A stretch of 64,000 bases of DNA from Iodobacter fluviatilis (GTDB lineage Bacteria > Pseudomonadota > Gammaproteobacteria > Burkholderiales > Chitinibacteraceae). Position numbers and translations under genes: made by a program. Under the pieces are notes generated by a model. That model saw nothing but the letters and a program-made list of their open reading frames with translations, had not been told where the DNA came from and did no database searches. Position 1 is the stretch's first letter. The number at the start of each line of letters is the position of its first letter. Location of the stretch: assembly GCF_004194535.1 (NCBI RefSeq), contig NZ_CP025781.1, forward strand, positions 4,278,001-4,342,000, in the 5' to 3' direction. This document shows, in pieces, positions 1-64,000 of this stretch.

Positions 1-1
1 C

Positions 2-442
2 TATCAATTCTCAAAAGAAATGCTAGGAAAAGTGAGTTTTGTGCTTTATTCCCTTAAAACAAAACCTCTATATAAACAAGATATTATAAATGCAGCCTAT
101 CTCTCTAAATATACGATTGAAGCACCCCCAGCCAACTGGGGCTTCTCCACCAATAGTGTGATTAATTTAGAGCAATCACTTAAAAAACTAAATGCAGGCC
201 GGATTGATGCCGTGCTCTGGGCACAAGAAGAATCAGATTACATTATTAAAAAATTTAAGCTCAACCAAATACACCGCGCTCATTTTGATGATTACCCTGA
301 CCTACTGTTCTTCTCTTGTAATCAGCGTGGTGATTTTGTAAACACGGCTCTTAGTAAAGCAATATCAGCAGCCCGTGCCAGCGGAGAGTTACAAAAAGCC
401 TATATAAAAGTGCATAAGCCCTATCAAGACTGGCAACCCTAA
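2..442 (+). CDS. Partial periplasmic solute-binding-like protein (C-terminal part)
   Basis: The reading frame is open from the left edge, so the 5' end lies outside the window; the first internal ATG at 20 is probably not the true start. The visible 147 residues resemble the C-terminal lobe of a family 3 (amino-acid type) periplasmic solute-binding protein: alternating beta/alpha with a motif of the type LNAGRIDAVLWAQ followed by a segment ending in a C-terminal helix with basic residues. Such proteins bind a small polar ligand in the periplasm, either for an ABC importer or as free-standing sensors. No transporter gene follows; a perfect hairpin terminator comes next. A related protein (with its own signal peptide) lies at 30452-31225. 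Family assignment is by pattern only; ligand unknown. Confidence 0.55.
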   Translation, partial: YQFSKEMLGKVSFVLYSLKTKPLYKQDIINAAYLSKYTIEAPPANWGFSTNSVINLEQSLKKLNAGRIDAVLWAQEESDYIIKKFKLNQIHRAHFDDYPDLLFFSCNQRGDFVNTALSKAISAARASGELQKAYIKVHKPYQDWQP

Positions 443-539
443 GCCATCATTGCTTAGGTATCTCACTTTGCCAGTTCTCATCGTAAGTTTACCCCTCACT
501 ACTCTTCATGCTTGCAAGTGTGTTAATTACTATGCCAAT

Positions 540-570
540 AAAACTAAAGGCCGCTATGGCCTTTAGTTTT
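540..570. terminator. Bidirectional intrinsic terminator
   Basis: A perfect 13-bp inverted repeat (AAAACTAAAGGCC / GGCCTTTAGTTTT) with a 5-nt loop lies between two convergent genes. The A-rich left and T-rich right flanks make it usable on both strands. Confidence 0.85.
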
Positions 571-582
571 ATCTTAAAAGGG

Positions 583-1899
583 TTAATTCACCGGTAAATT
601 TACAAAATATTGCTTAGCAAAATCGCTGGTAAATTGGCCTAATAAGAGATGGGTATGCGTGGTGGGATGCATATTATCCCAAAATACATATTCATCTGGA
701 TTAGTGCACTCTAGACGCAGTTTTTGTGTCTGTAGATACACCGTGCTCGCCGCAGAGTTAATATTTAAGCACGCTTGCGTCGTGTTTTTTACATTGTATT
801 TACTAGGGTGATCTAATAAATCAGCGAACATGGCATTAGTATCAAAAAGTTGGATATTTAAACGCGCCCCATGCTTATCACGTAGTGCTTTTAATAAAAT
901 AGTGAGCCGCTGATTATACTCAATCACTTGTGCCGCTACATTATCCGCATCATTGCGCAATTTAAATATTGGCGCCCGCGAAACATTAGGTAAATTAAGC
1001 AGCAAGATATTGCTAGCACCCGCTGCAATCAGCGTATCTAAAGCCGTAGTTTGTGCCGTAATCAATTGATCTACACTGCGGCCATAACTTATTAAGTCAT
1101 TCCCACCAATCAGCATGGTAAATAAAGTACTTTCGGGGTGATACGCCGGTGCTTGCGACGTATACTCCTTCCAAGACTGTACCTGCTGAATAAGCCCGGG
1201 TACCACTAAGTGCGTATCCGCTGCTGAGCCCCCAATCGCCCAGTTATAGAGAGGTAATTTCAGATTTTCAGCGAAGTATTCCACCCAAACTTTGTCATTG
1301 CTAAAGCTGCCAATAAACCACGTTTTTGAATTAGGCAATTTCCAAAAGGAGGCGTTATACATATTTTGTGTATCAGAGAGACTATCGCCAAAGGCAATCA
1401 CCTTGTTAATAGCATGACTTTGTGTCGCCTGATCATTCGTCCATACCGTGGAATCAAAAGATAAGGCATTATTAGCAGCGGCCACCAGTGCCACCGGCGT
1501 TTTTATGCCCTTCTGACTTAATGTTTGCCTGCACACGCTACTGAGGGTTTCTTGGGCTACTTCGCTATAGAACATATTCTTCCACTGAAATAAGCCATCC
1601 GCCCACCAATTGCCATATAGCTTGTAATACGCGCCGCTACTTGGGTCTGTCGCCCAAGCGTAAGTTGTGGCAGGTTGGCTTAGCTCATCCTTTTTACGAT
1701 AATAACAACGCAAATAGGTGTACGTGTAGCCCCCTAAGCGTGCAGACCTAGCGACTTTGGGCGCATTAAACAATTCTTCGGCACTCAGTGGTTTTTCCGC
1801 GGATAACACGCTCCCCAATTGCACATCAGGGCTTACATTTTCATTGGCAAAAACTGCGGCAGTAGCGATCAGCAAGCTGATAAGGATTAAATGTCGCAT
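583..1899 (-). CDS. Secreted GDSL phospholipase / thermolabile haemolysin-like
   Basis: A 438-residue protein with an N-terminal signal peptide (hydrophobic residues 4-18, cleavage after VFA). Residues about 55-130 carry the aromatic- and Cys-containing N-terminal domain seen in Vibrio thermolabile haemolysin (YTYLRCYYR, then a W-rich stretch). The SGNH hydrolase core follows: block I FGDSLSD with nucleophile Ser173, block II Gly in AIGGSAADTH, block III GGND with Asn267, and block V DNMH with Asp408 and His411. The family hydrolyses phospholipids (phospholipase A2/lysophospholipase or acyltransferase activity) after secretion, and members act as haemolysins. The gene is monocistronic, followed by a strong terminator. 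All catalytic blocks are present, so it should be active. Whether it acts as haemolysin, GCAT-type acyltransferase or plain lipase cannot be told from sequence. Confidence 0.85.
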   Translation of the reverse strand: MRHLILISLLIATAAVFANENVSPDVQLGSVLSAEKPLSAEELFNAPKVARSARLGGYTYTYLRCYYRKKDELSQPATTYAWATDPSSGAYYKLYGNWWADGLFQWKNMFYSEVAQETLSSVCRQTLSQKGIKTPVALVAAANNALSFDSTVWTNDQATQSHAINKVIAFGDSLSDTQNMYNASFWKLPNSKTWFIGSFSNDKVWVEYFAENLKLPLYNWAIGGSAADTHLVVPGLIQQVQSWKEYTSQAPAYHPESTLFTMLIGGNDLISYGRSVDQLITAQTTALDTLIAAGASNILLLNLPNVSRAPIFKLRNDADNVAAQVIEYNQRLTILLKALRDKHGARLNIQLFDTNAMFADLLDHPSKYNVKNTTQACLNINSAASTVYLQTQKLRLECTNPDEYVFWDNMHPTTHTHLLLGQFTSDFAKQYFVNLPVN

Positions 1900-1988
1900 A
1901 AATGTTTATCCGCCTAAAACATTATCATTCTCTTATACTACGACAATGCCAAAGTGCCACCTATACCTTGAAACACCCATACACAGGC

Positions 1989-2027
1989 AAAAAAAAAGGC
2001 GAAAAAACATACCGTTTTTCACCTTTT
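1989..2027 (-). terminator. Intrinsic terminator of the ast operon
   Basis: On the minus strand a stem AAAGGTGAAAAAC / GTTTTTTCGCCTTT (imperfect) is followed by an uninterrupted T run, directly downstream of astE. Confidence 0.75.
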
Positions 2028-2063
2028 AGAATCCCAGCCATAACATTCAGCTTTTAAACCTCA

Positions 2064-3071
2064 TTAACGTGCATAGCCTTGCGCAGGAATAATCACCAAG
2101 GCGGCCCGTTGGCCGATGCTGACATCTGGGTTGGGGAAAATTAATCTTGCATCTACCTCATTCACAATATACTGAATACCCTCCTCTTCGGCCAAGAGCG
2201 TTCCCAGCGGCAATGGCGCAAAGTTATCCATATGCGCGTCAATACTTAGAGCAAATGCATCGCTTTGCTTGACGATCTCGCGTGAAACTTTAAAAAGGCG
2301 AATATGCGCCGGAACCACTTCGCACTCTGGCAACTCACCACTGATCATGTTTTCTAGATAACCCTGCATTTTGTTTAGATCAAGCGCCGTGTTCTGACCA
2401 AAGGGCATGGCCCTGCCTAGCTCAATTGTAAACGCAGCCGCCCCGCAATATTGGCTGGAAAAGAAAGAGAATGTTGTGGAGGTGGTGGATTGCATTAGCA
2501 CCGCATCTACCCCAGCCGCCGCGAGGCGCGCCACTTGCAAGGGTTCAAAATTTCGTCCATGCGGTGGCAAGGGGTAGATAGCAAATTTTTCAATTAAAGA
2601 ACCATGAATTGCCGTGTGTAAATCGTAATGCAACCGTGGTTTTCCATCTTGAATCGAGCGAGAAAAAAACCGCATCAGCTGCATTTCTAGCATGGCAGCA
2701 CGGCGTGCCTCTTGGCCATCTTCTACCTCAGGCATGCGACAGAACAAACGGTTCATATCCTGCTCAATGCAGCGTATCCCTTGGCGCATTGCCTCCACAT
2801 TGCCAAATATACAGAGCACACGGGCGCGCACGCGCAGCTCCCCATTTAGAATTTGGCTTACTAAGTGATCTAACAGCTCGATAGGCGCAGTTTCATTGCC
2901 GTGTATCCCACAGCTGAGTACCACGTCTAATTGACGATCTCTAGGATCTTTAGGCTCAAAGCGAATAATGCCTTCATCCATGACTTGTACATGGGTGCCA
3001 TTTGGTAGGCAATAAGGCAAGGCAATCGCGGTTTTTCCTGCTAAGGTTTGTGCTAAAAAAGAAGGATTCAT
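2064..3071 (-). CDS. astE: Succinylglutamate desuccinylase AstE
   Basis: AstE hydrolyses N-succinylglutamate to succinate and glutamate, the last step of the arginine succinyltransferase (AST) pathway. The 335-residue protein has the usual family length and the M14-like zinc site: His57 and Glu60 in CGIHGNE, His152 in DLHTAIHG, and the catalytic Glu217 in FTIELGRAMPFG. It is the last gene of the operon and is separated from astB by 164 bp, more than the other junctions, so it may have an additional promoter there. A terminator follows. The assignment is secure from motif and neighbourhood; it resembles aspartoacylase only at fold level. Confidence 0.95.
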   Translation of the reverse strand: MNPSFLAQTLAGKTAIALPYCLPNGTHVQVMDEGIIRFEPKDPRDRQLDVVLSCGIHGNETAPIELLDHLVSQILNGELRVRARVLCIFGNVEAMRQGIRCIEQDMNRLFCRMPEVEDGQEARRAAMLEMQLMRFFSRSIQDGKPRLHYDLHTAIHGSLIEKFAIYPLPPHGRNFEPLQVARLAAAGVDAVLMQSTTSTTFSFFSSQYCGAAAFTIELGRAMPFGQNTALDLNKMQGYLENMISGELPECEVVPAHIRLFKVSREIVKQSDAFALSIDAHMDNFAPLPLGTLLAEEEGIQYIVNEVDARLIFPNPDVSIGQRAALVIIPAQGYAR

Positions 3072-3235
3072 TTTGGGTCTATGTCTTGGGTAACTGAAGG
3101 AAGTCTAGGCCCTGTTGGTGTTTTTTTCACACTAGATAAGCAGCAATCGTCTTGTACACTTCGGCAACCACAACCAATGCAAGAAATTAGTAAGTATCTT
3201 CATTGTATTGCGTCATTGAACTTCAGTGATATTGA

Positions 3236-4573
3236 TCAAGTTAACTGACAAGGATAAATCGAGCCCAGATGTAAAATTTGTGTTAATTCATCTAAAGCGG
3301 TGCGCACTTCGGTCATCAAATGAGGATCGGCTAAATCCGCCTCGGTCAGACGATCACGGTAATGTTGATCCACCCAGCTATTAAGGCGAGTAAATAAGCT
3401 ATCGTTCATCCAAATATGTGGGTTTACCACCGCTAACTCTTGCTCTTGCAAAGCTACGCGTAAACGTAAGCAAGCTGGGCCGCCGCCATTTTGCATACTT
3501 TGTTTTAAATCGAACACCATCAGCTCGGCAATCGGCCCATTACTGGCCAGCATTCCTTGTAAGTATTCCCAAACCGCAGGCGTGGCTCGGCATTCATCTG
3601 GCACGACTAAATTTTGTCGGCCATCGGCACGCGCCAACAATTGGCTATTAAAGAGATAGGACTTCACCGCGTCCGCTATGCCCACTTGGGCTAGCGGCAC
3701 TTCAACCACTTGTAAGCCGCCACCAAGCTTGGCGTCTAGCTCGGCATACACCGCGGCTTGGCGCAAAAAAGCGGCTTCGTGGCTAAACAAGACATTTTGA
3801 TTGCCCACTGAAATGACGTCATTGTGAAATACCCCCGCATCGATCACGGCGGGGTTTTGCTGTGCAAAGACCAGCTTGTCAGCACTTAAGCCATGCAAAC
3901 GGGCTATCGCCTCGCCCGCTTCGCGCGTTTGCCGCGCGGGGAATTTTTGCGGCTCAACGCCCCCGCCCCAGTGCTGGCGGCCATATACAAAGAATTCCAC
4001 CCCAGCCTTGCCATAATCATGGCAAAAGCGGGTGTGATTGGCTGCACCTTCATCGCCAAACACCGCCTGCATAGGCAGGGCATCATGATGGGCAAACACC
4101 GCCTCATTATTAAACATCGCCTTAAGCGAGCGCGTAGTTTGCCCGTGCTCAATAGCGCGGTGAAATTTATTTTGTAGATTTGCCGCCGTAAAGTGCACAC
4201 GGCCATCACCAGTATCGGCCGAAGGGCTTACCGTTGCGGCATTGGCGGTCCACATACTGGATGCAGATGACACATTGGCCAGTAATCCTGGCGACGTTTT
4301 AGCAACTGCAGCTAATACTGCGGCATCATCCCCAGCAAAACCCAGCTCACGCAGTAAGCCAATCGCAGGGCGTTCTTGCGGTACAAATACGCCCTGCTTA
4401 TAGCCCATATCCGCCAGTGCTTTCATTTTAGCCAAGCCTTGCTTGGCTGCTTCACGCGGATTAGCAGCTTTATTGGCATTGGATGTAGAAGCCACATTGC
4501 CAAAAGAATGACCGCCGTAATGGTGGGTTGGGCCAACTAAACCGTCAAAATTCGCTTCAAAACTCGTCGACAT
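3236..4573 (-). CDS. astB: N-succinylarginine dihydrolase AstB
   Basis: AstB converts N2-succinylarginine to N2-succinylornithine with release of two ammonia and CO2. The 445-residue protein begins with the family signature around [14 protein letters not shown] and carries the C-terminal block [11 protein letters not shown] with the likely catalytic Cys368. The length matches the family. The start lies 4 bp downstream of the astD stop, implying translational coupling in the operon astA-astD-astB-astE. The aminotransferase astC is absent here and is presumably supplied from elsewhere (for example by an ArgD-type enzyme). Confidence 0.96.
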
Positions 4574-4577
4574 TTAT

Positions 4578-6047
<1,470 letters not shown>

Positions 6048-7070
6048 CTACTCCTTAGCAGAAAGCGGTACGGCGCGTACGCTATCTCCATTGGCAATGC
6101 CCAGTTGATCTAAGATGGCTTGGCTTAATTGCAAGCCGTGCTTAGATGGACATGCCATAGCAATAACACAGCGAAACCCCTGCAATTGACGATTAGAAAC
6201 CAAGTACGGTAGGCCATTAACGGCCACATCAGCTAACTCTGCTGCATAACAATGACTAGCACGCACCGCGCGAATTTGATTCAAATCACACTCCAACGTT
6301 GGGCCAGCATCAAAAATATCCACATACCCTTGGTAGCGAAACCCTTCTGCCTCTAGCATGGCGCGCGCTGGGCGGGTTGCGCTATGCACTTCTGCGATCG
6401 AGGCTTGCGCTTCATCTGATAAAAAGCAGGTGTAAATTGGGTGCTGTGGCATGAGCTCTGCAATAAAGGATTTACTGCCCACATAGGATAAGAAATCCGC
6501 GCGGGCAAAATCCATGCGAAAGAAATGCCGGCCTAAGCTTTCCCAGAATGGCGAGCAACCTGACTCATCGGAAATCCCACGCATTTCAGCAATAATGCGC
6601 TGCGAGAACCGCTCAGTGTGCTCCGCCATAAATAAGAAACGTGCCTTAGATAGCAAACTGCCATTACCGTCTTTACGATAGCTAGGCAGCAAAAACAATG
6701 AGCACAGCTCGCTTGAGCCGGTCATATCGCTATTTAAAAACAAGGTGGCGAGCTGTTTATAAATACCCAGCTCCCTGGAGGCATGCACATTAAGGCCAAC
6801 GCGGTAGTTGTACCAAGTTTCATGCATGCCAACAGCCGCTTCAATAGCAGACGTACCCACTATTTTGCCACTGACTTCATCTTCAAGCACAAACACATAA
6901 CTGGCGTCTGCAACATCTGGGGCCTCTGCATTTAAAGAGGTTTCGCTAGCCAAAATACGGGTAGACAAACGCTCAGGATTGGCCTGTAAGGTGGTTACCC
7001 CTACTCCTGCGTCTTTGGCTAAATTCAATAGCGCGGGTAAATCTCCAGCCTCAATTGGACGGATCAACAT
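6048..7070 (-). CDS. astA: Arginine N-succinyltransferase AstA
   Basis: AstA transfers succinyl from succinyl-CoA to arginine and commits it to catabolism. The 340-residue protein has the family N-terminus MLIRPIEAGDLPALLNLA, the block ETWYNYRVGLNVHAS, and the C-terminal FDAGPTLECD and NGDSVRAVPL segments. There is a single astA, unlike pseudomonads with the aruF/aruG pair. It is the first gene of the minus-strand ast operon; a candidate sigma-54 promoter lies about 135 bp upstream. The start ATG is the first in the open frame. Confidence 0.95.
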   Translation of the reverse strand: MLIRPIEAGDLPALLNLAKDAGVGVTTLQANPERLSTRILASETSLNAEAPDVADASYVFVLEDEVSGKIVGTSAIEAAVGMHETWYNYRVGLNVHASRELGIYKQLATLFLNSDMTGSSELCSLFLLPSYRKDGNGSLLSKARFLFMAEHTERFSQRIIAEMRGISDESGCSPFWESLGRHFFRMDFARADFLSYVGSKSFIAELMPQHPIYTCFLSDEAQASIAEVHSATRPARAMLEAEGFRYQGYVDIFDAGPTLECDLNQIRAVRASHCYAAELADVAVNGLPYLVSNRQLQGFRCVIAMACPSKHGLQLSQAILDQLGIANGDSVRAVPLSAKE

Positions 7071-7203
7071 ACATAAAACTCCTATAAACCCAGACCTGAT
7101 GCGAACACAAACTCAGGCGCTGCAGGTATTTATTTCATTTCTGAGGAAAGGACTGTCTACCACCGAAATCCAGCCAATGTAGAGGTGGAGTAAACCGCTG
7201 AGG

Positions 7204-7219
7204 GCAAAGGCAAGCCCAG
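7204..7219 (-). promoter_or_regulatory. astAp: Candidate sigma-54 promoter of the ast operon
   Basis: Read on the minus strand: CTGGGCTTGCCTTTGC. The invariant GG and GC are exactly 10 nt apart and the -12 side (TTTGC) is good, but the -24 side (TGGGCT versus TGGCAC) is weak. It lies about 120 bp before astA after allowing for initiation 12 nt downstream. E. coli ast is sigma-54/NtrC dependent, which makes this plausible but unproven. Confidence 0.35.
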
Positions 7220-7641
7220 CGTAAACACACGCCATTTACCCGCTATAACAGAAAGGACGCTGATACCAACAGAGCCTAGCAAAGCCCACCCTGCATTACA
7301 TCGGGACAAGTCCCAACTGATGCCTATCCTTCAGCAAATAGTGGGCAGTGCAGCATATTGCTTTCAAGTTTGCTTAAAATTGACTATGAATAACTCATGG
7401 CGTAACTGACACAAAACATAAAAAAGCCAGCCATTCGCTCAGCAGAGCGGCGAATTATCGACAAAAATGTGCATGGCTGCACGTATTTAAAGCACGATGC
7501 ATATGCATGCTTAGGGGGCATTGAGGACGGGCAAACCAATAAAACACTTTAAAAACCGAGCCTTAGGCAATGTTTAATACAAGAAGTAAACTCCCCCTTC
7601 TGGGTGGGTTTTAAACCCCAATCCCTAAGCAGAATGCCCCT
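7220..7641. other. Intergenic region between the divergent ast and chemosensory operons
   Basis: No convincing coding sequence. It holds a 12-bp palindrome ATGCATATGCAT near 7499, an imperfect hairpin near 7435-7462 (ATTCGCTC...GCGAAT), and a G/C-run hairpin near 7585-7612 just before the STAS gene. I could not identify a clear sigma-70 or sigma-28 promoter for the chemosensory operon. Confidence 0.5.
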
Positions 7642-7959
7642 ATGCCAATTACACATACTAGAAACAACCAGCTTTGCTCAATTGCGATTAGTGGAGAAAT
7701 GTCGATTTACACTGCAAAGCTCACGCAAACGACCCTGCTTGAGCTGCTACACACCGAAGACCAAATTCATATTGATCTATCTGAGGTCAGTGATATCGAT
7801 AGCACAGGAATCCAACTTTTATTGAGTCTTAAAAACTTTGCAAACGCGCAAAATATTCCCTTGCAGTTTCACGGGCACAGCCAATGCGTATTAGATGTAA
7901 TCGATCTTTACAATATTGCTGCCGAGCTAGGGGATCCTTTAGTGTTGACCCAACGCTAA
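7642..7959 (+). CDS. STAS-domain protein (anti-anti-sigma-like)
   Basis: A 105-residue single-domain STAS protein. The beta-alpha core shows the signature VSDIDSTGIQLLLSLKN (residues about 49-65), where the serine is the position phosphorylated in SpoIIAA-like antagonists. Such small STAS proteins often head betaproteobacterial chemosensory clusters, and cheA follows here after a repeat. In the cell it would bind a cytoplasmic partner (switch kinase or chemosensory protein) depending on its phosphorylation state. The Shine-Dalgarno at the ATG is poor. No partner kinase of the anti-sigma type is present in the window. Confidence 0.8.
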   Translation: MPITHTRNNQLCSIAISGEMSIYTAKLTQTTLLELLHTEDQIHIDLSEVSDIDSTGIQLLLSLKNFANAQNIPLQFHGHSQCVLDVIDLYNIAAELGDPLVLTQR

Positions 7960-7984
7960 AGACGTAGATTTTCGTAGAGCACGC

Positions 7985-8152
7985 CTAGCAGCCTGTCAGA
8001 CTTAAGCGATCGTAGCGAGGGAAAGACCGGTTTGAGACAGATTTCGCGGGTTTTTGAGGCGAATAGCTGGCTATTCAACGAGAAAATGCGTGAAGTATGG
8101 CCAAATACGGCTTTTCCGTAGTAGATCAGTCTTAAGTCCGGCAGGCTGCTAG
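7985..8152. repeat. MITE-like repeat, family 1, copy 1 (168 bp)
   Basis: Bounded by CTAGCAGCCTGTCAGAC at the left and its near-inverse GTCCGGCAGGCTGCTAG at the right, with TTAAG just inside each end. It is nearly identical to the copies at 20631-20798 and 43580-43746. An internal hairpin GAATAGC-TG-GCTATTC is conserved. There is no coding capacity. It separates the STAS gene from cheA, the place where a cheY often stands in related clusters. Confidence 0.9.
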
Positions 8153-8171
8153 GCTCTATAAGGAGTAAAAA

Positions 8172-8426
8172 ATGGACCTAGACTCCGCTAGAGGTGCGCT
8201 CATCGAAGAGGCACGAGATTTACTGATGTCGATGGAATCAGCGTTGCTGATTATCGAAGCGGGAAGTGTAAGCCAAGATGAAGTTGCGTCTCTATTTAGG
8301 GCAGCCCATACCATTAAAGGATCCGCAGGGCTATTTGCTTTAGATTTGATTGTTGATTTCACCCACAGCATGGAAAGTCTGCTGGATTTGGTGAGAAATG
8401 AAGAAGTCAATATCGATGCCCTATGA
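8172..8426 (+). CDS. cheA: CheA N-terminal Hpt (P1) segment, split by a frameshift
   Basis: 84 residues forming only the histidine phosphotransfer domain of CheA. The phospho-acceptor His46 sits in FRAAHTIKGSAG. A good Shine-Dalgarno (AAGGAG at 8160-8165) precedes the ATG. The frame ends in TGA within an ATGA overlap with the next frame, which continues exactly where a normal CheA would run on after P1. Restoring one C in the CCC at 8418-8420 (giving GATGCCCCTATG) would fuse both frames through [12 protein letters not shown]. This is therefore either a sequencing artefact, a recent mutation, or a genuinely split kinase with P1 made in trans. P1 fragments can work in trans with the P3-P5 core in other bacteria. 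Confidence 0.8.
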   Translation: MDLDSARGALIEEARDLLMSMESALLIIEAGSVSQDEVASLFRAAHTIKGSAGLFALDLIVDFTHSMESLLDLVRNEEVNIDAL

Positions 8427-10354
8427 TTACATTATTACTAGAATGCAAAGACTATCTCAGCTTATTAATTAATGCAGTAGAAAACAAAAAAGAACATATT
8501 GACCCAGATTCAAAAAAGCGTAAGACACTCTTAACCCATCTCGCGCATTATCTTAATAAATCTAGCAGTTTACAAATCCTAGAAGTAAAAAATCCAATAG
8601 AAAAAGATCAGCAAACCAGTAGAGACGATGCACACTGGCATATCTCATTACGGTTTGCTAAGCATATTTTACTAGATGGCCTAGATCCTCTTGCTTTTAT
8701 CACCTACCTAGCCACATTAGGTAGAATTAGTTATATCCACTCGATCACTGACAAAGTGCCTCCACTGCCAGAAATAAATGCCGAGCACTGCTATCTTGGA
8801 TTTGAAATTGATTTAGAATCAAGTGCAGACAAGCAAACCATTGAAAATACTTTTGATTTTATTAGAAAAGATAGCACCATACGTATTATTGCACCTCATT
8901 CACAGATACAAGATTACATTGATTTAATCCATTCTCTACCCGAACCGCCAGAATTGCTTGGTGAGATTCTTATCAAGGGAAAATCCATCACACCTTTAGA
9001 ATTAGAAGAAATTTTACACATCCAAAAACACACGCCAGATCGTCCTTTAGGTAACATTTTCATTGAAGAGAATATAGTCGCTGCGCCTATTGTGGAGGCC
9101 GCACTAATCAAGCAAAAACAAAGTGCAGATAAAAACAAACAAGAATTAAAATTTATAAAAGTTGAAGCAGGAAAACTTGATTTACTTATTAATTTAGTGG
9201 GGGAATTGGTGATTGCTGGTGCGGCAGCCAATTTAATTTCAAAGAAAAACAAAGACCCTAGCATGTTAGAGGCCTGCTCCAATCTTTCTGATTTGGTGGA
9301 AAAGATTAGAGATGGCGCGCTTAATTTAAGAATGGTACAAATTAAAGAAGTTTTCGATCGTTTCCCAAGAGTAATTAGAGATGCATCTAAAGACTTAGAA
9401 AAACTAATTGAGCTTAAATTAGTCGGCACAGAAACTGAGCTTGATAAAAGCATGATAGAAAAACTAAATGACCCATTAATGCATATTGTCCGAAATGCCA
9501 TTGATCATGGCATTGAGTTGCCAGATATACGTATCGCCAAAGGCAAGCCTGCTCAAGGCGAATTAACGCTCAGTGCTTTCCATGAATCAGGTAGCGTGGT
9601 CATCGAAATAAGTGATGATGGTTATGGACTAAATAAAGAAAAAATATTAAAAAAAGCCATAGCAAAAAATTTAATCAGCAAAGATGCAATGTTAAATGAG
9701 TATGAAATATATCAGCTGATCTTTGAGCCTGGTTTTTCGACAGCAGAAAAAGTAACCCACCTTTCTGGTCGAGGGGTAGGTATGGATGTTGTAAAACGCA
9801 ATATTGAACAATTACGTGGTGAAGTAGAGGTTTTATCCGAAGAAGGCACCGGCAGTATTTTTAGAATTCGTTTACCACTCACCATGGCAATTATTGATGG
9901 CTTTCAAGTGCAAGTGGCAAATTCTACGTTTATCATTCCGCTGGATTTAGTTTTAGAGTGCGCGGATCTGATGCCAGAGAGCGAGCAGCACAATTTTGTA
10001 AATTTACGTGGCAAAGTACTACCTTATATTCGCCTACGTGAATTATTTGATTTACCTAACAATACGGCCACTCGAGAAAGTATTGTGATTGTGCAATATG
10101 GGCAAAATCGTGCGGGCTTAGTAGTAGACAAGTTAATTGGCGAATTTCAAGCCGTTATCAAACCATTAGGTTTGTTATTTAGAGACGTAAAGGGCATCAG
10201 CGGGTCGACCATATTAGGAACAGGCCAAGTTGCTTTAATTTTAGATATTGCCCAATTAGTGCAGTTTGCACACAGAAAATCACATGTAGAACAAACCAGC
10301 CAAACTCGTCAATTAAATACTAAAACGTCTTTATCCCTTATTAACAACAAATAA
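8423..10354 (+). CDS. cheA: CheA histidine kinase core (P2-like, P3, P4, P5)
   Basis: 643 residues lacking the Hpt domain, which lies in the preceding overlapping frame. In order: a poorly conserved linker/P2-like region (residues 1-230), dimerisation P3 from about 245, the HATPase P4 with N-box around residue 350 ([11 protein letters not shown]), G1 DDGYGLN near 398 and G2 GRGVGMDVV near 449, then the CheW-like P5 domain from about 494 to the end. It autophosphorylates CheA-P1 in a receptor array and feeds response regulators such as the adjacent CheB. Stop codon 6-18 bp before the MCP gene, so one operon. All ATP-binding boxes are intact; only the junction with P1 is abnormal. Confidence 0.88.
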
Positions 10355-10371
10355 AGCACATGGAGAATCCA

Positions 10372-11973
10372 ATGTTTTGGATTGGCAAATTAAAGTTAGG
10401 CCAAAAGTTAATTATATCTTTTATGGCTATCGCCAGTTTATCGCTTTTAACTGGAATCATCGGCCTAGTAAAAATAAATACGATGAATTATTTAATTTCG
10501 GAAATGTATGTTAATCAACTAGAGCCAATGAAGCACATTGCCAACGCAAACACCAATGCTATTTATGTAGCTAGAAAATTAAATTTTTACTTAATTGCTC
10601 ATGATAAAGAGCTAAGAGATAAAACATTGGCCATTATGGATGATCATGAAAAAAAAATGTTTAAACTTATAAAACAATATCAAGCCACTCCGCAAAGCCC
10701 TGCTACTGAAAGTATTTTGAACAAAATCCCAATGCAGTGGAGAAATTTTAAAGCTGCACAGAAAAAAGCTATCGATTTTGCCAATACAAATAACGACGCG
10801 GAAGCCCGTAGAGTGGTTTTAGAAGAAGTTCGTCCATTGTTTCAAGAAGTTGACGATGCTCTTTCTGAGCTTCTAGATAGCAACGAGGCCCGCAGTAAAA
10901 CCTTGTATGATGATTCGCAGGCATTAGCAAGTAAGATAAACCTATTTATGATCGCCGTAATGAGCGGTAGTTTTTTAATTGCTATTTTTATTGCGTTATT
11001 TATCACCAGAAGAATAACTGCACAAATTGGTGGGGAACCCAGCGAAGCCGTGCGAATTGCCAAGCAAGTAGCGGAAGGTGATTTAAGAAACACCAGTAAC
11101 TTAATCGCAGGTGATCAATCTAGCGTTTTATTTGCCTTACACTCTATGTGCAAAACTTTAAGCACGATCATGAGCGAAGTGCATGGCACTTCAGATGCCC
11201 TTGCTAGCGCATCTGAGCAGGTTAACGCCTCTTCCCAAAATTTAGCTCAAAACGCCTCAGAACAAGCCGCCAGCATAGAGCAAACCAGCTCTGCATTAGA
11301 GCAAATAAACTCAATTATTGCCCAAAATAGTGAGAACGCAAAAGTTACGGAAGGTATTGCAAGTAGTGCGTCTAGTAATGCAATTGAAGGAGGCCTGGCC
11401 GTAAAAGAGACGGCTAAGGCGATGCAGCAAATTGCGAATCGCATCCGTATTATTGATGATATTGCCTACCAAACTAATTTGCTGGCCCTCAATGCCGCCA
11501 TTGAGGCCGCCCGCGCAGGGGAGCATGGAAAAGGCTTTGCTGTGGTGGCAGCAGAAGTTCGTAAACTTGCCGAGCGCAGCCAAATTGCCGCTCAAGAAAT
11601 TAGTGAATTTGCCAGCAATAGTGTTAATCAAGCCACTCATGCAGGCAATAGACTAGAAGAAATCGTTCCTTTAATTAGAAAAACAGCGGATTTAGTTCAA
11701 GAAATCTCTGCCGCATCGCAAGAACAAGCCAATGGGATCGATCAAATTAATTCCGCAGTTGGCCAATTATCCCAAACGACGCAGGGCAATGCAGCAGCAG
11801 CGGAGCAACTGAACGCTACTTCTGAAGAACTTTCAATTCACGCTTCCCGATTACAAGAAATGATCAGTTTCTTTAAAACAGACAAAATCATGCAAAAAAC
11901 ACCGCCTAGTATTCCTACTTTGCATACATCTATATCTACCACCCAGCACGAAAATCCATTTGTGTCGTATTAA
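10372..11973 (+). CDS. Methyl-accepting chemotaxis protein
   Basis: An inner-membrane chemoreceptor of about 533 residues. TM1 at about 14-34, a periplasmic four-helix-bundle (4HB_MCP) ligand domain, TM2 at about 190-212, HAMP, and the cytoplasmic signalling hairpin with the strongly conserved tip [19 protein letters not shown] and [12 protein letters not shown] prefer the ATG at 10372 to the one at 10360, because GGAG at 10362-10365 gives a 6-nt spacing while nothing suitable precedes 10360. No C-terminal CheR/CheB-tethering pentapeptide is seen. Its ligand cannot be told; it is probably the dedicated receptor of this CheA/CheW pair. Confidence 0.93.
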
Positions 11974-11985
11974 AGGATTACGCCA

Positions 11986-12549
11986 ATGAATTTAAATCAA
12001 TTAAGAAAAAATGGCGAGCTAAAATCCAGTACGCCTATTGTTGAGGAAAAACAATATCTCACCTTTACCTTAAACCAAGAATTATTTGCTGTGGTTATTC
12101 ACAGTATTAAAGAGATTATTGAATACCCAGGGGTAACCGAAGTGCCGCTTATGCCGCAGTTTATGCATGGTGTAATTAATATGCGTGGCGCAGTTATTCC
12201 TGTTATTGATTTAGCTATCCGTTTTGGTAAAGACGCCAGCCATCTGGGCCGGCGCTCCTGCGTAGTTATTTTGGAGGTGTTTTTCGCTGATGAATATCAT
12301 GAAATGGGTGTATTAGTTGATGCAGTTAATGAGGTATTAGAAATCCCCGCGCATCAAATTGAGCCCGCCCCTGAGTTTGGTGCCAAAATACGTAGCGAAT
12401 TTATTGCTGGAATTGGCAACATAAATGACAAATTTGTCATTATACTGGATGTAAACCATGTGCTTTCACTCGGAGAAATGACCACAATGGTGACCGATAA
12501 AATCAACTTTAACCACCCTACCTTAAGCGCCCCACAAAACGCTGAATAG
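11986..12549 (+). CDS. cheW: Chemotaxis coupling protein CheW
   Basis: A 187-residue soluble adaptor with the two SH3-like subdomains of CheW. Seen are LTFTLNQELFAVVI, the conserved PLMPQFMHGVINMRG and VIPVIDLAIRFG, and the C-terminal FIAGIGNINDKFVIILDV. It joins the MCP tip to the CheA P5 domain. An AGGA ribosome site precedes the ATG, 12 bp after the MCP stop. It is longer than E. coli CheW by a polar N-terminus of about 25 residues. Confidence 0.93.
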   Translation: MNLNQLRKNGELKSSTPIVEEKQYLTFTLNQELFAVVIHSIKEIIEYPGVTEVPLMPQFMHGVINMRGAVIPVIDLAIRFGKDASHLGRRSCVVILEVFFADEYHEMGVLVDAVNEVLEIPAHQIEPAPEFGAKIRSEFIAGIGNINDKFVIILDVNHVLSLGEMTTMVTDKINFNHPTLSAPQNAE

Positions 12550-12561
12550 TGTGAGACATGC

Positions 12562-13020
12562 ATGCATTCCAAACGCATTTTTTTACTACCTGGAGATGTG
12601 CGCTTCGCTCAAGCCCCTGACTGCTTGTACACTATTTTAGGCTCTTGCTTGGCGATTACCGCTTGGCACCCATACAAAAAACACGGCGGGATGTGCCATT
12701 TTCAGCTGCCAAATTCCAGCAAAAGAACCGAGCTAAGCGGGCGTTATGGCTGTGATGCATTTTATCTGCTTTGCCAGCATATGAATGAATATGCCAGCCT
12801 GCCTAATGAATATCGCTACCAAATATACGGGGGCAGCCAAATTTTAAAGTTACAGCCTACGGTATCGATTGGTGCACGCAATATCCACGCCGCAAAAAAG
12901 CTCCTAGCTAACGCAGAGCTCACGGTTGATTTTGAAGACACTGGTGGGTCTCAATCACGCAGAATAGAGCTTGATTTAAGCACGGGACAAGTGCGAGTGC
13001 ATCGCTTAAATCCACCATAA
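12562..13020 (+). CDS. cheD: Chemoreceptor glutamine deamidase CheD
   Basis: CheD deamidates glutamines on MCPs and can be sequestered by response regulators. The 152-residue protein has the N-terminal LLPGDVRFA, the catalytic Cys29 in TILGSCLAI and His46 in GGMCHFQLP, with the 17-residue spacing of the family. It follows cheW by 12 bp, leaving no room for the cheR that usually sits here. Downstream is a repeat, then cheB. Confidence 0.93.
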   Translation: MHSKRIFLLPGDVRFAQAPDCLYTILGSCLAITAWHPYKKHGGMCHFQLPNSSKRTELSGRYGCDAFYLLCQHMNEYASLPNEYRYQIYGGSQILKLQPTVSIGARNIHAAKKLLANAELTVDFEDTGGSQSRRIELDLSTGQVRVHRLNPP

Positions 13021-13024
13021 TGCT

Positions 13025-13160
13025 TAGGGTCTGTTGACGTTTCATTCGCAATTGCGTTGAGCCGAGAAACGGCCAGACACAAGACATGCAACGAAGGTAA
13101 TAACACGTTATTTCTGAGGAGCATAACGCAGTGAAAGGCCGTTTCCGGACTGGCCCTTCC
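13025..13160. repeat. Repeat family 2, right-truncated copy
   Basis: Starts with the end sequence AGGGTCTGTTGACGTTT (13026-13042). The core GAGGAGCATAACGCAGTGAA occupies 13116-13135. The same core and the inverse of the same end occur at 21668-21845, so the two are parts of one element family. The right end is not found here; the remainder of the interval up to cheB (13161-13313) shows no gene. Confidence 0.7.
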
Positions 13161-13313
13161 GGTTGGCTGCATATTTGAGGCTGTACGGCGTTAAAAGCCC
13201 TTAGTCTTGCGGGTGCTGCACCGCTAAAAAACAGTAAATTTATGCACTCAAAATGCACAATGGATATAAACGCCCTATAACTAAGATTATGCTTGTTTAG
13301 ATGGGACTAAATC

Positions 13314-14441
13314 ATGGCCATTAAAGTAATGATTGTCGATGATTCTGCCGTTGTGCGGCAGGTAATGCTCGACACTTTATCTAAGGCCAGCGATATCGTG
13401 GTGATTGGGTCTGCACCTGACCCTATTTTTGCCCGTGAAAAGATGCAAAAAGAATGGCCAGATGTCATCGTGCTGGATATCGAAATGCCAAGGATGGATG
13501 GACTCACATTTTTAAAACAAATTATGATTGAGCGCCCTACTCCAGTGGTCATTTGCTCCTCCCTCACCGAAAAAGGGGCTGAGATCACGATGCAGGCGCT
13601 TTCTGCTGGCGCGCTGGCAATTATCACTAAACCTTCATTAGGCATTCGTGATTTCATTCAAGATAGCGCTTCAGACTTACTGCATGCTATTCGGGCCGCA
13701 TCGATGGCACGCATGCAACGCCCTCGCTCATCACCTCGTGCACTTTCACCTGCTTCACCAAGCAGCCAAAGTTCCCCAGCAGGCAGCGTGATGCAAGAGC
13801 GGATGAGCTCACCCAAATTATCTGCAGACGCCATATTACAAGCCGCAGGCAACAATACTTCTATCCAAACCACTCAAAAAATCATTGCTATTGGCACCTC
13901 CACAGCCGGAACACAAGCCTTAGAAAGCATTTTGCCAGAGCTACCCAAAACATCACCTGGCATTGTGATTGTGCAACATATGCCTGAAAAATTTACTGCT
14001 ACGTTTGCCGCAAGGCTCAACAGCCTATCTCAAATTGAAGTCAGAGAAGCAAAAAGCAACGACAGAATCTTGCCTGGTCTTGCGCTTATTGCTCCTGGCG
14101 GCAAGCATATGCTGGTTAAGCGCAATGGCACGCAATATCACGTTGACGTGATCGATGGCCCCCTAGTAAGCCGCCATCGCCCCTCAGTGGACGTACTCTT
14201 TAGATCTGTAGCCAACGCTGCAGGGCGAAATGCCGTGGGGTTTATTTTAACGGGGATGGGGGATGATGGTGCCAAAGGCTTAAAAGAATTACATGAGACC
14301 GGCGCACGTACTTATGCTCAAGATGAAGCCAGTTGTGTAGTTTTTGGTATGCCCAAAGAAGCGATAAAGCTAGAAGCCACTGATGAAATCATTGCCCTTG
14401 AACGCATCCCTGAAGTAATCAGCAAATTGTCTAACAGGTGA
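13314..14441 (+). CDS. cheB: Chemotaxis protein-glutamate methylesterase CheB
   Basis: A 375-residue response regulator with methylesterase output; it removes methyl groups from MCPs and deamidates them when phosphorylated by CheA. The receiver domain shows VDDS (Asp9/Asp10), phospho-Asp55 in [10 protein letters not shown], and a conserved Lys in ITKPS. After a Ser/Pro-rich linker (about 140-185) the esterase domain has Ser in [10 protein letters not shown], His in VQHMPEKFT and Asp in GMGDDGAKG, the usual triad. The neighbouring methyltransferase cheR is missing from this cluster. Confidence 0.95.
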
Positions 14442-14446
14442 AAAAC

Positions 14447-15676
14447 ATGTCCCAATCTCTCAATGTATTTATTGTTGAAGACAGCCTTGTACAAAGAATG
14501 CACGCCGTAGCCATTTGTGAAGACATTGGTCTAACCGTCATTGGCGAAGCATCTGATGGCGGGGAGGCACTGCTCTTGCTTCAAACAATGGACTTACCCG
14601 ACATTATGCTGATTGATCTAGAAATGCCTGGTATGGATGGTATTCAGCTCATTCAGGAGCTGGCTCATCAATCCATCCCCGTTTCTGTGATTGTGTCTAG
14701 CGCCAAAGAAGACGCTTTGATTGCCTCAGTAGAAACCATGCTGCAAGCATACGGCCTACCTGTACTAGGGGCGATTAAAAAACCATTAACAAAGCCACAG
14801 TTAGATAAAGCACTATCCCACTTTAAACCCATCACCAAAGATCAGCTACAAATTCGGCCTGAGCTAGTGATGGCGGCATCCGAAATTACTAAGGCACTGA
14901 TTGAGCATCAATTTATTGCCTATTTTCAACCCAAAATTTCAGTTAATACAGGGGTAATTAAGGGGGTAGAAACGCTAATGCGCTGGCAACACCCTGAAAA
15001 AGGTTTAGTCATGCCATCGCAATTTATTGCCATTGCCGAAGAGCATGGTTTGATTAATGAACTCACTATGGAAATCCTAGATCTAGCGTTACAGCAGTGC
15101 CGTCATTGGCATGAGCGTGGGCTTAAAATCACCGTTGCGGTTAATTTATCCATGCTGTCTTTATCGGACTCCAACTTTGCTGAGCAAATTGCTCAGAAAG
15201 TAGCCGAGTTCAATATTGACCCTGCTTATATTATTTTAGAAATAACAGAAACTGCCGTAATGGGCGATGTAGGTGATGCGCTAGGTACGCTGGCAAGGCT
15301 TAGATTAAAAGGTTTTGGTCTATCTATCGACGATTACGGCACGGGGTTTTCATCCATGCAGCAATTGTCCCGCATTCCCTTTACAGAGCTAAAAATTGAT
15401 CGATCTTTTGTCGATGGTGCGCATCTCAAGCCACACTTGCACGCTATTTTGGCAAGTGCCATCGAAATTTCAAAAAAACTCAACCTAAAAAGCATTGCCG
15501 AAGGCGTTGAAGATCTCGATGATCTCATCGTGCTACAACAATTAGGCTGTGATGTGGTGCAGGGGTATTTAACGGCAAAACCCATGCCTGGTGATGAATT
15601 ACTTCCTTGGCTAAAAGCGAATAACCAACGTTTGCGAGAGCTATGTACACCCACAGGAAATTCACCGACAGAATAA
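14447..15676 (+). CDS. Response regulator with EAL phosphodiesterase output
   Basis: A receiver domain (residues about 3-125; phospho-Asp57 in LIDLEMPGMDG, counted from the ATG at 14447) followed by an EAL domain. The signature EAL is VETL here, but the metal- and substrate-binding residues are present: the first Glu, Asn in AVNLS, Glu in EITETAV, DDYGTGFSS, Lys in LKIDRSFV, Glu in AEGVED and Gln in VQGYLTAKPM. It should therefore hydrolyse c-di-GMP. A GTG 9 bp upstream overlaps the cheB stop, but AGGTG places the ATG at 14447 better. As last gene of the chemosensory operon it probably links CheA signalling to c-di-GMP (motility or attachment). Confidence 0.9.
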   Translation: MSQSLNVFIVEDSLVQRMHAVAICEDIGLTVIGEASDGGEALLLLQTMDLPDIMLIDLEMPGMDGIQLIQELAHQSIPVSVIVSSAKEDALIASVETMLQAYGLPVLGAIKKPLTKPQLDKALSHFKPITKDQLQIRPELVMAASEITKALIEHQFIAYFQPKISVNTGVIKGVETLMRWQHPEKGLVMPSQFIAIAEEHGLINELTMEILDLALQQCRHWHERGLKITVAVNLSMLSLSDSNFAEQIAQKVAEFNIDPAYIILEITETAVMGDVGDALGTLARLRLKGFGLSIDDYGTGFSSMQQLSRIPFTELKIDRSFVDGAHLKPHLHAILASAIEISKKLNLKSIAEGVEDLDDLIVLQQLGCDVVQGYLTAKPMPGDELLPWLKANNQRLRELCTPTGNSPTE

Positions 15677-15855
15677 ACACAGAAGCATTCACCGCCATAG
15701 CGCAGCTGCAGCCTAATGGGGCACGGCTCCATAAAATAGGCTCATTGCGGTATTTAGACCAAAAAACAAAGTGGGCGCACTTTTCCCGCCGCTTTCCCTC
15801 CAATCAAGACGGCCATTTTGCTAGACTACATTTTTTTAAAAAATGACTAATAAAA

Positions 15856-16668
15856 ATGATTATTCGTGTGCCCCACTCATTTTGCATGAGCATCTTAGTC
15901 TTTTTTTTTGTTTTTTCTGCAACCCAAGCCAAGGCTGAGATTGAACTTGGCTCACTCAACTTAATTGCCACCCCCAGTGATAGTAGCCCCATTCCGAGAG
16001 GCCTTTTGCTCGGCGGCATTGGCATCCTTGGCCAAGCACGATACTCCGCACAAGATCGCCCGCAATACCTCATCCCTGGCATGGTGTATTTAGGCGAAGA
16101 TTTTATGTATTTAGGGGATAGGGCTAGGTATTACCTCTACAAAGAAGGTAATTTTGCCCTATATGGCTTTGGTCGGGTGCGTCTGGGTAATTTAGATGCA
16201 GAAACTACGCCTGAATTTAAAGGCTTGCAAAAGCGCAAATGGGAATTAGAAGCGGGCATAGGTGCCAATTGGATTACTCCCTATGCACTCTTCACCGCCC
16301 GTATTGCTAGCGATATCACGGGCACCAGCCAAGGGCAAGAAATCCTGCTCTGGGCCGACTTCCCCATAGTACGGGAGCGATTTTTGTTTATGCCGGGCTT
16401 AGGCATGATGATTCGCAGCAGTAAGCTGGCCAATTACTATTTTGGTGGTGTAAATAACAGCGAAGCCACCAGCAGTCGGCCAGCCTACGATACCGGCCAT
16501 ACCGTATCGCCTATGGCTTCCTTGATCAGTAGTTATCGCATCAATAAAAATTGGATTGCTATGGCGGCCATCAGCTACGAGCAATATGATCAAAGCGTTC
16601 GCCATAGCCCTATTGTGCAACACCGAGGTGAACTCTACAGTCTGTTTGGCCTAGGCTACCACTGGTAA
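15856..16668 (+). CDS. MipA/OmpV family outer membrane protein
   Basis: 270 residues with a signal peptide (cleavage after TQAKA), followed by alternating aromatic/glycine strands typical of a small outer membrane beta-barrel, ending in the C-terminal aromatic GLGYHW. The block PAYDTGHTVSP and SPIVQHRGE match the MipA/OmpV family, whose members scaffold murein enzymes (MipA) or act as porin-like OmpV. The ribosome site at 15856 is poor; an ATG at 15886 would also retain most of the signal. No operon partner. Confidence 0.8.
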   Translation: MIIRVPHSFCMSILVFFFVFSATQAKAEIELGSLNLIATPSDSSPIPRGLLLGGIGILGQARYSAQDRPQYLIPGMVYLGEDFMYLGDRARYYLYKEGNFALYGFGRVRLGNLDAETTPEFKGLQKRKWELEAGIGANWITPYALFTARIASDITGTSQGQEILLWADFPIVRERFLFMPGLGMMIRSSKLANYYFGGVNNSEATSSRPAYDTGHTVSPMASLISSYRINKNWIAMAAISYEQYDQSVRHSPIVQHRGELYSLFGLGYHW

Positions 16669-16723
16669 ATTCACTTTTTTTACGGGCATGCCATGCCCAT
16701 TATTAAGCAAAAATAGACATAAG

Positions 16724-16786
16724 AAACAAAGCGGCCAGCGGGGGAAATAAAGATAAACACTTCCCCTCAACTGGGCGCTTTGTTTT
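16724..16786. terminator. Bidirectional terminator-like hairpin
   Basis: An imperfect long stem (AAACAAAGCG...GGGGAA with TTCCCC...CGCTTTGTTT) lies between the convergent mipA-like gene and rmuC. T/A-rich flanks on both sides. Confidence 0.6.
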
Positions 16787-16836
16787 GAGCCTCCCCATTG
16801 TTGTCTTCTACAACTTTGGCAGGGGCGGGTAAAACA

Positions 16837-18311
16837 TCAGTCAATCAAAGCAACCTCAGGCTCAACGCCTTCTAGCTTAACCTGCTCGATTTCAATAAAA
16901 CGACGGGATATTTTATCGCTGGTAATGCTGACCTGCTGTACGTCGTCGTGTACTTGGCGTATATGCGTGGCCAGCTTTTTCATTCTGTCATCAAAGCGGG
17001 TGAATTCTTGCCCCAGTTTGCCAAGTGCTTCTTTGATAATATGTACTTGCTTGCGGGTTTCTACGTCTTTAATCACGGCTCTTGCGGTATTCAGCACGGC
17101 CATTAAGGTAGTTGGCGATACAATCCATACCCGTTTCGCCATTGCATGCTGCACCAACTCGGGGTGATAAGCATGAATTTCCGCAAATACCCCTTCAGCG
17201 GGAATAAACATGACCGCGCCATCAGCCGTTTCATTGGGGATAATATATTTACTAGAAATATCGTCGATATGCTTTTTAATATCGCCTCTAAACGCCTTCG
17301 AAGCGACTATTTTATCTACGCTGGTATCAAACATTCGATGGTAGTTTTCTAATGGAAACTTAGCATCCACCGCCACGGTCCCCGTTGGCTCAGGCAAGCG
17401 CAAAATACAATCAGCACGCGTGCCATTAGATAAAGTAGATTGAAACTCATACACCTGATTAGGCAGCACATTTCTAATTAAATGTTCAAGCTGCACTTCA
17501 CCAAATGCACCACGGCTGCGCTTATCCCCTAGTAACTCTTGTAAGCTCACCACATTGGTGGTGAGGCCATCAATTTTCTTTTGTGCCTCATCAATGGTGG
17601 CCAAGCGTGCCATGACATTCGCAAAAGTTTCATTGGTTTTTTTGAAGCCTTCTTCCAAGCGCTCCGTCACTTTGCCAGAAATTTCACCCAATTTGGCATC
17701 CGCCATTTTAGTGAGTTCACCAACTGTAGCGGTTAGTTGTGTGGTGGTTAGTGCGAGCGCATTTTGCAATTGCTCCATTTCACGTACTGATTGCTCGGCC
17801 AGCATTTGCGATAGCTTCAGTAGAATTTCTTCCCGCAGCGCATCTTGCTTTCCTGTAAGCTGGCTAGAAATATCGCCCAATTGCTTCACCACTAACTCAC
17901 GCGTTTCAGAAAGCGTTGTAGTTAATGACAGCCGCATGGTGGATAAAGATTCCGTTTGCGCGGCTTGTAATCGAGTTAAAGATTCGCGCGTTTCTTTTAA
18001 TTCCTGGCCTACTCCACCGCGCACCCGTTCAAATGCTTCGGTCATGGTATCTCGCAGCCGTTCACCAGAGCGCATCACCGCATCAGAAAGCTGAGCCCCT
18101 GCTGGGTTAATGCGGAGTGTGTGTTTTCTGTCTGCCGAACTAGGCCTTCATGCAAGTCCGATAGCATTTCTCTATGCTTCGCTTCCATGTCTTGCGTCAG
18201 CGTATCTAAAACATCTCTTTGTGACTGAGCAAGCTGCTGCAAGCGAGCAACCACCAAAGCACCAGCCAATAAAACCACCAAGGTGGTAATTCCAAACAAT
18301 AGATCCAACAT
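16837..18311 (-). pseudogene. rmuC: DNA recombination protein RmuC, frameshifted
   Basis: RmuC is a membrane-anchored coiled-coil protein with a PD-(D/E)XK nuclease-like core that limits recombination at inverted repeats. Here the N-terminus (from the ATG at 18309-18311, with AAAGGA upstream and a TM segment at residues 4-22) reads into a stop near 18075. The remaining 413 residues (coiled coil, then the RmuC core with SRGAFGEVQLEHLIRN and VDAKFPLENY) are in another frame. One additional G in the GGGG around 18100 would restore GAQLSDAVMRSGERL. Unless this is a sequencing error the protein is broken between the coiled coil and the membrane anchor. An internal GTG at 18078 could still give a soluble core. 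Confidence 0.85.
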
Positions 18312-18378
18312 AGTGATTTCCTTTGCAGCAACCGCAGGATTGTAGGCGATGTACGACAGTAAGCCTATAATCACTTGC

Positions 18379-19056
18379 ATGAGACCTCTGTTATTTACTT
18401 TATTTACGCTATTTAGCAGCGCTGTCCAAGCAACGGACATCGCCACCATTCAGCATGCCGCCCAACAATGGCTGGATATATCCCTTGCCAACAGCACGGG
18501 CGTTCCCAGCTATAAACTCAGCAAAATCGATAACCGACTGCAGCTCGCCCCATGTAAACAATACGATGTGAGCTTACCGAGTGGCTATCGTTTGCTGGGC
18601 AACACCATGCTACGCATTCAATGCGTTGACGGCGCTAGCTGGGGGATTAATCTACCGGTGAAAGTATCGCTACTGGTAACTTACTATGTAGCCGCAAGGC
18701 CGCTCTCTGCTAATCAAGAAGTGGGCAGTGGCGATGTGATTGCCCAACAGGGTGATCTGGGCGCCCTACCTGGCTCGGTGATTTTAGACCCCGTTCAAGC
18801 CATTGGCCGCACGCTGAATACGGCAGTCGCCGCTGGCAAACCCTTACGCCAAGAAATGCTTAGGGCATCGATGGTGATTCAGCAAAATCAAAAGGTACGT
18901 ATTATCTATCGTGATAACGGCATCGAAGTGGCCAATGAAGGCATCGCCATGAATAATGCCGCCGAAGGCCAATCTGTGCGGGTTAGAATCAACAATAGTC
19001 GGCAAATGGTGCAAGGCATTGCCACTGCTACGGGCAACGTAGATGTAAGCAATTAG
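18379..19056 (+). CDS. flgA: Flagellar P-ring assembly chaperone FlgA
   Basis: A periplasmic protein needed for FlgI P-ring assembly. The start at 18379 gives a compact signal peptide (MRPLLFTLFTLFSSAVQA); the upstream ATG at 18349 would bury it. The C-terminal SAF-like domain shows PLSANQEVGSGDVI, the GRTLNTAVAAGKPLR segment and the end region RIIYRDNGIEV with ANEGIAMNNAAEGQ. FlgA members are usually about 220-240 residues, as here. It is divergent from rmuC and stands away from any other flagellar gene, which is common for flgA (divergent from flgB) but flgBCD are not present in this window. Confidence 0.9.
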   Translation: MRPLLFTLFTLFSSAVQATDIATIQHAAQQWLDISLANSTGVPSYKLSKIDNRLQLAPCKQYDVSLPSGYRLLGNTMLRIQCVDGASWGINLPVKVSLLVTYYVAARPLSANQEVGSGDVIAQQGDLGALPGSVILDPVQAIGRTLNTAVAAGKPLRQEMLRASMVIQQNQKVRIIYRDNGIEVANEGIAMNNAAEGQSVRVRINNSRQMVQGIATATGNVDVSN

Positions 19057-19149
19057 CCATTAAGGCCTAAGCGGGCTTGATGCAAACAAAGGTGGCAAGC
19101 TGGCCGTTTTTATCCTAAGCTCGCCTTTTTGCTTGAATTGGCCCTTCCC

Positions 19150-20376
19150 GTGCTGCCTAGTAAACTGAGCCCTATCCTTCTTTGCTCCTTGCTTGCTGCC
19201 TGCGCCAGCGCCCCCATCATTGCCCCACCACTTCCTAGCGCTAACCCAGCAAGTGCACCGGTTGCCGTGATTAGCCCCACGCCAAGCCCTATTCCTAGCC
19301 CACCTGTTATTACGCCCCCCCCCGTAGTCGTTGTAGCGCCACCACCTGCGCTTAAATCTATCAGCCAATTAGAAGCACAAGCGCTACTCAATAAGCTGCT
19401 GCCGGCCAAGATCAGCGAGCGTAATGGCTGGAGAAACGACCTGCTAGATGGCTTTACTGCACTCAAAATCCCCTACACCCCAGAGTATTTTTGCGCTGTA
19501 ATGGCGGTGATTGAGCAGGAATCAAGCTGGCAAGGTGATCCCCCCGTGCCAGGCTTAGGCAAAATTGTTTGGAAGCAGGTCGAAGAAAAAGCGGGTAAAT
19601 ATCATATCCCGCTGATTGCGGTACAAACGGCGTTATTAAAAAGCTCGCCTAATGGCAAAAGCTATAAAGAGCGCATCGATAAGCTTCAAACAGAAGCACA
19701 AATGAACGCGGTGTTTGAAGACTTAGCGAGCGATGCCAAACGATTGAGCCTGCCCTTTAATATGAGCAACCCCATCCGCACCGGTGGCCCGATGCAAGTC
19801 AGCGTAGAATTTGCTGAAGGGCACGTACGTGCTTGGCCTTATCCATATGCCCGACGTGGAAGTGTAAGAAGCGAAGTCTTCAGCCGTAAAGGAGGGGTTT
19901 ATTTTGGCACGGCCATTTTACTGCAATACCCAGCCCCTTACAGTAAGATGATTTATCGCTTTGCCGATTTCAATGCAGGCCGCTATGCCAGCCGTAATGC
20001 GGCTTTTCAAGCGGCACTGAATAAGCTGACTAATGACAGTATGGATTTAGATGGCGATTTACTGCGCTATGAAAACGGCAACCCAAGCCGCCAAAGTAGC
20101 GGCACAGAAAAAGCGCTGCAATCTATGGGTAAGCGCTTAAATTTAAGTCATGAAGAAATCCGCCGTGATTTACGGCTAGAAAAGCTCAGCGGATTTGGCC
20201 AAACGCCACTTTATCAACGTTTATTTACCCTAGCAGGCAATATGCCGCGTGAAGCACTGCCACAAATTGACTTAAAAAGCCCTAAAATCACGCGCAAACT
20301 CACTACCGAATGGTTTGCCAAACGCGTCGATGGCCGCTACCAAACCTGCCTTAGCCGCGCCCCCGCCGCTTTTTAA
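19150..20376 (+). CDS. DUF1615 family lipoprotein
   Basis: A lipoprotein of about 408 residues. From the GTG at 19150 the signal peptide ends in the lipobox LLAAC, followed by a Pro-rich linker (roughly 40 residues) and the DUF1615 domain with AVIEQESSWQGDP and GPMQVSVEFAE. The E..SSW pattern and FADFNAGRYASRN resemble lytic-transglycosylase-like folds, so a role in peptidoglycan turnover is plausible, but I see this only by motif. A TTG at 19129 is an alternative start; no ATG is available and no clear Shine-Dalgarno is visible for either. A hairpin without T-run follows at 20389-20410. Confidence 0.8.
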   Translation: MLPSKLSPILLCSLLAACASAPIIAPPLPSANPASAPVAVISPTPSPIPSPPVITPPPVVVVAPPPALKSISQLEAQALLNKLLPAKISERNGWRNDLLDGFTALKIPYTPEYFCAVMAVIEQESSWQGDPPVPGLGKIVWKQVEEKAGKYHIPLIAVQTALLKSSPNGKSYKERIDKLQTEAQMNAVFEDLASDAKRLSLPFNMSNPIRTGGPMQVSVEFAEGHVRAWPYPYARRGSVRSEVFSRKGGVYFGTAILLQYPAPYSKMIYRFADFNAGRYASRNAAFQAALNKLTNDSMDLDGDLLRYENGNPSRQSSGTEKALQSMGKRLNLSHEEIRRDLRLEKLSGFGQTPLYQRLFTLAGNMPREALPQIDLKSPKITRKLTTEWFAKRVDGRYQTCLSRAPAAF

Positions 20377-20482
20377 CTTGTTAAGGTAAGGGCGCGGCAT
20401 ACCGTGCCCTAATGCCAAAACGAATGAGATAAGCCTCTATGCAAGCATAGTAATTTTAATCTAACCGACTATTTAAAGCATA

Positions 20483-20633
20483 TTGCCTACCAAGGCCAAT
20501 ATCACCGATACCGCCGCTTTGCAAGCCTTGCTAGAAAGCGCGCCCACTTACCGTTTATTGGTAGAAGGGCATTTACCTCAAGCCACGGCCGCTATCGATG
20601 CCATGCAATCCCTGCCACCTAGCACAAGTCCTA
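20483..20633 (+). pseudogene. Gene fragment cut by a repeat
   Basis: About 50 codons of good coding character (ALQALLESAPTYRLLVEGH, then AAIDAMQSLPP) without a convincing start (only a TTG) and with no natural end: the frame runs straight into repeat family 1, whose sequence supplies the stop at 20765. The frame is the same as that of the following TPR-like gene, but that gene has its own ATG. I do not recognise the fragment's family. It is probably the remnant of a gene interrupted by the insertion. Confidence 0.5.
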
Positions 20634-20798
20634 GCAGCCTGTCGGACCTAAGCGATCGTAGCGAGGGAAAGACCGGTTTGAGACAGATTTCGCGGGTTTT
20701 TGAGGCGAATAGCTGGCTATTCAACGAGAAAATGCGTGAAATATGGCCAAATCCGGCTGTTCCGTAGTAGATCAGTCTTAAGTCCGACAGTCTGCTAG
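20631..20798. repeat. MITE-like repeat, family 1, copy 2 (168 bp)
   Basis: CTAGCAGCCTGTCGGAC at the left and GTCCGACAGTCTGCTAG at the right; same internal sequence as copies 1 and 3, differing at a few bases (for example CCTAAG for CTTAAG). It interrupts the gene fragment at 20483-20633 and ends 17 bp before the ATG of the next gene, so it may carry or block that gene's promoter. Confidence 0.9.
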
Positions 20799-20815
20799 AC
20801 TTTTCCGAGATAAAA

Positions 20816-21748
20816 ATGACCGTAAGCTTTGATACTTTCATCCAGACCGCATGGGCAGATCATGGTGATCATCCTCAGGATGTTGCCGCAAGGCTCGCTA
20901 TAGCCATGCCTGAGCCTCAATCCAGCACGCAGACCTTGGCACTGGCAAGGTTGATTTGCCATGTGTACGGCGAACATTTAGCTCAATGGCAACAGGGCAT
21001 TGATTTACTGAATAGTTTGCCAGCGACAGACGCCGTTGCTGCTGATGCTACTCGCCTTAATTGCGCCATTTTGAGCTATGCATCCGGCCAGAGTGCGGTA
21101 TTAGCAACACTAAGTGCCGCTGAGCAAGCCCATGTTTTTGCCAACACCAGCAGTATTTTCGCCGCACAAGGCGCTATTGATCGCGCAATTGAGCAATTCA
21201 TTCAGGCGCTAGCGATTGAAGAGCCGCTACCTACTCCTGTGCACCGCGCCCTCGCTATCGCTGGCAACGCACTGGCCTGTACGCTGGAAGAAATTAAGCG
21301 GCGCACTGCGGCAGAAACCAATGCGATGATTTTGGCCGCGCAAAGCACACTGAAATATTGGCAACTAGCCGGAACATGGCTAGAAGTTGAGCGCGCCTAT
21401 TACCGGCTCTGCCGCAGCTTATTACAAGCAGAGCAGATTAATGCCGCCTTGAGCAGTGCCCAAAGCTGCCTTAGTCTTTGCCTGCAAAACAAGGCTCCCG
21501 CTTTCGAGTTGTTTTTTGCCTATGCCATCTTGGCTATTACACAAAGTAAGTTAGGCAATGGCGAGGCTTTCACTGAGAATCATCAGGCTGCCCGTGCATT
21601 TTTTAAGCAGCTGCCCGTAGACGAGCAGCCCTGGTGTGATGCAGAGCTAAAAGAGCTGGCTGCAGTCGAGGAGCATAACGCAGTGAATGGCCATTTCCCG
21701 GCTCCGCCCTTCGGGTTTAGCCCATTTTTGGGGCGGAACGAAAGTTAG
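20816..21748 (+). CDS. TPR-like helical protein with repeat-derived C-terminus
   Basis: 310 residues, all-alpha, rich in Ala/Leu/Gln with periodic helix pairs that suggest TPR-type repeats (for example IFAAQGAIDRAIEQFIQALAI at about 115-140 and RLCRSLLQAEQINAALSSAQ). No signal peptide or membrane segment. The last 27 residues, from EEHNAVNGHF on, are encoded by repeat family 2, so the original C-terminus has been replaced. Upstream lies repeat family 1. I recognise no specific family; a cytoplasmic scaffold is the only inference from structure. Confidence 0.65.
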   Translation: MTVSFDTFIQTAWADHGDHPQDVAARLAIAMPEPQSSTQTLALARLICHVYGEHLAQWQQGIDLLNSLPATDAVAADATRLNCAILSYASGQSAVLATLSAAEQAHVFANTSSIFAAQGAIDRAIEQFIQALAIEEPLPTPVHRALAIAGNALACTLEEIKRRTAAETNAMILAAQSTLKYWQLAGTWLEVERAYYRLCRSLLQAEQINAALSSAQSCLSLCLQNKAPAFELFFAYAILAITQSKLGNGEAFTENHQAARAFFKQLPVDEQPWCDAELKELAAVEEHNAVNGHFPAPPFGFSPFLGRNES

Positions 21749-21845
21749 AAATCGCTCATGGTACTCGTACCATGTCGCAATTTTCTCCTTGTTCAGCCCC
21801 AAAACTGGGCCAAACGCAGCCGTGAATAAAACGTCAACAGACCCT
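21668..21845. repeat. Repeat family 2, left-truncated copy
   Basis: Begins with the core GAGGAGCATAACGCAGTGAA (21668-21687) and ends with AAACGTCAACAGACCCT (21827-21843), the exact inverse of the left end at 13026-13042. Internal palindromes include CATGGTAC-TC-GTACCATG and an inverted pair around CCCATTTTTGGGGC / GCCCCAAAACTGGGC. The interval from here to 22114 shows no further gene. Confidence 0.75.
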
Positions 21846-22114
21846 AGGAGAACAGAATCAAATAAAGTAGAAAGCGGTAGCCCTGACGCCCGCTATGCCA
21901 TCGTAAAATTGCAAAAAACCACGGGTACGCCCCACTAATCAGCGTGCCATATAAGCATAAAGCTATGGCAAAACTAGCACTAGCTAGAGGCAGGGCTGAC
22001 TGGTATATTGCACTGCAATCAGGATACATATCCTAACAAAGACACACTCCACCAGTTTAACGCTGACTGATACATAAAAGACGAATGTCCCTTTATCTCT
22101 TAGCAGGCGTTTTT

Positions 22115-22486
22115 ATGAGTATTGCTTTTATTCAAAAATATATTACTGCTTATAATAGATTTGATATTGAGCAAATAGTTACCCTCTCTCATCCTGAGAT
22201 TGTTTTTAAAAATATATCCAATGGTCAAATCACCGCCGGAGCCATTGGTATTGCTGCTTTTCAGTATATCGTGCGTCAAGCTGCGGGCATGTTTATATCA
22301 CGCTCACAAACAATGAAAAGCACTAGTCAATCCGCAGAATTAACTCTGGTAGATATTCATCATCAAGCCGTTTTAGCCATTAATTTAGCTAATGGGATAA
22401 AAGCCGGGGAAAAGCTTTCATTACAAGGACAATCTGAGTTTGAATGTAAAGATAATAAAATATTTAGACTAACTGATATTAGTTAA
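22115..22486 (+). CDS. NTF2-like / SnoaL-fold small protein
   Basis: About 123 residues of the NTF2-like fold: an N-terminal helix FIQKYITAYNRFD followed by LSHPEIVFKN and alternating strands, the pattern of SnoaL-like and ketosteroid-isomerase-like proteins. I chose the ATG at 22115 since homologues of this fold begin about ten residues before the first helix; the ATG at 22085 adds an odd hydrophobic leader. Such proteins bind small hydrophobic ligands or act as isomerases; nothing here tells which. Expressed alone or with the GNAT downstream. Confidence 0.6.
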   Translation: MSIAFIQKYITAYNRFDIEQIVTLSHPEIVFKNISNGQITAGAIGIAAFQYIVRQAAGMFISRSQTMKSTSQSAELTLVDIHHQAVLAINLANGIKAGEKLSLQGQSEFECKDNKIFRLTDIS

Positions 22487-22578
22487 TGCCTTGGGTTTTA
22501 TACTGCCAGATATAGACGTGAGCACAAATATTCGCCCAGCACACACCAATTCAATACTCAACCTGATAGGTAAACATT

Positions 22579-23094
22579 ATGCCATTCACCATCCGGCCAG
22601 CCTTGCCTACCGACGCAGCAGCAATTGGCCAAGTTCGTGTGGCTGCATGGCAGGCAGCTTACGCCAAATTTATGCCTTATGATTATTTGGCTGCACTAGA
22701 CCCTAGTACAAATATAGAAGCGCTTAAGCTAAAGCTGGAGCAGCTTTCACCGCACTTTTATTTGTCCATCGCTGAAAAAGCACAACAAGTCGTTGGATTT
22801 TATTTATTAGGCACACCGCGTTTTGAATGCACGGCAAATACTGCGGAGCTTTGGGCGCTGAATATTGCCCCGCACGCTTGGCGCAAAGGCGTGGGTAAGC
22901 GGCTGGTGATGGATGCTATTGCTAACGCTCGGCGTTTTTCTCACCAGCAGATTTTACTTTGGTGTATTTCAGATAACCTCAGCGCACGCCAGCTTTATGA
23001 GCAATGTGGTTTTTGTGTCAACGGGCAGCAAAAAACCGACAGCAGACTCACTGGCCACCCCCTGCATGAAATTTGCTATGCGCTCAAACTATAG
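22579..23094 (+). CDS. GNAT family N-acetyltransferase
   Basis: 171 residues with the GNAT fold: N-terminal FTIRPALPTDAAAIGQVRV, beta4 AELWALNIAPHAWRKGVG with the acetyl-CoA loop (R-x-x-G-x-G/K type), and the C-terminal DNLSARQLYEQCGF. It would transfer acetyl from acetyl-CoA to an unknown amine. AGG precedes the ATG. The family is too wide to name a substrate. Confidence 0.85.
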   Translation: MPFTIRPALPTDAAAIGQVRVAAWQAAYAKFMPYDYLAALDPSTNIEALKLKLEQLSPHFYLSIAEKAQQVVGFYLLGTPRFECTANTAELWALNIAPHAWRKGVGKRLVMDAIANARRFSHQQILLWCISDNLSARQLYEQCGFCVNGQQKTDSRLTGHPLHEICYALKL

Positions 23095-23119
23095 AGTGGA
23101 CACCACTGCCCACCTATGA

Positions 23120-24280
23120 TTACCCTGCCATTTTTACAATTGCCACGCAATCTTCTAACGTCAGCTTAGCGCGCTCGCCCAAAGGGAAGGCCTTATGCTT
23201 AGGCAGAAGCTCGCTTATCGCCTGCGCCACTTCATCAGCATTTAGCCCGTAGCTGGCTAAATGCGTTGGCAGCCCCATGCGCTCAAAAAAATCAACCGTG
23301 GCATCAATGGCGGCATGCGCAACGTCTACATCACTGCCCACCAAGCCCCAAACACGCCGACCATATTGCGCCAGCTTCAGCAACTTATCGTCAAAGCAAT
23401 AACGCAATAAACTTGGCAAGATCACCGCCAACGTTTGTGCATGATCTAGCTTGTAAAGGGTTGTTAGCTCGTGGCCAATTGCATGGCTTACCCAATCCTG
23501 GGGCTGGCCAGCGCCCACCAAACCAAACAGCGCTTGATTAGCACACCACATAAAATTAGCACGAGCATCCAGATCCTTTGAGTCTGCCAACGTACGTGGC
23601 CCCACTTCAATTAAGGTAGACAGCAGGCCTTCGGCGTAACGATCTTGCAAACGTGCCTCAGCGGGAAAGGTGAGATATTGTTCAGTAGTATGGATAAACG
23701 CATCCACTACGCCATTACCTACTTGACGCGGTGGCAGGCTACACGTTAATTGTGGATCGAGCACTGCAAAGCGCGGGAAAACCAGTGCATTTTTAAATGA
23801 CATTTTATCTTGCGTAGCACGGCGTGAAATAACCGAAGCAAAATTACTCTCTGCGCCTGTAGCGGGAAAGGTCAATACCACGCCGATCGGCAAGGCATCA
23901 TGCAGTGGTGTGCGATTGCCAACAATCAGCCAAGGATCAATCCCAACATCCAGCCGCGTTGCCGCCGCAATAAACTTGGCCCCATCCACCACCGAACCGC
24001 CGCCCACGGCTAAAACCCAATCTACTTGTGCGGATTTAGCGAGCGACACCGCATTCAACAACGTTTCGTATTCTGGGTTGGCTTCTATCCCCGCAAACTC
24101 AAATACTTCACGCCCAGCTAAAGCCGCCAATAGCGCTGGGTAAGTGCCATTTACTTTAATACTACCGCCGCCATACACCAGCAACACCCGGGCACTTGGA
24201 GGGATTTCATGGGCAAGTTGTGCAAGCTGACCCTGCCCAAAGTGGATACGTGTCGGCGCGTAAAAGCTAAAGTTTTGCAT
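23120..24280 (-). CDS. Iron-dependent alcohol dehydrogenase (YqhD/BDH type)
   Basis: 386 residues of the group III iron-containing alcohol dehydrogenase family. The NAD(P)-binding N-terminal domain has LLVYGGGSIK and VLAVGGGSVVDGAKF; the iron site uses Asp in VDAFIHTTEQY and His in WVSHAIGHELT and LDHAQTLAVI. The N-terminus FSFYAPTRIHFGQGQ matches the YqhD/butanol dehydrogenase branch, which reduces short aldehydes with NADPH. The ATG at 24280 follows GAGGAGAA, so I prefer it to the ATG at 24298. Monocistronic. Confidence 0.9.
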   Translation of the reverse strand: MQNFSFYAPTRIHFGQGQLAQLAHEIPPSARVLLVYGGGSIKVNGTYPALLAALAGREVFEFAGIEANPEYETLLNAVSLAKSAQVDWVLAVGGGSVVDGAKFIAAATRLDVGIDPWLIVGNRTPLHDALPIGVVLTFPATGAESNFASVISRRATQDKMSFKNALVFPRFAVLDPQLTCSLPPRQVGNGVVDAFIHTTEQYLTFPAEARLQDRYAEGLLSTLIEVGPRTLADSKDLDARANFMWCANQALFGLVGAGQPQDWVSHAIGHELTTLYKLDHAQTLAVILPSLLRYCFDDKLLKLAQYGRRVWGLVGSDVDVAHAAIDATVDFFERMGLPTHLASYGLNADEVAQAISELLPKHKAFPLGERAKLTLEDCVAIVKMAG

Positions 24281-24445
24281 GGGGTTCTCCTCTACCAATA
24301 TGTAAGCTTACGCTAATTTACATTGAAAAGGATGGCGCAGTAGGAGTACCGCAAGCAATGCATATGCGCCAGATCAAATATTTCCAAGCGTTATTAAGGT
24401 GCGTAAACTTCGCTACTTAGCAAATAGCCTCAAGGCCTTTTCAAT

Positions 24446-24841
24446 ATGTCACTCAAAGCAACTTGGTATCAAGACAAACTCAAGAAAAAAGCCAAGCGTG
24501 GCTTTAATGGTTATCCAATCGCAACCGTCACCTATTATGGGCCCAATGATCAATTGGCTAATAAAGTAGCCGTCGGCATTATTTTAGAAGAAGAAGGCGA
24601 AGTGGCCGCGCTGCAAAAGTGGTTTGCTGATGAAGGCGATATTCGCAAGAATGCTAAGGCGATGGCTGAAGTGATCGCTTTTATCGCTCATCACAGCGCT
24701 ATGTCTGTGATTTCCCCAGAGCGTATTCTGGGCTGCCCGCATGAAGAAGGTACAGATTACCCAGTAGGTGAAGCCTGCCCAAAATGTACTTATTGGGCAA
24801 ACCGAGACCGCTTTACGGGCCAGTTAATTAAAAAAAGCTAA
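24446..24841 (+). CDS. Conserved small protein with Cys-rich C-terminus
   Basis: 131 residues, no signal or membrane segment. The C-terminus holds GCPHEEGTDYP and EACPKCTYW, that is four to five Cys/His positions of zinc-ribbon spacing, then a basic tail. I recall similar uncharacterised proteins across beta- and gammaproteobacteria, but cannot name a function. A plausible role is nucleic-acid or protein binding through the zinc site; this is inference. Confidence 0.7.
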   Translation: MSLKATWYQDKLKKKAKRGFNGYPIATVTYYGPNDQLANKVAVGIILEEEGEVAALQKWFADEGDIRKNAKAMAEVIAFIAHHSAMSVISPERILGCPHEEGTDYPVGEACPKCTYWANRDRFTGQLIKKS

Positions 24842-24865
24842 GCCTTACCGTTATAAAGCTATTCG

Positions 24866-24953
24866 TCCACGAAACACACGTAAAAATAAGTTCCGCATGA
24901 CCCATTTTTTGGTTGATTAGCATTTATTTAGTGACTTAGGTGTTTTTCGTGGA
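24866..24953. repeat. Inverted-repeat bounded segment
   Basis: TCCACGAAACAC at 24866-24877 and its imperfect inverse GTGTTTTTCGTGGA at 24940-24953 frame an AT-rich 62-bp centre, between two convergent genes. It could be a small repeat element or a long terminator stem. Confidence 0.4.
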
Positions 24954-25001
24954 TTACGCCTGATTAACCTTACAACGCAATCCCCTCAGCAAATACAAAG
25001 C

Positions 25002-27362
25002 TCATAAACCCATTTGCTTCTGCCTAATTGCCAGCAATGCTTGGTTTCTTAATGTTTTTAATAAATTCAATTCTTTACCTGCGATCTTTAAACTTCCCGA
25101 CTTACCTTTATCCGCATATAACAAGCCTATGGTGCGTTTCTCTAACACCAAAGGGAAAATAATAAAAGTTTGTGATGCTAATACGGTGCGATACCAGCTA
25201 GGGATGCGCGACCGGATCGATTCAATATTGATATCTTCAATAAAAATATCTGCGTTTCTTTCCATCGCCACTTGAAATACATCCACAGCTTTATCTAAAT
25301 CAATCTGAAACAGAGGGATTATTTCGCCAATTTCTGCACCAAAACCAAAGCGCCCCACAATTTTATTTTTCTTTGGGTCTCTCGTAGCAATCAACACATG
25401 TTCAAAGCCCATGCCGCGATACATGGTTTCTAAAATCATTTGCAAAACGTCGTTTAATTTAAAGCTAGTAACCAAGGCATTGGTAATATCTTGCACCCCT
25501 GCAGCTAATGTTTCAGCTGGGGGGATAAGGCTCTCATCCAGCAGTGAAATCTCCGATTTTATATCAAACTGCCGCGTCATGATTTGAGCGTGATCTATTG
25601 TATCGGCCACTAGAGGTGCATTAGGGTTTTCGGTGAGCACCCCAGTCAGCTGGCGTAATTTATTCGCAAAATCACTGTCACGGGTATCCACGCCTAAAAT
25701 AGATAAATAGCCAAGATAGGCACTTGCGGAATCTTTTAATAAATCGCCTAAATCACGCGCTGTCCACGCATAAACGGGCCTAATCTTTTTTTCCATTTCA
25801 ATTAAAGCATGTTCTGCTGCAGCTTTTGGCATATAAACCAAAGGCACTAAGCCCGCGCCTAAATTAGCAAATAAGCGCAGCCTCTCGGTTTGGTTTTGTG
25901 GTGATCTAATACTGCCTTCAGGTAAGGAGCGCATGCTGGCGGTAATTCGTTCAGGAAAATTCCAGCTTTGTGCCACACCGATGCCTAAATCTCTAAAACC
26001 TAATCCCAATACTTGCACCGAAACGGATTCTTCATTACCGCCTGCCTGCACGCGTTTATTAATTTCAACATTCTCTTCATGAAAATAATAAACCGTCAGT
26101 AATTTACCCAGCGCGGTAAACATGCCGCAAATCAGCCCCTCTTCTACATCACGTGCGCCGCTTTTTTTACCTAGCTCGCGGGATAAAATACCGCCAAAAA
26201 AAGCACTTAATACCGCATCGCGCAAGGCAACCGCTTGTGATTTATTATGCATATGCTCAAATAGCAGCAGGGTAATCGCTAAATTTCGAATTGTATCAAA
26301 GCCTAAAATCACAATAGCTCTAGAAATGGTACTAATCGTGCCGCCAAAATGGCCGTAACTAACGGAATTAACAATCCTTAATAATTTATTGGTTAAGGAG
26401 AAATCTTGCAGAATGACTTCTGATAACACTTGCAAGCGCTCGGCATCACCCTCGTTAATCTTATTAATCGCCGTAACCGCTTGAGATAGCGCAGGAAAAT
26501 CGGCAGTATGGCGCATACGCCGCAGCAAAAAATCTAAAGTACTATTGCCACTACTCTCAACGCCCTCTTGCTGATTTTGCCCGCCCAGCCACTCGCGCAA
26601 CGCCAGCAACATAGATTGCGCATCGTGATAACGCTCCTGCGGGTTTTTAAATAGGGCGACCATCACCAAATGATCAAGCTTTTCATCCACGCTATCTTTA
26701 AGACTAGATGGCGGAACAAAAGGCTCGTTTGCGATACGGTGTAAGATCGTAAAAACCGATTCGCCCTCAGCGGCAGTTCGGCCAGTTAGCATTTGATAAA
26801 GCGTCATTCCTACGGCAAACACATCGGCTTCTGCATCAACAGGTAGGTTTTGCATCATTTCAGGGGCCATATAGCCCGCCGTGCCGATCATGCCGCCTGC
26901 TTCTTTGCTACCGCGTTTTGCTGCAATGCCAAAATCCATTAAACGCGGGCGATTTTGCTCATCCAGCATCACATTATGCGGCTTAATATCGCGGTGTATC
27001 AGCCCCTGCTCGTGGGCATAAGCCAAACCTTCTAATACCCCACAAATCATTTCTACTGCGGCTACCGACCCCATCGCACCATCTCGGCCTATCAATTGGG
27101 CCAGCGTTTGGCCTTTAACATATTCAAAAACCAAACAAGGATGGCCGTTATGAACCAGCGTATCGTACAAGGCCACAATATTGGGGTGCTGCAGGCGGCT
27201 AACAATTTTAGCCTCATCAGCGGTCGTAACCGAATGGCTATGCAATACCTTAATCGCCACAAGCCGTTCCAACTGCGTATCATTCGCAAGAAAAACCAAA
27301 CCTTGCGCGCCTTGCCCTAGTTCTTTGACAACTTTAAATCGACCTCCTGCAAATTCTTTCAT
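25002..27362 (-). CDS. Ser/Thr protein kinase with HDOD and GAF domains
   Basis: 786 residues in three modules. Residues 8-265 form a Hanks-type kinase: G-loop ELGQGAQG, catalytic Lys38 in VAIKVL, HRDIKPHN with Asp125, DFG Asp143 and GTAGYMAPE. Residues about 280-480 form an HDOD domain (FPALSQAVTAINKI, LLRIVNSVSYG, AIVILGFDTIRNLA). Residues about 630-785 form a GAF domain (ALVTSFKLNDVLQMILETMYRG, ending in a QALLAIRQK helix). No membrane span. All kinase residues are present, so activity is likely. HDOD and GAF modules suggest ligand-controlled signalling; the substrate is unknown. Monocistronic, divergent from pnuC. Confidence 0.92.
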   Translation of the reverse strand: MKEFAGGRFKVVKELGQGAQGLVFLANDTQLERLVAIKVLHSHSVTTADEAKIVSRLQHPNIVALYDTLVHNGHPCLVFEYVKGQTLAQLIGRDGAMGSVAAVEMICGVLEGLAYAHEQGLIHRDIKPHNVMLDEQNRPRLMDFGIAAKRGSKEAGGMIGTAGYMAPEMMQNLPVDAEADVFAVGMTLYQMLTGRTAAEGESVFTILHRIANEPFVPPSSLKDSVDEKLDHLVMVALFKNPQERYHDAQSMLLALREWLGGQNQQEGVESSGNSTLDFLLRRMRHTADFPALSQAVTAINKINEGDAERLQVLSEVILQDFSLTNKLLRIVNSVSYGHFGGTISTISRAIVILGFDTIRNLAITLLLFEHMHNKSQAVALRDAVLSAFFGGILSRELGKKSGARDVEEGLICGMFTALGKLLTVYYFHEENVEINKRVQAGGNEESVSVQVLGLGFRDLGIGVAQSWNFPERITASMRSLPEGSIRSPQNQTERLRLFANLGAGLVPLVYMPKAAAEHALIEMEKKIRPVYAWTARDLGDLLKDSASAYLGYLSILGVDTRDSDFANKLRQLTGVLTENPNAPLVADTIDHAQIMTRQFDIKSEISLLDESLIPPAETLAAGVQDITNALVTSFKLNDVLQMILETMYRGMGFEHVLIATRDPKKNKIVGRFGFGAEIGEIIPLFQIDLDKAVDVFQVAMERNADIFIEDINIESIRSRIPSWYRTVLASQTFIIFPLVLEKRTIGLLYADKGKSGSLKIAGKELNLLKTLRNQALLAIRQKQMGL

Positions 27363-27428
27363 AACGACGCTTTCCTTTTTCTTCTTAGCAATATAGCCTT
27401 ACCACGCTTAAATTCGGAGCCTCCTGTC

Positions 27429-27986
27429 TTGTCTATATTAGAAATCATTGGTTTCATTGCATCTTTATTAGGTATTTGGCTTGCTACACGCAGCCATGTG
27501 CTGACGTGGCCGCTGCAATTGCTGGCCAGCTTACTGTACGTTTGGCTATTTTTTGATGCACATTTGTTTGGCGAAAGTTTGCTGCAATTTGTTTACGCCG
27601 CGCTTGCCCTCTATGGGTGGTGGGTCTGGAAAAAAAACGCTACAGATACCTCATTAGCCATCAGTAAGCTAACGTGCCGCGAATGGCTAATCGTTGCCGG
27701 TGGTGGCACACTACTCACCCTTTTAGTTACCCGCTTTCAAGTGCAGTTTTTACCCACCGATGTCCCCTTGCTTGATTCTGGAATTTTTGTATTTGGCCTA
27801 CTTGCGCAATGGATGCAAGCCCGCAAAAAAATTGAAAACTGGCCGTTCTGGATTGTGCTTGATCTCATTGCGGCTGGCGTTTATGCCTATAAGGGTTTGC
27901 ACCTTACTGCCGTTCTCTATGTGATTCTGACTGCCCTAGCCGTATCGGGCTGGATCAGCTGGAGAAAAGAGTTGGCTACCGCATGA
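27429..27986 (+). CDS. pnuC: Nicotinamide riboside transporter PnuC
   Basis: A 185-residue membrane protein with about seven TM helices. Family features are LEIIGFIASLLGIWLATR, WPLQLLASLLYVWLFF, FVYAALALYGWWVW and NWPFWIVLDLIAAGVYAYKG near the substrate site. It imports nicotinamide riboside by facilitated diffusion, trapped by phosphorylation. The start is a TTG at 27429 with GGAG nine nt before. Its stop overlaps the start of the NadR-like kinase by 4 bp (ATGA), so the pair is translationally coupled. A copy of its last 70 codons is found in the chimeric pseudogene at 30057-30416. Confidence 0.92.
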   Translation: MSILEIIGFIASLLGIWLATRSHVLTWPLQLLASLLYVWLFFDAHLFGESLLQFVYAALALYGWWVWKKNATDTSLAISKLTCREWLIVAGGGTLLTLLVTRFQVQFLPTDVPLLDSGIFVFGLLAQWMQARKKIENWPFWIVLDLIAAGVYAYKGLHLTAVLYVILTALAVSGWISWRKELATA

Positions 27987-28486
27987 AAATTGCGATCGTC
28001 GGGCCAGAATCTAGCGGCAAATCCACCCTAGCGCGTGATTTAGCCGCAGCCCTGCACGCGCCTTGGGTGGCTGAATATGTGCGAGAATATTTTGCAGACA
28101 AAGGCTCAAATGATTATGGTTTGGACGACATTATTCGCATCGCTCAAGGCCAGCTCGCAGCAGAAACGGCGTTTCATGCGCCACTGCTGATATGCGACAC
28201 CACGGTGCTAGTATGCAAAATATGGGCCGAGGTGCGCTACGGCCACTGCCCCGCCAAGCTTGCTGCCCTCTACAAGCCACAAGACTACGCCCTGCACCTA
28301 CTCACCCGCCCAGACCTGCCATGGGAGCCCGATCCGCTGCGAGAAAATCCAGACGATAGAGATTATTTGTTTGATCTTTATGAAGCAGATTTAAAAGCCA
28401 GCGGCGCGAATTATCGGGTAGTAGAAGGAAACAGGGAGAGGAGATTGGCGATGGCAACGATTTTAGCGATGGGGTTAGAGTACTAA
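27983..28486 (+). CDS. NadR-like nicotinamide riboside kinase
   Basis: 167-residue P-loop kinase, corresponding to the C-terminal kinase domain of NadR. Walker A GPESSGKST at residues 7-15, the conserved WVAEYVREYF, CDTTVLVCKIW and the lid region TRPDLPWEPDPLRENPD. It should phosphorylate nicotinamide riboside to NMN and so drive uptake by the overlapping pnuC. No NMN-adenylyltransferase or DNA-binding domain is present, so it is a stand-alone salvage kinase. Confidence 0.88.
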   Translation: MKIAIVGPESSGKSTLARDLAAALHAPWVAEYVREYFADKGSNDYGLDDIIRIAQGQLAAETAFHAPLLICDTTVLVCKIWAEVRYGHCPAKLAALYKPQDYALHLLTRPDLPWEPDPLRENPDDRDYLFDLYEADLKASGANYRVVEGNRERRLAMATILAMGLEY

Positions 28487-28497
28487 ACATTAGTACG

Positions 28498-28543
28498 CAG
28501 AGGGTATTACATCTAAAAAATGTAAACCTTTTTTGCCCTCTGC
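28498..28543. terminator. Terminator-like stem between convergent genes
   Basis: GCAGAGGG at 28498-28505 pairs with CCCTCTGC at 28536-28543, with a nested TTACAT/ATGTAA stem and an internal CCTTTTTT tract. Confidence 0.45.
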
Positions 28544-28559
28544 ATTAAATGAAAACTAT

Positions 28560-29450
28560 TTATAGAGCCAGAGCAGCCCCTAATGTCCAACCTCTAAAGC
28601 CTTCTTCACCTCGGATAATCGATGTGCTTAGCTTTAATACTCGCTGCTGCCCAGCGATAACCCCAAGTGGCACATAAAAACCCGTGCCAAGCTCTGCTAA
28701 ATAATGGCTAATCGAGTTACCCTTTATATATTTACTTAAATATATAAATCCAAGAGGGTAAATAGGCGTATCAAACACATAAAAACCTGTCTTCTTATCC
28801 AGATCTACTTTAGCACTGATAATATCACTCCTTAGATCTTCTACCTGCGTGATACCTTCATTTGTATCTATCGTTTGCACAGAACGAAAACCAAGCCCTA
28901 TTGAGCTATTTATATCATCTTTAGTATGCTTATAATAAACACCAACCGAAGGATTAATAGCCCAAGCGTAGCTGTTCATATATCCTCTATACGCCTGATT
29001 ATCACTTGTAATGTCAACCGTCATTTTAGATCGGGCAATAGCAAGTTCTGAATCAAGAAGAAAAGACTCTAAAAATAAATACTGATAACCCACAACTAAA
29101 GCCATACTGCTATTTTTAACATCAAACGTTGCACCATCAGGCATTATTCCGCCTATGTAATATTCTTTTTTTGCTCTTAAATACCCCAGCTTTAAACCCG
29201 TACGAAGCACGCCTCCCCCTAGTTTCATTGAATAAATTGGAATGGGCAACCGCACAATACTTATATCAAAATCTGACTCCTCATTCCTTTCTGCAGGTTC
29301 AGAAAAATATCCTGCGCTAATGCCATCAGATATAGTCAACTCAGTAGTAAACCCATGCAATTCATTTAAAAAATCTTTATCAAGCTGTATTTCTGAATAC
29401 GCAGGTAAAATACAAAAAAAACATAAAACCATAACAATCATTCTATTCAT
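28560..29450 (-). CDS. Outer-membrane beta-barrel-like protein
   Basis: 296 residues from the ATG at 29450, which follows a strong AAGGAGGTG; upstream in-frame ATGs would mask the signal peptide (MNRMIVMVLCFFCILPAYS). The mature part alternates polar and hydrophobic residues with many Tyr/Gly turns, ending in WTLGAALAL, which fits a beta-barrel of 10-12 strands. It reminds me of the solitary autotransporter-like barrel family known in Vibrio, but this is pattern-level only. Codon use is more AT-rich than the neighbouring pnuC locus, hinting at separate origin. Function unknown. Confidence 0.5.
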   Translation of the reverse strand: MNRMIVMVLCFFCILPAYSEIQLDKDFLNELHGFTTELTISDGISAGYFSEPAERNEESDFDISIVRLPIPIYSMKLGGGVLRTGLKLGYLRAKKEYYIGGIMPDGATFDVKNSSMALVVGYQYLFLESFLLDSELAIARSKMTVDITSDNQAYRGYMNSYAWAINPSVGVYYKHTKDDINSSIGLGFRSVQTIDTNEGITQVEDLRSDIISAKVDLDKKTGFYVFDTPIYPLGFIYLSKYIKGNSISHYLAELGTGFYVPLGVIAGQQRVLKLSTSIIRGEEGFRGWTLGAALAL

Positions 29451-29516
29451 TGCACCTCCTTCATTAGGATGAAAAATATTCAATGATAACATTGGAAAAT
29501 TCTTGACAAATAACAA

Positions 29517-30056
29517 CCCATAAAAATAGAGAACTCCAAACCCAGCAAACTTACCCCTAAGGCAGGATTTGTAGGGTTAGCAATGGATTTAGCATTAAAT
29601 CAACACTCCTGCCACTAAAAAACCAAAGGATACCCCATCCTGCGTACAAAAAAAAAGTCCAATGAAGTTGCCACCAGCGTACAGCCTACTTCGATATAAA
29701 TTCTCACTCCAGAAAGAAACTCCCCCCCTCCTTTGCTTGCTATCCCTCTTCACTTTTTGTCTTTTGCTCACCCCTATGTGGGGAACACTACGCATAACCC
29801 GTATATTATTTTTACTGGCGCATAACCCTAGATGAAAAATTATTAAATCAGCTGCAAAGCGAAGCTGATTTGGCCGAAATACCTCGCCACGTGACTTGGC
29901 ATTACGCACGTTGGCCATTAAAAAATTAATACGCAATTATTTAATCAGCACTTTTTGCTCATGACTAAGTTTATTTATTTTATTGGGATTATTAATTAGC
30001 TAATTTTATACAACAGATTCTCAGTAAACCCGAGCCCTAATGAAGCAGATAAGCCC
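29517..30056. other. Gene-free AT-rich stretch with possible coding remnants
   Basis: No intact gene. A short plus-strand open stretch around 29830-29928 (LDEKLLNQLQSEADLAE, ending in WHYARWPLKN) reads like the tail of a lost gene. The rest is AT-rich with no hairpins that I trust. Together with the chimera that follows it looks like a rearrangement scar. Confidence 0.4.
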
Positions 30057-30416
30057 ACTACGTATTATGGTAGAAAATCCTCTGCAAGCATAAGATTACA
30101 GGCAATGTTTGATCTTCACCCAAATCAATTAACAGATGGCCATAACGAACGGCAATTGGCTTTGCAATCTTTATTTCGTACTTTAGAAGACCATTCAAAA
30201 GGCACGGTGATTGATTCTGGAATTTTTGTATTTGGCCTACTTGCGCAATGGATGCAAGCCCGCAAAAAAATAGAAAACTGGCCGTTCTGGATTGTGCTTG
30301 ATCTCATTGCGGCTGGTGTTTATGCCTTAAGGGTTTGCACCTTACTGCCGTTCTCTATGTAATTCTGACTGCCCTAGCCGTATCGGGCTGGATCAGCTAG
30401 AGAAAAGAGTTGGCTA
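30057..30416 (+). pseudogene. Chimeric fragment: sigma-54 activator 5' end fused to pnuC 3' end
   Basis: From 30057 to about 30213 the sequence copies the upstream region and first 36 codons of the activator gene at 31714 (MFDLHPNQLTDGHNE). From about 30211 to 30416 it copies pnuC positions 27772-27977 (DSGIFVFGLLAQWMQ onward). The junction shares TTG between both parents. A one-base deletion (GCCTTAAGG for GCCTATAAGG) breaks the pnuC frame, and four to five further substitutions are seen in each part, so the event is not recent. Translation could give an 85-residue hybrid, but function is unlikely. Confidence 0.9.
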
Positions 30417-30451
30417 AAATCAGTGCATTTCGATCGGGCGAAACAACCTCT

Positions 30452-31225
30452 TTATGGATTGATTTCATACTTTTGTAACAGCATCTGCCATGACTTGTTT
30501 TCTGGTAGCGAGCCAGAGTCAATAACCTGTTGTAAAAAGACATAGAGATCTTCCTCCAGCGATCTCTGTAGCAATAAATGCCGAGTATAACGATTAAGTG
30601 GTATTTTCGAATAATGGATTTTTCCTTTTAGCCGTAGCTCTTTTTCATAAATATTCATCGTGGATTGAGCAATGAGCAAGACATCAATCCGCTTTTGTAA
30701 TAAATGTTGTATATTCACTTCATCCCGTAAAACGTCATTTCGTAAAATCAATTTTGCATCCATTTCTTTCTGAATGCCAATATAGTTGTGCCCCAATACG
30801 CCACCGATGCGTAAACCAAACAATGAAGAGGCAGCTCCGCTATATTCAACGGGTTTTTCAACTAAAGAAATAAAATCCTGGCTATCACTCCATAAGGCGG
30901 TGGTCCAGCGATATTTAAGCTTTGCTTGATCATCGAAAAACAAAGGATTGGTCCACACGACAATCCCTTGCTTCCCCTCCATTAAGTAAGTATCGATGCG
31001 TTTTCTAGGTAATATTTGCACATCAAATTGATACCTCCCTTTATTTTTAGGGTGCTTGCCTAAAAAATCAGCAAAGTCATATGTTAAGCCACGCTTAGCT
31101 GCAATATCAGTAATAAAAGGGGGATAATCGTAGTAAGTCCAGAGTTCGATTATTTTTACTGCATAAGCGGATGGGGGTAGACCAAGACTACAGATCATCA
31201 TTAACACCAAAATAATTCGCTTCAT
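30452..31225 (-). CDS. Periplasmic solute-binding-like protein (family 3)
   Basis: 257 residues with a clear signal peptide (cleavage near PPSAYA) and AAGGGGGT before the ATG. The mature part shows the two-lobe SBP_bac_3 pattern: YDYPPFITDIAAKRGLTYDF at the start, an R-G-rich hinge region GIVVWTNPLFF and the second-lobe GLRIGGVLGHNYIGI. The ligand is not predictable. No ABC partner lies beside it. It resembles the gene cut at the left window edge in type and could act as a stand-alone sensor input. Confidence 0.7.
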   Translation of the reverse strand: MKRIILVLMMICSLGLPPSAYAVKIIELWTYYDYPPFITDIAAKRGLTYDFADFLGKHPKNKGRYQFDVQILPRKRIDTYLMEGKQGIVVWTNPLFFDDQAKLKYRWTTALWSDSQDFISLVEKPVEYSGAASSLFGLRIGGVLGHNYIGIQKEMDAKLILRNDVLRDEVNIQHLLQKRIDVLLIAQSTMNIYEKELRLKGKIHYSKIPLNRYTRHLLLQRSLEEDLYVFLQQVIDSGSLPENKSWQMLLQKYEINP

Positions 31226-31713
31226 ACTACCCCCTTAGTACCAACGGCATCACAAGCCCATAAGTTATCAATTAAAAATGCAAGCGGTCGCGTTCATTCC
31301 ATGGCTTGCCCTCGTTGAGCTCGCCAATTCATTCTTTTTTAGTCTGAATAATGTTGCTACCTCTGCATATTAGCCCCCCCCTACATACCGCATTGCGGCA
31401 CATAAGCAAACTACATTAAGAATAGATCAGTTGAGCAATCGGTGCTCTTTCATTGATTTATCCGCTATTTCCCTAAAACATTCGTTCAATTATGCTCAAA
31501 CCAGACTCCCTCTCACTCCGCGAATCAGTTCAGTTGATTCTTAATTAAAAAAACGCATAAAATCCGTTGAGCTTCTTTTTGTATTTTTTCTGAAGAGGCT
31601 TAAGCCTTTGTAACGTTTAATACCCATATTTTTCAAACCTTTTATTGTTTCTTTTAATAAATTACCACTGCGTGTTATGGTAGAAAACCCTTACACGCTT
31701 AGGAATACGGGCA
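31226..31713. other. Upstream region of the sigma-54 activator gene
   Basis: No gene seen. AT-rich with several T runs; the last 45 bp (from about 31667) were duplicated into the chimera at 30057. I could not pick out a confident promoter. Confidence 0.4.
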
Positions 31714-33129
31714 ATGTTTGATCTTCACCCAAATCAATTAACCGATGGCCATAACGAGCGGCAATTGGCTTTGCAATCTTTATTTCGTACTTTAGAAGAC
31801 CATTCGGAAGGCACGGTGATTGTGGATGAGCAATGCAAAATTGTTTGGATTAATGCCCGCTATGCCGATCGTTTTGGTTTTAAAGACCCAGCGAACGCCA
31901 TTGGCAAAGCCGTAGAAGAAGTCATTCCCAATAGCCAGCTTAGGGATGTACTTAAAACCGGCCAACCTATTTTATTAGATTTAATGGACACACCGGATAG
32001 AACGCTGGTAGTCACCCGTTTGCCGCTTAAAGACCCACAAGGCAAGCTGATTGGCGCCATTGGCTTTGCTTTATTTGATGAAATTCAATCCCTTGCGCCC
32101 TTAGTGGCTAAGTTTTCTAGCTTGCAAAAAGAGCTGGCCGTGGCGCATGAATCGCTTGCCCAAGCGCGCCGCGCTAAATATTCTTTTGGCCATTTTATTG
32201 GCGAATGCGATGCGGTGCTGGAGCTAAAACGCCAAGCCCTGCGTGCTGCACAAAGGGACGCGCCAATTTTATTACTAGGCGAAACCGGCACAGGCAAAGA
32301 GATATTGGCCCATGCCATTCATGCCGCATCGCCCCGTGCGCACAAGCCGCTGGTCACACTCAATATGGCGGCCATTCCTGAAACGCTGCTCGAGGCCGAG
32401 CTATTTGGCGCAAGCGCGGGGGCTTACACCGGTGCGGACAAAAAGGGCCGCATCGGTAAATTTCAACTCGCCCACGGCGGCACGCTGTTCCTGGATGAAA
32501 TCGGCGATATGCCGCCCGCGTTGCAAGTCAAATTATTACGCGTCTTACAAGACAAGGAATTTGAAGCGCTAGGCTCTAATCAAGTGCAGCGCTCCGATGT
32601 GCGCATCATCGCTGCCACTTCTGCGCCGCTCACCAAGCTCATTGCCGAAGGGCAATTTAGAGCTGATTTATTCTACCGCTTGAATGTACTGACCATCGAG
32701 CTGCCACCACTACGCGCCCGGCTGCCCGACCTAACGCTACTAGCCGAATCAATGATGAACAAGCTCGCCGCCAGTGGCCTTGGTCAACATCACCTTGCGC
32801 CTTGTGCCATCGCACTTTTAAGCCAATACCATTGGCCGGGCAATGTGCGTGAGCTGCACAATATTTTAGAACGGGCACTGATGCTGAGCGATAAAGCGCT
32901 ATTAGAAGCGGACGATATTGCCCCGCTCCTTTACCCCAGCGCTCAGCCCAACCACAGCAGCAGCACCCAATCACACGCCGAATCCATGCAAGCTTTCGAG
33001 CAGCAGCTCATCAATGAAGCCCTCAAAAACGGCAAAGGCCACATCCCCACCGCCGCCAAGCAACTCGGCCTAGCGCGTGCGACGCTTTATAAGAAAATTG
33101 CAAATTTCAAACTGGAGGGAGCTGGGTAA
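31714..33129 (+). CDS. PAS / sigma-54 enhancer-binding activator
   Basis: 471 residues: a PAS-like sensor (about 20-130: VIVDEQCKIVWINARYADRFG), a short coiled coil, the AAA+ domain with Walker A GETGTGKE near 189, the sigma-54 contact loop GAYTGA near 236 and Walker B GGTLFLDEIGDMP near 256, a WPGNVREL motif, and a Fis-type HTH at about 430-465 (TAAKQLGLARATLYKKI). It should activate sigma-54 holoenzyme in response to a small molecule. A near-consensus sigma-54 promoter lies at 34173-34191 before the transport/3-hydroxybutyrate operon. PAS-AAA-Fis activators controlling (R)-3-hydroxybutyrate use are known in Pseudomonas (HbcR, PA2005), so the same role is likely here. Confidence 0.9.
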   Translation: MFDLHPNQLTDGHNERQLALQSLFRTLEDHSEGTVIVDEQCKIVWINARYADRFGFKDPANAIGKAVEEVIPNSQLRDVLKTGQPILLDLMDTPDRTLVVTRLPLKDPQGKLIGAIGFALFDEIQSLAPLVAKFSSLQKELAVAHESLAQARRAKYSFGHFIGECDAVLELKRQALRAAQRDAPILLLGETGTGKEILAHAIHAASPRAHKPLVTLNMAAIPETLLEAELFGASAGAYTGADKKGRIGKFQLAHGGTLFLDEIGDMPPALQVKLLRVLQDKEFEALGSNQVQRSDVRIIAATSAPLTKLIAEGQFRADLFYRLNVLTIELPPLRARLPDLTLLAESMMNKLAASGLGQHHLAPCAIALLSQYHWPGNVRELHNILERALMLSDKALLEADDIAPLLYPSAQPNHSSSTQSHAESMQAFEQQLINEALKNGKGHIPTAAKQLGLARATLYKKIANFKLEGAG

Positions 33130-33195
33130 GTTATTCAAAGTGCTTGCATTGTGCACCTAGACAAGCGCAGCGCACTTCCCCTAAAAAAATCATAC

Positions 33196-33903
33196 TCATT
33201 GTGTCTTACGATCTTCGATGAGATGTTGGATATACAGCGGACTAGATACTCCAACACGAATTAGAATCTCTTGACTTGGAAACTTTTCCCGTAAACGTTC
33301 TGCTAGCTGACACCGATACGTTTCGTAGTTATCTAGTACTAAATCATCGAAATTAACGATAAGGTAGACCAAGCCAGTACTTAAAACCGCTTGAATTTGC
33401 TTAGCTGCCTTCTCAATAGTTGAATCAAACTTTCCTAAATACTGCTCACTAAGCTTACAGTAAATCGAACTACTGTATGCCTCACCAGAACGGCGTCTTG
33501 TTAGTTCTTCGTCAGATTCGCAAATGGTTTTTACCTCGCAATAGCGCAGTAGCCCATTGTCCTCATAAGAAATATCAGGACTTTTCTTATTCTTACCTGC
33601 AGGTACTAAACGTACATTTTTAAACCCTTCATTAATAAGATATTCATATGCCAAAGCTTCATTGAGTAAACTGAAAAAATTGTTTTTGCCTCGTATACCT
33701 CTAGGCTGGGAAAACGCCTCATGTGCATTTTGAGACATAAGCAGCCAAGACTCTTGGTCTAGTTTACGTAACGCGTTTTCATACACTTGAACCTGAGGGT
33801 AAGCGTTGGGAGTTGTCAGATTAGACTTACGCCTGCTGCTGATCCACCAGTCATCCGGAAATGCTTTCTCCAGATCTTCAACGAGTTGATTGAATCCATG
33901 CAT
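33196..33903 (-). CDS. Orphan protein with PD-(D/E)XK nuclease-like motif
   Basis: 235 residues, no signal or membrane segment. In the centre, ALAYEYLINEGFKNVRLVP is followed by KNKKSPDISYED and, after a short loop, LRYCEVKTIC. This gives the Glu-helix, PD and E-x-K elements in the order and spacing of a restriction-endonuclease-like fold. The rest is charged. It sits alone on the minus strand between the activator and its target operon, with no methylase or toxin partner, and I do not recognise its family. Possible roles are a defence nuclease or a DNA-repair-like enzyme; only the fold is supported. Confidence 0.55.
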   Translation of the reverse strand: MHGFNQLVEDLEKAFPDDWWISSRRKSNLTTPNAYPQVQVYENALRKLDQESWLLMSQNAHEAFSQPRGIRGKNNFFSLLNEALAYEYLINEGFKNVRLVPAGKNKKSPDISYEDNGLLRYCEVKTICESDEELTRRRSGEAYSSSIYCKLSEQYLGKFDSTIEKAAKQIQAVLSTGLVYLIVNFDDLVLDNYETYRCQLAERLREKFPSQEILIRVGVSSPLYIQHLIEDRKTQ

Positions 33904-34172
33904 TTGAGCATACCTTTGAGCGAGTCACGCTGAGCAATTTACTTAGACCCTCGGTTTATAACTGCAGCCTATTTAAATAAAAGGTCTAGGCGTGCGAAGA
34001 AAGAACCGTCTCCATATTGAGAAAATCGTCTCGTTTTATAGACAAGCCGTAAAGCAAGCCACCCCCTCCTTTTATTACATTTTTATGCACCACAACGGCT
34101 TTTTTCGTCTCATTCTGTAGATATCTGTTTTTTTCAAAGCGCTCAAAGCCGCTACTCCATTCATTCCTGAAC

Positions 34173-34191
34173 GCTGGCACACATAATGCTT
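34173..34191 (+). promoter_or_regulatory. Sigma-54 promoter of the transport/3-hydroxybutyrate operon
   Basis: GCTGGCACACATAATGCTT: TGGCAC at 34175-34180 matches the -24 box fully. GG (34176-34177) and GC (34188-34189) are exactly 10 nt apart and TGCT matches the -12 box. It lies on the coding strand about 145 bp before livG and near an enhancer-binding activator gene. The region 33904-34172 upstream holds no gene and is the likely enhancer region. Confidence 0.75.
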
Positions 34192-34335
34192 ACTAAGCAG
34201 ATAGGGTGATAAAAAAATACCAAACTATATTTTTCCAAAAAAATACTATAACTTTCTACCAAAGAAAGACTACCTCTGGCAAAGTAGCACGTACCCATTC
34301 ATCTCATCGCCCTTGAGCAACACCCAGCCTGACGG

Positions 34336-35115
34336 ATGGATACAATGAACTCAGATCCTATTTTACAAACGCACGGCCTTTGTAAAGAATTTAAAGGCTT
34401 TGCAGCAGTCAGTGATATTAATCTTGAAGTGGCTCGTGGCAGTATTCATGCCTTAATTGGCCCCAATGGTGCGGGCAAAACCACGGTCTTTAATTTACTG
34501 ACCAAGTTTCTATCCCCCACTTCTGGCCAAGTGATTTTTGATGGCGTTGATATCACGACGGCGCAGCCTGCCGAAGTCGCCGCCAAGGGGTTAATTCGCT
34601 CCTTCCAGATTTCAGCCGTGTTCCCCAATATGAGTGCGCTCGACAATATCCGCGTAGCGCTATTACGGATTAATGGTGGCGCGCATCGCTTTTGGCGCTC
34701 TAAGCAAGAGCTCAACGTTTTCACCGATGCAGCGATGGCCTTGCTGGGAGATGTAGGCCTTGCTGAGTTTGCCCATGTATTAGCGGGTGAGCTGGCTTAC
34801 GGCAGAAAACGCGCCTTAGAAATCGCGACTACCTTAGCGCTACAACCCAAGCTGATGCTGCTGGACGAACCCACCCAAGGTATGGGCATTGAGGATGTAG
34901 AACGCGTGACCGCACTCATCAAACGCGCGGCCGTAGGGCGCACCATTTTGATGGTGGAGCACAACCTAAAAGTGGTTTCTACCTTGGCCGACAAAATCAC
35001 CGTGTTAGCGCGTGGTCAGCATTTATCCGAAGGCGATTACGCCACTGTTTCTGCCGATCCAAAAGTGATGGAAGCCTATTTGGGCGTAAGCCCTACTATT
35101 CCCGCCACCCCATAG
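34336..35115 (+). CDS. LivG-type ABC transporter ATP-binding protein
   Basis: 259 residues of the branched-chain amino acid (HAAT) class ATPase, LivG branch. Walker A GPNGAGKTT, the LivG-typical insertion after the Q-loop (SFQISAVFPNMSALDNIRVALL), signature ELAYGRKRALEIA, Walker B LMLLDEPTQGMG and H-loop EHNLKVV. It pairs with LivF to power import through LivHM. The context (hydroxybutyrate genes in the same operon) suggests a substrate other than branched-chain amino acids. Confidence 0.92.
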   Translation: MDTMNSDPILQTHGLCKEFKGFAAVSDINLEVARGSIHALIGPNGAGKTTVFNLLTKFLSPTSGQVIFDGVDITTAQPAEVAAKGLIRSFQISAVFPNMSALDNIRVALLRINGGAHRFWRSKQELNVFTDAAMALLGDVGLAEFAHVLAGELAYGRKRALEIATTLALQPKLMLLDEPTQGMGIEDVERVTALIKRAAVGRTILMVEHNLKVVSTLADKITVLARGQHLSEGDYATVSADPKVMEAYLGVSPTIPATP

Positions 35116-35125
35116 GAAACACTGC

Positions 35126-35854
35126 ATGCTTAACCATGAGATTCAAGATCATGCGGGTGAGATGTTGCGGGTAAGTGGTTTACACGCTTTTTACGGTGAA
35201 TCGCATATTTTGCATGGGATTGATTTTGGTGTGCGCCGTGGCGAGCTGATTACCCTATTGGGCCGTAACGGCGCAGGCCGCAGCACCACACTCAAAGCAA
35301 TTCTTGGCCTAACCGGCCAGCGCGCCGGATCGATCATGGTGAATGGCCGCGAAGTGATCCGTATGCCAACGCACAAAATTGCCCATCTTGGCGTGGGCTG
35401 GTGTCCTGAAGAGAGGGCGATTTTTTCTAGCTTGAATGTAGAAGAAAACCTCAACCTGCCGCCAAAAGTACGCAGCGACGGCATGAGTTTGGAAGAGATT
35501 TACACGCTATTTCCCAACCTATGGGAGCGCCGCAAAAGCCAGGGCACAAGGCTATCGGGGGGCGAGCAGCAAATGCTGGCGATGGCACGAATCTTACGCA
35601 CCGGCGCACGCCTTCTGCTTCTGGATGAAATCACCGAAGGCTTGGCCCCAGTGATTGTTAAAAAGCTAGGCGAAACGGTAGAGCTACTTAAAGCGCGCGG
35701 CTACACCATCGTGCTGGTCGAGCAAAATTTTCACTTTGCCGCAGGCATCGCTGATCGACATTACGTCATTGAGCACGGCCAAGTGGTGGATTCAATCAGC
35801 GCAGACGAGCTATCCGCCAGTGCAAGCAGGCTAAATCATTATCTTGGGGTTTGA
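35126..35854 (+). CDS. LivF-type ABC transporter ATP-binding protein
   Basis: 242 residues, LivF branch. Walker A reads GRNGAGRST, with Arg in place of the usual Lys; I recall the same change in some betaproteobacterial LivF proteins, so it is probably tolerated. Signature RLSGGEQQMLAMARI, Walker B LLLLDEITEGLAP and VEQNFHFA are intact. AGGA precedes the ATG, 10 bp after livG. A 512-bp gap holding a GC-rich block separates it from the binding-protein gene. Confidence 0.92.
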   Translation: MLNHEIQDHAGEMLRVSGLHAFYGESHILHGIDFGVRRGELITLLGRNGAGRSTTLKAILGLTGQRAGSIMVNGREVIRMPTHKIAHLGVGWCPEERAIFSSLNVEENLNLPPKVRSDGMSLEEIYTLFPNLWERRKSQGTRLSGGEQQMLAMARILRTGARLLLLDEITEGLAPVIVKKLGETVELLKARGYTIVLVEQNFHFAAGIADRHYVIEHGQVVDSISADELSASASRLNHYLGV

Positions 35855-35979
35855 GTACAGACCTCAACTTACGCCAACTCCATACCATAGGGCAGGCTCC
35901 TACCCGCGTATTTATTCTGTATTGCTCGCGGGGTTTACTTCATGTGAGCTAAACAGTTTGGTTCTTAGCAGCAAACGAA

Positions 35980-36290
35980 GAAAAGTGATGACAACTACGC
36001 TCTCGACACGGGGCTTAAGCCTCCCCTTGAAACACGCCGAAGCGAGGAACAAGCGGGGCGGGGGATCGCTTGGGAGCGAGGAACGAGCCAATCCCGCCCG
36101 CCGCCGACTCGATTGTCCGCAGCGCAGGGGCCTTCGTGTTTTGCTGTTGTCGCTTGGCTTCGTTTCTTGGCGAAGCAAGAAAGGAAGGCCCAGCGGTGGC
36201 TGCCGCACCAAAATCAACGTGCCGAAGGCACTAAAAACGTCTTTTGGTTGGCGTTTGAAATATTTCATATCGGAGGTACACCCGCCCTAC
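35980..36290. repeat. GC-rich interspersed block inside the transport operon
   Basis: A GC-rich stretch unlike the flanks, with short inverted pairs such as CTTCG...CGAAG around 36158-36190. Its translations (for example FLAKQERKAQ, then HQNQRAEGT) are of the kind found in spurious ORFs from interspersed repeats in many proteobacteria; this is from memory. No gene is proposed. It may reduce read-through between livF and the binding protein. Confidence 0.5.
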
Positions 36291-36366
36291 GACAGCCATT
36301 TTGATCATTACAAAAAACACCTTACCGCAGTCCCCGCAAGATCGACCTCAAACGGAGATACACCCT

Positions 36367-37566
36367 ATGCAAAACTGTAAACCACTTGTTCTTGCTGTAG
36401 CGCTTGCCCTACCTGCCACCACATTTGCTGGCCCTTTCTCTGGCGACATGGTCAAGATCGGTATTCTGACGGATATGTCCGGCGTATATGCTAGGGTAGG
36501 CGGCAAAGGCTCGGTGATCGCGGCGCAAATGGCGATTGCTGATTTTGGTGGCAAAGTACTGGGAAAACCCATTGAGCTAGTCAGTGCAGATCACCAAAAC
36601 AAGGCGGATATCGGCGTAGGTAAGGCGCGGGAGTGGTTCGACACCGAAGGCGTAGATATGGTGAACGACTTACTGAATTCTGGCGTGGGTATTGCAGTAC
36701 AAAAACTAGGGGCGGAGAAAAAGCGCATCACCATTAATAATGGCGCAGGCTCTACCGCGCTGACCGGCAAGGAATGTAGCCCTTACGGCGTGCATTACGC
36801 TTACGACACCTATGCCTTGGCTAAAGGCACCGCTACCGCGCTAATGAAGCAAGGTTTAGATAGCTGGTTCTTCCTACAAGCAGATTACGCCTTCGGTGCG
36901 GCACTACAAGGCGATGCCAGCAAGATTGTCGCGGCCACCGGTGGCAAGGTGCTTGGCACGGTAAAACACCCGCTTTCCTCTACTGATTTCTCCTCTTACT
37001 TACTGCAAGCACAAAACTCTAAAGCCAAGGTGGTAGGCCTTGCCAATGCAGGCGCTGATTTTGTAAACGCAGTGAAGCAAGCCAAAGAATTTGGGCTACA
37101 GCAAACCATCGCAGGGCTATTGGTATTCGATAGCGATATCAAAGCACTGGGCCTGAATGCTGCGCAAGGCATGACATTTACCACAGCCTATTCATGGGAG
37201 TTAAACCCTCAAATGGAAGCGTTTGGTAAGAAATTTTTCGCCAAAGCGGGCTTTATGCCAACGATGGATCACGCAGGTGTTTACTCCAGCACCCTGCATT
37301 ATCTAAATGCAATTAAAGCAGCAGACACCGATGACGCCGATACAGTGATGAAGAAAATGCGTGAAACCAAGATCAATGACTTCTTCGCTAAAAACGGTGT
37401 GATCCGCGAAGACGGCCGCATGGTGCACGATATGTATCTGGTAGAAGTGCTTAAACCTAGCGAATCCAAAGGCGCATGGGATCAGCTCAAACTCGTTGCC
37501 ACCATCCCTGGCGATGTCGCCTTCAAGCCGCTATCTGCCAGCGAATGCCCATTAATTAAGAAATAA
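36367..37566 (+). CDS. HAAT-type periplasmic substrate-binding protein
   Basis: 399 residues from the ATG at 36367 (GGAG nine nt before); the longer frame from 36301 would hide the signal peptide, which ends at ATTFAG. A Peripla_BP_6 fold: VKIGILTDMSGVYARVGGKG at the start, LVSADHQNKADIGVGKAREW, and DGRMVHDMYLVEV near the C-terminus. Such proteins deliver ligands to LivHMGF-type importers. Proteins of this branch often bind organic acids; with 3-hydroxybutyrate genes downstream, 3-hydroxybutyrate or an oligomer is my guess. Confidence 0.9.
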   Translation: MQNCKPLVLAVALALPATTFAGPFSGDMVKIGILTDMSGVYARVGGKGSVIAAQMAIADFGGKVLGKPIELVSADHQNKADIGVGKAREWFDTEGVDMVNDLLNSGVGIAVQKLGAEKKRITINNGAGSTALTGKECSPYGVHYAYDTYALAKGTATALMKQGLDSWFFLQADYAFGAALQGDASKIVAATGGKVLGTVKHPLSSTDFSSYLLQAQNSKAKVVGLANAGADFVNAVKQAKEFGLQQTIAGLLVFDSDIKALGLNAAQGMTFTTAYSWELNPQMEAFGKKFFAKAGFMPTMDHAGVYSSTLHYLNAIKAADTDDADTVMKKMRETKINDFFAKNGVIREDGRMVHDMYLVEVLKPSESKGAWDQLKLVATIPGDVAFKPLSASECPLIKK

Positions 37567-37569
37567 GTG

Positions 37570-37645
37570 TCGTGCGTAGAATGGGTGGAGCAAAGCGATG
37601 CCCATCAATATTGCCAAGCACGATGGGTATCGCCGCATCGCTGAG
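37570..37645. repeat. Hairpin-forming interspersed repeat
   Basis: GCGATGCCCATC at 37595-37606 pairs with GATGGGTATCGC at 37622-37633; the flank CGTAGAATGGGTGGAGC precedes it. I recall GTAG-ATGGGTGGAGC-GCGATACCCAT repeats as dispersed elements in many proteobacteria. Placed after the binding-protein gene, the stem could stabilise its mRNA relative to livHM. Confidence 0.55.
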
Positions 37646-37715
37646 CGGGGTAACCCTCGCACGCAGAACGGCCCCTCCCCCTTCAATCCTCCTTTTATTG
37701 CCACCGAGGTAGCGC

Positions 37716-38621
37716 ATGGACATCACCTTGCAAGCCATCATGTCGCAAGCCTTACTCGGCCTAAACAATGGTGCTTTTTATGCCTTACTCAGCCTTGGCC
37801 TTGCCGTGATTTTTGGCATGCTTAACGTCGTCAACTTTGCCCACGGCGCTTTTTATATGCTAGGGGCGTTTGTGGCATTACTAGGCTACGACCAATTAGG
37901 ACGTTGGCTAGGTGATGAAAGCATTCGTATGTCTTTCTGGGTGGCGCTGATTATCGGGCCAATCATAGTGGGTTTGCTTGGCGTGTTGATTGAAAAAACC
38001 ATGCTCAGCCGCCTGTATAAAGTCGACCATCTTTATGGCCTATTGCTCACTTTTGGGCTGGCACTTATTTTTGAAGGGGTGCTGAGCAATTATTTCAATA
38101 TGGCCGGAGAGCCTTACAACGGCAAACCAGAAATCTTAGAAGGCGCCATTAATCTAGGTTTTATGGTGTTTCCTAAATACCGGCTTTTTTCGATTGTGCT
38201 ATCGCTTTCAGTTTGCTTTGCCGTTTGGTATTTGATTGAGAAAACCAAACTAGGATCGCACCTCAGGGCCGGCACAGAAAACCCAGACGTCACCCGCGCT
38301 TTTGGTATTGACGTGCCCTCCTTACGTACCCTTACCTATTTTTTAGGCGTTGCTTTGGCTGGGCTTGCTGGTGTGGTGGCCGCCCCGATCTACTCGGTTA
38401 GCCCCAAGATGGGATCAGATTTAATCATTATCGTGTTTGCCGTGGTGGTCATTGGCGGCATGGGCTCAATCATGGGGGCTATTCTGACGGGTATTGCGCT
38501 GGGGCTATTAGAAGGCTTGGTAAAAGTGTTTTACCCACCGCTCGCCAATACTGTGATTTTTATTGTGATGGCGCTGGTATTGCTTTGGCGTCCTTCTGGC
38601 TTATTTGGTAAGGAAAATTAA
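37716..38621 (+). CDS. LivH-type ABC transporter permease
   Basis: 301 residues, eight predicted TM helices. LivH features are LNNGAFYALLSLGLAVIFGM and VNFAHGAFYMLGAF, the cytoplasmic EAA-like loop RAFGIDVPSLRTLTYFLG, and GGMGSIMGAILTGIALG. GAGG precedes the ATG. Its stop overlaps the livM start by one base, so the permeases are made as a coupled pair. Confidence 0.93.
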   Translation: MDITLQAIMSQALLGLNNGAFYALLSLGLAVIFGMLNVVNFAHGAFYMLGAFVALLGYDQLGRWLGDESIRMSFWVALIIGPIIVGLLGVLIEKTMLSRLYKVDHLYGLLLTFGLALIFEGVLSNYFNMAGEPYNGKPEILEGAINLGFMVFPKYRLFSIVLSLSVCFAVWYLIEKTKLGSHLRAGTENPDVTRAFGIDVPSLRTLTYFLGVALAGLAGVVAAPIYSVSPKMGSDLIIIVFAVVVIGGMGSIMGAILTGIALGLLEGLVKVFYPPLANTVIFIVMALVLLWRPSGLFGKEN

Positions 38622-39616
38622 TGAATGCGCCAGTGATTAAACTCGCCTCTGTAGCCTCGCTACAAAAAAAGAAAACCCACTTCACCCCGTGGATCATCGC
38701 CTTGCTACTGGCTTCAGTTGCGCCATTTATAATTTACCCCATTTTTGCCATGGAATTGATGTGCTTTGCCCTCTTTGCCTGTGCCTTTAATTTATTACTC
38801 GGCTTTGGCGGCCTGCTTAGTTTTGGTCATGCGGCTTTTTTTGGCGGTGCGGCTTATCTCTGCGGGCATGCCATTAAGCATTGGGGCTTTAGTCCTGAGC
38901 TAGGTATTTTATTTGCCATGCTAGGGGCCGCTATTTTGGGGCTCGCCATCGGCAGTATCGCCATCCGCCGTCAAGGCATTTACTTTGCGATGGTCACCTT
39001 GGCACTGGCGCAGATTGTGTTTTTCTTATGCTTGCAGCTGCCTTTTACCGGCGGCGAAGATGGCTTGCAAGGTATCCCTAAAGGCCACCTATTTGGCTTA
39101 ATTGATTTATCCAGCACCGTTAGCGTAGGCCAGCAACAATTGCCGCTTGCTCTGTATTTTTTTGTGCTGGCCATTACCTTTGGCGGCTACTGGCTGATTT
39201 GGCGCACCGTGCATTCACCCTTTGGCATGGTGCTTAAAGCTATCAAAGAAAACGAGCCACGCGCGCTGTCTTTGGGCTATCAGGTAAACCGCTACAAACT
39301 TGCCACCTTTGTACTCTCTGCCGCCTTGGCGGGCCTGGCCGGTGCAACGAAAGCGCTGGTCGTGGGCTTGGCTTCACTCAGCGATGTGTCTTGGCATATG
39401 TCCGGTGAAGTGGTGCTAATGACCTTGCTTGGTGGTATGGGAACGCTACTCGGCCCGCTCGTCGGTGCCGTTACCGTCAGCACTTTGCACCATGAGCTGG
39501 CCTCGCTGGGCTCATGGGTTACCGTGACCATTGGCGTGGTGTTTGTGGTCTGCGTGATGGCCTTTAGACGCGGCATTGTGGGCGAAATCGCTTACCGATT
39601 GAAACGAAGCTTTTAA
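38621..39616 (+). CDS. LivM-type ABC transporter permease
   Basis: 331 residues with about nine TM helices. LivM features are LLLGFGGLLSFGHAAFFGGAAY, IRRQGIYFAMVTLALAQ, FTGGEDGLQGIP and GMVLKAIKENEPRALSLGY, the last being the ATPase-contact loop. Completes the HAAT transporter LivG-F-(SBP)-H-M. Followed 50 bp later by the 3-hydroxybutyrate oligomer hydrolase. Confidence 0.93.
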   Translation: MNAPVIKLASVASLQKKKTHFTPWIIALLLASVAPFIIYPIFAMELMCFALFACAFNLLLGFGGLLSFGHAAFFGGAAYLCGHAIKHWGFSPELGILFAMLGAAILGLAIGSIAIRRQGIYFAMVTLALAQIVFFLCLQLPFTGGEDGLQGIPKGHLFGLIDLSSTVSVGQQQLPLALYFFVLAITFGGYWLIWRTVHSPFGMVLKAIKENEPRALSLGYQVNRYKLATFVLSAALAGLAGATKALVVGLASLSDVSWHMSGEVVLMTLLGGMGTLLGPLVGAVTVSTLHHELASLGSWVTVTIGVVFVVCVMAFRRGIVGEIAYRLKRSF

Positions 39617-39665
39617 CGATAAGGGCTACGCCTAGCTCTTTATTCCCCACACATCGAGGTGCACG

Positions 39666-41768
39666 ATGCGATTACTTTTTACAGGTTTTGCCCTTTTATT
39701 ATCTGCCTGCAATAGCAACGATAGTTTAAATGAAAATATCCGCCCCTCTTGGCTAGGCAGCGTCAGCAAAACCAGTTTAGATGGCAATAGCAACGATTTA
39801 CTCACCGCAGGCTTAGGTAAAAGTGGTTTGTCCCTTGCACTGCAAGCCTACGCCAATCCTAATCAGCCTACCGCTACCGAGCTACGCCGTGCGGCGATTT
39901 ACAACAATTACCGCGCCTTGGTGGATATCAGTAGCAGCGGTGGTTATGGCAGGCTCTACGGCCCCAACATTGACATCAGCTGCAACGATACTTTGGGTGA
40001 GGGCAAGATTGCTGGGGATGAATACCTGGCTTACAGCGACGATGGCAGCGGCAAGCAAAATGTCACACTGATGGTGCAGATTCCCTCTAGCTTCAACAAA
40101 AGTACCCCTTGCGTAATTACCGCAACATCATCGGGCTCTAGAGGGGTTTATGGCGCAATCGCCGCCTCGGGTGAATGGGCGCTTAAACATGGCTGCGCTG
40201 TTGCTTACGCCGACAAAGGCTCTGGAATTGGCATCCATGATTTAAGCAGCGATACGGTGAATCAAATAGATGGCTTGCGCGTTAGCCGCAGCCTTAATAA
40301 TGGCCATTTTAGCGCCGATCTTTCCCCCGCCGAATTAGTCGATTTTAATTCCCAATACCCCTATCGCCTCGCCTCTAAACACAGCCACTCGCAGCAAAAC
40401 CCAGAAAAAGACTGGGGTAAAAACACGCTACGTGCGGTTGAATTTGCTTTTTGGTTGCTCAATGAAAAATACGGCAGTTTGCAAGGGGATACGCGGCTGG
40501 CTGATTTTGCCAACCCAGCCAGCGTTACGGTGATTGCCGCTAGCGCATCCAATGGCGGTGGAGCCGCTCTGGCCGCCGCCGAGCAAGATAGCAAAGGTTT
40601 AATCGATGGCGTGGCCGTGAGCGAGCCTCAAGTTCAGCCCTTTACTACGGGTAATTTAAATATTCGCCAAGGGGCGGCCACCATGCCCAGCATTGGTAAG
40701 CCGTTAATTGATTATTTTACGCTGGCCAATCTTTACCAGCCCTGCGCGGTGCAGTCGGCGCGCTTAAGTGGGGCAAATTCGGCCTTTGGCAGCGCGGTAT
40801 CCGCCACACTGGGCAGCGCCCGCTGTGCCTCACTCGCGGCCAAAGGCTTAGTCAATGGCAGTACGCTTGAAGCACAGGCTAGCGATGCTTATAGCAAGCT
40901 CATTGCAGCGGGCTGGTTAGCCGAGGGAGATGCCTTACACGCCAGTCATTACGGCCTAAGCGCCACCCTTGGCGTGGCACTAACTTATATCAATGCGTAT
41001 GGGCGTTTTTCAGTAAAAGACAATATTTGCGGTTATAGCTATGCATTTAGCAATGCCAGCGGCGACATTACCGCGCCCAATAGCGTGAGCTTGGCGGGTA
41101 TCTTTGGCAACGGCAACGGCGTGCCGCCCACCGCGGGGATATCCATTATCAATAATTTATCGGTAGGTATTGCCAAGGCCGATGCGTTTTCTATTTCGGC
41201 CTCCACCAACACCGCTGATTACAATATCGATGGCGCAATTTGCCTGCGTAAGCTTGCCACAGGGCTTAATCCGCAAACCGGCGCGGCATTAACCGGCAAT
41301 GAAAAACTGCTTGCTGATCGCGTAGCCAGCGGCCTGAAGGAAGTACAACTCAGCGCCAAGCTGCAAGGCAAGCCGGCAATTATTGTGGCAGGGCGCTCGG
41401 ACACGCTGATCCCAGTAAACCATGCTGCCCGTGCTTATTACGCACTTAACCAAGCGAGCGAAGGCAGCGCCTCCAAGCTACGGTATATCGAAGTCACCAA
41501 TGGCCAGCATTTTGATAGCTTCTTAGCACTAAGTGGTTTTCCAACGCGCTTTATCCCGCTGCATGTCTATGCTGGCCGTGTACTCGATGCGATGTGGGCT
41601 CACCTAACGACCGGCGCAGCACTGCCAGATAGCCAATTGGTTCGCACCACGCCACGTACAGTTGCCACGGATAACTTGAATATCAGCGCCCTGCCCGCCA
41701 TTGCCAGCCCTGTAGCCACAGGCGATGCGATTCGCTTTAGTGGTACTACTCTTACCATTCCCCAATAA
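39666..41768 (+). CDS. 3-hydroxybutyrate oligomer hydrolase (lipoprotein)
   Basis: A 700-residue protein of the D-(-)-3-hydroxybutyrate oligomer hydrolase family (about 700 residues is the usual length). It opens with a lipoprotein signal MRLLFTGFALLLSAC, so it should be anchored in the outer or inner membrane facing the periplasm. Seen are NDLLTAGLGKSGL, the nucleophile region VIAASASNGGGAALAAAE (Ser in S-N-G-G) and AIIVAGRSDTLIP with the acid, and NGQHFDSF with the likely His. It cleaves linear 3-hydroxybutyrate oligomers from PHB breakdown into monomers. GAGGTG precedes the ATG. Same operon as the importer before it and bdhA after it. Confidence 0.88.
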   Translation: MRLLFTGFALLLSACNSNDSLNENIRPSWLGSVSKTSLDGNSNDLLTAGLGKSGLSLALQAYANPNQPTATELRRAAIYNNYRALVDISSSGGYGRLYGPNIDISCNDTLGEGKIAGDEYLAYSDDGSGKQNVTLMVQIPSSFNKSTPCVITATSSGSRGVYGAIAASGEWALKHGCAVAYADKGSGIGIHDLSSDTVNQIDGLRVSRSLNNGHFSADLSPAELVDFNSQYPYRLASKHSHSQQNPEKDWGKNTLRAVEFAFWLLNEKYGSLQGDTRLADFANPASVTVIAASASNGGGAALAAAEQDSKGLIDGVAVSEPQVQPFTTGNLNIRQGAATMPSIGKPLIDYFTLANLYQPCAVQSARLSGANSAFGSAVSATLGSARCASLAAKGLVNGSTLEAQASDAYSKLIAAGWLAEGDALHASHYGLSATLGVALTYINAYGRFSVKDNICGYSYAFSNASGDITAPNSVSLAGIFGNGNGVPPTAGISIINNLSVGIAKADAFSISASTNTADYNIDGAICLRKLATGLNPQTGAALTGNEKLLADRVASGLKEVQLSAKLQGKPAIIVAGRSDTLIPVNHAARAYYALNQASEGSASKLRYIEVTNGQHFDSFLALSGFPTRFIPLHVYAGRVLDAMWAHLTTGAALPDSQLVRTTPRTVATDNLNISALPAIASPVATGDAIRFSGTTLTIPQ

Positions 41769-41807
41769 GCATGCAGCCCCCTGCCCACCTTACTTCAGGA
41801 GTTAAAC

Positions 41808-42584
41808 ATGCACGTTTTGCTTGGTAAAACAGCACTGATTACTGGCTCTACCAGCGGTATTGGCCTAGGCATTGCCCGCGCTTTGGCTGATGCCGGTGCA
41901 AATATTGTGTTAAATGGTTTTGGTGATGTGCTAGCCGCACGCCAGCACGTTGAACAAGCTGGGGGCAAGGTTCGTTACCATGGCGCAGATTTACGCTACC
42001 CCGAGCAAATTAGCGAGTTAATTAATTATGCCAATCATGAATTTGGCGGCGTTGATATCTTGGTAAATAACGCAGGGATTCAGCATTTAGCCAATATTGA
42101 AGATTTTTCTATTGAGCGCTGGAACAGCATTCTTGCGCTTAATTTGTCTGCAGGGTTTCATACCAGCCGCCTGGTTGTGCCCGCTATGCGTCAACAAAAC
42201 TGGGGGCGAATCATCAATATTGTTTCTGTGCATGGTTTGGTGGCCTCTGCCAGTAAATCCGCTTATGTGGCGGCCAAGCATGGCATGATAGGGCTAACCA
42301 AATCTGTGGCTTTAGAGCTTGCCCAAACGGGGGTGACTTGCAATGCAATCTGCCCCGGCTGGGTGTTAACACCTTTAGTTGAGCAACAAATTGAAGCCAA
42401 GGCCAAACAACAAGGCATCAGCCATATCGAAGCCCAGGCACAGCTTTTACTAGAAAAACAACCTTCTGGGGTTTTTGTTACACCAGAGCAAATTGGCGCG
42501 CTTCTGCTGTTTTTATGCAGTGATGCCGCCCAAGAAGTACGCGGAGCCGCATGGAATATTGATGGCGGCTGGATTGCGCAATAA
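41808..42584 (+). CDS. bdhA: 3-hydroxybutyrate dehydrogenase
   Basis: 258-residue classical SDR. NAD-binding TGSTSGIGLG (residues about 10-19), NNAG near 91, catalytic Ser in IINIVSVHGLVAS and Tyr-x-x-x-Lys in YVAAKHG. The C-terminal block CPGWVLTPLVEQQI and QPSGVFVTPEQIG are the marks of bacterial D-3-hydroxybutyrate dehydrogenase, which oxidises (R)-3-hydroxybutyrate to acetoacetate with NAD+. AGGAG precedes the ATG. Acetoacetate activation genes are not in the window. Confidence 0.93.
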   Translation: MHVLLGKTALITGSTSGIGLGIARALADAGANIVLNGFGDVLAARQHVEQAGGKVRYHGADLRYPEQISELINYANHEFGGVDILVNNAGIQHLANIEDFSIERWNSILALNLSAGFHTSRLVVPAMRQQNWGRIINIVSVHGLVASASKSAYVAAKHGMIGLTKSVALELAQTGVTCNAICPGWVLTPLVEQQIEAKAKQQGISHIEAQAQLLLEKQPSGVFVTPEQIGALLLFLCSDAAQEVRGAAWNIDGGWIAQ

Positions 42585-42635
42585 ACCACCGATCACCCAG
42601 CAAAATACAATTAATTTTAAATAACGGAAAACAAC

Positions 42636-43583
42636 ATGCGACAACTCAGCCCTAAAATTACACCTTGGCTTAACCAGTTTAACCAACAAATGGCCGTATT
42701 AGAGGCCAATGGTTATAAGCCAACTTGCACCAATATTCGCGAGGGGCTGGCCTATTTAACGGCTGTTTTTGTAACTGACATTCCTAAAATAGCTTGGGTG
42801 CAAGACGATCTGGTTAAATCCACGGGCTACCCAGTGCCGGTGCGTATTTATCACCCTAGCCCTGATCATGCGCTGCCGGTCTTGGTCTATTTTCATGGTG
42901 GCGGGCATATGGCAGGCAGCATTACCGTTTACGATGCGATATGCCGCAAAATTGCTCAGGCCGCCAAGCATATTGTTATTTCTGTGGACTACCGCCTAGC
43001 CCCAGAGTGCCCTTATCCTGCCGCCGTAGAAGATGCTTATCATGTAGTTAAGAATATATGGCACGTATTAGACGATAGAAAGCTAAACTACCTGCCCCAG
43101 CTTTCTATTGGTGGTGATTCCGCAGGCGGGGCGCTTTCTGCTACCGTGGCTAACAAATTACAATTTGAGCCCAATACTCCCTTGCATGCTCAAGTACTGA
43201 TTTACCCAAGCCTTGATTACACTCTGAGTTCGGCTTCTGTAGTTGAAAACGGCGTGGGCAACTTGTTAAGCACAAAAAAAGTGACTTGGTACTTTAATCA
43301 TTATTTCCAACATCAAGAAGACAGAAAAACAGCATCCCCGCTCTTTGCAGAATTTAGCAACAAACTCCCACCCACCTTAGTCATCAGCGCCGAATTTTGC
43401 CCGCTAAGAGATGAGGGGATTGATTATTTGGCTAAGCTTAAAAAAGTGGGCGTTGCCACCGATCATTTACACTTCAGTGATTTACCCCATACGTTTCTCA
43501 ATTTAGAAAACCTAGTCAAAGAAGAGTGTCAGCGAACCTATCAAAGCATTGGGGCTTGGCTTAATCTAAATAAATCTATCTAG
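42636..43583 (+). CDS. Alpha/beta hydrolase, HSL/acetyl-esterase type
   Basis: 315 residues of the hormone-sensitive-lipase family. Oxyanion motif YFHGGGHMAGS (HGGG), nucleophile elbow GGDSAGG, catalytic Asp in PLRDEGIDY and His in PHTFLN. It hydrolyses short acyl esters in the cytosol; in this operon it may act on hydroxybutyrate dimers or esters that enter through the importer. The TAG stop lies inside the CTAG end of a repeat, so the last residues (KSI) may have been set by that insertion. Confidence 0.88.
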   Translation: MRQLSPKITPWLNQFNQQMAVLEANGYKPTCTNIREGLAYLTAVFVTDIPKIAWVQDDLVKSTGYPVPVRIYHPSPDHALPVLVYFHGGGHMAGSITVYDAICRKIAQAAKHIVISVDYRLAPECPYPAAVEDAYHVVKNIWHVLDDRKLNYLPQLSIGGDSAGGALSATVANKLQFEPNTPLHAQVLIYPSLDYTLSSASVVENGVGNLLSTKKVTWYFNHYFQHQEDRKTASPLFAEFSNKLPPTLVISAEFCPLRDEGIDYLAKLKKVGVATDHLHFSDLPHTFLNLENLVKEECQRTYQSIGAWLNLNKSI

Positions 43584-43746
43584 CAGCCTGTCGGACTTAA
43601 GCGATCGTAGCGAGGGAAAGACCGGTTTGAAACAGATTTCGCGGGTTTTGAGGCGAATAGCTGGCTATTCAACGAGAAAATGCGTGAAATATCGCCAAAT
43701 CCGGCTTTTCTGCAGTAGATCAGTCTTAAGTCCGACAGCCTGCTAG
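43580..43746. repeat. MITE-like repeat, family 1, copy 3 (167 bp)
   Basis: CTAGCAGCCTGTCGGAC at the left, GTCCGACAGCCTGCTAG at the right, one T shorter than the other copies. It sits exactly at the stop codon of the hydrolase gene and before a convergent terminator. Confidence 0.9.
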
Positions 43747-43805
43747 GCATATATACAAGAAGCCCAATATTTCATTTAAGCATTGGACTTCTCGGTTTAA
43801 GCGCA

Positions 43806-43840
43806 TAAAAAAACCGCTAACGATGCACTGTTAGCGGTTA
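43806..43840 (-). terminator. Intrinsic terminator for the 43871 gene
   Basis: A perfect 10-bp stem AACCGCTAAC / GTTAGCGGTT with an 8-nt loop, followed on the minus strand by seven T. Confidence 0.9.
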
Positions 43841-43870
43841 ATAGAAAAATTCAATTAAATTGCAAATCAA

Positions 43871-44434
43871 TCATACTGATTTGGCCCAAACAATTAATTT
43901 GGCACGATTAACGATTAATAGTTGATCACCGGCCGATGCTTTCATGAGCAGCGCCTTGTTTTCAACAGGAATAGTAATAACTGCGCCTTCTAGATTTTTA
44001 ATGCTGATATTACCGGCATTAAGATTCACGCTCAAGATGTCGTTATAAACAGTGCGGGTTTTTAAAATACCAGCGCCATCCACAGTAACATCCTTGCCCT
44101 GAGCCTCAACCATTCTACGAATCCCTGCACCGCCCTTTTGTAAAACTAAAGCAGTGGATTTAGCAGAGGCAATCCCCACTTTGTCGTTAACCTTAACTTG
44201 GTCAAAGTGAGTGATTTTTGGACTGACGTGCTCAAACTTCAGTACCTGACCATCTGGCAAGCTTAATTGAATTGTGCGCTGATCAATATCAATCGCATCC
44301 ACTTTAGCCTCTAGGACTGATTGTTCAGAAACGCCAACCAACACCTCATCATCTGCGATCTCGCCAGCCAAAGCAGCTTGCCCAATTAACAAACCTGAAG
44401 TAATTAACAGCGTGCTAAATAGTTTATTACGCAT
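43871..44434 (-). CDS. Small secreted protein with beta-rich DUF5666-like repeats
   Basis: 187 residues from the ATG at 44434 (AAAGGAATT before it). A signal peptide ends at QAALA. The mature protein is beta-rich: EAKVDAIDIDQRTIQLSLPDG and later repeats of the VTVDGAG...NISIKNLEG type, which recall the small OB-like repeats of the large DUF5666 lipoprotein at 46792. It is probably periplasmic. Function unknown; the relationship to DUF5666 is my reading of the pattern. Confidence 0.6.
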   Translation of the reverse strand: MRNKLFSTLLITSGLLIGQAALAGEIADDEVLVGVSEQSVLEAKVDAIDIDQRTIQLSLPDGQVLKFEHVSPKITHFDQVKVNDKVGIASAKSTALVLQKGGAGIRRMVEAQGKDVTVDGAGILKTRTVYNDILSVNLNAGNISIKNLEGAVITIPVENKALLMKASAGDQLLIVNRAKLIVWAKSV

Positions 44435-44662
44435 TTCAATTCCTTTATTGGAAAGATCTAAAAAAACCAATATAGACCTTTTTATTGATACATATTAGCC
44501 AAACAACATTAATACCATAATCATGTCCAAATAAACCACCCCATTTACCACAGAGATTAATTCTGGCGCAGCAAATTTGATTTCGCTTTGTGCAATTTAC
44601 TTACACGAAACCCGCCCGCCTGCTAGACTTGCAGCCATAGCTTGAATCGACAGGAAAAAGTG

Positions 44663-45961
44663 ATGAGTTTGCGTGTTCTTACCGGCATTACCACCTCGGG
44701 TACACCCCATCTTGGCAATTATGTAGGGGCGATTCGCCCAGCCATTGTCGCCAGCCAAAGCCCAGATAGCGATTGCTTCTTTTTTATGGCGGATTACCAC
44801 GCCCTTATCAAATGCGATGATCCGGCTAGAATCGAGCGCTCGCGCCTAGAGATTGCCGCTACTTGGCTGGCTGCGGGGCTTGATCCAGAACGCGTTACTT
44901 TTTATCGCCAAAGCGATGTGCCTGAAGTGACTGAACTGAATTGGCTACTGACTTGCGTAACGGCTAAAGGCCAGATGAACCGCGCCCACGCTTACAAAGC
45001 TAGCACGGACATCAACGAGGCAGCGGGCGAAGATGCTGACGCAGGCATTACCATGGGCCTGTTTTGCTACCCAATTTTAATGGCTGCAGATATCCTGCTA
45101 TTTAACCCACATAAAGTACCGGTAGGGCGCGACCAAATTCAGCATATTGAAATGACCCGCGATGTAGCAGCGCGCTTTAATCACCTATTTGGCCAAGGCA
45201 GCGATTTATTTGTCCTGCCTGAAGCGCATATCGAAGAGCACGTTGCTACTCTACCCGGCCTAGATGGCCGCAAAATGAGCAAAAGCTACGACAATACCAT
45301 TCCTCTGTTTGAAGGTGGAGCAAAGGCGCTTAAAGACGCCATTGCTAAAATTGTGACCAATAGCTTGCTACCTGGCGAGCCAAAAGACCCTGATAATTCG
45401 CACTTAGTCACCCTCTTTGAGGCGTTTGCCAGCAGCGAAGAGACCGCCCAATTTAAAACTGAATTACGTGCAGGCCTTGGCTGGGGCGATGCAAAAAAAC
45501 GTCTTTTAGATTTACTCGAACGCGATATTGCCCCAATGCGCAAGCGCTATGAAGCGCTTATCGCGCACCCAGAGCAAATTGAAGCGCTACTACAAACAGG
45601 GGCCGCAAAAGCGCGCGCCACCGCAGCACCTTTACTGAAAAAAGTACGTGAGTCCCTTGGACTGCGCCCGATGCAAGCCCTGGCCGCACCTGCCGCCAAG
45701 ACTGAAAAGAAAGCGGCATTGCCCTTGTTTAAGCAGTTCCGCTTAGACGATGGGCTGTTTTACTTTAACTTTAGCGCCAGCGATGGCCGTGTTTTATTAC
45801 AAAGCCAAGGCTTTAGCCAAGGCCGTGAAGCCGGCTTATGGATTGCAAAACTTAAGAACGAAGGCGTGGCAGCACTAGAAAGCAACACGCCGATCGCCCT
45901 AGGCGAAGGTGTTGCTTTAAGCGATGTTGCTGATGCATTAATGGTTTTGTTGGCTGATTAA
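44663..45961 (+). CDS. trpS: Tryptophanyl-tRNA synthetase with C-terminal extension
   Basis: Class I aminoacyl-tRNA synthetase charging tRNA-Trp. The ATG at 44663 follows CAGGAAAAAG; the TTG at 44642 is not a start. HIGH-like motif [17 protein letters not shown] and KMSKS in [11 protein letters not shown] are intact. The protein is 432 residues, about 100 more than the short E. coli form: after residue 345 an Ala/Lys linker leads to a small beta domain ([18 protein letters not shown]) resembling a YegP/DUF1508 repeat. I recall this tail in some betaproteobacterial TrpS. Confidence 0.94.
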
Positions 45962-45978
45962 AGTACGTTTTGCTTGGT

Positions 45979-46008
45979 GGTTTACCCCGCTACAGCGCGG
46001 GGTAAACC
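45979..46008. terminator. Strong hairpin after trpS
   Basis: A perfect 12-bp stem GGTTTACCCCGC / GCGGGGTAAACC with a 6-nt loop, 18 bp after the trpS stop. There is no T run, so its terminator status is uncertain. Confidence 0.55.
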
Positions 46009-46035
46009 GTAAATTGATGGCCACCTGAGTTACAC

Positions 46036-46599
46036 ATGACTGTAAAACTCGTCACCCCCAACGAAGCACTCTTACCTAGTTATATAGCTGCTCTTGAGCG
46101 TAACTGGACGCCAAGCAATGACTCTGCGCCTACAGGGGCAAGGCAACTTCTAGATAGTATTTTGCGTAATCCTGCTGCTTTTTTAACCTCTCTATCTAAC
46201 CCTGAAGGTAAAGGTAGGCCGGTTGTACTAGAGGATGGAACAGCAGTCCCCCGCCTGCCTTCCTGTCGGTACTGGATCTCTGACGGGGAATATGCAGGGG
46301 AAATCAATCTTCGCTGGCAACTTGGCACCTCAGAGCTCCCCGCTTATTGCTTAGGGCACATCGGCTACGCAGTCGTGCCATGGAAACGTAGCGCGGGCTA
46401 CGCCAGTCTAGCAATACGCCAATTACTACCCATTGCGCATCAGCTTGATCTTAAGTGGCTCGACATTTCAATGGAAGCCAACAATATTGCATCACGCCGA
46501 TCTGCAGAAAAAGCCGGCGCGATGTTCATCAAAGAATTTAACGCTGGAGCAGAGTACGGCAATGTAGATGCTTTGCTTTATCAACTCCTCGTTAGTTAA
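46036..46599 (+). CDS. GNAT family N-acetyltransferase
   Basis: 187 residues of the GNAT superfamily: N-terminal VKLVTPNEALLPSYIAAL, then GHIGYAVVPWKRSAGYAS with the acetyl-CoA loop, and MEANNIASRRSAEKAGA at the C-terminus, which is the RimJ/YjdJ-like pattern. Substrate unknown. Stands between two hairpins; the ribosome site is weak. Confidence 0.85.
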   Translation: MTVKLVTPNEALLPSYIAALERNWTPSNDSAPTGARQLLDSILRNPAAFLTSLSNPEGKGRPVVLEDGTAVPRLPSCRYWISDGEYAGEINLRWQLGTSELPAYCLGHIGYAVVPWKRSAGYASLAIRQLLPIAHQLDLKWLDISMEANNIASRRSAEKAGAMFIKEFNAGAEYGNVDALLYQLLVS

Positions 46600-46727
46600 T
46601 TTTGCTTTGCAATGCTGAAGTCCAGTAACGCATAAAAACCACCTTCTTGCCGTAAAAACCCTGAAATATCGTAGTAGGGGCCTGCTTGCGCACAGTGTTG
46701 AATTAGGAGCCCTAAGATACAAAACAA

Positions 46728-46770
46728 AACGCCCCAAAAGCATAAACATAGGTTCAGCTTTTGGGGCGTT
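46728..46770. terminator. Bidirectional intrinsic terminator
   Basis: A perfect 14-bp stem AACGCCCCAAAAGC / GCTTTTGGGGCGTT between convergent genes, with AAAACAAA before and GTTTATT after. Confidence 0.88.
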
Positions 46771-46791
46771 GTTTATTGCAGTTAAGGCGAG

Positions 46792-48726
46792 TTAATCTTC
46801 AAATGAAATCTGCGTAGCAATTAATACGCCATTTGTAAGCGTGCCTTTTACCATAACTAGACGGCCATTTCCTACATTTGCCGTTTTGCCGCTTTTGATT
46901 TCGGCTTTGCTGGCATTCACTTTTTGCCCTGCCACTTTAAAATCACTGGCCGACACTAAGTCACTAATTGGGCCTTTTATCTCTAAAACATTCGCGGTGG
47001 TGGCTCGTCCTTTTACCTCTATTTTTTGAGCGCTTATTTTATCGCCGCTCTTCAGGGCAGTCACTTCAACCGCCACGCCATTCGCCACGCTGCCTAACGC
47101 CCCACCATCTATAGGCGTAGTTGCACTCCACAACACAATAACGCCATTGAGCTTGAACTGCGTTGCCGTTACGCCACTTAATACACCCGCTAACTTAATC
47201 GGTGGTGCAATTTTAGGCGCAAGCTTCACTTCCTTAACGATCAGCACATCAGCCAGCATCTCACCACGCACCAACACCTTGCTGCCATTTACAAAATCAA
47301 CCTTACTGGCAACCACATCCGAGCCTTGTGTGCCGTATTCGGTTTTATCATTGATTTGCAGCGTCAGCTTTATGCCGCTCAAAGTAAATTTACCGGTTTT
47401 AGCATCCAGATCTTTCACTTCACCCGTAATCGTTCTTACCCCTAAGCTTGCCGTTTGGCTGGCATTGCTGGGTGCACTGGCGTTAGGTGGTGTCGTTACA
47501 ACGGGTGGCGTGTCGATTTTTAGCGTTTTAGCTAAAACAGTGCCGTTGGCCACGCTACCCTGCACTTTCACTAGCACACCATTGGCTAAGTTATCTGCAG
47601 CTCCGCCATCAAAAGTGGCCGCGCTTGCATCAACCAATGCGCCTCGTACCTTAAAACTAGCTAAGGAAACAAAATCGGTGACTAAGCCGCTTAGCTCAAC
47701 CTTGGCATCCCCGCTGTCTTTAACAAACTTCACATTGGCTGCCACCAGTTTATCGGTCTGCCAAACGCCCCCTACTCGGACGGGTTTACCATTGGCTAAA
47801 TCGGTCACTACGCCGCTTTCAAATTTAGATTTACTTGCATCGACGATCACCTCGCCTAATTTAAAGCTCAGTGTTTTGCTATCTAAGCTGGCAATTAAGC
47901 CGCCAATTTGCATTTTCAGCCCATCACCGGCTTGCGGTTTTTTTACTTTTAATGCTTTAGCACTCATGACGCTGGCGGCACTAATGGCTTGGTCACTCCA
48001 AGCGGCAATTAACTGCCCGTTTTCTAACACCACGCCATCTGGGCGCAATTTTGCGTTAGTGAAGTCAATTTTTAAGCCGCTAACTGATAGAGTTTTAGCC
48101 GCATTATCAAGCTGGCTCACCACCCCTACCACGCGCACCATCACGGTACTGCTAGGGTCTTTGCGCTCAATACGCGTGGCCACAATCACCCCAGCAGCAT
48201 CTCGGCTACCATGCACTTCAACCACATCGCCCACTAGCAAATCAACCAGCACCGATGCGCCTTCAAATACGGTGGGCGCTGCGGCATCCGTAGACACACG
48301 AATAGTTTGACCTGCCAATTTAAAACCAATACCCACCTGTAATTCTGTAATTTTGCCGTAAACCTCTGGCAAAGCGGTCAACGTTTTGATTTTGTCATCA
48401 CTGCCTTGGTCAGACTCCACCTTCATGCCCAACTTGATATCATTGCTGGTGCCCGTACTGATGGCGGAAGGATCTTGCTCCACCTTAAAGCTGGCATTGC
48501 TATCGTCTAAGGTATTACCATCAACAATCACGCTACCAAAGCCCGTTACCGTACCTTGGGCGTAAGCACCGCCACTCGGAGCTGGGGTTGGCACTGCGGT
48601 GGGAATACTTGTCGGCGTAACGGCTGCGGATGTAGATGGCGTTGAACTACTACTGCCTCCTCCACAAGCGTACAAACCAAGACTAACGGCAACTGCAATA
48701 AGACAAAGCTTTAAGCGCTGATCCAC
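46792..48726 (-). CDS. DUF5666 repeat lipoprotein
   Basis: About 644 residues. The GTG at 48726 follows GAGGGGGTG and gives a compact lipoprotein signal ending in LGLYAC; the ATG at 48741 has no ribosome site. A Ser/Pro/Thr-rich linker is followed by about eight beta-rich repeats of 60-80 residues, each of the type G-x-V-x-x-F-x-V-x-G-x-x-V-D-A-S, then LANG-x-x-V-x-V-x-G, then an LxAxxVK end (examples: FKVRGALVDASAATFDGG, LANGVLVKVQGSVANG). This is the DUF5666 pattern. It should be a surface or periplasm-facing anchored protein; its role is unknown. The antisense strand has a long open frame, caused by biased composition. Confidence 0.85.
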   Translation of the reverse strand: MDQRLKLCLIAVAVSLGLYACGGGSSSSTPSTSAAVTPTSIPTAVPTPAPSGGAYAQGTVTGFGSVIVDGNTLDDSNASFKVEQDPSAISTGTSNDIKLGMKVESDQGSDDKIKTLTALPEVYGKITELQVGIGFKLAGQTIRVSTDAAAPTVFEGASVLVDLLVGDVVEVHGSRDAAGVIVATRIERKDPSSTVMVRVVGVVSQLDNAAKTLSVSGLKIDFTNAKLRPDGVVLENGQLIAAWSDQAISAASVMSAKALKVKKPQAGDGLKMQIGGLIASLDSKTLSFKLGEVIVDASKSKFESGVVTDLANGKPVRVGGVWQTDKLVAANVKFVKDSGDAKVELSGLVTDFVSLASFKVRGALVDASAATFDGGAADNLANGVLVKVQGSVANGTVLAKTLKIDTPPVVTTPPNASAPSNASQTASLGVRTITGEVKDLDAKTGKFTLSGIKLTLQINDKTEYGTQGSDVVASKVDFVNGSKVLVRGEMLADVLIVKEVKLAPKIAPPIKLAGVLSGVTATQFKLNGVIVLWSATTPIDGGALGSVANGVAVEVTALKSGDKISAQKIEVKGRATTANVLEIKGPISDLVSASDFKVAGQKVNASKAEIKSGKTANVGNGRLVMVKGTLTNGVLIATQISFED

Positions 48727-48851
48727 GGTCCACCCCCTCATAAGTTTCGCATCAGTTTGATGTGATTATAGGATTGTGGTGGGCTTCCAACGCTGACAAG
48801 AAGACTTACTCATGATTTAGCGATAAACGGGCGAGTTATGCTATTTGGAGG

Positions 48852-48877
48852 GAGGGGCACGGCAGGCCGTGCCCCTC
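48852..48877. terminator. Hairpin downstream of the left RND operon
   Basis: A perfect 12-bp stem GAGGGGCACGGC / GCCGTGCCCCTC with a 2-nt centre. It lies past the stop of the outer membrane factor on the minus strand; it lacks a T run. Confidence 0.5.
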
Positions 48878-48923
48878 TATACATCACTTAATCATTATCG
48901 TTTGTAAGGTGTGGCTTCTTTAG

Positions 48924-50273
48924 CTATCGCCCTCCCAAAGCCTTAAACGCTTGAGCCGATACCGCAAGGCGGGCGCGGCGGGTTTCGATCAGGGCTTGGC
49001 TGGCAGTGTAAAACTCACGCTGCGCATCCAGCACATCTAAATAGCTGGATAAACCAGAGGCATAACGCGCTTCGGCAAGTTTTAAACGCTGACCTTGACG
49101 ATCTGCCAGCTTTTGCTGGGCGGCAAGCTGCTCTACCAACCATCCTTGATCAGACAGCACATCAGCCACGTCTTTAAATGCCATTTGAATGGTTTTTTCG
49201 TATTCCGCCACGGCTATTACCTTACGTGCCGCAGCAACATCTGCCCCTGCACTTAAGCGTCCGCCATCAAAAATCGGCAGGCTGATTTGTGGTAGAAAGC
49301 TCCAAGCGCGGTTGCCACCAGCGAACAAATCGCTCAATTCATCGCTCATCACCCCCGCACTACCCATTAGGGTGACTTTAGGAAAGAATGCAGCACGGGC
49401 AGCACCGATATTGGCATTGGCCGCGACCAACTTTTGCTCTGCGGCCCGCACATCAGGGCGATCAAGCAGCACCGCCGAGCTTAAGCCGCTAGGCAATGCA
49501 AACACCTCAGCATTTAAGTTTACAGCGGGCAAGATCACCGTTTCACCCACTAGCAAGGTGAGTGCATTTTGCGCGTTAACGGCTTGACGGCTTAAGGCCG
49601 CTTTATCGCTTAAGGCGCTGTCTTGTGCAGCTTCTGCTTGCAAGAGATCTAAACGATTAGCCACGCCAACATCCACACGGCGTTTCACCACGCGGGCACT
49701 TTCCTGACGCGCGGCAGCCGTTTGCTCGGCTAAGCGGCTGCGCGCATTTAAGGCTTGCGCAAGGTAATAACTATTTGCCACATCAGCAATCAGCGCGCTG
49801 CGTACGGATTGCTGTGCTTCTTCGCTGGCTAAGTAATTGGCTTTGGCGGCCTCGCTTAAACGCCGCACCCGCCCCCAAAAATCCACCTCATAAGAGAGTA
49901 AAGCCAAATTAGCTTCATAACGGCGGCTGATATCTAAATCTGGATTGCTACGGCTGGTGTTGCCTGAGCCATTAGCACTCACTGATGGCAGCAAATCCGC
50001 CTTCTGAATGCCGTACAGCGCGCGTGCTTCTTCAATTCTGGCCGTGGCAATTTTTAGATCACGGTTATTGGCTAACGCTTTATCTATCACCGGCTTTAAC
50101 GCAGGGTCTAGAAAATAGCTATTCCACTCTGGCGTGTTGAGATCTTGCGGCTGGCTACCTACGGCACTGGCCACAGGCGCCGCAGGGCGGACGTAATCCG
50201 GCCCCATGGCGCATGCGCCCAATGCCAAGCTCATCGCAAGCAGCATTGTCTTAGACATGAATTGTTTTTTCAT
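48924..50273 (-). CDS. RND efflux outer membrane factor (NodT family)
   Basis: 449 residues, TolC-like lipoprotein. A signal with lipobox LGACA is followed by PDYVRPAAP, the two OEP repeats with long helices (IATARIEEARALYGIQKADLLP and ANIGAARAAFFPKVTLMG) and ASGLSSYLDVLDAQREFY in the last helix. It forms the trimeric exit duct for the RND pump encoded just before it. AGGTAA precedes the ATG; 74 bp from the pump gene. Confidence 0.93.
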   Translation of the reverse strand: MKKQFMSKTMLLAMSLALGACAMGPDYVRPAAPVASAVGSQPQDLNTPEWNSYFLDPALKPVIDKALANNRDLKIATARIEEARALYGIQKADLLPSVSANGSGNTSRSNPDLDISRRYEANLALLSYEVDFWGRVRRLSEAAKANYLASEEAQQSVRSALIADVANSYYLAQALNARSRLAEQTAAARQESARVVKRRVDVGVANRLDLLQAEAAQDSALSDKAALSRQAVNAQNALTLLVGETVILPAVNLNAEVFALPSGLSSAVLLDRPDVRAAEQKLVAANANIGAARAAFFPKVTLMGSAGVMSDELSDLFAGGNRAWSFLPQISLPIFDGGRLSAGADVAAARKVIAVAEYEKTIQMAFKDVADVLSDQGWLVEQLAAQQKLADRQGQRLKLAEARYASGLSSYLDVLDAQREFYTASQALIETRRARLAVSAQAFKALGGR

Positions 50274-50347
50274 ACATTTATTACCTATGGGTTCGCTTCA
50301 TCGTTCGAAGGGCGAATCAAGCACCCTTCGAATACTGACAAATCTAA

Positions 50348-53300
50348 TTAACGATGGTCATCCGCGATTTCATCCGTGCGTACCACGATTTTTTCTGGGA
50401 AGAAGCGACGCACTACCACAAAGAACACCGGCACTAAGAACACGGCAAACACCGTAGCGGTAATCATCCCCCCCATCACCCCAGTACCAATAGCACGGCG
50501 GCTGGCGGCCCCTGCGCCGGTACTTAGCGCCAGCGGCAATACACCGGCAATAAAGGCGAACGAGGTCATCAGAATAGGGCGAAAGCGTAAGCGGCAGGCT
50601 TCCAGCGTGGCATCAACGGCACTCATACCTTGGCGTTGCAAATCACGGGCGAATTCAATAATCAGAATCGCGTTCTTTGCCGACAAACCAATAATGGCGA
50701 TCAGCCCCACCTTAAAGTACACATCGTCCGGCAAGCCGCGCAAGGTCATGGCGGCCACCGCACCAAAGATACCCAGCGGCACCACCCACAACACTGCAAA
50801 CGGAATCGACCAGCTTTCATACAGCGCTGCAAGGCATAAGAAAACGATCAGAATCGACAAGCCAAACAAGAATGGCGCTTGCGAGCCAGACAGGCGCTCT
50901 TCAAACGAAGTACCCGACCATTCAAAGCCCACACCTGCGGGCAATTGCTTGGCCATCGCCTCCATGGCATCCATCGCCTCACCCGAGCTTTTGCCCGGAG
51001 CTGGGCCGCCAGAAATCTTAAACGCAGGCAAGCCGTTGTAGCGATCAAGCGCAGAAGCGCCAGCCTGCCATTTAGCCACGGCAATTTCTGATAGCGGCAC
51101 TAAATTACCCGCACGCGTTTTGAGCTGTAGCTTGAGTAAATCATCAGGCGAAAGGCGGCTTTCTGGCGAAGCCTGCATCAGCACACGCAAAATACGGCCT
51201 TCCCGCACAAAGTCATTCACATAGGCCGAGCCAAGTGAGATGGACAACGTGTTGTTTAGCTCAGTCATATCAATACCCAGCTGGCTGGCTTTTACTTTAT
51301 TTACATCGAGTAAAAGCTGCTGACCCGGTTCTTGACCATCTGGGCGAACCCCAGCCAAGGCTTTATTTTGTGCAGCCATGCCAAGCAACATATTGCGTGC
51401 TTCATAGAGGCGATCACGGCCTAAACCGGCACGATCTTGCAGGCGAAAATCGAACCCTCCCACCGAGGCCAATTCAGGAATCGGCGGCACATTGGTTGCA
51501 AATGCGAACGCTTGCTTAATGCGGAACAACATCATATTGGCGCGTTGCACCACCGCCGCAACCTGATCATCCGGCTTAGGACGATCTTTCCAGTCTTTTA
51601 AGGTAACAAACGCCAGTGCCGCATTTTGGCCTCGGCCAAAGAAGCTAAAACCGACAATTGCAATCACGCGATCTACTTCTGGCTGCTTCACAAAGTGTGC
51701 TTCAACCTGCTCAACGATTTCCAGCGTACGCTCACGCGTCGCGCCTGCAGGCAATTGCACCACGCTAATAAAGTAACCTTGGTCTTCATCAGGCAAGAAA
51801 GACGTAGGCAAGCGCGACATCAACCAGCCGGTAGAGGCCAAAATCAAAGCAAAAAACAGCAAGGACAAACCAGTCTTACGAATGCATGTGGCCACCCAGC
51901 CCTGATAGCGTAAAGTTAATGCAGCAAACTTACGGTTAAACCAACCCAAAAAGCCCTTAGTGCCATGATGCTCGCCTTTTTTCAAAGGTTTAAGGAAGGT
52001 GGCGCACAGCGCAGGCGTTAAGGTTAAAGCCATCAGCGCCGAGAAGAACATCGTCAGCACCAAGGTGACTGAGAACTGGCGGTAAATCGCCCCTACCGCA
52101 CCAGAAAAAAACGCCATCGGCACAAACACGGCGGTCAGCACCAGGGTAATAGCGATAATCGGGCCAATAATCTGCCCCATCGCTTTTTGCGTGGCTTCGC
52201 GCGGCGCAAGGCCCTCTTCAGACATAATCCGTTCGACGTTTTCGATCACCACAATGGCATCGTCAACCAAGATACCAATCGCCAGCACCATAGCAAACAT
52301 AGTCAGCACATTGATGGAGTAACCAAATAGCTGTAAGCCAACCAAAGCACCCAACAGCGCAATCGGCACCACAATGGTTGGAATCAGCGTGGCGCGGATA
52401 TTACCCAAGAACAGGTACATCACAATAAACACCAAGCCAATCGCCTCAACTAACGTGGTCAATACTTCCTTGATCGATACATCGACAAACTTAGAAGTAT
52501 CGTAAGGCACTTCAACGGCAATGCCCTTAGGGAAGAACTTAGACAACTCGTCTAGCTTGGCTTTTACTGCCTTGGCTGTTTCGAGCGCATTGCCATCAGG
52601 GGAGAGCTTAATCCCGATCGCCGCAATGCTCTTACCATTTAAACGCGCCAACACGCTGTAATCGGATGCGCCCAGCTCAACCTTGGCCACATCTTTTAAA
52701 CGTAACTGCGAGCCGTTTTTGCCATCGCGCAGCACGATATTGCCAAACTGCTCAACCGTTAAGTAGCGGCCTTGCGTCACCACTGTTGCAGTAAATTGCT
52801 GGCCCGCAGGCGCTGGCAACTGGCCGATTTCCCCCGTCGCCAGTTGCACGTTTTGCGCGCGCACGGCAGCCAACGCTTCAGCCGCAGACAGTTTAAAACC
52901 AGCCAACTTAGCCGGATCCAGCCAGATACGCATGGCGTATTCAGAGCCGAACAACATCGCCTCGCCCACACCCGGCACACGGCGAATGGAATCGATTACG
53001 CTGGAATTAACATAACTACCCAGCGCCACATTGTCGTAGCTACCATCTGGCGACAAGAGCGTCACAAACATCAGATAGTTGCTACGTGATTTAACCACCT
53101 GCACGCCTTGTTGGCGTACTTCGCTAGGCAAACGTGCTTCAACCCGTTTTACCCGGTTTTGCGCTTCGACCGAGGCGATATCTAAATCTGTACCCGGCTT
53201 AAACGTCAGCGTAATCGCCATATTGCCGGCGCTATCACTGTTGGAGCTCATGTACTGCATGTTCTCCAAACCGTTCATTTCCTGCTCAATCAGCGCAGTA

Positions 53301-53485
53301 ACCGTTTCCTCCATCACCTGCGCACTTGCGCCGGGATAAGTGGCGTTAATCGTTAAAGCGGGCGGAGCCACTTCGGGATATTGAGAGATAGGCAAGCTTT
53401 TAAAAGCCAGCAAACCTGCCAAAACAATAATAATGGCGATCACCCAAGCAAAGACGGGGCGATCGATAAAAAATCGAGCAAACAT
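50348..53485 (-). CDS. RND multidrug efflux pump, AcrB/MexB type
   Basis: 1045 residues, the length of AcrB-type HAE1 pumps. It starts with FFIDRPVFAWVIAIIIVLAG, has TM4 with the proton-relay pair in ILVDDAIVVIENVERI, the TM10 Lys in LSAKNAILIIEFA and the repeated periplasmic porter domains. It exports hydrophobic or amphiphilic compounds with proton antiport, together with the adaptor (54721-53532) and the outer membrane factor. AGGAG precedes the ATG; 46 bp after the adaptor. The pump itself is intact. Confidence 0.96.
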   Translation of the reverse strand: MFARFFIDRPVFAWVIAIIIVLAGLLAFKSLPISQYPEVAPPALTINATYPGASAQVMEETVTALIEQEMNGLENMQYMSSNSDSAGNMAITLTFKPGTDLDIASVEAQNRVKRVEARLPSEVRQQGVQVVKSRSNYLMFVTLLSPDGSYDNVALGSYVNSSVIDSIRRVPGVGEAMLFGSEYAMRIWLDPAKLAGFKLSAAEALAAVRAQNVQLATGEIGQLPAPAGQQFTATVVTQGRYLTVEQFGNIVLRDGKNGSQLRLKDVAKVELGASDYSVLARLNGKSIAAIGIKLSPDGNALETAKAVKAKLDELSKFFPKGIAVEVPYDTSKFVDVSIKEVLTTLVEAIGLVFIVMYLFLGNIRATLIPTIVVPIALLGALVGLQLFGYSINVLTMFAMVLAIGILVDDAIVVIENVERIMSEEGLAPREATQKAMGQIIGPIIAITLVLTAVFVPMAFFSGAVGAIYRQFSVTLVLTMFFSALMALTLTPALCATFLKPLKKGEHHGTKGFLGWFNRKFAALTLRYQGWVATCIRKTGLSLLFFALILASTGWLMSRLPTSFLPDEDQGYFISVVQLPAGATRERTLEIVEQVEAHFVKQPEVDRVIAIVGFSFFGRGQNAALAFVTLKDWKDRPKPDDQVAAVVQRANMMLFRIKQAFAFATNVPPIPELASVGGFDFRLQDRAGLGRDRLYEARNMLLGMAAQNKALAGVRPDGQEPGQQLLLDVNKVKASQLGIDMTELNNTLSISLGSAYVNDFVREGRILRVLMQASPESRLSPDDLLKLQLKTRAGNLVPLSEIAVAKWQAGASALDRYNGLPAFKISGGPAPGKSSGEAMDAMEAMAKQLPAGVGFEWSGTSFEERLSGSQAPFLFGLSILIVFLCLAALYESWSIPFAVLWVVPLGIFGAVAAMTLRGLPDDVYFKVGLIAIIGLSAKNAILIIEFARDLQRQGMSAVDATLEACRLRFRPILMTSFAFIAGVLPLALSTGAGAASRRAIGTGVMGGMITATVFAVFLVPVFFVVVRRFFPEKIVVRTDEIADDHR

Positions 53486-53531
53486 AAACTCTCCTAATGC
53501 GCTAGTGATGCCTGTGCATCATCAGCAACAT

Positions 53532-54721
53532 CTATTTTTTTGCAGGGGCAGAAGTAGCAGGTGCAGATGCTGGTGCAGATTTAGCCGCAGCCGCATCCAC
53601 CGGACTCACTACCGCGCCAGGGCGTACTTTTTGGATGCCATCGATCATCACACGTTCGCCGCCTTTTAAGCCGCTCAAGATGATCCAATCTTTGCCTGAG
53701 AATCCGCCGGTTTTCACTGGTGCAGGGGCGACTTTATTGTCGCTGCCCACTACGTAAACAAACTGGCCTTGTGGCGATGAAACAATCGCTTGTTGTGGCA
53801 CACGCACCGTGGCATCCATCGCCCCTGCGCAACCCTTACCGTGGCAAACATGCCAGGCAGCAAGAGATGATCTGGGTTAGGGAATTCAGCGCGTAAAGTC
53901 ACCGTACCCGTGGTTGGATCTATGGTTTGCTCAGCAAACAGCAACTTGCCCGCGTGCGCATAGGCCGTGCCATCTTCAAGTAAGAGATCAACGGGTAAAG
54001 TGGCTTGCTTTAACTTACCCGCTTTTGTCATTTGCTTTAAACGCAGCAAATCTGCACCAGACTGATTGAAATCCACATACACCGAATCGATTTGCTCAAT
54101 CGTTGCCAATGGCGTTGCCGTCCCCTTATTCAGCAGCGCACCTTCTGAAACCAGAGCGCGGCTAATACGGCCACTGATAGGCGCTTGTACGCTGGCGTAT
54201 TCTAGATCCACACTGCTGCGGCGCACTTCTGCCTCAGCTGCGGCCATTTCGGCTTCAGCTTGCTTGAGCTGTGCTTCGGCTTGATCAAATTCTTGACGGC
54301 TTACACCCTGCTCATCCACCAACTGGCGATAGCGATCAGCCGTTTGCTTGGCAATCGAAACGCTGGCCTTTGCTTTAGCCAGTGCAGCTTTAGCCGTGGC
54401 GGCATTGGCTTCTAGCACCCGCGAATCAATCTTAAATAAAGATTGGCCCGCTTTCACTTCACCGCCCTCATTAAACAGGCGTTTTTCTAAAATACCATCC
54501 ACGCGAGCGCGCACTTCGGCAGTACGTACTGCCGTGATACGGCCGCTTAAATCACGCGTTAATGCCGCACTACCCGCCTGAGCCATTACCACGGTGACTT
54601 CAGGTGGCGGCATTCCACCAGCGCCACCCGCAGCGCTTTCTGGCCCACTTTTACCGCAAGCCGCTAATAGGCTTGCTGCGCCCAAAACTAAAATCACACT
54701 TTTTTTGAGTGAAGGAAGCAT
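53532..54721 (-). pseudogene. RND periplasmic adaptor (MFP), frameshifted
   Basis: A membrane fusion protein with lipobox LLAACG, lipoyl/barrel-sandwich domain (DGILEKRLFNEGGEVKAGQ), alpha-hairpin (about 100-165), beta-barrel and membrane-proximal domain. The first frame leaves the family after GMFATVRVAQG, near 53820. The rest (MDATVRVPQQAIVSSPQGQ to the Ala/Pro/Lys tail) continues in another frame that opens at 53819. One extra G in the GGGG at 53822-53825 would rejoin them as RVAQGAMDATVRVPQ. Without it the tail of about 95 residues is lost and pump assembly would fail. Confidence 0.88.
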
Positions 54722-54855
54722 TGCTAATCCTTAATCCGCTTAATTAAAATATTTGCGCCAATAAATTGACGACCCACATGGCGATCTGCCAAAGCGTGTA
54801 TGAACGCTTGGCTGACTTTTAAAACTAACAATCTGATACTTAGCTTGCGGCATTA

Positions 54856-54869
54856 ATACAAACGTTTAG
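54856..54869. promoter_or_regulatory. AAACGTTT palindrome before the left RND operon
   Basis: ACAAACGTTTAG at about 54858-54869 has an 8-bp palindromic core AAACGTTT (54860-54867). The same core, extended to 14 bp, precedes the right RND operon at 55763-55776. A shared regulator site is possible; chance cannot be excluded for so short a motif. Confidence 0.3.
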
Positions 54870-54966
54870 CGGCACAAAACAACAGCAGCAAAACAAATAT
54901 AGGAGCGCGGCTTGCTGCGCCCTTAATGCATTGTGATGCTCACAAACCTTCACAATACCGCCACGA

Positions 54967-55566
54967 TCATGGGCGATAGGCACGCAAAAAACGGTCTACA
55001 AGACGCTCAACCTTGGCCTCTTCACCAGCGGGATCAGGTGGCTCGCCGCCAAAAAACATTTTCAAACGATCGTAACCACTGAGGGTATCTAATAGGTAAG
55101 CCGCAGCTTCAAAGGCATCGGCTTGAATTAAGCCGCCTTCTTGCATCGCCATTTCCAAAGTCAGCGCTAATTGCTTGGCGGTGCGCTCAATACAAAGCTC
55201 AAAGTGCCGACGTGCCAAATCAGGAAAACGTGGTGCTTCAGAGGTCAGTACACGGTGCGCACTAATGCCTTCAGGATCCAGACTCCGCGCTCTAAATGAC
55301 AAAGAAAAGCGCATTAAGCGCTCCCGCACTGTGCCCTCATCCACCGCCAGAGGAGCCAACATTTCAGCGATACACAGCTCGATCGTCAGCTCAAACAAAG
55401 CTTGCTTACTACCAAAGCGATTATAAATCGTCTGCCTTGCTACGCCAGCGCGTTGAGCTACCTTATCTATACTGGCTCGATAACCCATTTCGCAAAAAAC
55501 AAGTTTTGCGGCTTCTAGGACAGGATCGACACCTGCATTCAGCGGCTCAATCTTACTTGTAACCAT
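54967..55566 (-). CDS. TetR family regulator of RND efflux
   Basis: 199 residues. Residues about 15-60 hold the TetR HTH: FCEMGYRASIDKVAQRAGVA then RQTIYNRFGSKQALFE. The C-terminal ligand domain is AcrR-like in size. I chose the ATG at 55566 since GAGGG gives good spacing; the ATG at 55572 is too close. It lies between two divergent RND operons and is transcribed towards the left one, 245 bp before its adaptor. A palindrome just upstream suggests self-regulation. It probably represses one or both pumps until a substrate binds. Confidence 0.9.
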   Translation of the reverse strand: MVTSKIEPLNAGVDPVLEAAKLVFCEMGYRASIDKVAQRAGVARQTIYNRFGSKQALFELTIELCIAEMLAPLAVDEGTVRERLMRFSLSFRARSLDPEGISAHRVLTSEAPRFPDLARRHFELCIERTAKQLALTLEMAMQEGGLIQADAFEAAAYLLDTLSGYDRLKMFFGGEPPDPAGEEAKVERLVDRFLRAYRP

Positions 55567-55581
55567 TATCATCCCTCAACT

Positions 55582-55597
55582 TGGACTGGACAGTCTA
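55582..55597. promoter_or_regulatory. Candidate TetR operator
   Basis: TGGACTGGACAGTCTA: the halves GACTG and CAGTC are exactly inverted around a 2-bp centre, with T/A outside. It lies 16-31 bp upstream of the tetR start, where an autoregulatory site is expected. No second full copy was seen in the intergenic regions. Confidence 0.55.
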
Positions 55598-55762
55598 ATC
55601 TATAAAAAAGCCAAAGTGAACATATTTGCGTAAAAAAACGCGCCTTAGTTTTACTACTGAGCAATACCAAGGCCTGCAGAAAAAATAAGTGCGTATTCCG
55701 CTTTATTTTGCTCATAAAAAACACATTTCATTAAGCAATCGGCATAAATCACAACAATTATC

Positions 55763-55776
55763 TTTAAACGTTTAAA
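55763..55776. promoter_or_regulatory. TTTAAACGTTTAAA palindrome before the right RND operon
   Basis: A perfect 14-bp palindrome about 190 bp upstream of the adaptor ATG at 55967; its core recurs before the left operon. The rest of 55598-55966 is AT-rich and gene-free. Confidence 0.4.
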
Positions 55777-55966
55777 CTAACAAGATAATAGTGTGATTTT
55801 TTCAAATGAATATGCACTAGCTCTCCCAATTAAACCCTTATACCCTGACAGGCCACACTTTTAAGTAATGCAAACAGCATTAACCTGAGAGCTGTTTGCT
55901 ATGTTTTTTTTGCAGCATCATATATAAACATTCAAGACTTCAACCCCTATAGCTGGAGATCACCTA

Positions 55967-57124
55967 ATGAAAAAGGGTACTAGGTTGTTACCAAAAAATT
56001 TTCACCTGAGCACCCTTGCCGTACTCATCCTATTGAGTGCTTGTGAGCAAAAAAAGGGCCCAAGCGCACCACCGCCGGCCCCTGTGAGTTTCATTGAAAT
56101 AAAAGCCACGGATGTTGCTCTTAATAAAGAGATGGTGGGCGAAACTGCTGGCTACCGTGACATTGAGGTTCGCTCCCGCGTGAATGGCATCTTATTAAAA
56201 AGAACCTACGTAGAAGGCGCGCAAGTAAAAGCGGGGCAAGTACTTTTTGAAATTGATCCGGAGCCTTATAAAGCCACGCTAGATCAAGCCAAAGGCCAAC
56301 TTTCGCAAGAAGCATCAAAATTAGAAAAAGCCCGTGCCGATCGCGATCGAATTGAGCCTTTATTTAAAGAAAACGCAGTAAGCCGCAAGGATTACGACGA
56401 CGCTTTATCTGCCTACGCCTCAGCCCTTGCTAGCACGCAAACGGCACAAGCCAGTGTAAAGCAAGCAGAACTTAATTTGGGTTACACCAAAGTAACAGCA
56501 CCTTTCTCTGGCACCACCAGTAAGTTAGTGCAATCAGAAGGCAGCTTAATTTCTGCCACCGGTGATTCTGGCCGCCTTACGACTATTTCTCAGCTTGATC
56601 CGCTCTATGTTAATTTTTCTTACTCCGAGCAAGATCGCCAAGAGCTAGAAGCCGCCACACGCAGCGGCCAAGTCACCTTAAACGAAAGCTTTAAAGCCAA
56701 AATCAAACTGGCCGATGGCAGCAACTACGCGCAAACCGGCTTAATTAACTTCTCTGATAACCGTGTAGACCCTAAAACCGGCACGATTCGCGCGCGTGCT
56801 ATTTTCAAAAACCCTAAGGGTGATTTACTGCCTGGGCAATTTGTTCGCGTCACTCTGGAGCTTGGCAAACGCAAAAACGCCCTCTTAGTGCCTGAACGTG
56901 CAATAGTGCAATCGCAAGCCGACCATATTGTGATGACGCTGGGTGAAGGCAATAAAGTGGTACCTATCCCCGTTAAACTGGGCTCGGTGATTGATGGTAA
57001 GGTGATTATTGAATCCGGCCTAAAAGTAGGGCAGAAAGTGATTGTGGATGGGCTGATGAAAGCCAAGCCAGGCTCTGTGGTTAACCCAAGCCCAGCCAGC
57101 ACCCCTGCTGCACAAAAGGAATAA
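55967..57124 (+). CDS. RND periplasmic adaptor (MFP)
   Basis: 385 residues, intact. Lipoprotein signal with lipobox LLSACE, then the barrel-sandwich domain with [20 protein letters not shown], an alpha-hairpin at about 100-165, the second half [19 protein letters not shown], and the C-terminal membrane-proximal part [19 protein letters not shown]. It links the inner membrane pump and the outer membrane duct in the periplasm. GGAG precedes the ATG; the pump follows 2 bp later. It gives the pattern by which the frameshifted left paralogue can be judged. Confidence 0.94.
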
Positions 57125-57126
57125 GC

Positions 57127-60100
57127 ATGTTTTCTAAATTCTTTATTGAGCGGCCGATTTTTTCCAGTGTGATTTCCATCATCATCGTGCTGGCTGGTTT
57201 AGCCGCGATGCGCTCCCTACCCATTGAGCAATACCCCGGCATTACTCCGCCAGTGGTTTCGGTGACGGCGTTTTACCCAGGTGCTACACCAGAAGTGATT
57301 GCCCAAACGGTAGCCGCACCGCTTGAGCAACAAATTAATGGTGTGGAAAAAATGATTTATGTGCAATCTGGCTCCGCTTCAAATGGCCAGATGAGCATGA
57401 ATGTGTACTTTGAAATTGGTACCGACCCTGACCAAGCCACGATTAACGTGAATAACCGTGTCTCTGCCGCTTTAGCCCAGCTGCCTGAAGAGGTAAAGCG
57501 CCAAGGGGTAACGGTTAAGAAGAAATCCACATCGATCTTAGAAGTTGTGGCTTTGAATTCACCCAATGACCGCTACGACACCACCTACCTTTCTAACTAT
57601 GCCCAGCTCAATATCGTTGACGAGCTAAAGCGCCTACCTGGTGTCGGTGATTTAAGTATGTTTGGCGGCACAGACTACGCCATGCGCGTTTGGCTGCGGC
57701 CAGATCGGCTCGCCCAGCTTAAGCTTTCTCCTTCTGACGTGATTGCGGCCATTCGTGAACAAAACGCCCAATTTGCTGCAGGTAAAATTGGCGCACAGCC
57801 CACTACAGCCCCGATTGATTTCACTTATACAGTCAATACGCAGGGCCGTTTAAAAGATGCTAAAGAGTTCGAAAACATCATCGTTCGCTCGACGTCCGAC
57901 GGAGCAAAAATTCGCCTAAAAGACGTGGCTCGCGTTGAAATGGGCGGTAAAGACTACGACTTGCAAGCCCGTTTAAATGGCAAATCAGCGGTAGCCATTG
58001 GTCTATATCTGCAACCGGGTGCCAATGCGGTTGCTGTCGCTGCGGCCGTAAAAGCCAAGATGGAAGAACTAAAAGTACGCTTTCCCGAAGGCATTGCTTA
58101 TTCCATCCCTTATGACACCACCGAATTCGTTAAAATTTCGATTGAGGAAGTGGTTCATACGCTGTTCGAAGCCATTATTTTAGTATTTATCGTGGTTTAC
58201 CTGTTTTTACAAAACTTCCGCGCCACGCTCATCCCCTGCATTGCCGTACCGATCTCCTTGATTGGTACCTTTGCCGGCATGTTAATACTCGGTTTTTCGA
58301 TCAATCTTTTAACCCTGTTCGGGATGGTATTGGCTATTGGTATCGTGGTGGATGACGCCATTGTGGTGCTGGAAAACGTCGAGCGGATCATGAGCGAGAC
58401 CAAATGCTCCGCCAAAGAAGCATCTATCCAAGCGATGCAAGAAGTGGCTGGCCCAGTGATTGCCATTGTATTAGTGCTATGCGCCGTATTCTTGCCCGTG
58501 GCCTTTATGGGTGGCATGACTGGTGTGATGTATAAGCAGTTTGCTGTGACCATTGCAGTTTCAGTGGTGATCTCTGGGATTGTGGCCCTAACGCTCACCC
58601 CTGCTCTATGCGCTATTTTGCTTAAAAACAACCATCACAAACCGGCCCGCTTTTTTGTTTGGTTTAACAATAGCTTTGATCGCATCACCAATGGTTACGT
58701 CAGTGGCGTGGCCTTTTTAAACCGCCGTGTTGGCGTGGCGTTTATATTATTTGCCGCTATTTTGCTCAGTATTTTTGTCTTGCTGCAAAAAGTACCCGGC
58801 GCACTGGTGCCCGATGAAGATCAAGGCACTTTAATCAGCGCAGTGATGCTGCCTGATGCGTCTTCGCTTAATCGTACTGCCGCATCTAGCGATCAATTTG
58901 AAAAAATGTTGATGGCAAATAAAAATGTCGAAAACGTCGTTTCCTTTGTCGGTTTTGACATTTTGTCTGGCGCGGTGATTAGCAATAGCGGCATTGTTTT
59001 CTCAACACTTAAAGATTGGAAAGAGCGCAAAGACCCCGCCGACAGCTCCTTTGCCCTCGCTAAAACCTTCCAAGGCATGGCGTATATGGGAATGAAAGAT
59101 GGCTTTGCGGCCACCTTTAATCCACCCGCTATTCAAGGAATGTCCACAACCGGCGGGATTGAGGCTTATCTGCAAAATCGCGGCACAGGTAGTACGGCGG
59201 AGTTTTCGAAAGCCACCCAGCGCTTTGTTGACGAAGCAAAAAAACGCCCCGAGTTTGCCAGTGTTTCCACCACCTTCCGCGCCAATGTACCGCAGATTTA
59301 TCTTGATCTTGATCGCGAAAAAGCCAAGGCACTTGGGGTGAGCATTAACCAAGTATTCGACACCATGCAAGCCACTTTTGGCCAAGTGTATGTCAATGAC
59401 TTTAACCAATTTGGCCGCACTTATCGTGTGCAATTGCAATCTGAAGCGGATTACCGTGCCCGCCCAGATGATATTCGCAATGTTTATGTGCGATCAGATA
59501 AAGGCGACATGATTCCACTGACCAGCTTGGTTAAAGTAAAAACCTCGGCAGGGCCAGAATTGGTTGAGCGTTTCAACGTCTTCCAAGCAGCAAAAATCAT
59601 GGCCCAACCTGCGCCCGGCATCAGCTCTGGGCAAGCAATCAAAGCACTAGAAGAAGTGGAAGCCAGCGTCATGGGCTCCGATTACAAACTGCAATGGACC
59701 GGTTCTGCCTACCAAGAAAAATCAGCAGGCTCTTCAGCTGCCTTGGCATTTGGCTTTGGCATTATCATGGTGTTCTTGATTTTGGCTGCGCAGTACGAGC
59801 GCTGGACACTGCCTATTGCCGTGATCAGTGCCGTGCCCTTTGCGCTATTTGGTGCCTTGCTTTCGGTTTACCTTACAGGACTAACCAACGACGTTTACTT
59901 CCAGATTGGCCTCGTTACCCTTGTGGGGCTGGCGGCTAAAAATGCCATTCTGATTGTAGAATTTGCCGTGATGAAGCACGAAGAAGGAATGAGCTTGCTA
60001 GATTCGGCGCTTTCGGCGGCTCGGCTGCGTTTCCGTCCGATTGTGATGACATCCTTGGCCTTTATTTTAGGCTGCGTACCGCTCGTAACCTCCAGCGGCG

Positions 60101-60264
60101 CAGGCTCGGCCAGCCGCCACTCACTTGGCACACCGGTGATTGGCGGGATGTTGGCCGCCACCTTTATTGCCATCTTCTTTATTCCGCTCTTCTTCCGTTT
60201 AATTATGAAAAGCAGCGAGAAAAAAGCCGCCGCCCACACAGAAGCTGGAGATCACCATGCGTAA
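57127..60264 (+). CDS. RND multidrug efflux pump, AcrB type (right operon)
   Basis: 1045 residues. Starts [22 protein letters not shown]4 proton relay [20 protein letters not shown]10 [13 protein letters not shown]; porter loops with [17 protein letters not shown]. Same length as the left pump but clearly diverged, so this is a paralogue and not a recent duplicate. AGGA precedes the ATG. The 3' end overlaps the outer membrane factor start by 8 bp. Confidence 0.96.
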
Positions 60265-61666
60265 ATCTGCGCTCGCCCTACTGATTACGGCCACCTTAAG
60301 TGCCTGCGCACTTACGCCTCCCGTGGTGGACACGAGTAGCGATCTGCCCAGCAGCTGGCGCAGTGATGCCGCTAGCGACATTGCGATTGGCCAAAACTGG
60401 TGGGCTCAATTTAACGACCCAGCTCTAGATGGATTAATTGCTGCGGCCCAAGCCAATAACCAAAATCTAGTGATTGCTGCATCGCGCATCGACGAAGCCC
60501 GCGCCGCGCTTGGCATCACTTCCGCCGATCAACTACCTCGGCTAGATTTAAGTGGCAAAGCGTCTAGAAGCCTTGCTTCCCAGCAAAATAATAGCCCAGT
60601 GAATGATAGCGCCGTTGATAGCTATCGCCTCGGTGCAACCGCGTCGTGGGAACTGGATTTATGGGGGCGCATCAAAAACAGCACCGATGCAGCCAAGGCC
60701 GATCTACTCGCCAGCGAATACAACCGAGATGCCGTAGCGCTAGCGCTGTATGCCAATGTGGCGCAAACCTATTTTAATTTGCGCGCACTGGATCAGCAGC
60801 TCGCCATTGCCCAAGAAACGCTCAAAACGCGGCAAGAAAGCTTTCAGCTGCGTAAACGACGCTTTGAGGGCGGGGTGACCTCTGAACTAGATATGCGCCA
60901 AGCCGAAGTAGAGCTCGCCAGCGCCCAAGCCAGCGTACCCAGCATTGAGCAAAACATCGCCAAAGTGGCAAGCAGCCTTGGCATTTTGATTGGCCAAAAC
61001 CCACGTGCCATGATTGATATTGGCGTACCACGCGGCAAAATGCTGACCCAAATCAGCGTGCCTGTGAATGTGCCGCTAGGCCTACCTTCTGAGCTACTGG
61101 CCCGCCGGCCAGATATTCAGGCCAGCGAGCAGAGCCTACGTGCAGCAGGGGCCAGAATTGCCGCCGCCCGCGCCGCATACTACCCAACCATCTCACTCAC
61201 GGGAATATTGGGTTTAGAAAGTGCGGAAATCGGCAATCTATTTACTGGCCCTGCCAAAACGTGGTCTTTTCTTGGTAACTTGGCCGCACCGCTGTTTGAT
61301 AACGGTAAAACCGCCGCAACGGTCGATAGCGCTACAGCCCGCCAAAAACAAGCCGTGGCAAACTATCGTCTGAGCATCCAACAAGCCTTTGCCGAAACGC
61401 AAAGTGCCTTGGCCGCCCGCAGCAGCAGCGTAAGAATCGTTGCCGCCCAGCAGCAGCAGCTCGATTCGCTAACTCGGCAATTAAAGCTCGCCACCCTACG
61501 CTACGACAACGGCTTTTCTAGCTACTTAGAAGTCTTGGATGCACAAAGATCATTATTCCAAGCCCAACTCAATTTAGCCGCGGCCCAACGCGATCAACTC
61601 TCCGCCACCGTGGATCTGTACAAAGCCCTAGGCGGCGGCTGGAAAGCCCCAAGCCACGCTAGCTAA
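60257..61666 (+). CDS. RND efflux outer membrane factor (NodT family, right operon)
   Basis: 469 residues. Lipoprotein signal with lipobox LSACAL, then SSWRSDA and a W-rich start [15 protein letters not shown], the two OEP repeats ([33 protein letters not shown]) and [20 protein letters not shown] in the last helix. It completes a full adaptor-pump-duct operon. GGAG lies before the ATG, inside the pump gene. A strong terminator follows. Confidence 0.94.
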
Positions 61667-61681
61667 ACCGCTTTATTTAGC

Positions 61682-61722
61682 AAAAAAAACCCAAGCCAAG
61701 GATTCTTGGCTTGGGTTTTTTT
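61682..61722 (+). terminator. Intrinsic terminator of the right RND operon
   Basis: AAAACCCAAGCCAA / TTGGCTTGGGTTTT stem, 6-nt loop, T run after it. Confidence 0.92.
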
Positions 61723-61826
61723 CAAAGCCCCCAGAACTTGCTTGCAGCTAATAACTTCATCCTGACAATCACATCAAAGATAACGCCAATAAAAGGAGCA
61801 AGAAGAACTATTAACATTAAGCAAGC

Positions 61827-61855
61827 TTGCAAAAATCATAGGCAGCACTTACAAT
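61827..61855 (+). promoter_or_regulatory. Sigma-70 promoter of the tRNA-Gly gene
   Basis: TTGCAA, a 17-bp spacer, then TACAAT, placed 16 bp before the mature tRNA 5' end. Close to consensus. Confidence 0.65.
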
Positions 61856-61871
61856 GCGTCAACAATACACA

Positions 61872-61945
61872 GCGGGTGTCGTATAATGGTAATACCCTAG
61901 CTTCCCAAGCTAGCGCCGAGGGTTCGATTCCCTTCACCCGCTCCA
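61872..61945 (+). tRNA. tRNA-Gly (anticodon CCC)
   Basis: A 74-nt cloverleaf: acceptor GCGGGTG / CACCCGC, D arm with AATGGTAAT, anticodon stem CTAGC / GCTAG with loop TTCCCAA (CCC at 61904-61906), T loop GGGTTCGATTCCC, discriminator T and encoded CCA. It reads GGG codons. It stands alone next to a restriction gene. Confidence 0.96.
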
Positions 61946-61952
61946 AATAAAA

Positions 61953-61988
61953 AAAGATAAAGCCCTGATTTTTCAGGGCTTTATCTTT
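61953..61988 (+). terminator. Intrinsic terminator of the tRNA gene
   Basis: A perfect 16-bp stem AAAGATAAAGCCCTGA / TCAGGGCTTTATCTTT with a TTTT loop, 7 bp after the tRNA. Confidence 0.92.
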
Positions 61989-61989
61989 T

Positions 61990-62363
61990 ACTCCCTGCCC
62001 AGCCCCACTCGTCATCAGAAACCCACTAACTGTCAAACCTTATGCTGTATCTGCGCATTCAATTTAGTGGCCTTCCTGATTTCTTAACCTCGCGATACTT
62101 TGGAATTGCTCCACGCCCAAATGTTCTGAACTTTGGCATATCCTCTGGTAAAAGATGCACATCAGACAACAGCCCGGCTTTCTCGTTGAATTCTGTGGTA
62201 CTTTTTATGAGTCACATACAGATCATCCCTTGGCTTGCATACACGCTTTTCGATTGTTCTTATATTTCGGGTTATCGAATTCTTCTGCGTCTGTTAATTA
62301 AATACTTGCCGTGCAAATCAGCTGTTTTTTACAAATCAACAAGTCGGCGTTTTTTGTCATGAA
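61990..62363. other. Gene-free interval between tRNA and hsdR
   Basis: No gene with support. A plus-strand open frame at 62042-62362 has no coding character or ribosome site. I see no repeat of the tRNA 3' end (no attachment site) in the window. Confidence 0.5.
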
Positions 62364-64000
62364 TTACATTCGGTTTGGCTGGCTCGTCTGGTTTCTTTGC
62401 CGCCTAACTAATTCATTGAATGCAAGTAGTGTCACGCCATCTGAAGTTTCCTGATTCGATAGAATTTGAATCATCAAATTGCGTTGTGCTACGTCGGAAT
62501 CCATGACCGCACTTAAAAATGCTTTTGGAAAATCGCCTAACATTGCCTGTTCGGGGGTGTTGTTTGCAATTTGCAGCATCACGGTTTTGTTTTCCTCTAT
62601 TTTGTCGCAGTAGGTGTAAAAACCACTCAGCATATCCGCATCGCTTAAATGATCAGTAATAAATAATTCATTCAGGCGATTAATAATTTGCAATAAAAAT
62701 TCTTCTTTTTTATCTTGCGGTTTAGCGCTTCCCAATGCTTCGCCGGTTACAAGCTGGTATTCGCCTTTGCTTTCTTTCAGCACTAAATCCTGCTGATACA
62801 GCTTGGATACGCGGTAATGGCTGAGGACGACGTTATCTAAATCAATTTCGTCCTCCTCAAGGATAATCTCACGCAGCATAGGGCGCAGATTACGGGCATA
62901 CAGGCTGAGCTTTTCTAAGTCTTTATCATCGTAATCAACAATCTGCGACATAAATTCGTAAAAGCGTACAAAAGTACCCAAATCCTTTTTAAAGATTTCC
63001 AGTGTATCTTTTGCTTTTTGGCAATCTTTCAGGCTGTTTTCTGCATTGGTGAGCAAGACCGTGTTATTGGTTTCTTTCTTCATCAATTCAAACATCGCTT
63101 TTGCTTGTTTGAATGTTTCTGTCGCCGATTTATAGCGCTGCTGCCAGCGCTCTACTGCCGGTTTGCAAATATTGGCAATGGCCGCATTGCTTTTGTTTTT
63201 TAGAAAAAAAGCACTGCAAAACTGCTCAACTTCCTGCCAGGTAAAGATGCTCTCTGCCCGCAGTTTTTCAGACAATTCAAAAATCAGATTCGGGTCCGAC
63301 ACATCCGCCAACTCGGCCGTTTGATAATAAGGCTGAAATGCGTCGAGGATTTCTTGCGGCTCATTAAAGAAATCCAGCACAAAGGTGCCGGTTTCTGCCT
63401 TGGTAGGATAGGTGCGGTTCAGGCGCGATAAGGTTTGCACGCACTCCACGCCACCTAGCTTTTTATCCACATACATGGCGCAGAGTTTGGGCTGATCAAA
63501 GCCAGTCTGAAACTTATTCGCCACAATCATCACCTGATAATCGTCCGAGTCAAAAGCTTTACGCAGATCGCGCCCTTTCAGGTAGATGTTCATATTGCTT
63601 TCAGTATATTTATGCCCGTCATTTTCGTAGAAGGGAGTCATCCCCGAGAGCCCTTGTCGGGGATCCAGCGCAATATCTGGATCCCCGACAAAATCACTCG
63701 GGGATGACGAAGTAGGAAATGACAAGTGATGTGGGTCTTTGTCACCAAATTCTACTTCGCCAGAGAACGCCACCATGGCGTGAATCTTGTGATAACCCTT
63801 TTCTTTGATGTATTTATCAAAGCCCTGCTTATAGCGCACCGCTTCTTTACGCGAGCTGGTCACCACCATCGCCTTGGCCTGCCCACCCAGCAAGCCCATC
63901 ACATTGTTTTTAAAGTGCTCCACAATCACCACCACTTTTTGCGCGATATTGTGATCATGCAGGCGCACCCATTGATTAAGCTTTACATTGGCGCGTTTGC
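62364..64000 (-). CDS. hsdR: Type I restriction enzyme HsdR, C-terminal part
   Basis: The frame stays open to the right window edge, so the N-terminal nuclease and first helicase parts are missing; the internal GTG at 63968 is not the start. Seen are helicase motifs of the second RecA-like domain (MVVTSSRKEAVRYKQ, SDDYQVMIVANKFQTGFDQP, then QTLSRLNRTYP) and the long helical C-terminal domain. HsdR translocates and cleaves unmodified DNA with HsdM and HsdS, which should lie beyond the edge or elsewhere. Where normal HsdR runs from EVEFGDKD directly towards YTESNMN, this protein carries about 35 extra residues encoded by a palindromic repeat. Confidence 0.93.
   Translation of the reverse strand, partial: KRANVKLNQWVRLHDHNIAQKVVVIVEHFKNNVMGLLGGQAKAMVVTSSRKEAVRYKQGFDKYIKEKGYHKIHAMVAFSGEVEFGDKDPHHLSFPTSSSPSDFVGDPDIALDPRQGLSGMTPFYENDGHKYTESNMNIYLKGRDLRKAFDSDDYQVMIVANKFQTGFDQPKLCAMYVDKKLGGVECVQTLSRLNRTYPTKAETGTFVLDFFNEPQEILDAFQPYYQTAELADVSDPNLIFELSEKLRAESIFTWQEVEQFCSAFFLKNKSNAAIANICKPAVERWQQRYKSATETFKQAKAMFELMKKETNNTVLLTNAENSLKDCQKAKDTLEIFKKDLGTFVRFYEFMSQIVDYDDKDLEKLSLYARNLRPMLREIILEEDEIDLDNVVLSHYRVSKLYQQDLVLKESKGEYQLVTGEALGSAKPQDKKEEFLLQIINRLNELFITDHLSDADMLSGFYTYCDKIEENKTVMLQIANNTPEQAMLGDFPKAFLSAVMDSDVAQRNLMIQILSNQETSDGVTLLAFNELVRRQRNQTSQPNRM
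63637..63708. repeat. Palindromic repeat inside the hsdR coding region
   Basis: The outer arms GTCATCCCCGAG (63637-63648) and CTCGGGGATGAC (63697-63708) and the inner arms TTGTCGGGGATCCAG (63654-63668) and CTGGATCCCCGACAA (63677-63691) are exact inverses around an 8-nt loop. It is in frame and translated (SSPSDFVGDPD, DPRQGLSGMTPF). The form resembles dRS3/REP-like repeats common in Neisseriales. Confidence 0.9.

Follow-up and report, generated by a model that had tools for sequence, protein, structure and literature searches.

We propose that the segment at positions 31714..43583 of the window is a scavenging locus for foreign poly-3-hydroxybutyrate (PHB) whose HAAT-type importer takes up 3-hydroxybutyrate (3HB), a reading to which we give a probability of about 0.7. 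The window, that is, the whole stretch of DNA analysed, comprises 64,000 nt of the forward strand of Iodobacter fluviatilis (GCF_004194535.1, NZ_CP025781.1, 4,278,001-4,342,000). The proposal builds on the genes and their order, a conserved promoter element with repeats, a predicted lipobox, importer-bdhA linkage across phyla, and a joint absence of genes in one genome of the genus. A presumably secreted depolymerase, encoded elsewhere in the genome, would free 3HB oligomers and monomers; oligomers arriving in the periplasm would be cut by a lipoprotein hydrolase, and the importer would bring in the monomers, perhaps with short oligomers. An HSL-type esterase may cleave leftover dimers, and BdhA would convert 3HB into acetoacetate. 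A PAS activator, sensing 3HB or a product, would bind two upstream sites and switch on a sigma-54 promoter. The first-pass annotation had read the locus as a system for uptake and breakdown of 3HB oligomers; this is supported in part, the substrate itself being a prediction.

Polyesters such as PHB serve bacteria as storage polymers and are sold as biodegradable plastics, and their depolymerases are well known. To our knowledge, the route by which the building blocks of PHB enter cells is still poorly known. In its available part, a 2026 study of how Burkholderia degrades mcl-PHA outside the cell describes no uptake genes for the products and suggests that they diffuse in passively (PMC13101487). 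For the short-chain polymer, an importer clade that comes with an activator and a promoter of its own would speak to this uptake gap.

Gene content and order

All genes named by the first-pass annotation were found, at the coordinates it gave, by Pfam and NCBIfam profile matches. The activator gene (31714..33129, + strand, as are all features below unless noted) encodes 471 aa with an HbcR-like architecture: PAS_4 at residues 31-119, Sigma54_activat at 162-329 and HTH_8 at 427-463. It does lie upstream of the operon, but a 235-aa open reading frame on the reverse strand (33196-33903), which had gone unmentioned, sits between it and the promoter. The importer is complete, with two ATPases, of LivG type (34336..35115, ABC_tran and BCA_ABC_TP_C) and LivF type (35126..35854, ABC_tran; best NCBIfam models UrtE and LivF, both below cut-off), one 399-aa periplasmic binding protein (36367..37566, Peripla_BP_6, 354.5 bits) with a probable signal peptide of about 24 residues, and two BPD_transp_2 permeases, of LivH type (37716..38621, 140 bits) and LivM type (38621..39616, 114 bits). 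There follow the genes for the 3HB-oligomer hydrolase, a predicted lipoprotein of 700 aa (39666..41768), for the 258-aa 3-hydroxybutyrate dehydrogenase BdhA (41808..42584) and for the HSL-type alpha/beta-hydrolase of 315 aa (42636..43583), in which no signal peptide was seen by eye.

This order agrees with the single operon claimed earlier, but gaps of 512 bp between livF and the binding protein gene (containing a repeat) and of 149 bp between the latter and livH interrupt it, so that a single transcript is no more than likely. An Rfam scan of the window gave a tRNA at 61872-61942 as its sole match.

BdhA exceeded the NCBIfam cut-offs of PRK12429 (355.6 bits against 258) and TIGR01963 (349.6 against 307) and missed that of PRK13394 (324.4 against 340). 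The esterase matched Abhydrolase_3 (187.6 bits, gathering threshold 25), its nearest NCBIfam model, LipP1, being below cut-off (261 against 350); among the stretches read it is confined to the genus.

Importer and binding protein

HAAT-type importers are commonly annotated as amino-acid transporters. Here the fold and the permease and ATPase families are indeed of this type, and the depositors of 3i09 and 3n0w, the best solved relatives of the binding protein, named both as binders of branched-chain amino acids. That the importer is of the ordinary branched-chain amino-acid kind and stands beside PHB genes by chance is nevertheless very improbable: linkage to bdhA recurs in MAGs of several phyla, and in the genus genome G003 it survives the loss of hydrolase and activator. 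Also, LivJ T102 and E226, which we take to hold the alpha-amino group, are replaced throughout the 96 family rows (T102 by G, A or S, E226 by L or M), while the position of S79 carries S in 82 rows and T in 14. These positions are soft, since the profile alignment to LivJ is at 17% identity and E226 lies opposite a gap. As the whole family shares the replacement, it is not specific to 3HB.

The model of the binding protein was confident (pLDDT 90.2, with residues 1-24 below 50), and in the fold search aromatic-acid, amino-acid, amide and urea binders clustered close together, amino-acid binders being among the neighbours. Neither the replaced LivJ residues nor the fold point to 3HB as ligand. 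The NCBIfam Liv cut-offs were not reached by any component (LivG 186 bits against 362, LivF 175.7 against 441, LivH 76.9 against 379, LivM 89.1 against 366, binding protein 28.4 against 477). Compared with known HAAT systems (LivKHMGF, UrtABCDE and the R. palustris aromatic-acid binding proteins), the Iodobacter importer scores below cut-off for the Liv and Urt families among its matches and is linked to 3HB catabolism. Terephthalate uptake by TphC offers a parallel, in that a polyester monomer has a binding protein to itself, as described in the available text of PMC8556258, but TphC is of the TTT type, a different transporter class with another ligand, and the comparison concerns roles only. 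A search of titles and abstract openings, a weak guide as subscription papers fell mostly outside its scope, recognised no ABC importer for 3HB.

Linkage outside the genus

Six MAG loci, from Deltaproteobacteria, Geobacteraceae and Holophagaceae, combine the same importer clade with bdhA (57-59%), and most of them also carry CoA-transferase or thiolase genes. In L083-L085 (one cluster pair), livM and bdhA are separated by CoA-transferase A and B genes, of which the L085 pair is above cut-off; a thiolase gene is present in L082, and a CoA-transferase gene lies upstream of livG in L086. No hydrolase or esterase match was found in the stretches of these six loci. Taking as 'bdhA-linked' any binding protein with a bdhA homologue of at least 50% in the available stretch (the next best are L141, 45%, and L116, 42%), all 15 such proteins, nine of them from one genus, grouped in a single 24-row clade (100/99), compared with none among the other 72 rows. 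L078-L080, which lie on the same contigs as genus genomes, were excluded from the tree.

The importer might instead carry another short carboxylate, such as acetoacetate or a further hydroxy or keto acid, in which case 3HB would be incidental. More distant relatives adjoin genes for acyl-CoA synthetases, a GMC oxidoreductase or enoyl-CoA hydratase, and an acyl-CoA synthetase gene adjoins livG in L063 and L162. However, the recurrent partners within the clade, namely bdhA, CoA-transferase, thiolase, hydrolase and depolymerase, trace the very route of 3HB, and we regard another substrate as unlikely.

Linkage of the importer to hydrolase or bdhA is patchy. The first-pass annotation had asked about conservation of importer and hydrolase as neighbours; this holds in eight of nine genus genomes, which carry the whole operon, but in four of the seven order genomes with binding-protein orthologues of at least 68% (L159-L162) neither hydrolase nor bdhA lies within 18-20 kb. 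We read 25 non-genus hydrolase loci along with their flanks, and just five of them have an adjoining HAAT importer. These loci come from 24 genomes, one of which contributes two; L033, L071 and L073-L077, being short or fragmentary contigs, are excluded, as are matches in G175 and G231. At the remaining loci the annotated neighbours were mostly unrelated genes (annotation extends to 14 of the 25 besides the importer-linked ones, or is partial only). In L060, from another genus, an importer of the same clade is followed by hydrolase, porin and extracellular PHA depolymerase; in L050, L055 and L056 the hydrolase stands next to an importer from a second HAAT lineage, in L056 also with a depolymerase. 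Remote members of the hydrolase family have as a neighbour either a TTT binding protein or a symporter of the citrate type. Among genomes of the order, hydrolase and extracellular depolymerase tend to be found together (24/31 compared to 83/368; odds ratio 11.8, P = 1.2e-9, a value that ignores phylogeny and genome size). The sets behind this comparison, of sizes 31, 42 and 83, agree with the tallies.

It is somewhat probable, in our judgement, that this HAAT clade is a dedicated 3HB ABC importer common to Burkholderiales and to the Deltaproteobacteria, Geobacteraceae and Holophagaceae MAGs, and that PHB scavenging is assembled from exchangeable modules, the same hydrolase family being found with two distant HAAT lineages. 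Such a clade would correct the common 'branched-chain amino acid' label.

The hydrolase and its absence from G003

The hydrolase matched PF10605 over its full length (964.5 bits against a gathering threshold of 27, residues 12-699) and is thus of the same family, end to end, as PhaY of Cupriavidus and Ralstonia. It is single copy in the genome. Residues S295, D579 and H615, candidates for a serine-based active site, are invariant in eight aligned sequences. A sequence search of the PDB returned three insignificant rows only (E 0.18 or worse), and a structure model built from four close sequences was set aside (pLDDT 29).

The membrane anchoring proposed earlier finds its basis in a predicted lipobox, LLSAC (Cys15), present in all eight genus copies, although anchoring itself is only a prediction. 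The lipobox pattern was passed by just 14 of 31 non-genus hydrolase loci, and in the importer-linked hydrolase of L063 it is absent with the start codon chosen. The C. necator 3HB-oligomer hydrolase is described as intracellular in the available part of PMC2864759, whereas the Iodobacter enzyme has a lipobox and is encoded inside an importer operon. With this relative, and with two PhaC_N genes in the genome, one could suppose that the enzyme works on the PHB stored by the cell itself and adjoins the importer by accident. The lipobox in eight of eight copies stands against this, as does G003, which has both PhaC_N genes yet neither hydrolase nor secreted depolymerase, and we consider the supposition improbable.

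G003 also lacks the activator and the sigma-54 site, and its missing PHA depolymerase is carried by the other eight genus genomes; it keeps the importer, followed by bdhA and esterase. The hydrolase is therefore absent jointly with the external-polymer enzyme, the genes for PHB synthesis staying. Because G003 is nested within the genus and still has one intact repeat, its state is a loss, and a single event. Together with the loci outside the genus, it makes importer and dehydrogenase look like a 3HB core, to which the predicted lipoprotein hydrolase looks like an add-on for foreign PHB.

A variant that partly overlaps with our explanation is that the importer takes whole 3HB oligomers, which the esterase cuts in the cytosol, the lipoprotein hydrolase being secondary. 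The operon esterase has no evident signal peptide and is retained in the hydrolase-less G003. On the other hand, G003 is also devoid of the secreted depolymerase and so may never meet oligomers, and the six MAG loci with importer and bdhA but no hydrolase or esterase match fit monomers; we find this variant rather unlikely.

Promoter, repeats and activator

The sigma-54 promoter with exact GG-N10-GC spacing reported previously was borne out, its -24/-12 element CTGGCACACATAATGCTT lying at 34174..34191. The loose motif (up to two mismatches) occurs at chance level in the window, with 54 matches against 55 expected, and a pattern derived from the genus gave one match against 0.33 expected (24 of 100 shuffles reach one). 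The motif alone being non-significant, the site is credible because it is conserved: CTGGCACACATNNTGCT is found upstream of livG, at about 122 to 344 bp, in all eight genus genomes with the activator.

Two repeats precede this element. The putative distal activator site, GTCTCGTTTTATAGAC (34028..34043), matches exactly the consensus GTCTCRTTYTRTAGAC drawn from genus loci, and the putative proximal one (34107..34122), with one mismatch, starts 79 bp after it and 67 bp ahead of the start of the sigma-54 element. In the window, repeats with up to three mismatches number two, where 1.05 would be expected, and 27 of 100 shuffles give at least as many. As repeat and sigma-54 patterns were derived from the same loci, the argument rests on conservation: the proximal repeat has at most one mismatch in 8/8 activator-bearing genus genomes, with one exact copy left in G003, and the distal one is conserved in the genus, though weak in L047 (four mismatches). 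Paired in this way upstream of a sigma-54 site, they resemble activator sites and may act as such.

A wider repeat regulon was considered and rejected: the genome's own exact or one-mismatch repeats are just these two, and the total of six is below the 15 of a reversed-pattern control. Co-regulation of the depolymerase found no support, the genus depolymerase genes having no upstream repeats and sigma-54 scores of 5-10 out of 13 (best 10, L173) against 11 for the importer.

An activator orthologue is present in eight of nine genus genomes. Its anatomy (anatomy only) matches the HbcR type, with PAS, AAA+ and Fis HTH domains, a sigma-54 element nearby and a downstream operon with bdhA. In the accessible parts of the reports, HbcR (PA2005) of Pseudomonas has one N-terminal PAS domain, at 17-123 (PMC8694187), acts in sigma-54 control of 3HB dehydrogenase, and is activated by (R)-3HB (PMC10482368, PMC13390443). 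Its PAS ligand was assigned by motif to the autoinducer type (PMC8694187), so 3HB sensing is unsettled even for HbcR. Compared with the Pseudomonas bdhA regulon, the Iodobacter operon additionally has an ABC importer, oligomer hydrolase and esterase. Activator and promoter would make a candidate 3HB-responsive pair for biosensors.

Activator homologues (50-52%) were found within the stretches of five of the 25 non-genus hydrolase loci; those beside the MAG importers are just 37-40% identical, which the shared AAA+ domain alone could explain. At distant loci, sigma-54 elements were graded by the number of shuffles, of 300, reaching the observed score. They were no better than chance in L063 (240), L162 (270), L082 (280), L086 (130), L088 (131) and L089 (141), marginal in L161 (28), L083 (34), L085 (39) and L160 (48), and good in L060 (4), L159 (4) and L084 (1).

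Gene content and conservation in the genus

All the genes named in the first-pass annotation, which had proposed a sigma-54-controlled operon for uptake and breakdown of 3-hydroxybutyrate (3HB) oligomers, are present in the window, whose own genome has 4.59 Mb. At a probability of roughly 0.7, the locus joins a core for 3HB uptake and oxidation to an add-on for foreign poly-3-hydroxybutyrate (PHB) and a local sigma-54 switch, with substrate, inducer and location predicted. Its individual parts are of known kinds; the new element lies in the module and in the substrate predicted for its importer.

The gene order activator-livGF-binding protein-livHM-hydrolase-bdhA-esterase is identical in the eight genus genomes with the hydrolase. 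G003, also of the genus, lacks the hydrolase, and a search at E 1e-110 finds no activator in it; its promoter is without the GG of the -24 element. Because one upstream repeat is still intact and G003 branches inside the genus in the binding-protein tree, loss is indicated. Importer, bdhA and esterase are retained consecutively, as are two PhaC_N genes, while no extracellular PHA depolymerase is found; the other eight genus genomes have one, outside the operon. This pattern, one event only, appears to separate the 3HB core from the foreign-PHB add-on. A MAG labelled Janthinobacterium (L078) is probably a mislabelled record (compare G002, of the window's genus).

Hydrolase and importer across the order

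The hydrolase (39666..41768, +) scored over the cut-off in 31 of 399 genomes of the order. Extracellular PHA depolymerases of type 1 or type 2 were found in 24 of these 31, compared to 83 of the 368 others (Fisher P = 1.2e-9, a test that ignores phylogeny and genome size). A lipobox starts the window's hydrolase and seven other genus copies; outside the genus, 14 of 31 loci fit a simple lipobox pattern, the remainder being in many cases fragments or of unsure start, and L063 has none with the start chosen. In G249 (L072) the hydrolase match is in two pieces, with an extracellular PHA depolymerase match directly downstream.

Matches to the binding protein (36367..37566, +) at 1e-90 occurred in 113 of the 399 genomes, only seven reaching at least 68% identity. 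Importer and hydrolase, whose conservation as neighbours the first-pass annotation named as a check, adjoin each other in the eight genus genomes with the hydrolase and in G145 and G153; three of the seven, including the window's own, have the pair. In the other four, G278, G198, G363 and G265, neither hydrolase nor bdhA lies within the stretch read; two of these four have an activator homologue (48-50%). In G145 (L060), importer and hydrolase are followed by a porin and then by an extracellular PHA depolymerase.

Three further loci (L050, L055, L056) have the hydrolase beside a HAAT importer of a second lineage, with binding proteins 75-85% alike mutually and about 23% like the window's. A PHA depolymerase sits between binding protein and livG at L056, and an AMP-binding ligase between livM and hydrolase at L050. 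Overall, a HAAT importer of one or other lineage adjoins the hydrolase in 5 of 25 non-genus loci with flanks; annotated neighbours elsewhere are mainly unrelated genes. Activator homologues (50-52%) occur in five of the 25 stretches (L040, L056, L058, L059, L063).

Linkage of importer and bdhA

Among the best 80 of 578 named loci, six MAG loci of Deltaproteobacteria, Geobacteraceae and Holophagaceae combine the importer (subunits 58-73%) with bdhA (57-59%); binning can err, and several MAGs agree on this linkage. Five of the six, all except L089, have a sigma-54 activator at 37-40%, a likeness that may reflect the AAA+ domain only. A CoA-transferase-like pair lies between livM and bdhA in L083-L085 (over the cut-off in L085), a CoA-transferase upstream of livG in L086, and a thiolase at L082. 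Taken with bdhA, these genes would cover the route from 3HB to acetyl-CoA. A tree of 96 binding proteins places every one of the 15 bdhA-linked rows, nine being from Iodobacter, in a single clade of 24 (100/99); the other 72 rows had no bdhA at 50% or more in their stretches, some of which are short.

Promoter and activator

Judged on motif alone, the sigma-54 element CTGGCACACATAATGCTT (34174-34191) is unremarkable, the window holding 54 loose matches against 55 expected. It is kept in all eight genus genomes having the activator (31714..33129, +). Upstream lie two copies of the repeat GTCTCRTTYTRTAGAC, at 34028 and 34107, spaced 79 bp, the nearer 67 bp ahead of the element. Both are found at 0-1 mismatch each in seven of these eight genomes; L047 retains the near copy, the far one being weak. 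Their count in the window is not significant, and the consensus itself derives from these genus loci, so the case for them lies in their conserved place. Exact or one-mismatch copies in the whole own genome occur at this locus only. We read them as putative binding sites of the adjacent activator, and on this reading the activator would be a local regulator.

The activator shares its PAS-AAA+-Fis layout with Pseudomonas HbcR and is HbcR-like in architecture. HbcR is described as an (R)-3HB-responsive activator (PMC8694187, PMC10482368), and a review-type analysis assigns its PAS an autoinducer-type ligand by motif (PMC8694187). In Caldimonas caldifontis (L150), a 53% activator homologue comes shortly after livM of a related importer.

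Other features of the locus

Between activator and promoter lies a 235-aa ORF (33196-33903, -) with no Pfam or NCBIfam match; its PD...EVK stretch presumably recalls PD-(D/E)XK nucleases. It is confined, in the stretches read, to the window and G008 (L048), and the two copies are 100% identical. The activator is 99% identical between these two and the other operon genes 78-97%, which suggests that the segment of activator and ORF was exchanged recently.

A repeat of roughly 240 bp (about 36007-36245) occupies the gap between livF and the binding protein gene; several other Iodobacter carry it ahead of the hydrolase gene, either in addition to or in place of the copy in this gap, and both orientations occur. 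It is probably an intergenic repeat that is mobile within the genus. Distant PF10605 members (38-42% identity, substrate possibly different) are plasmid-borne in Pseudomonas luteola and Microvirga ossetica (L184, L185), one lying next to a citrate:proton symporter and the other next to a TTT binding protein; an AtuA-family gene and a LysR regulator accompany both.
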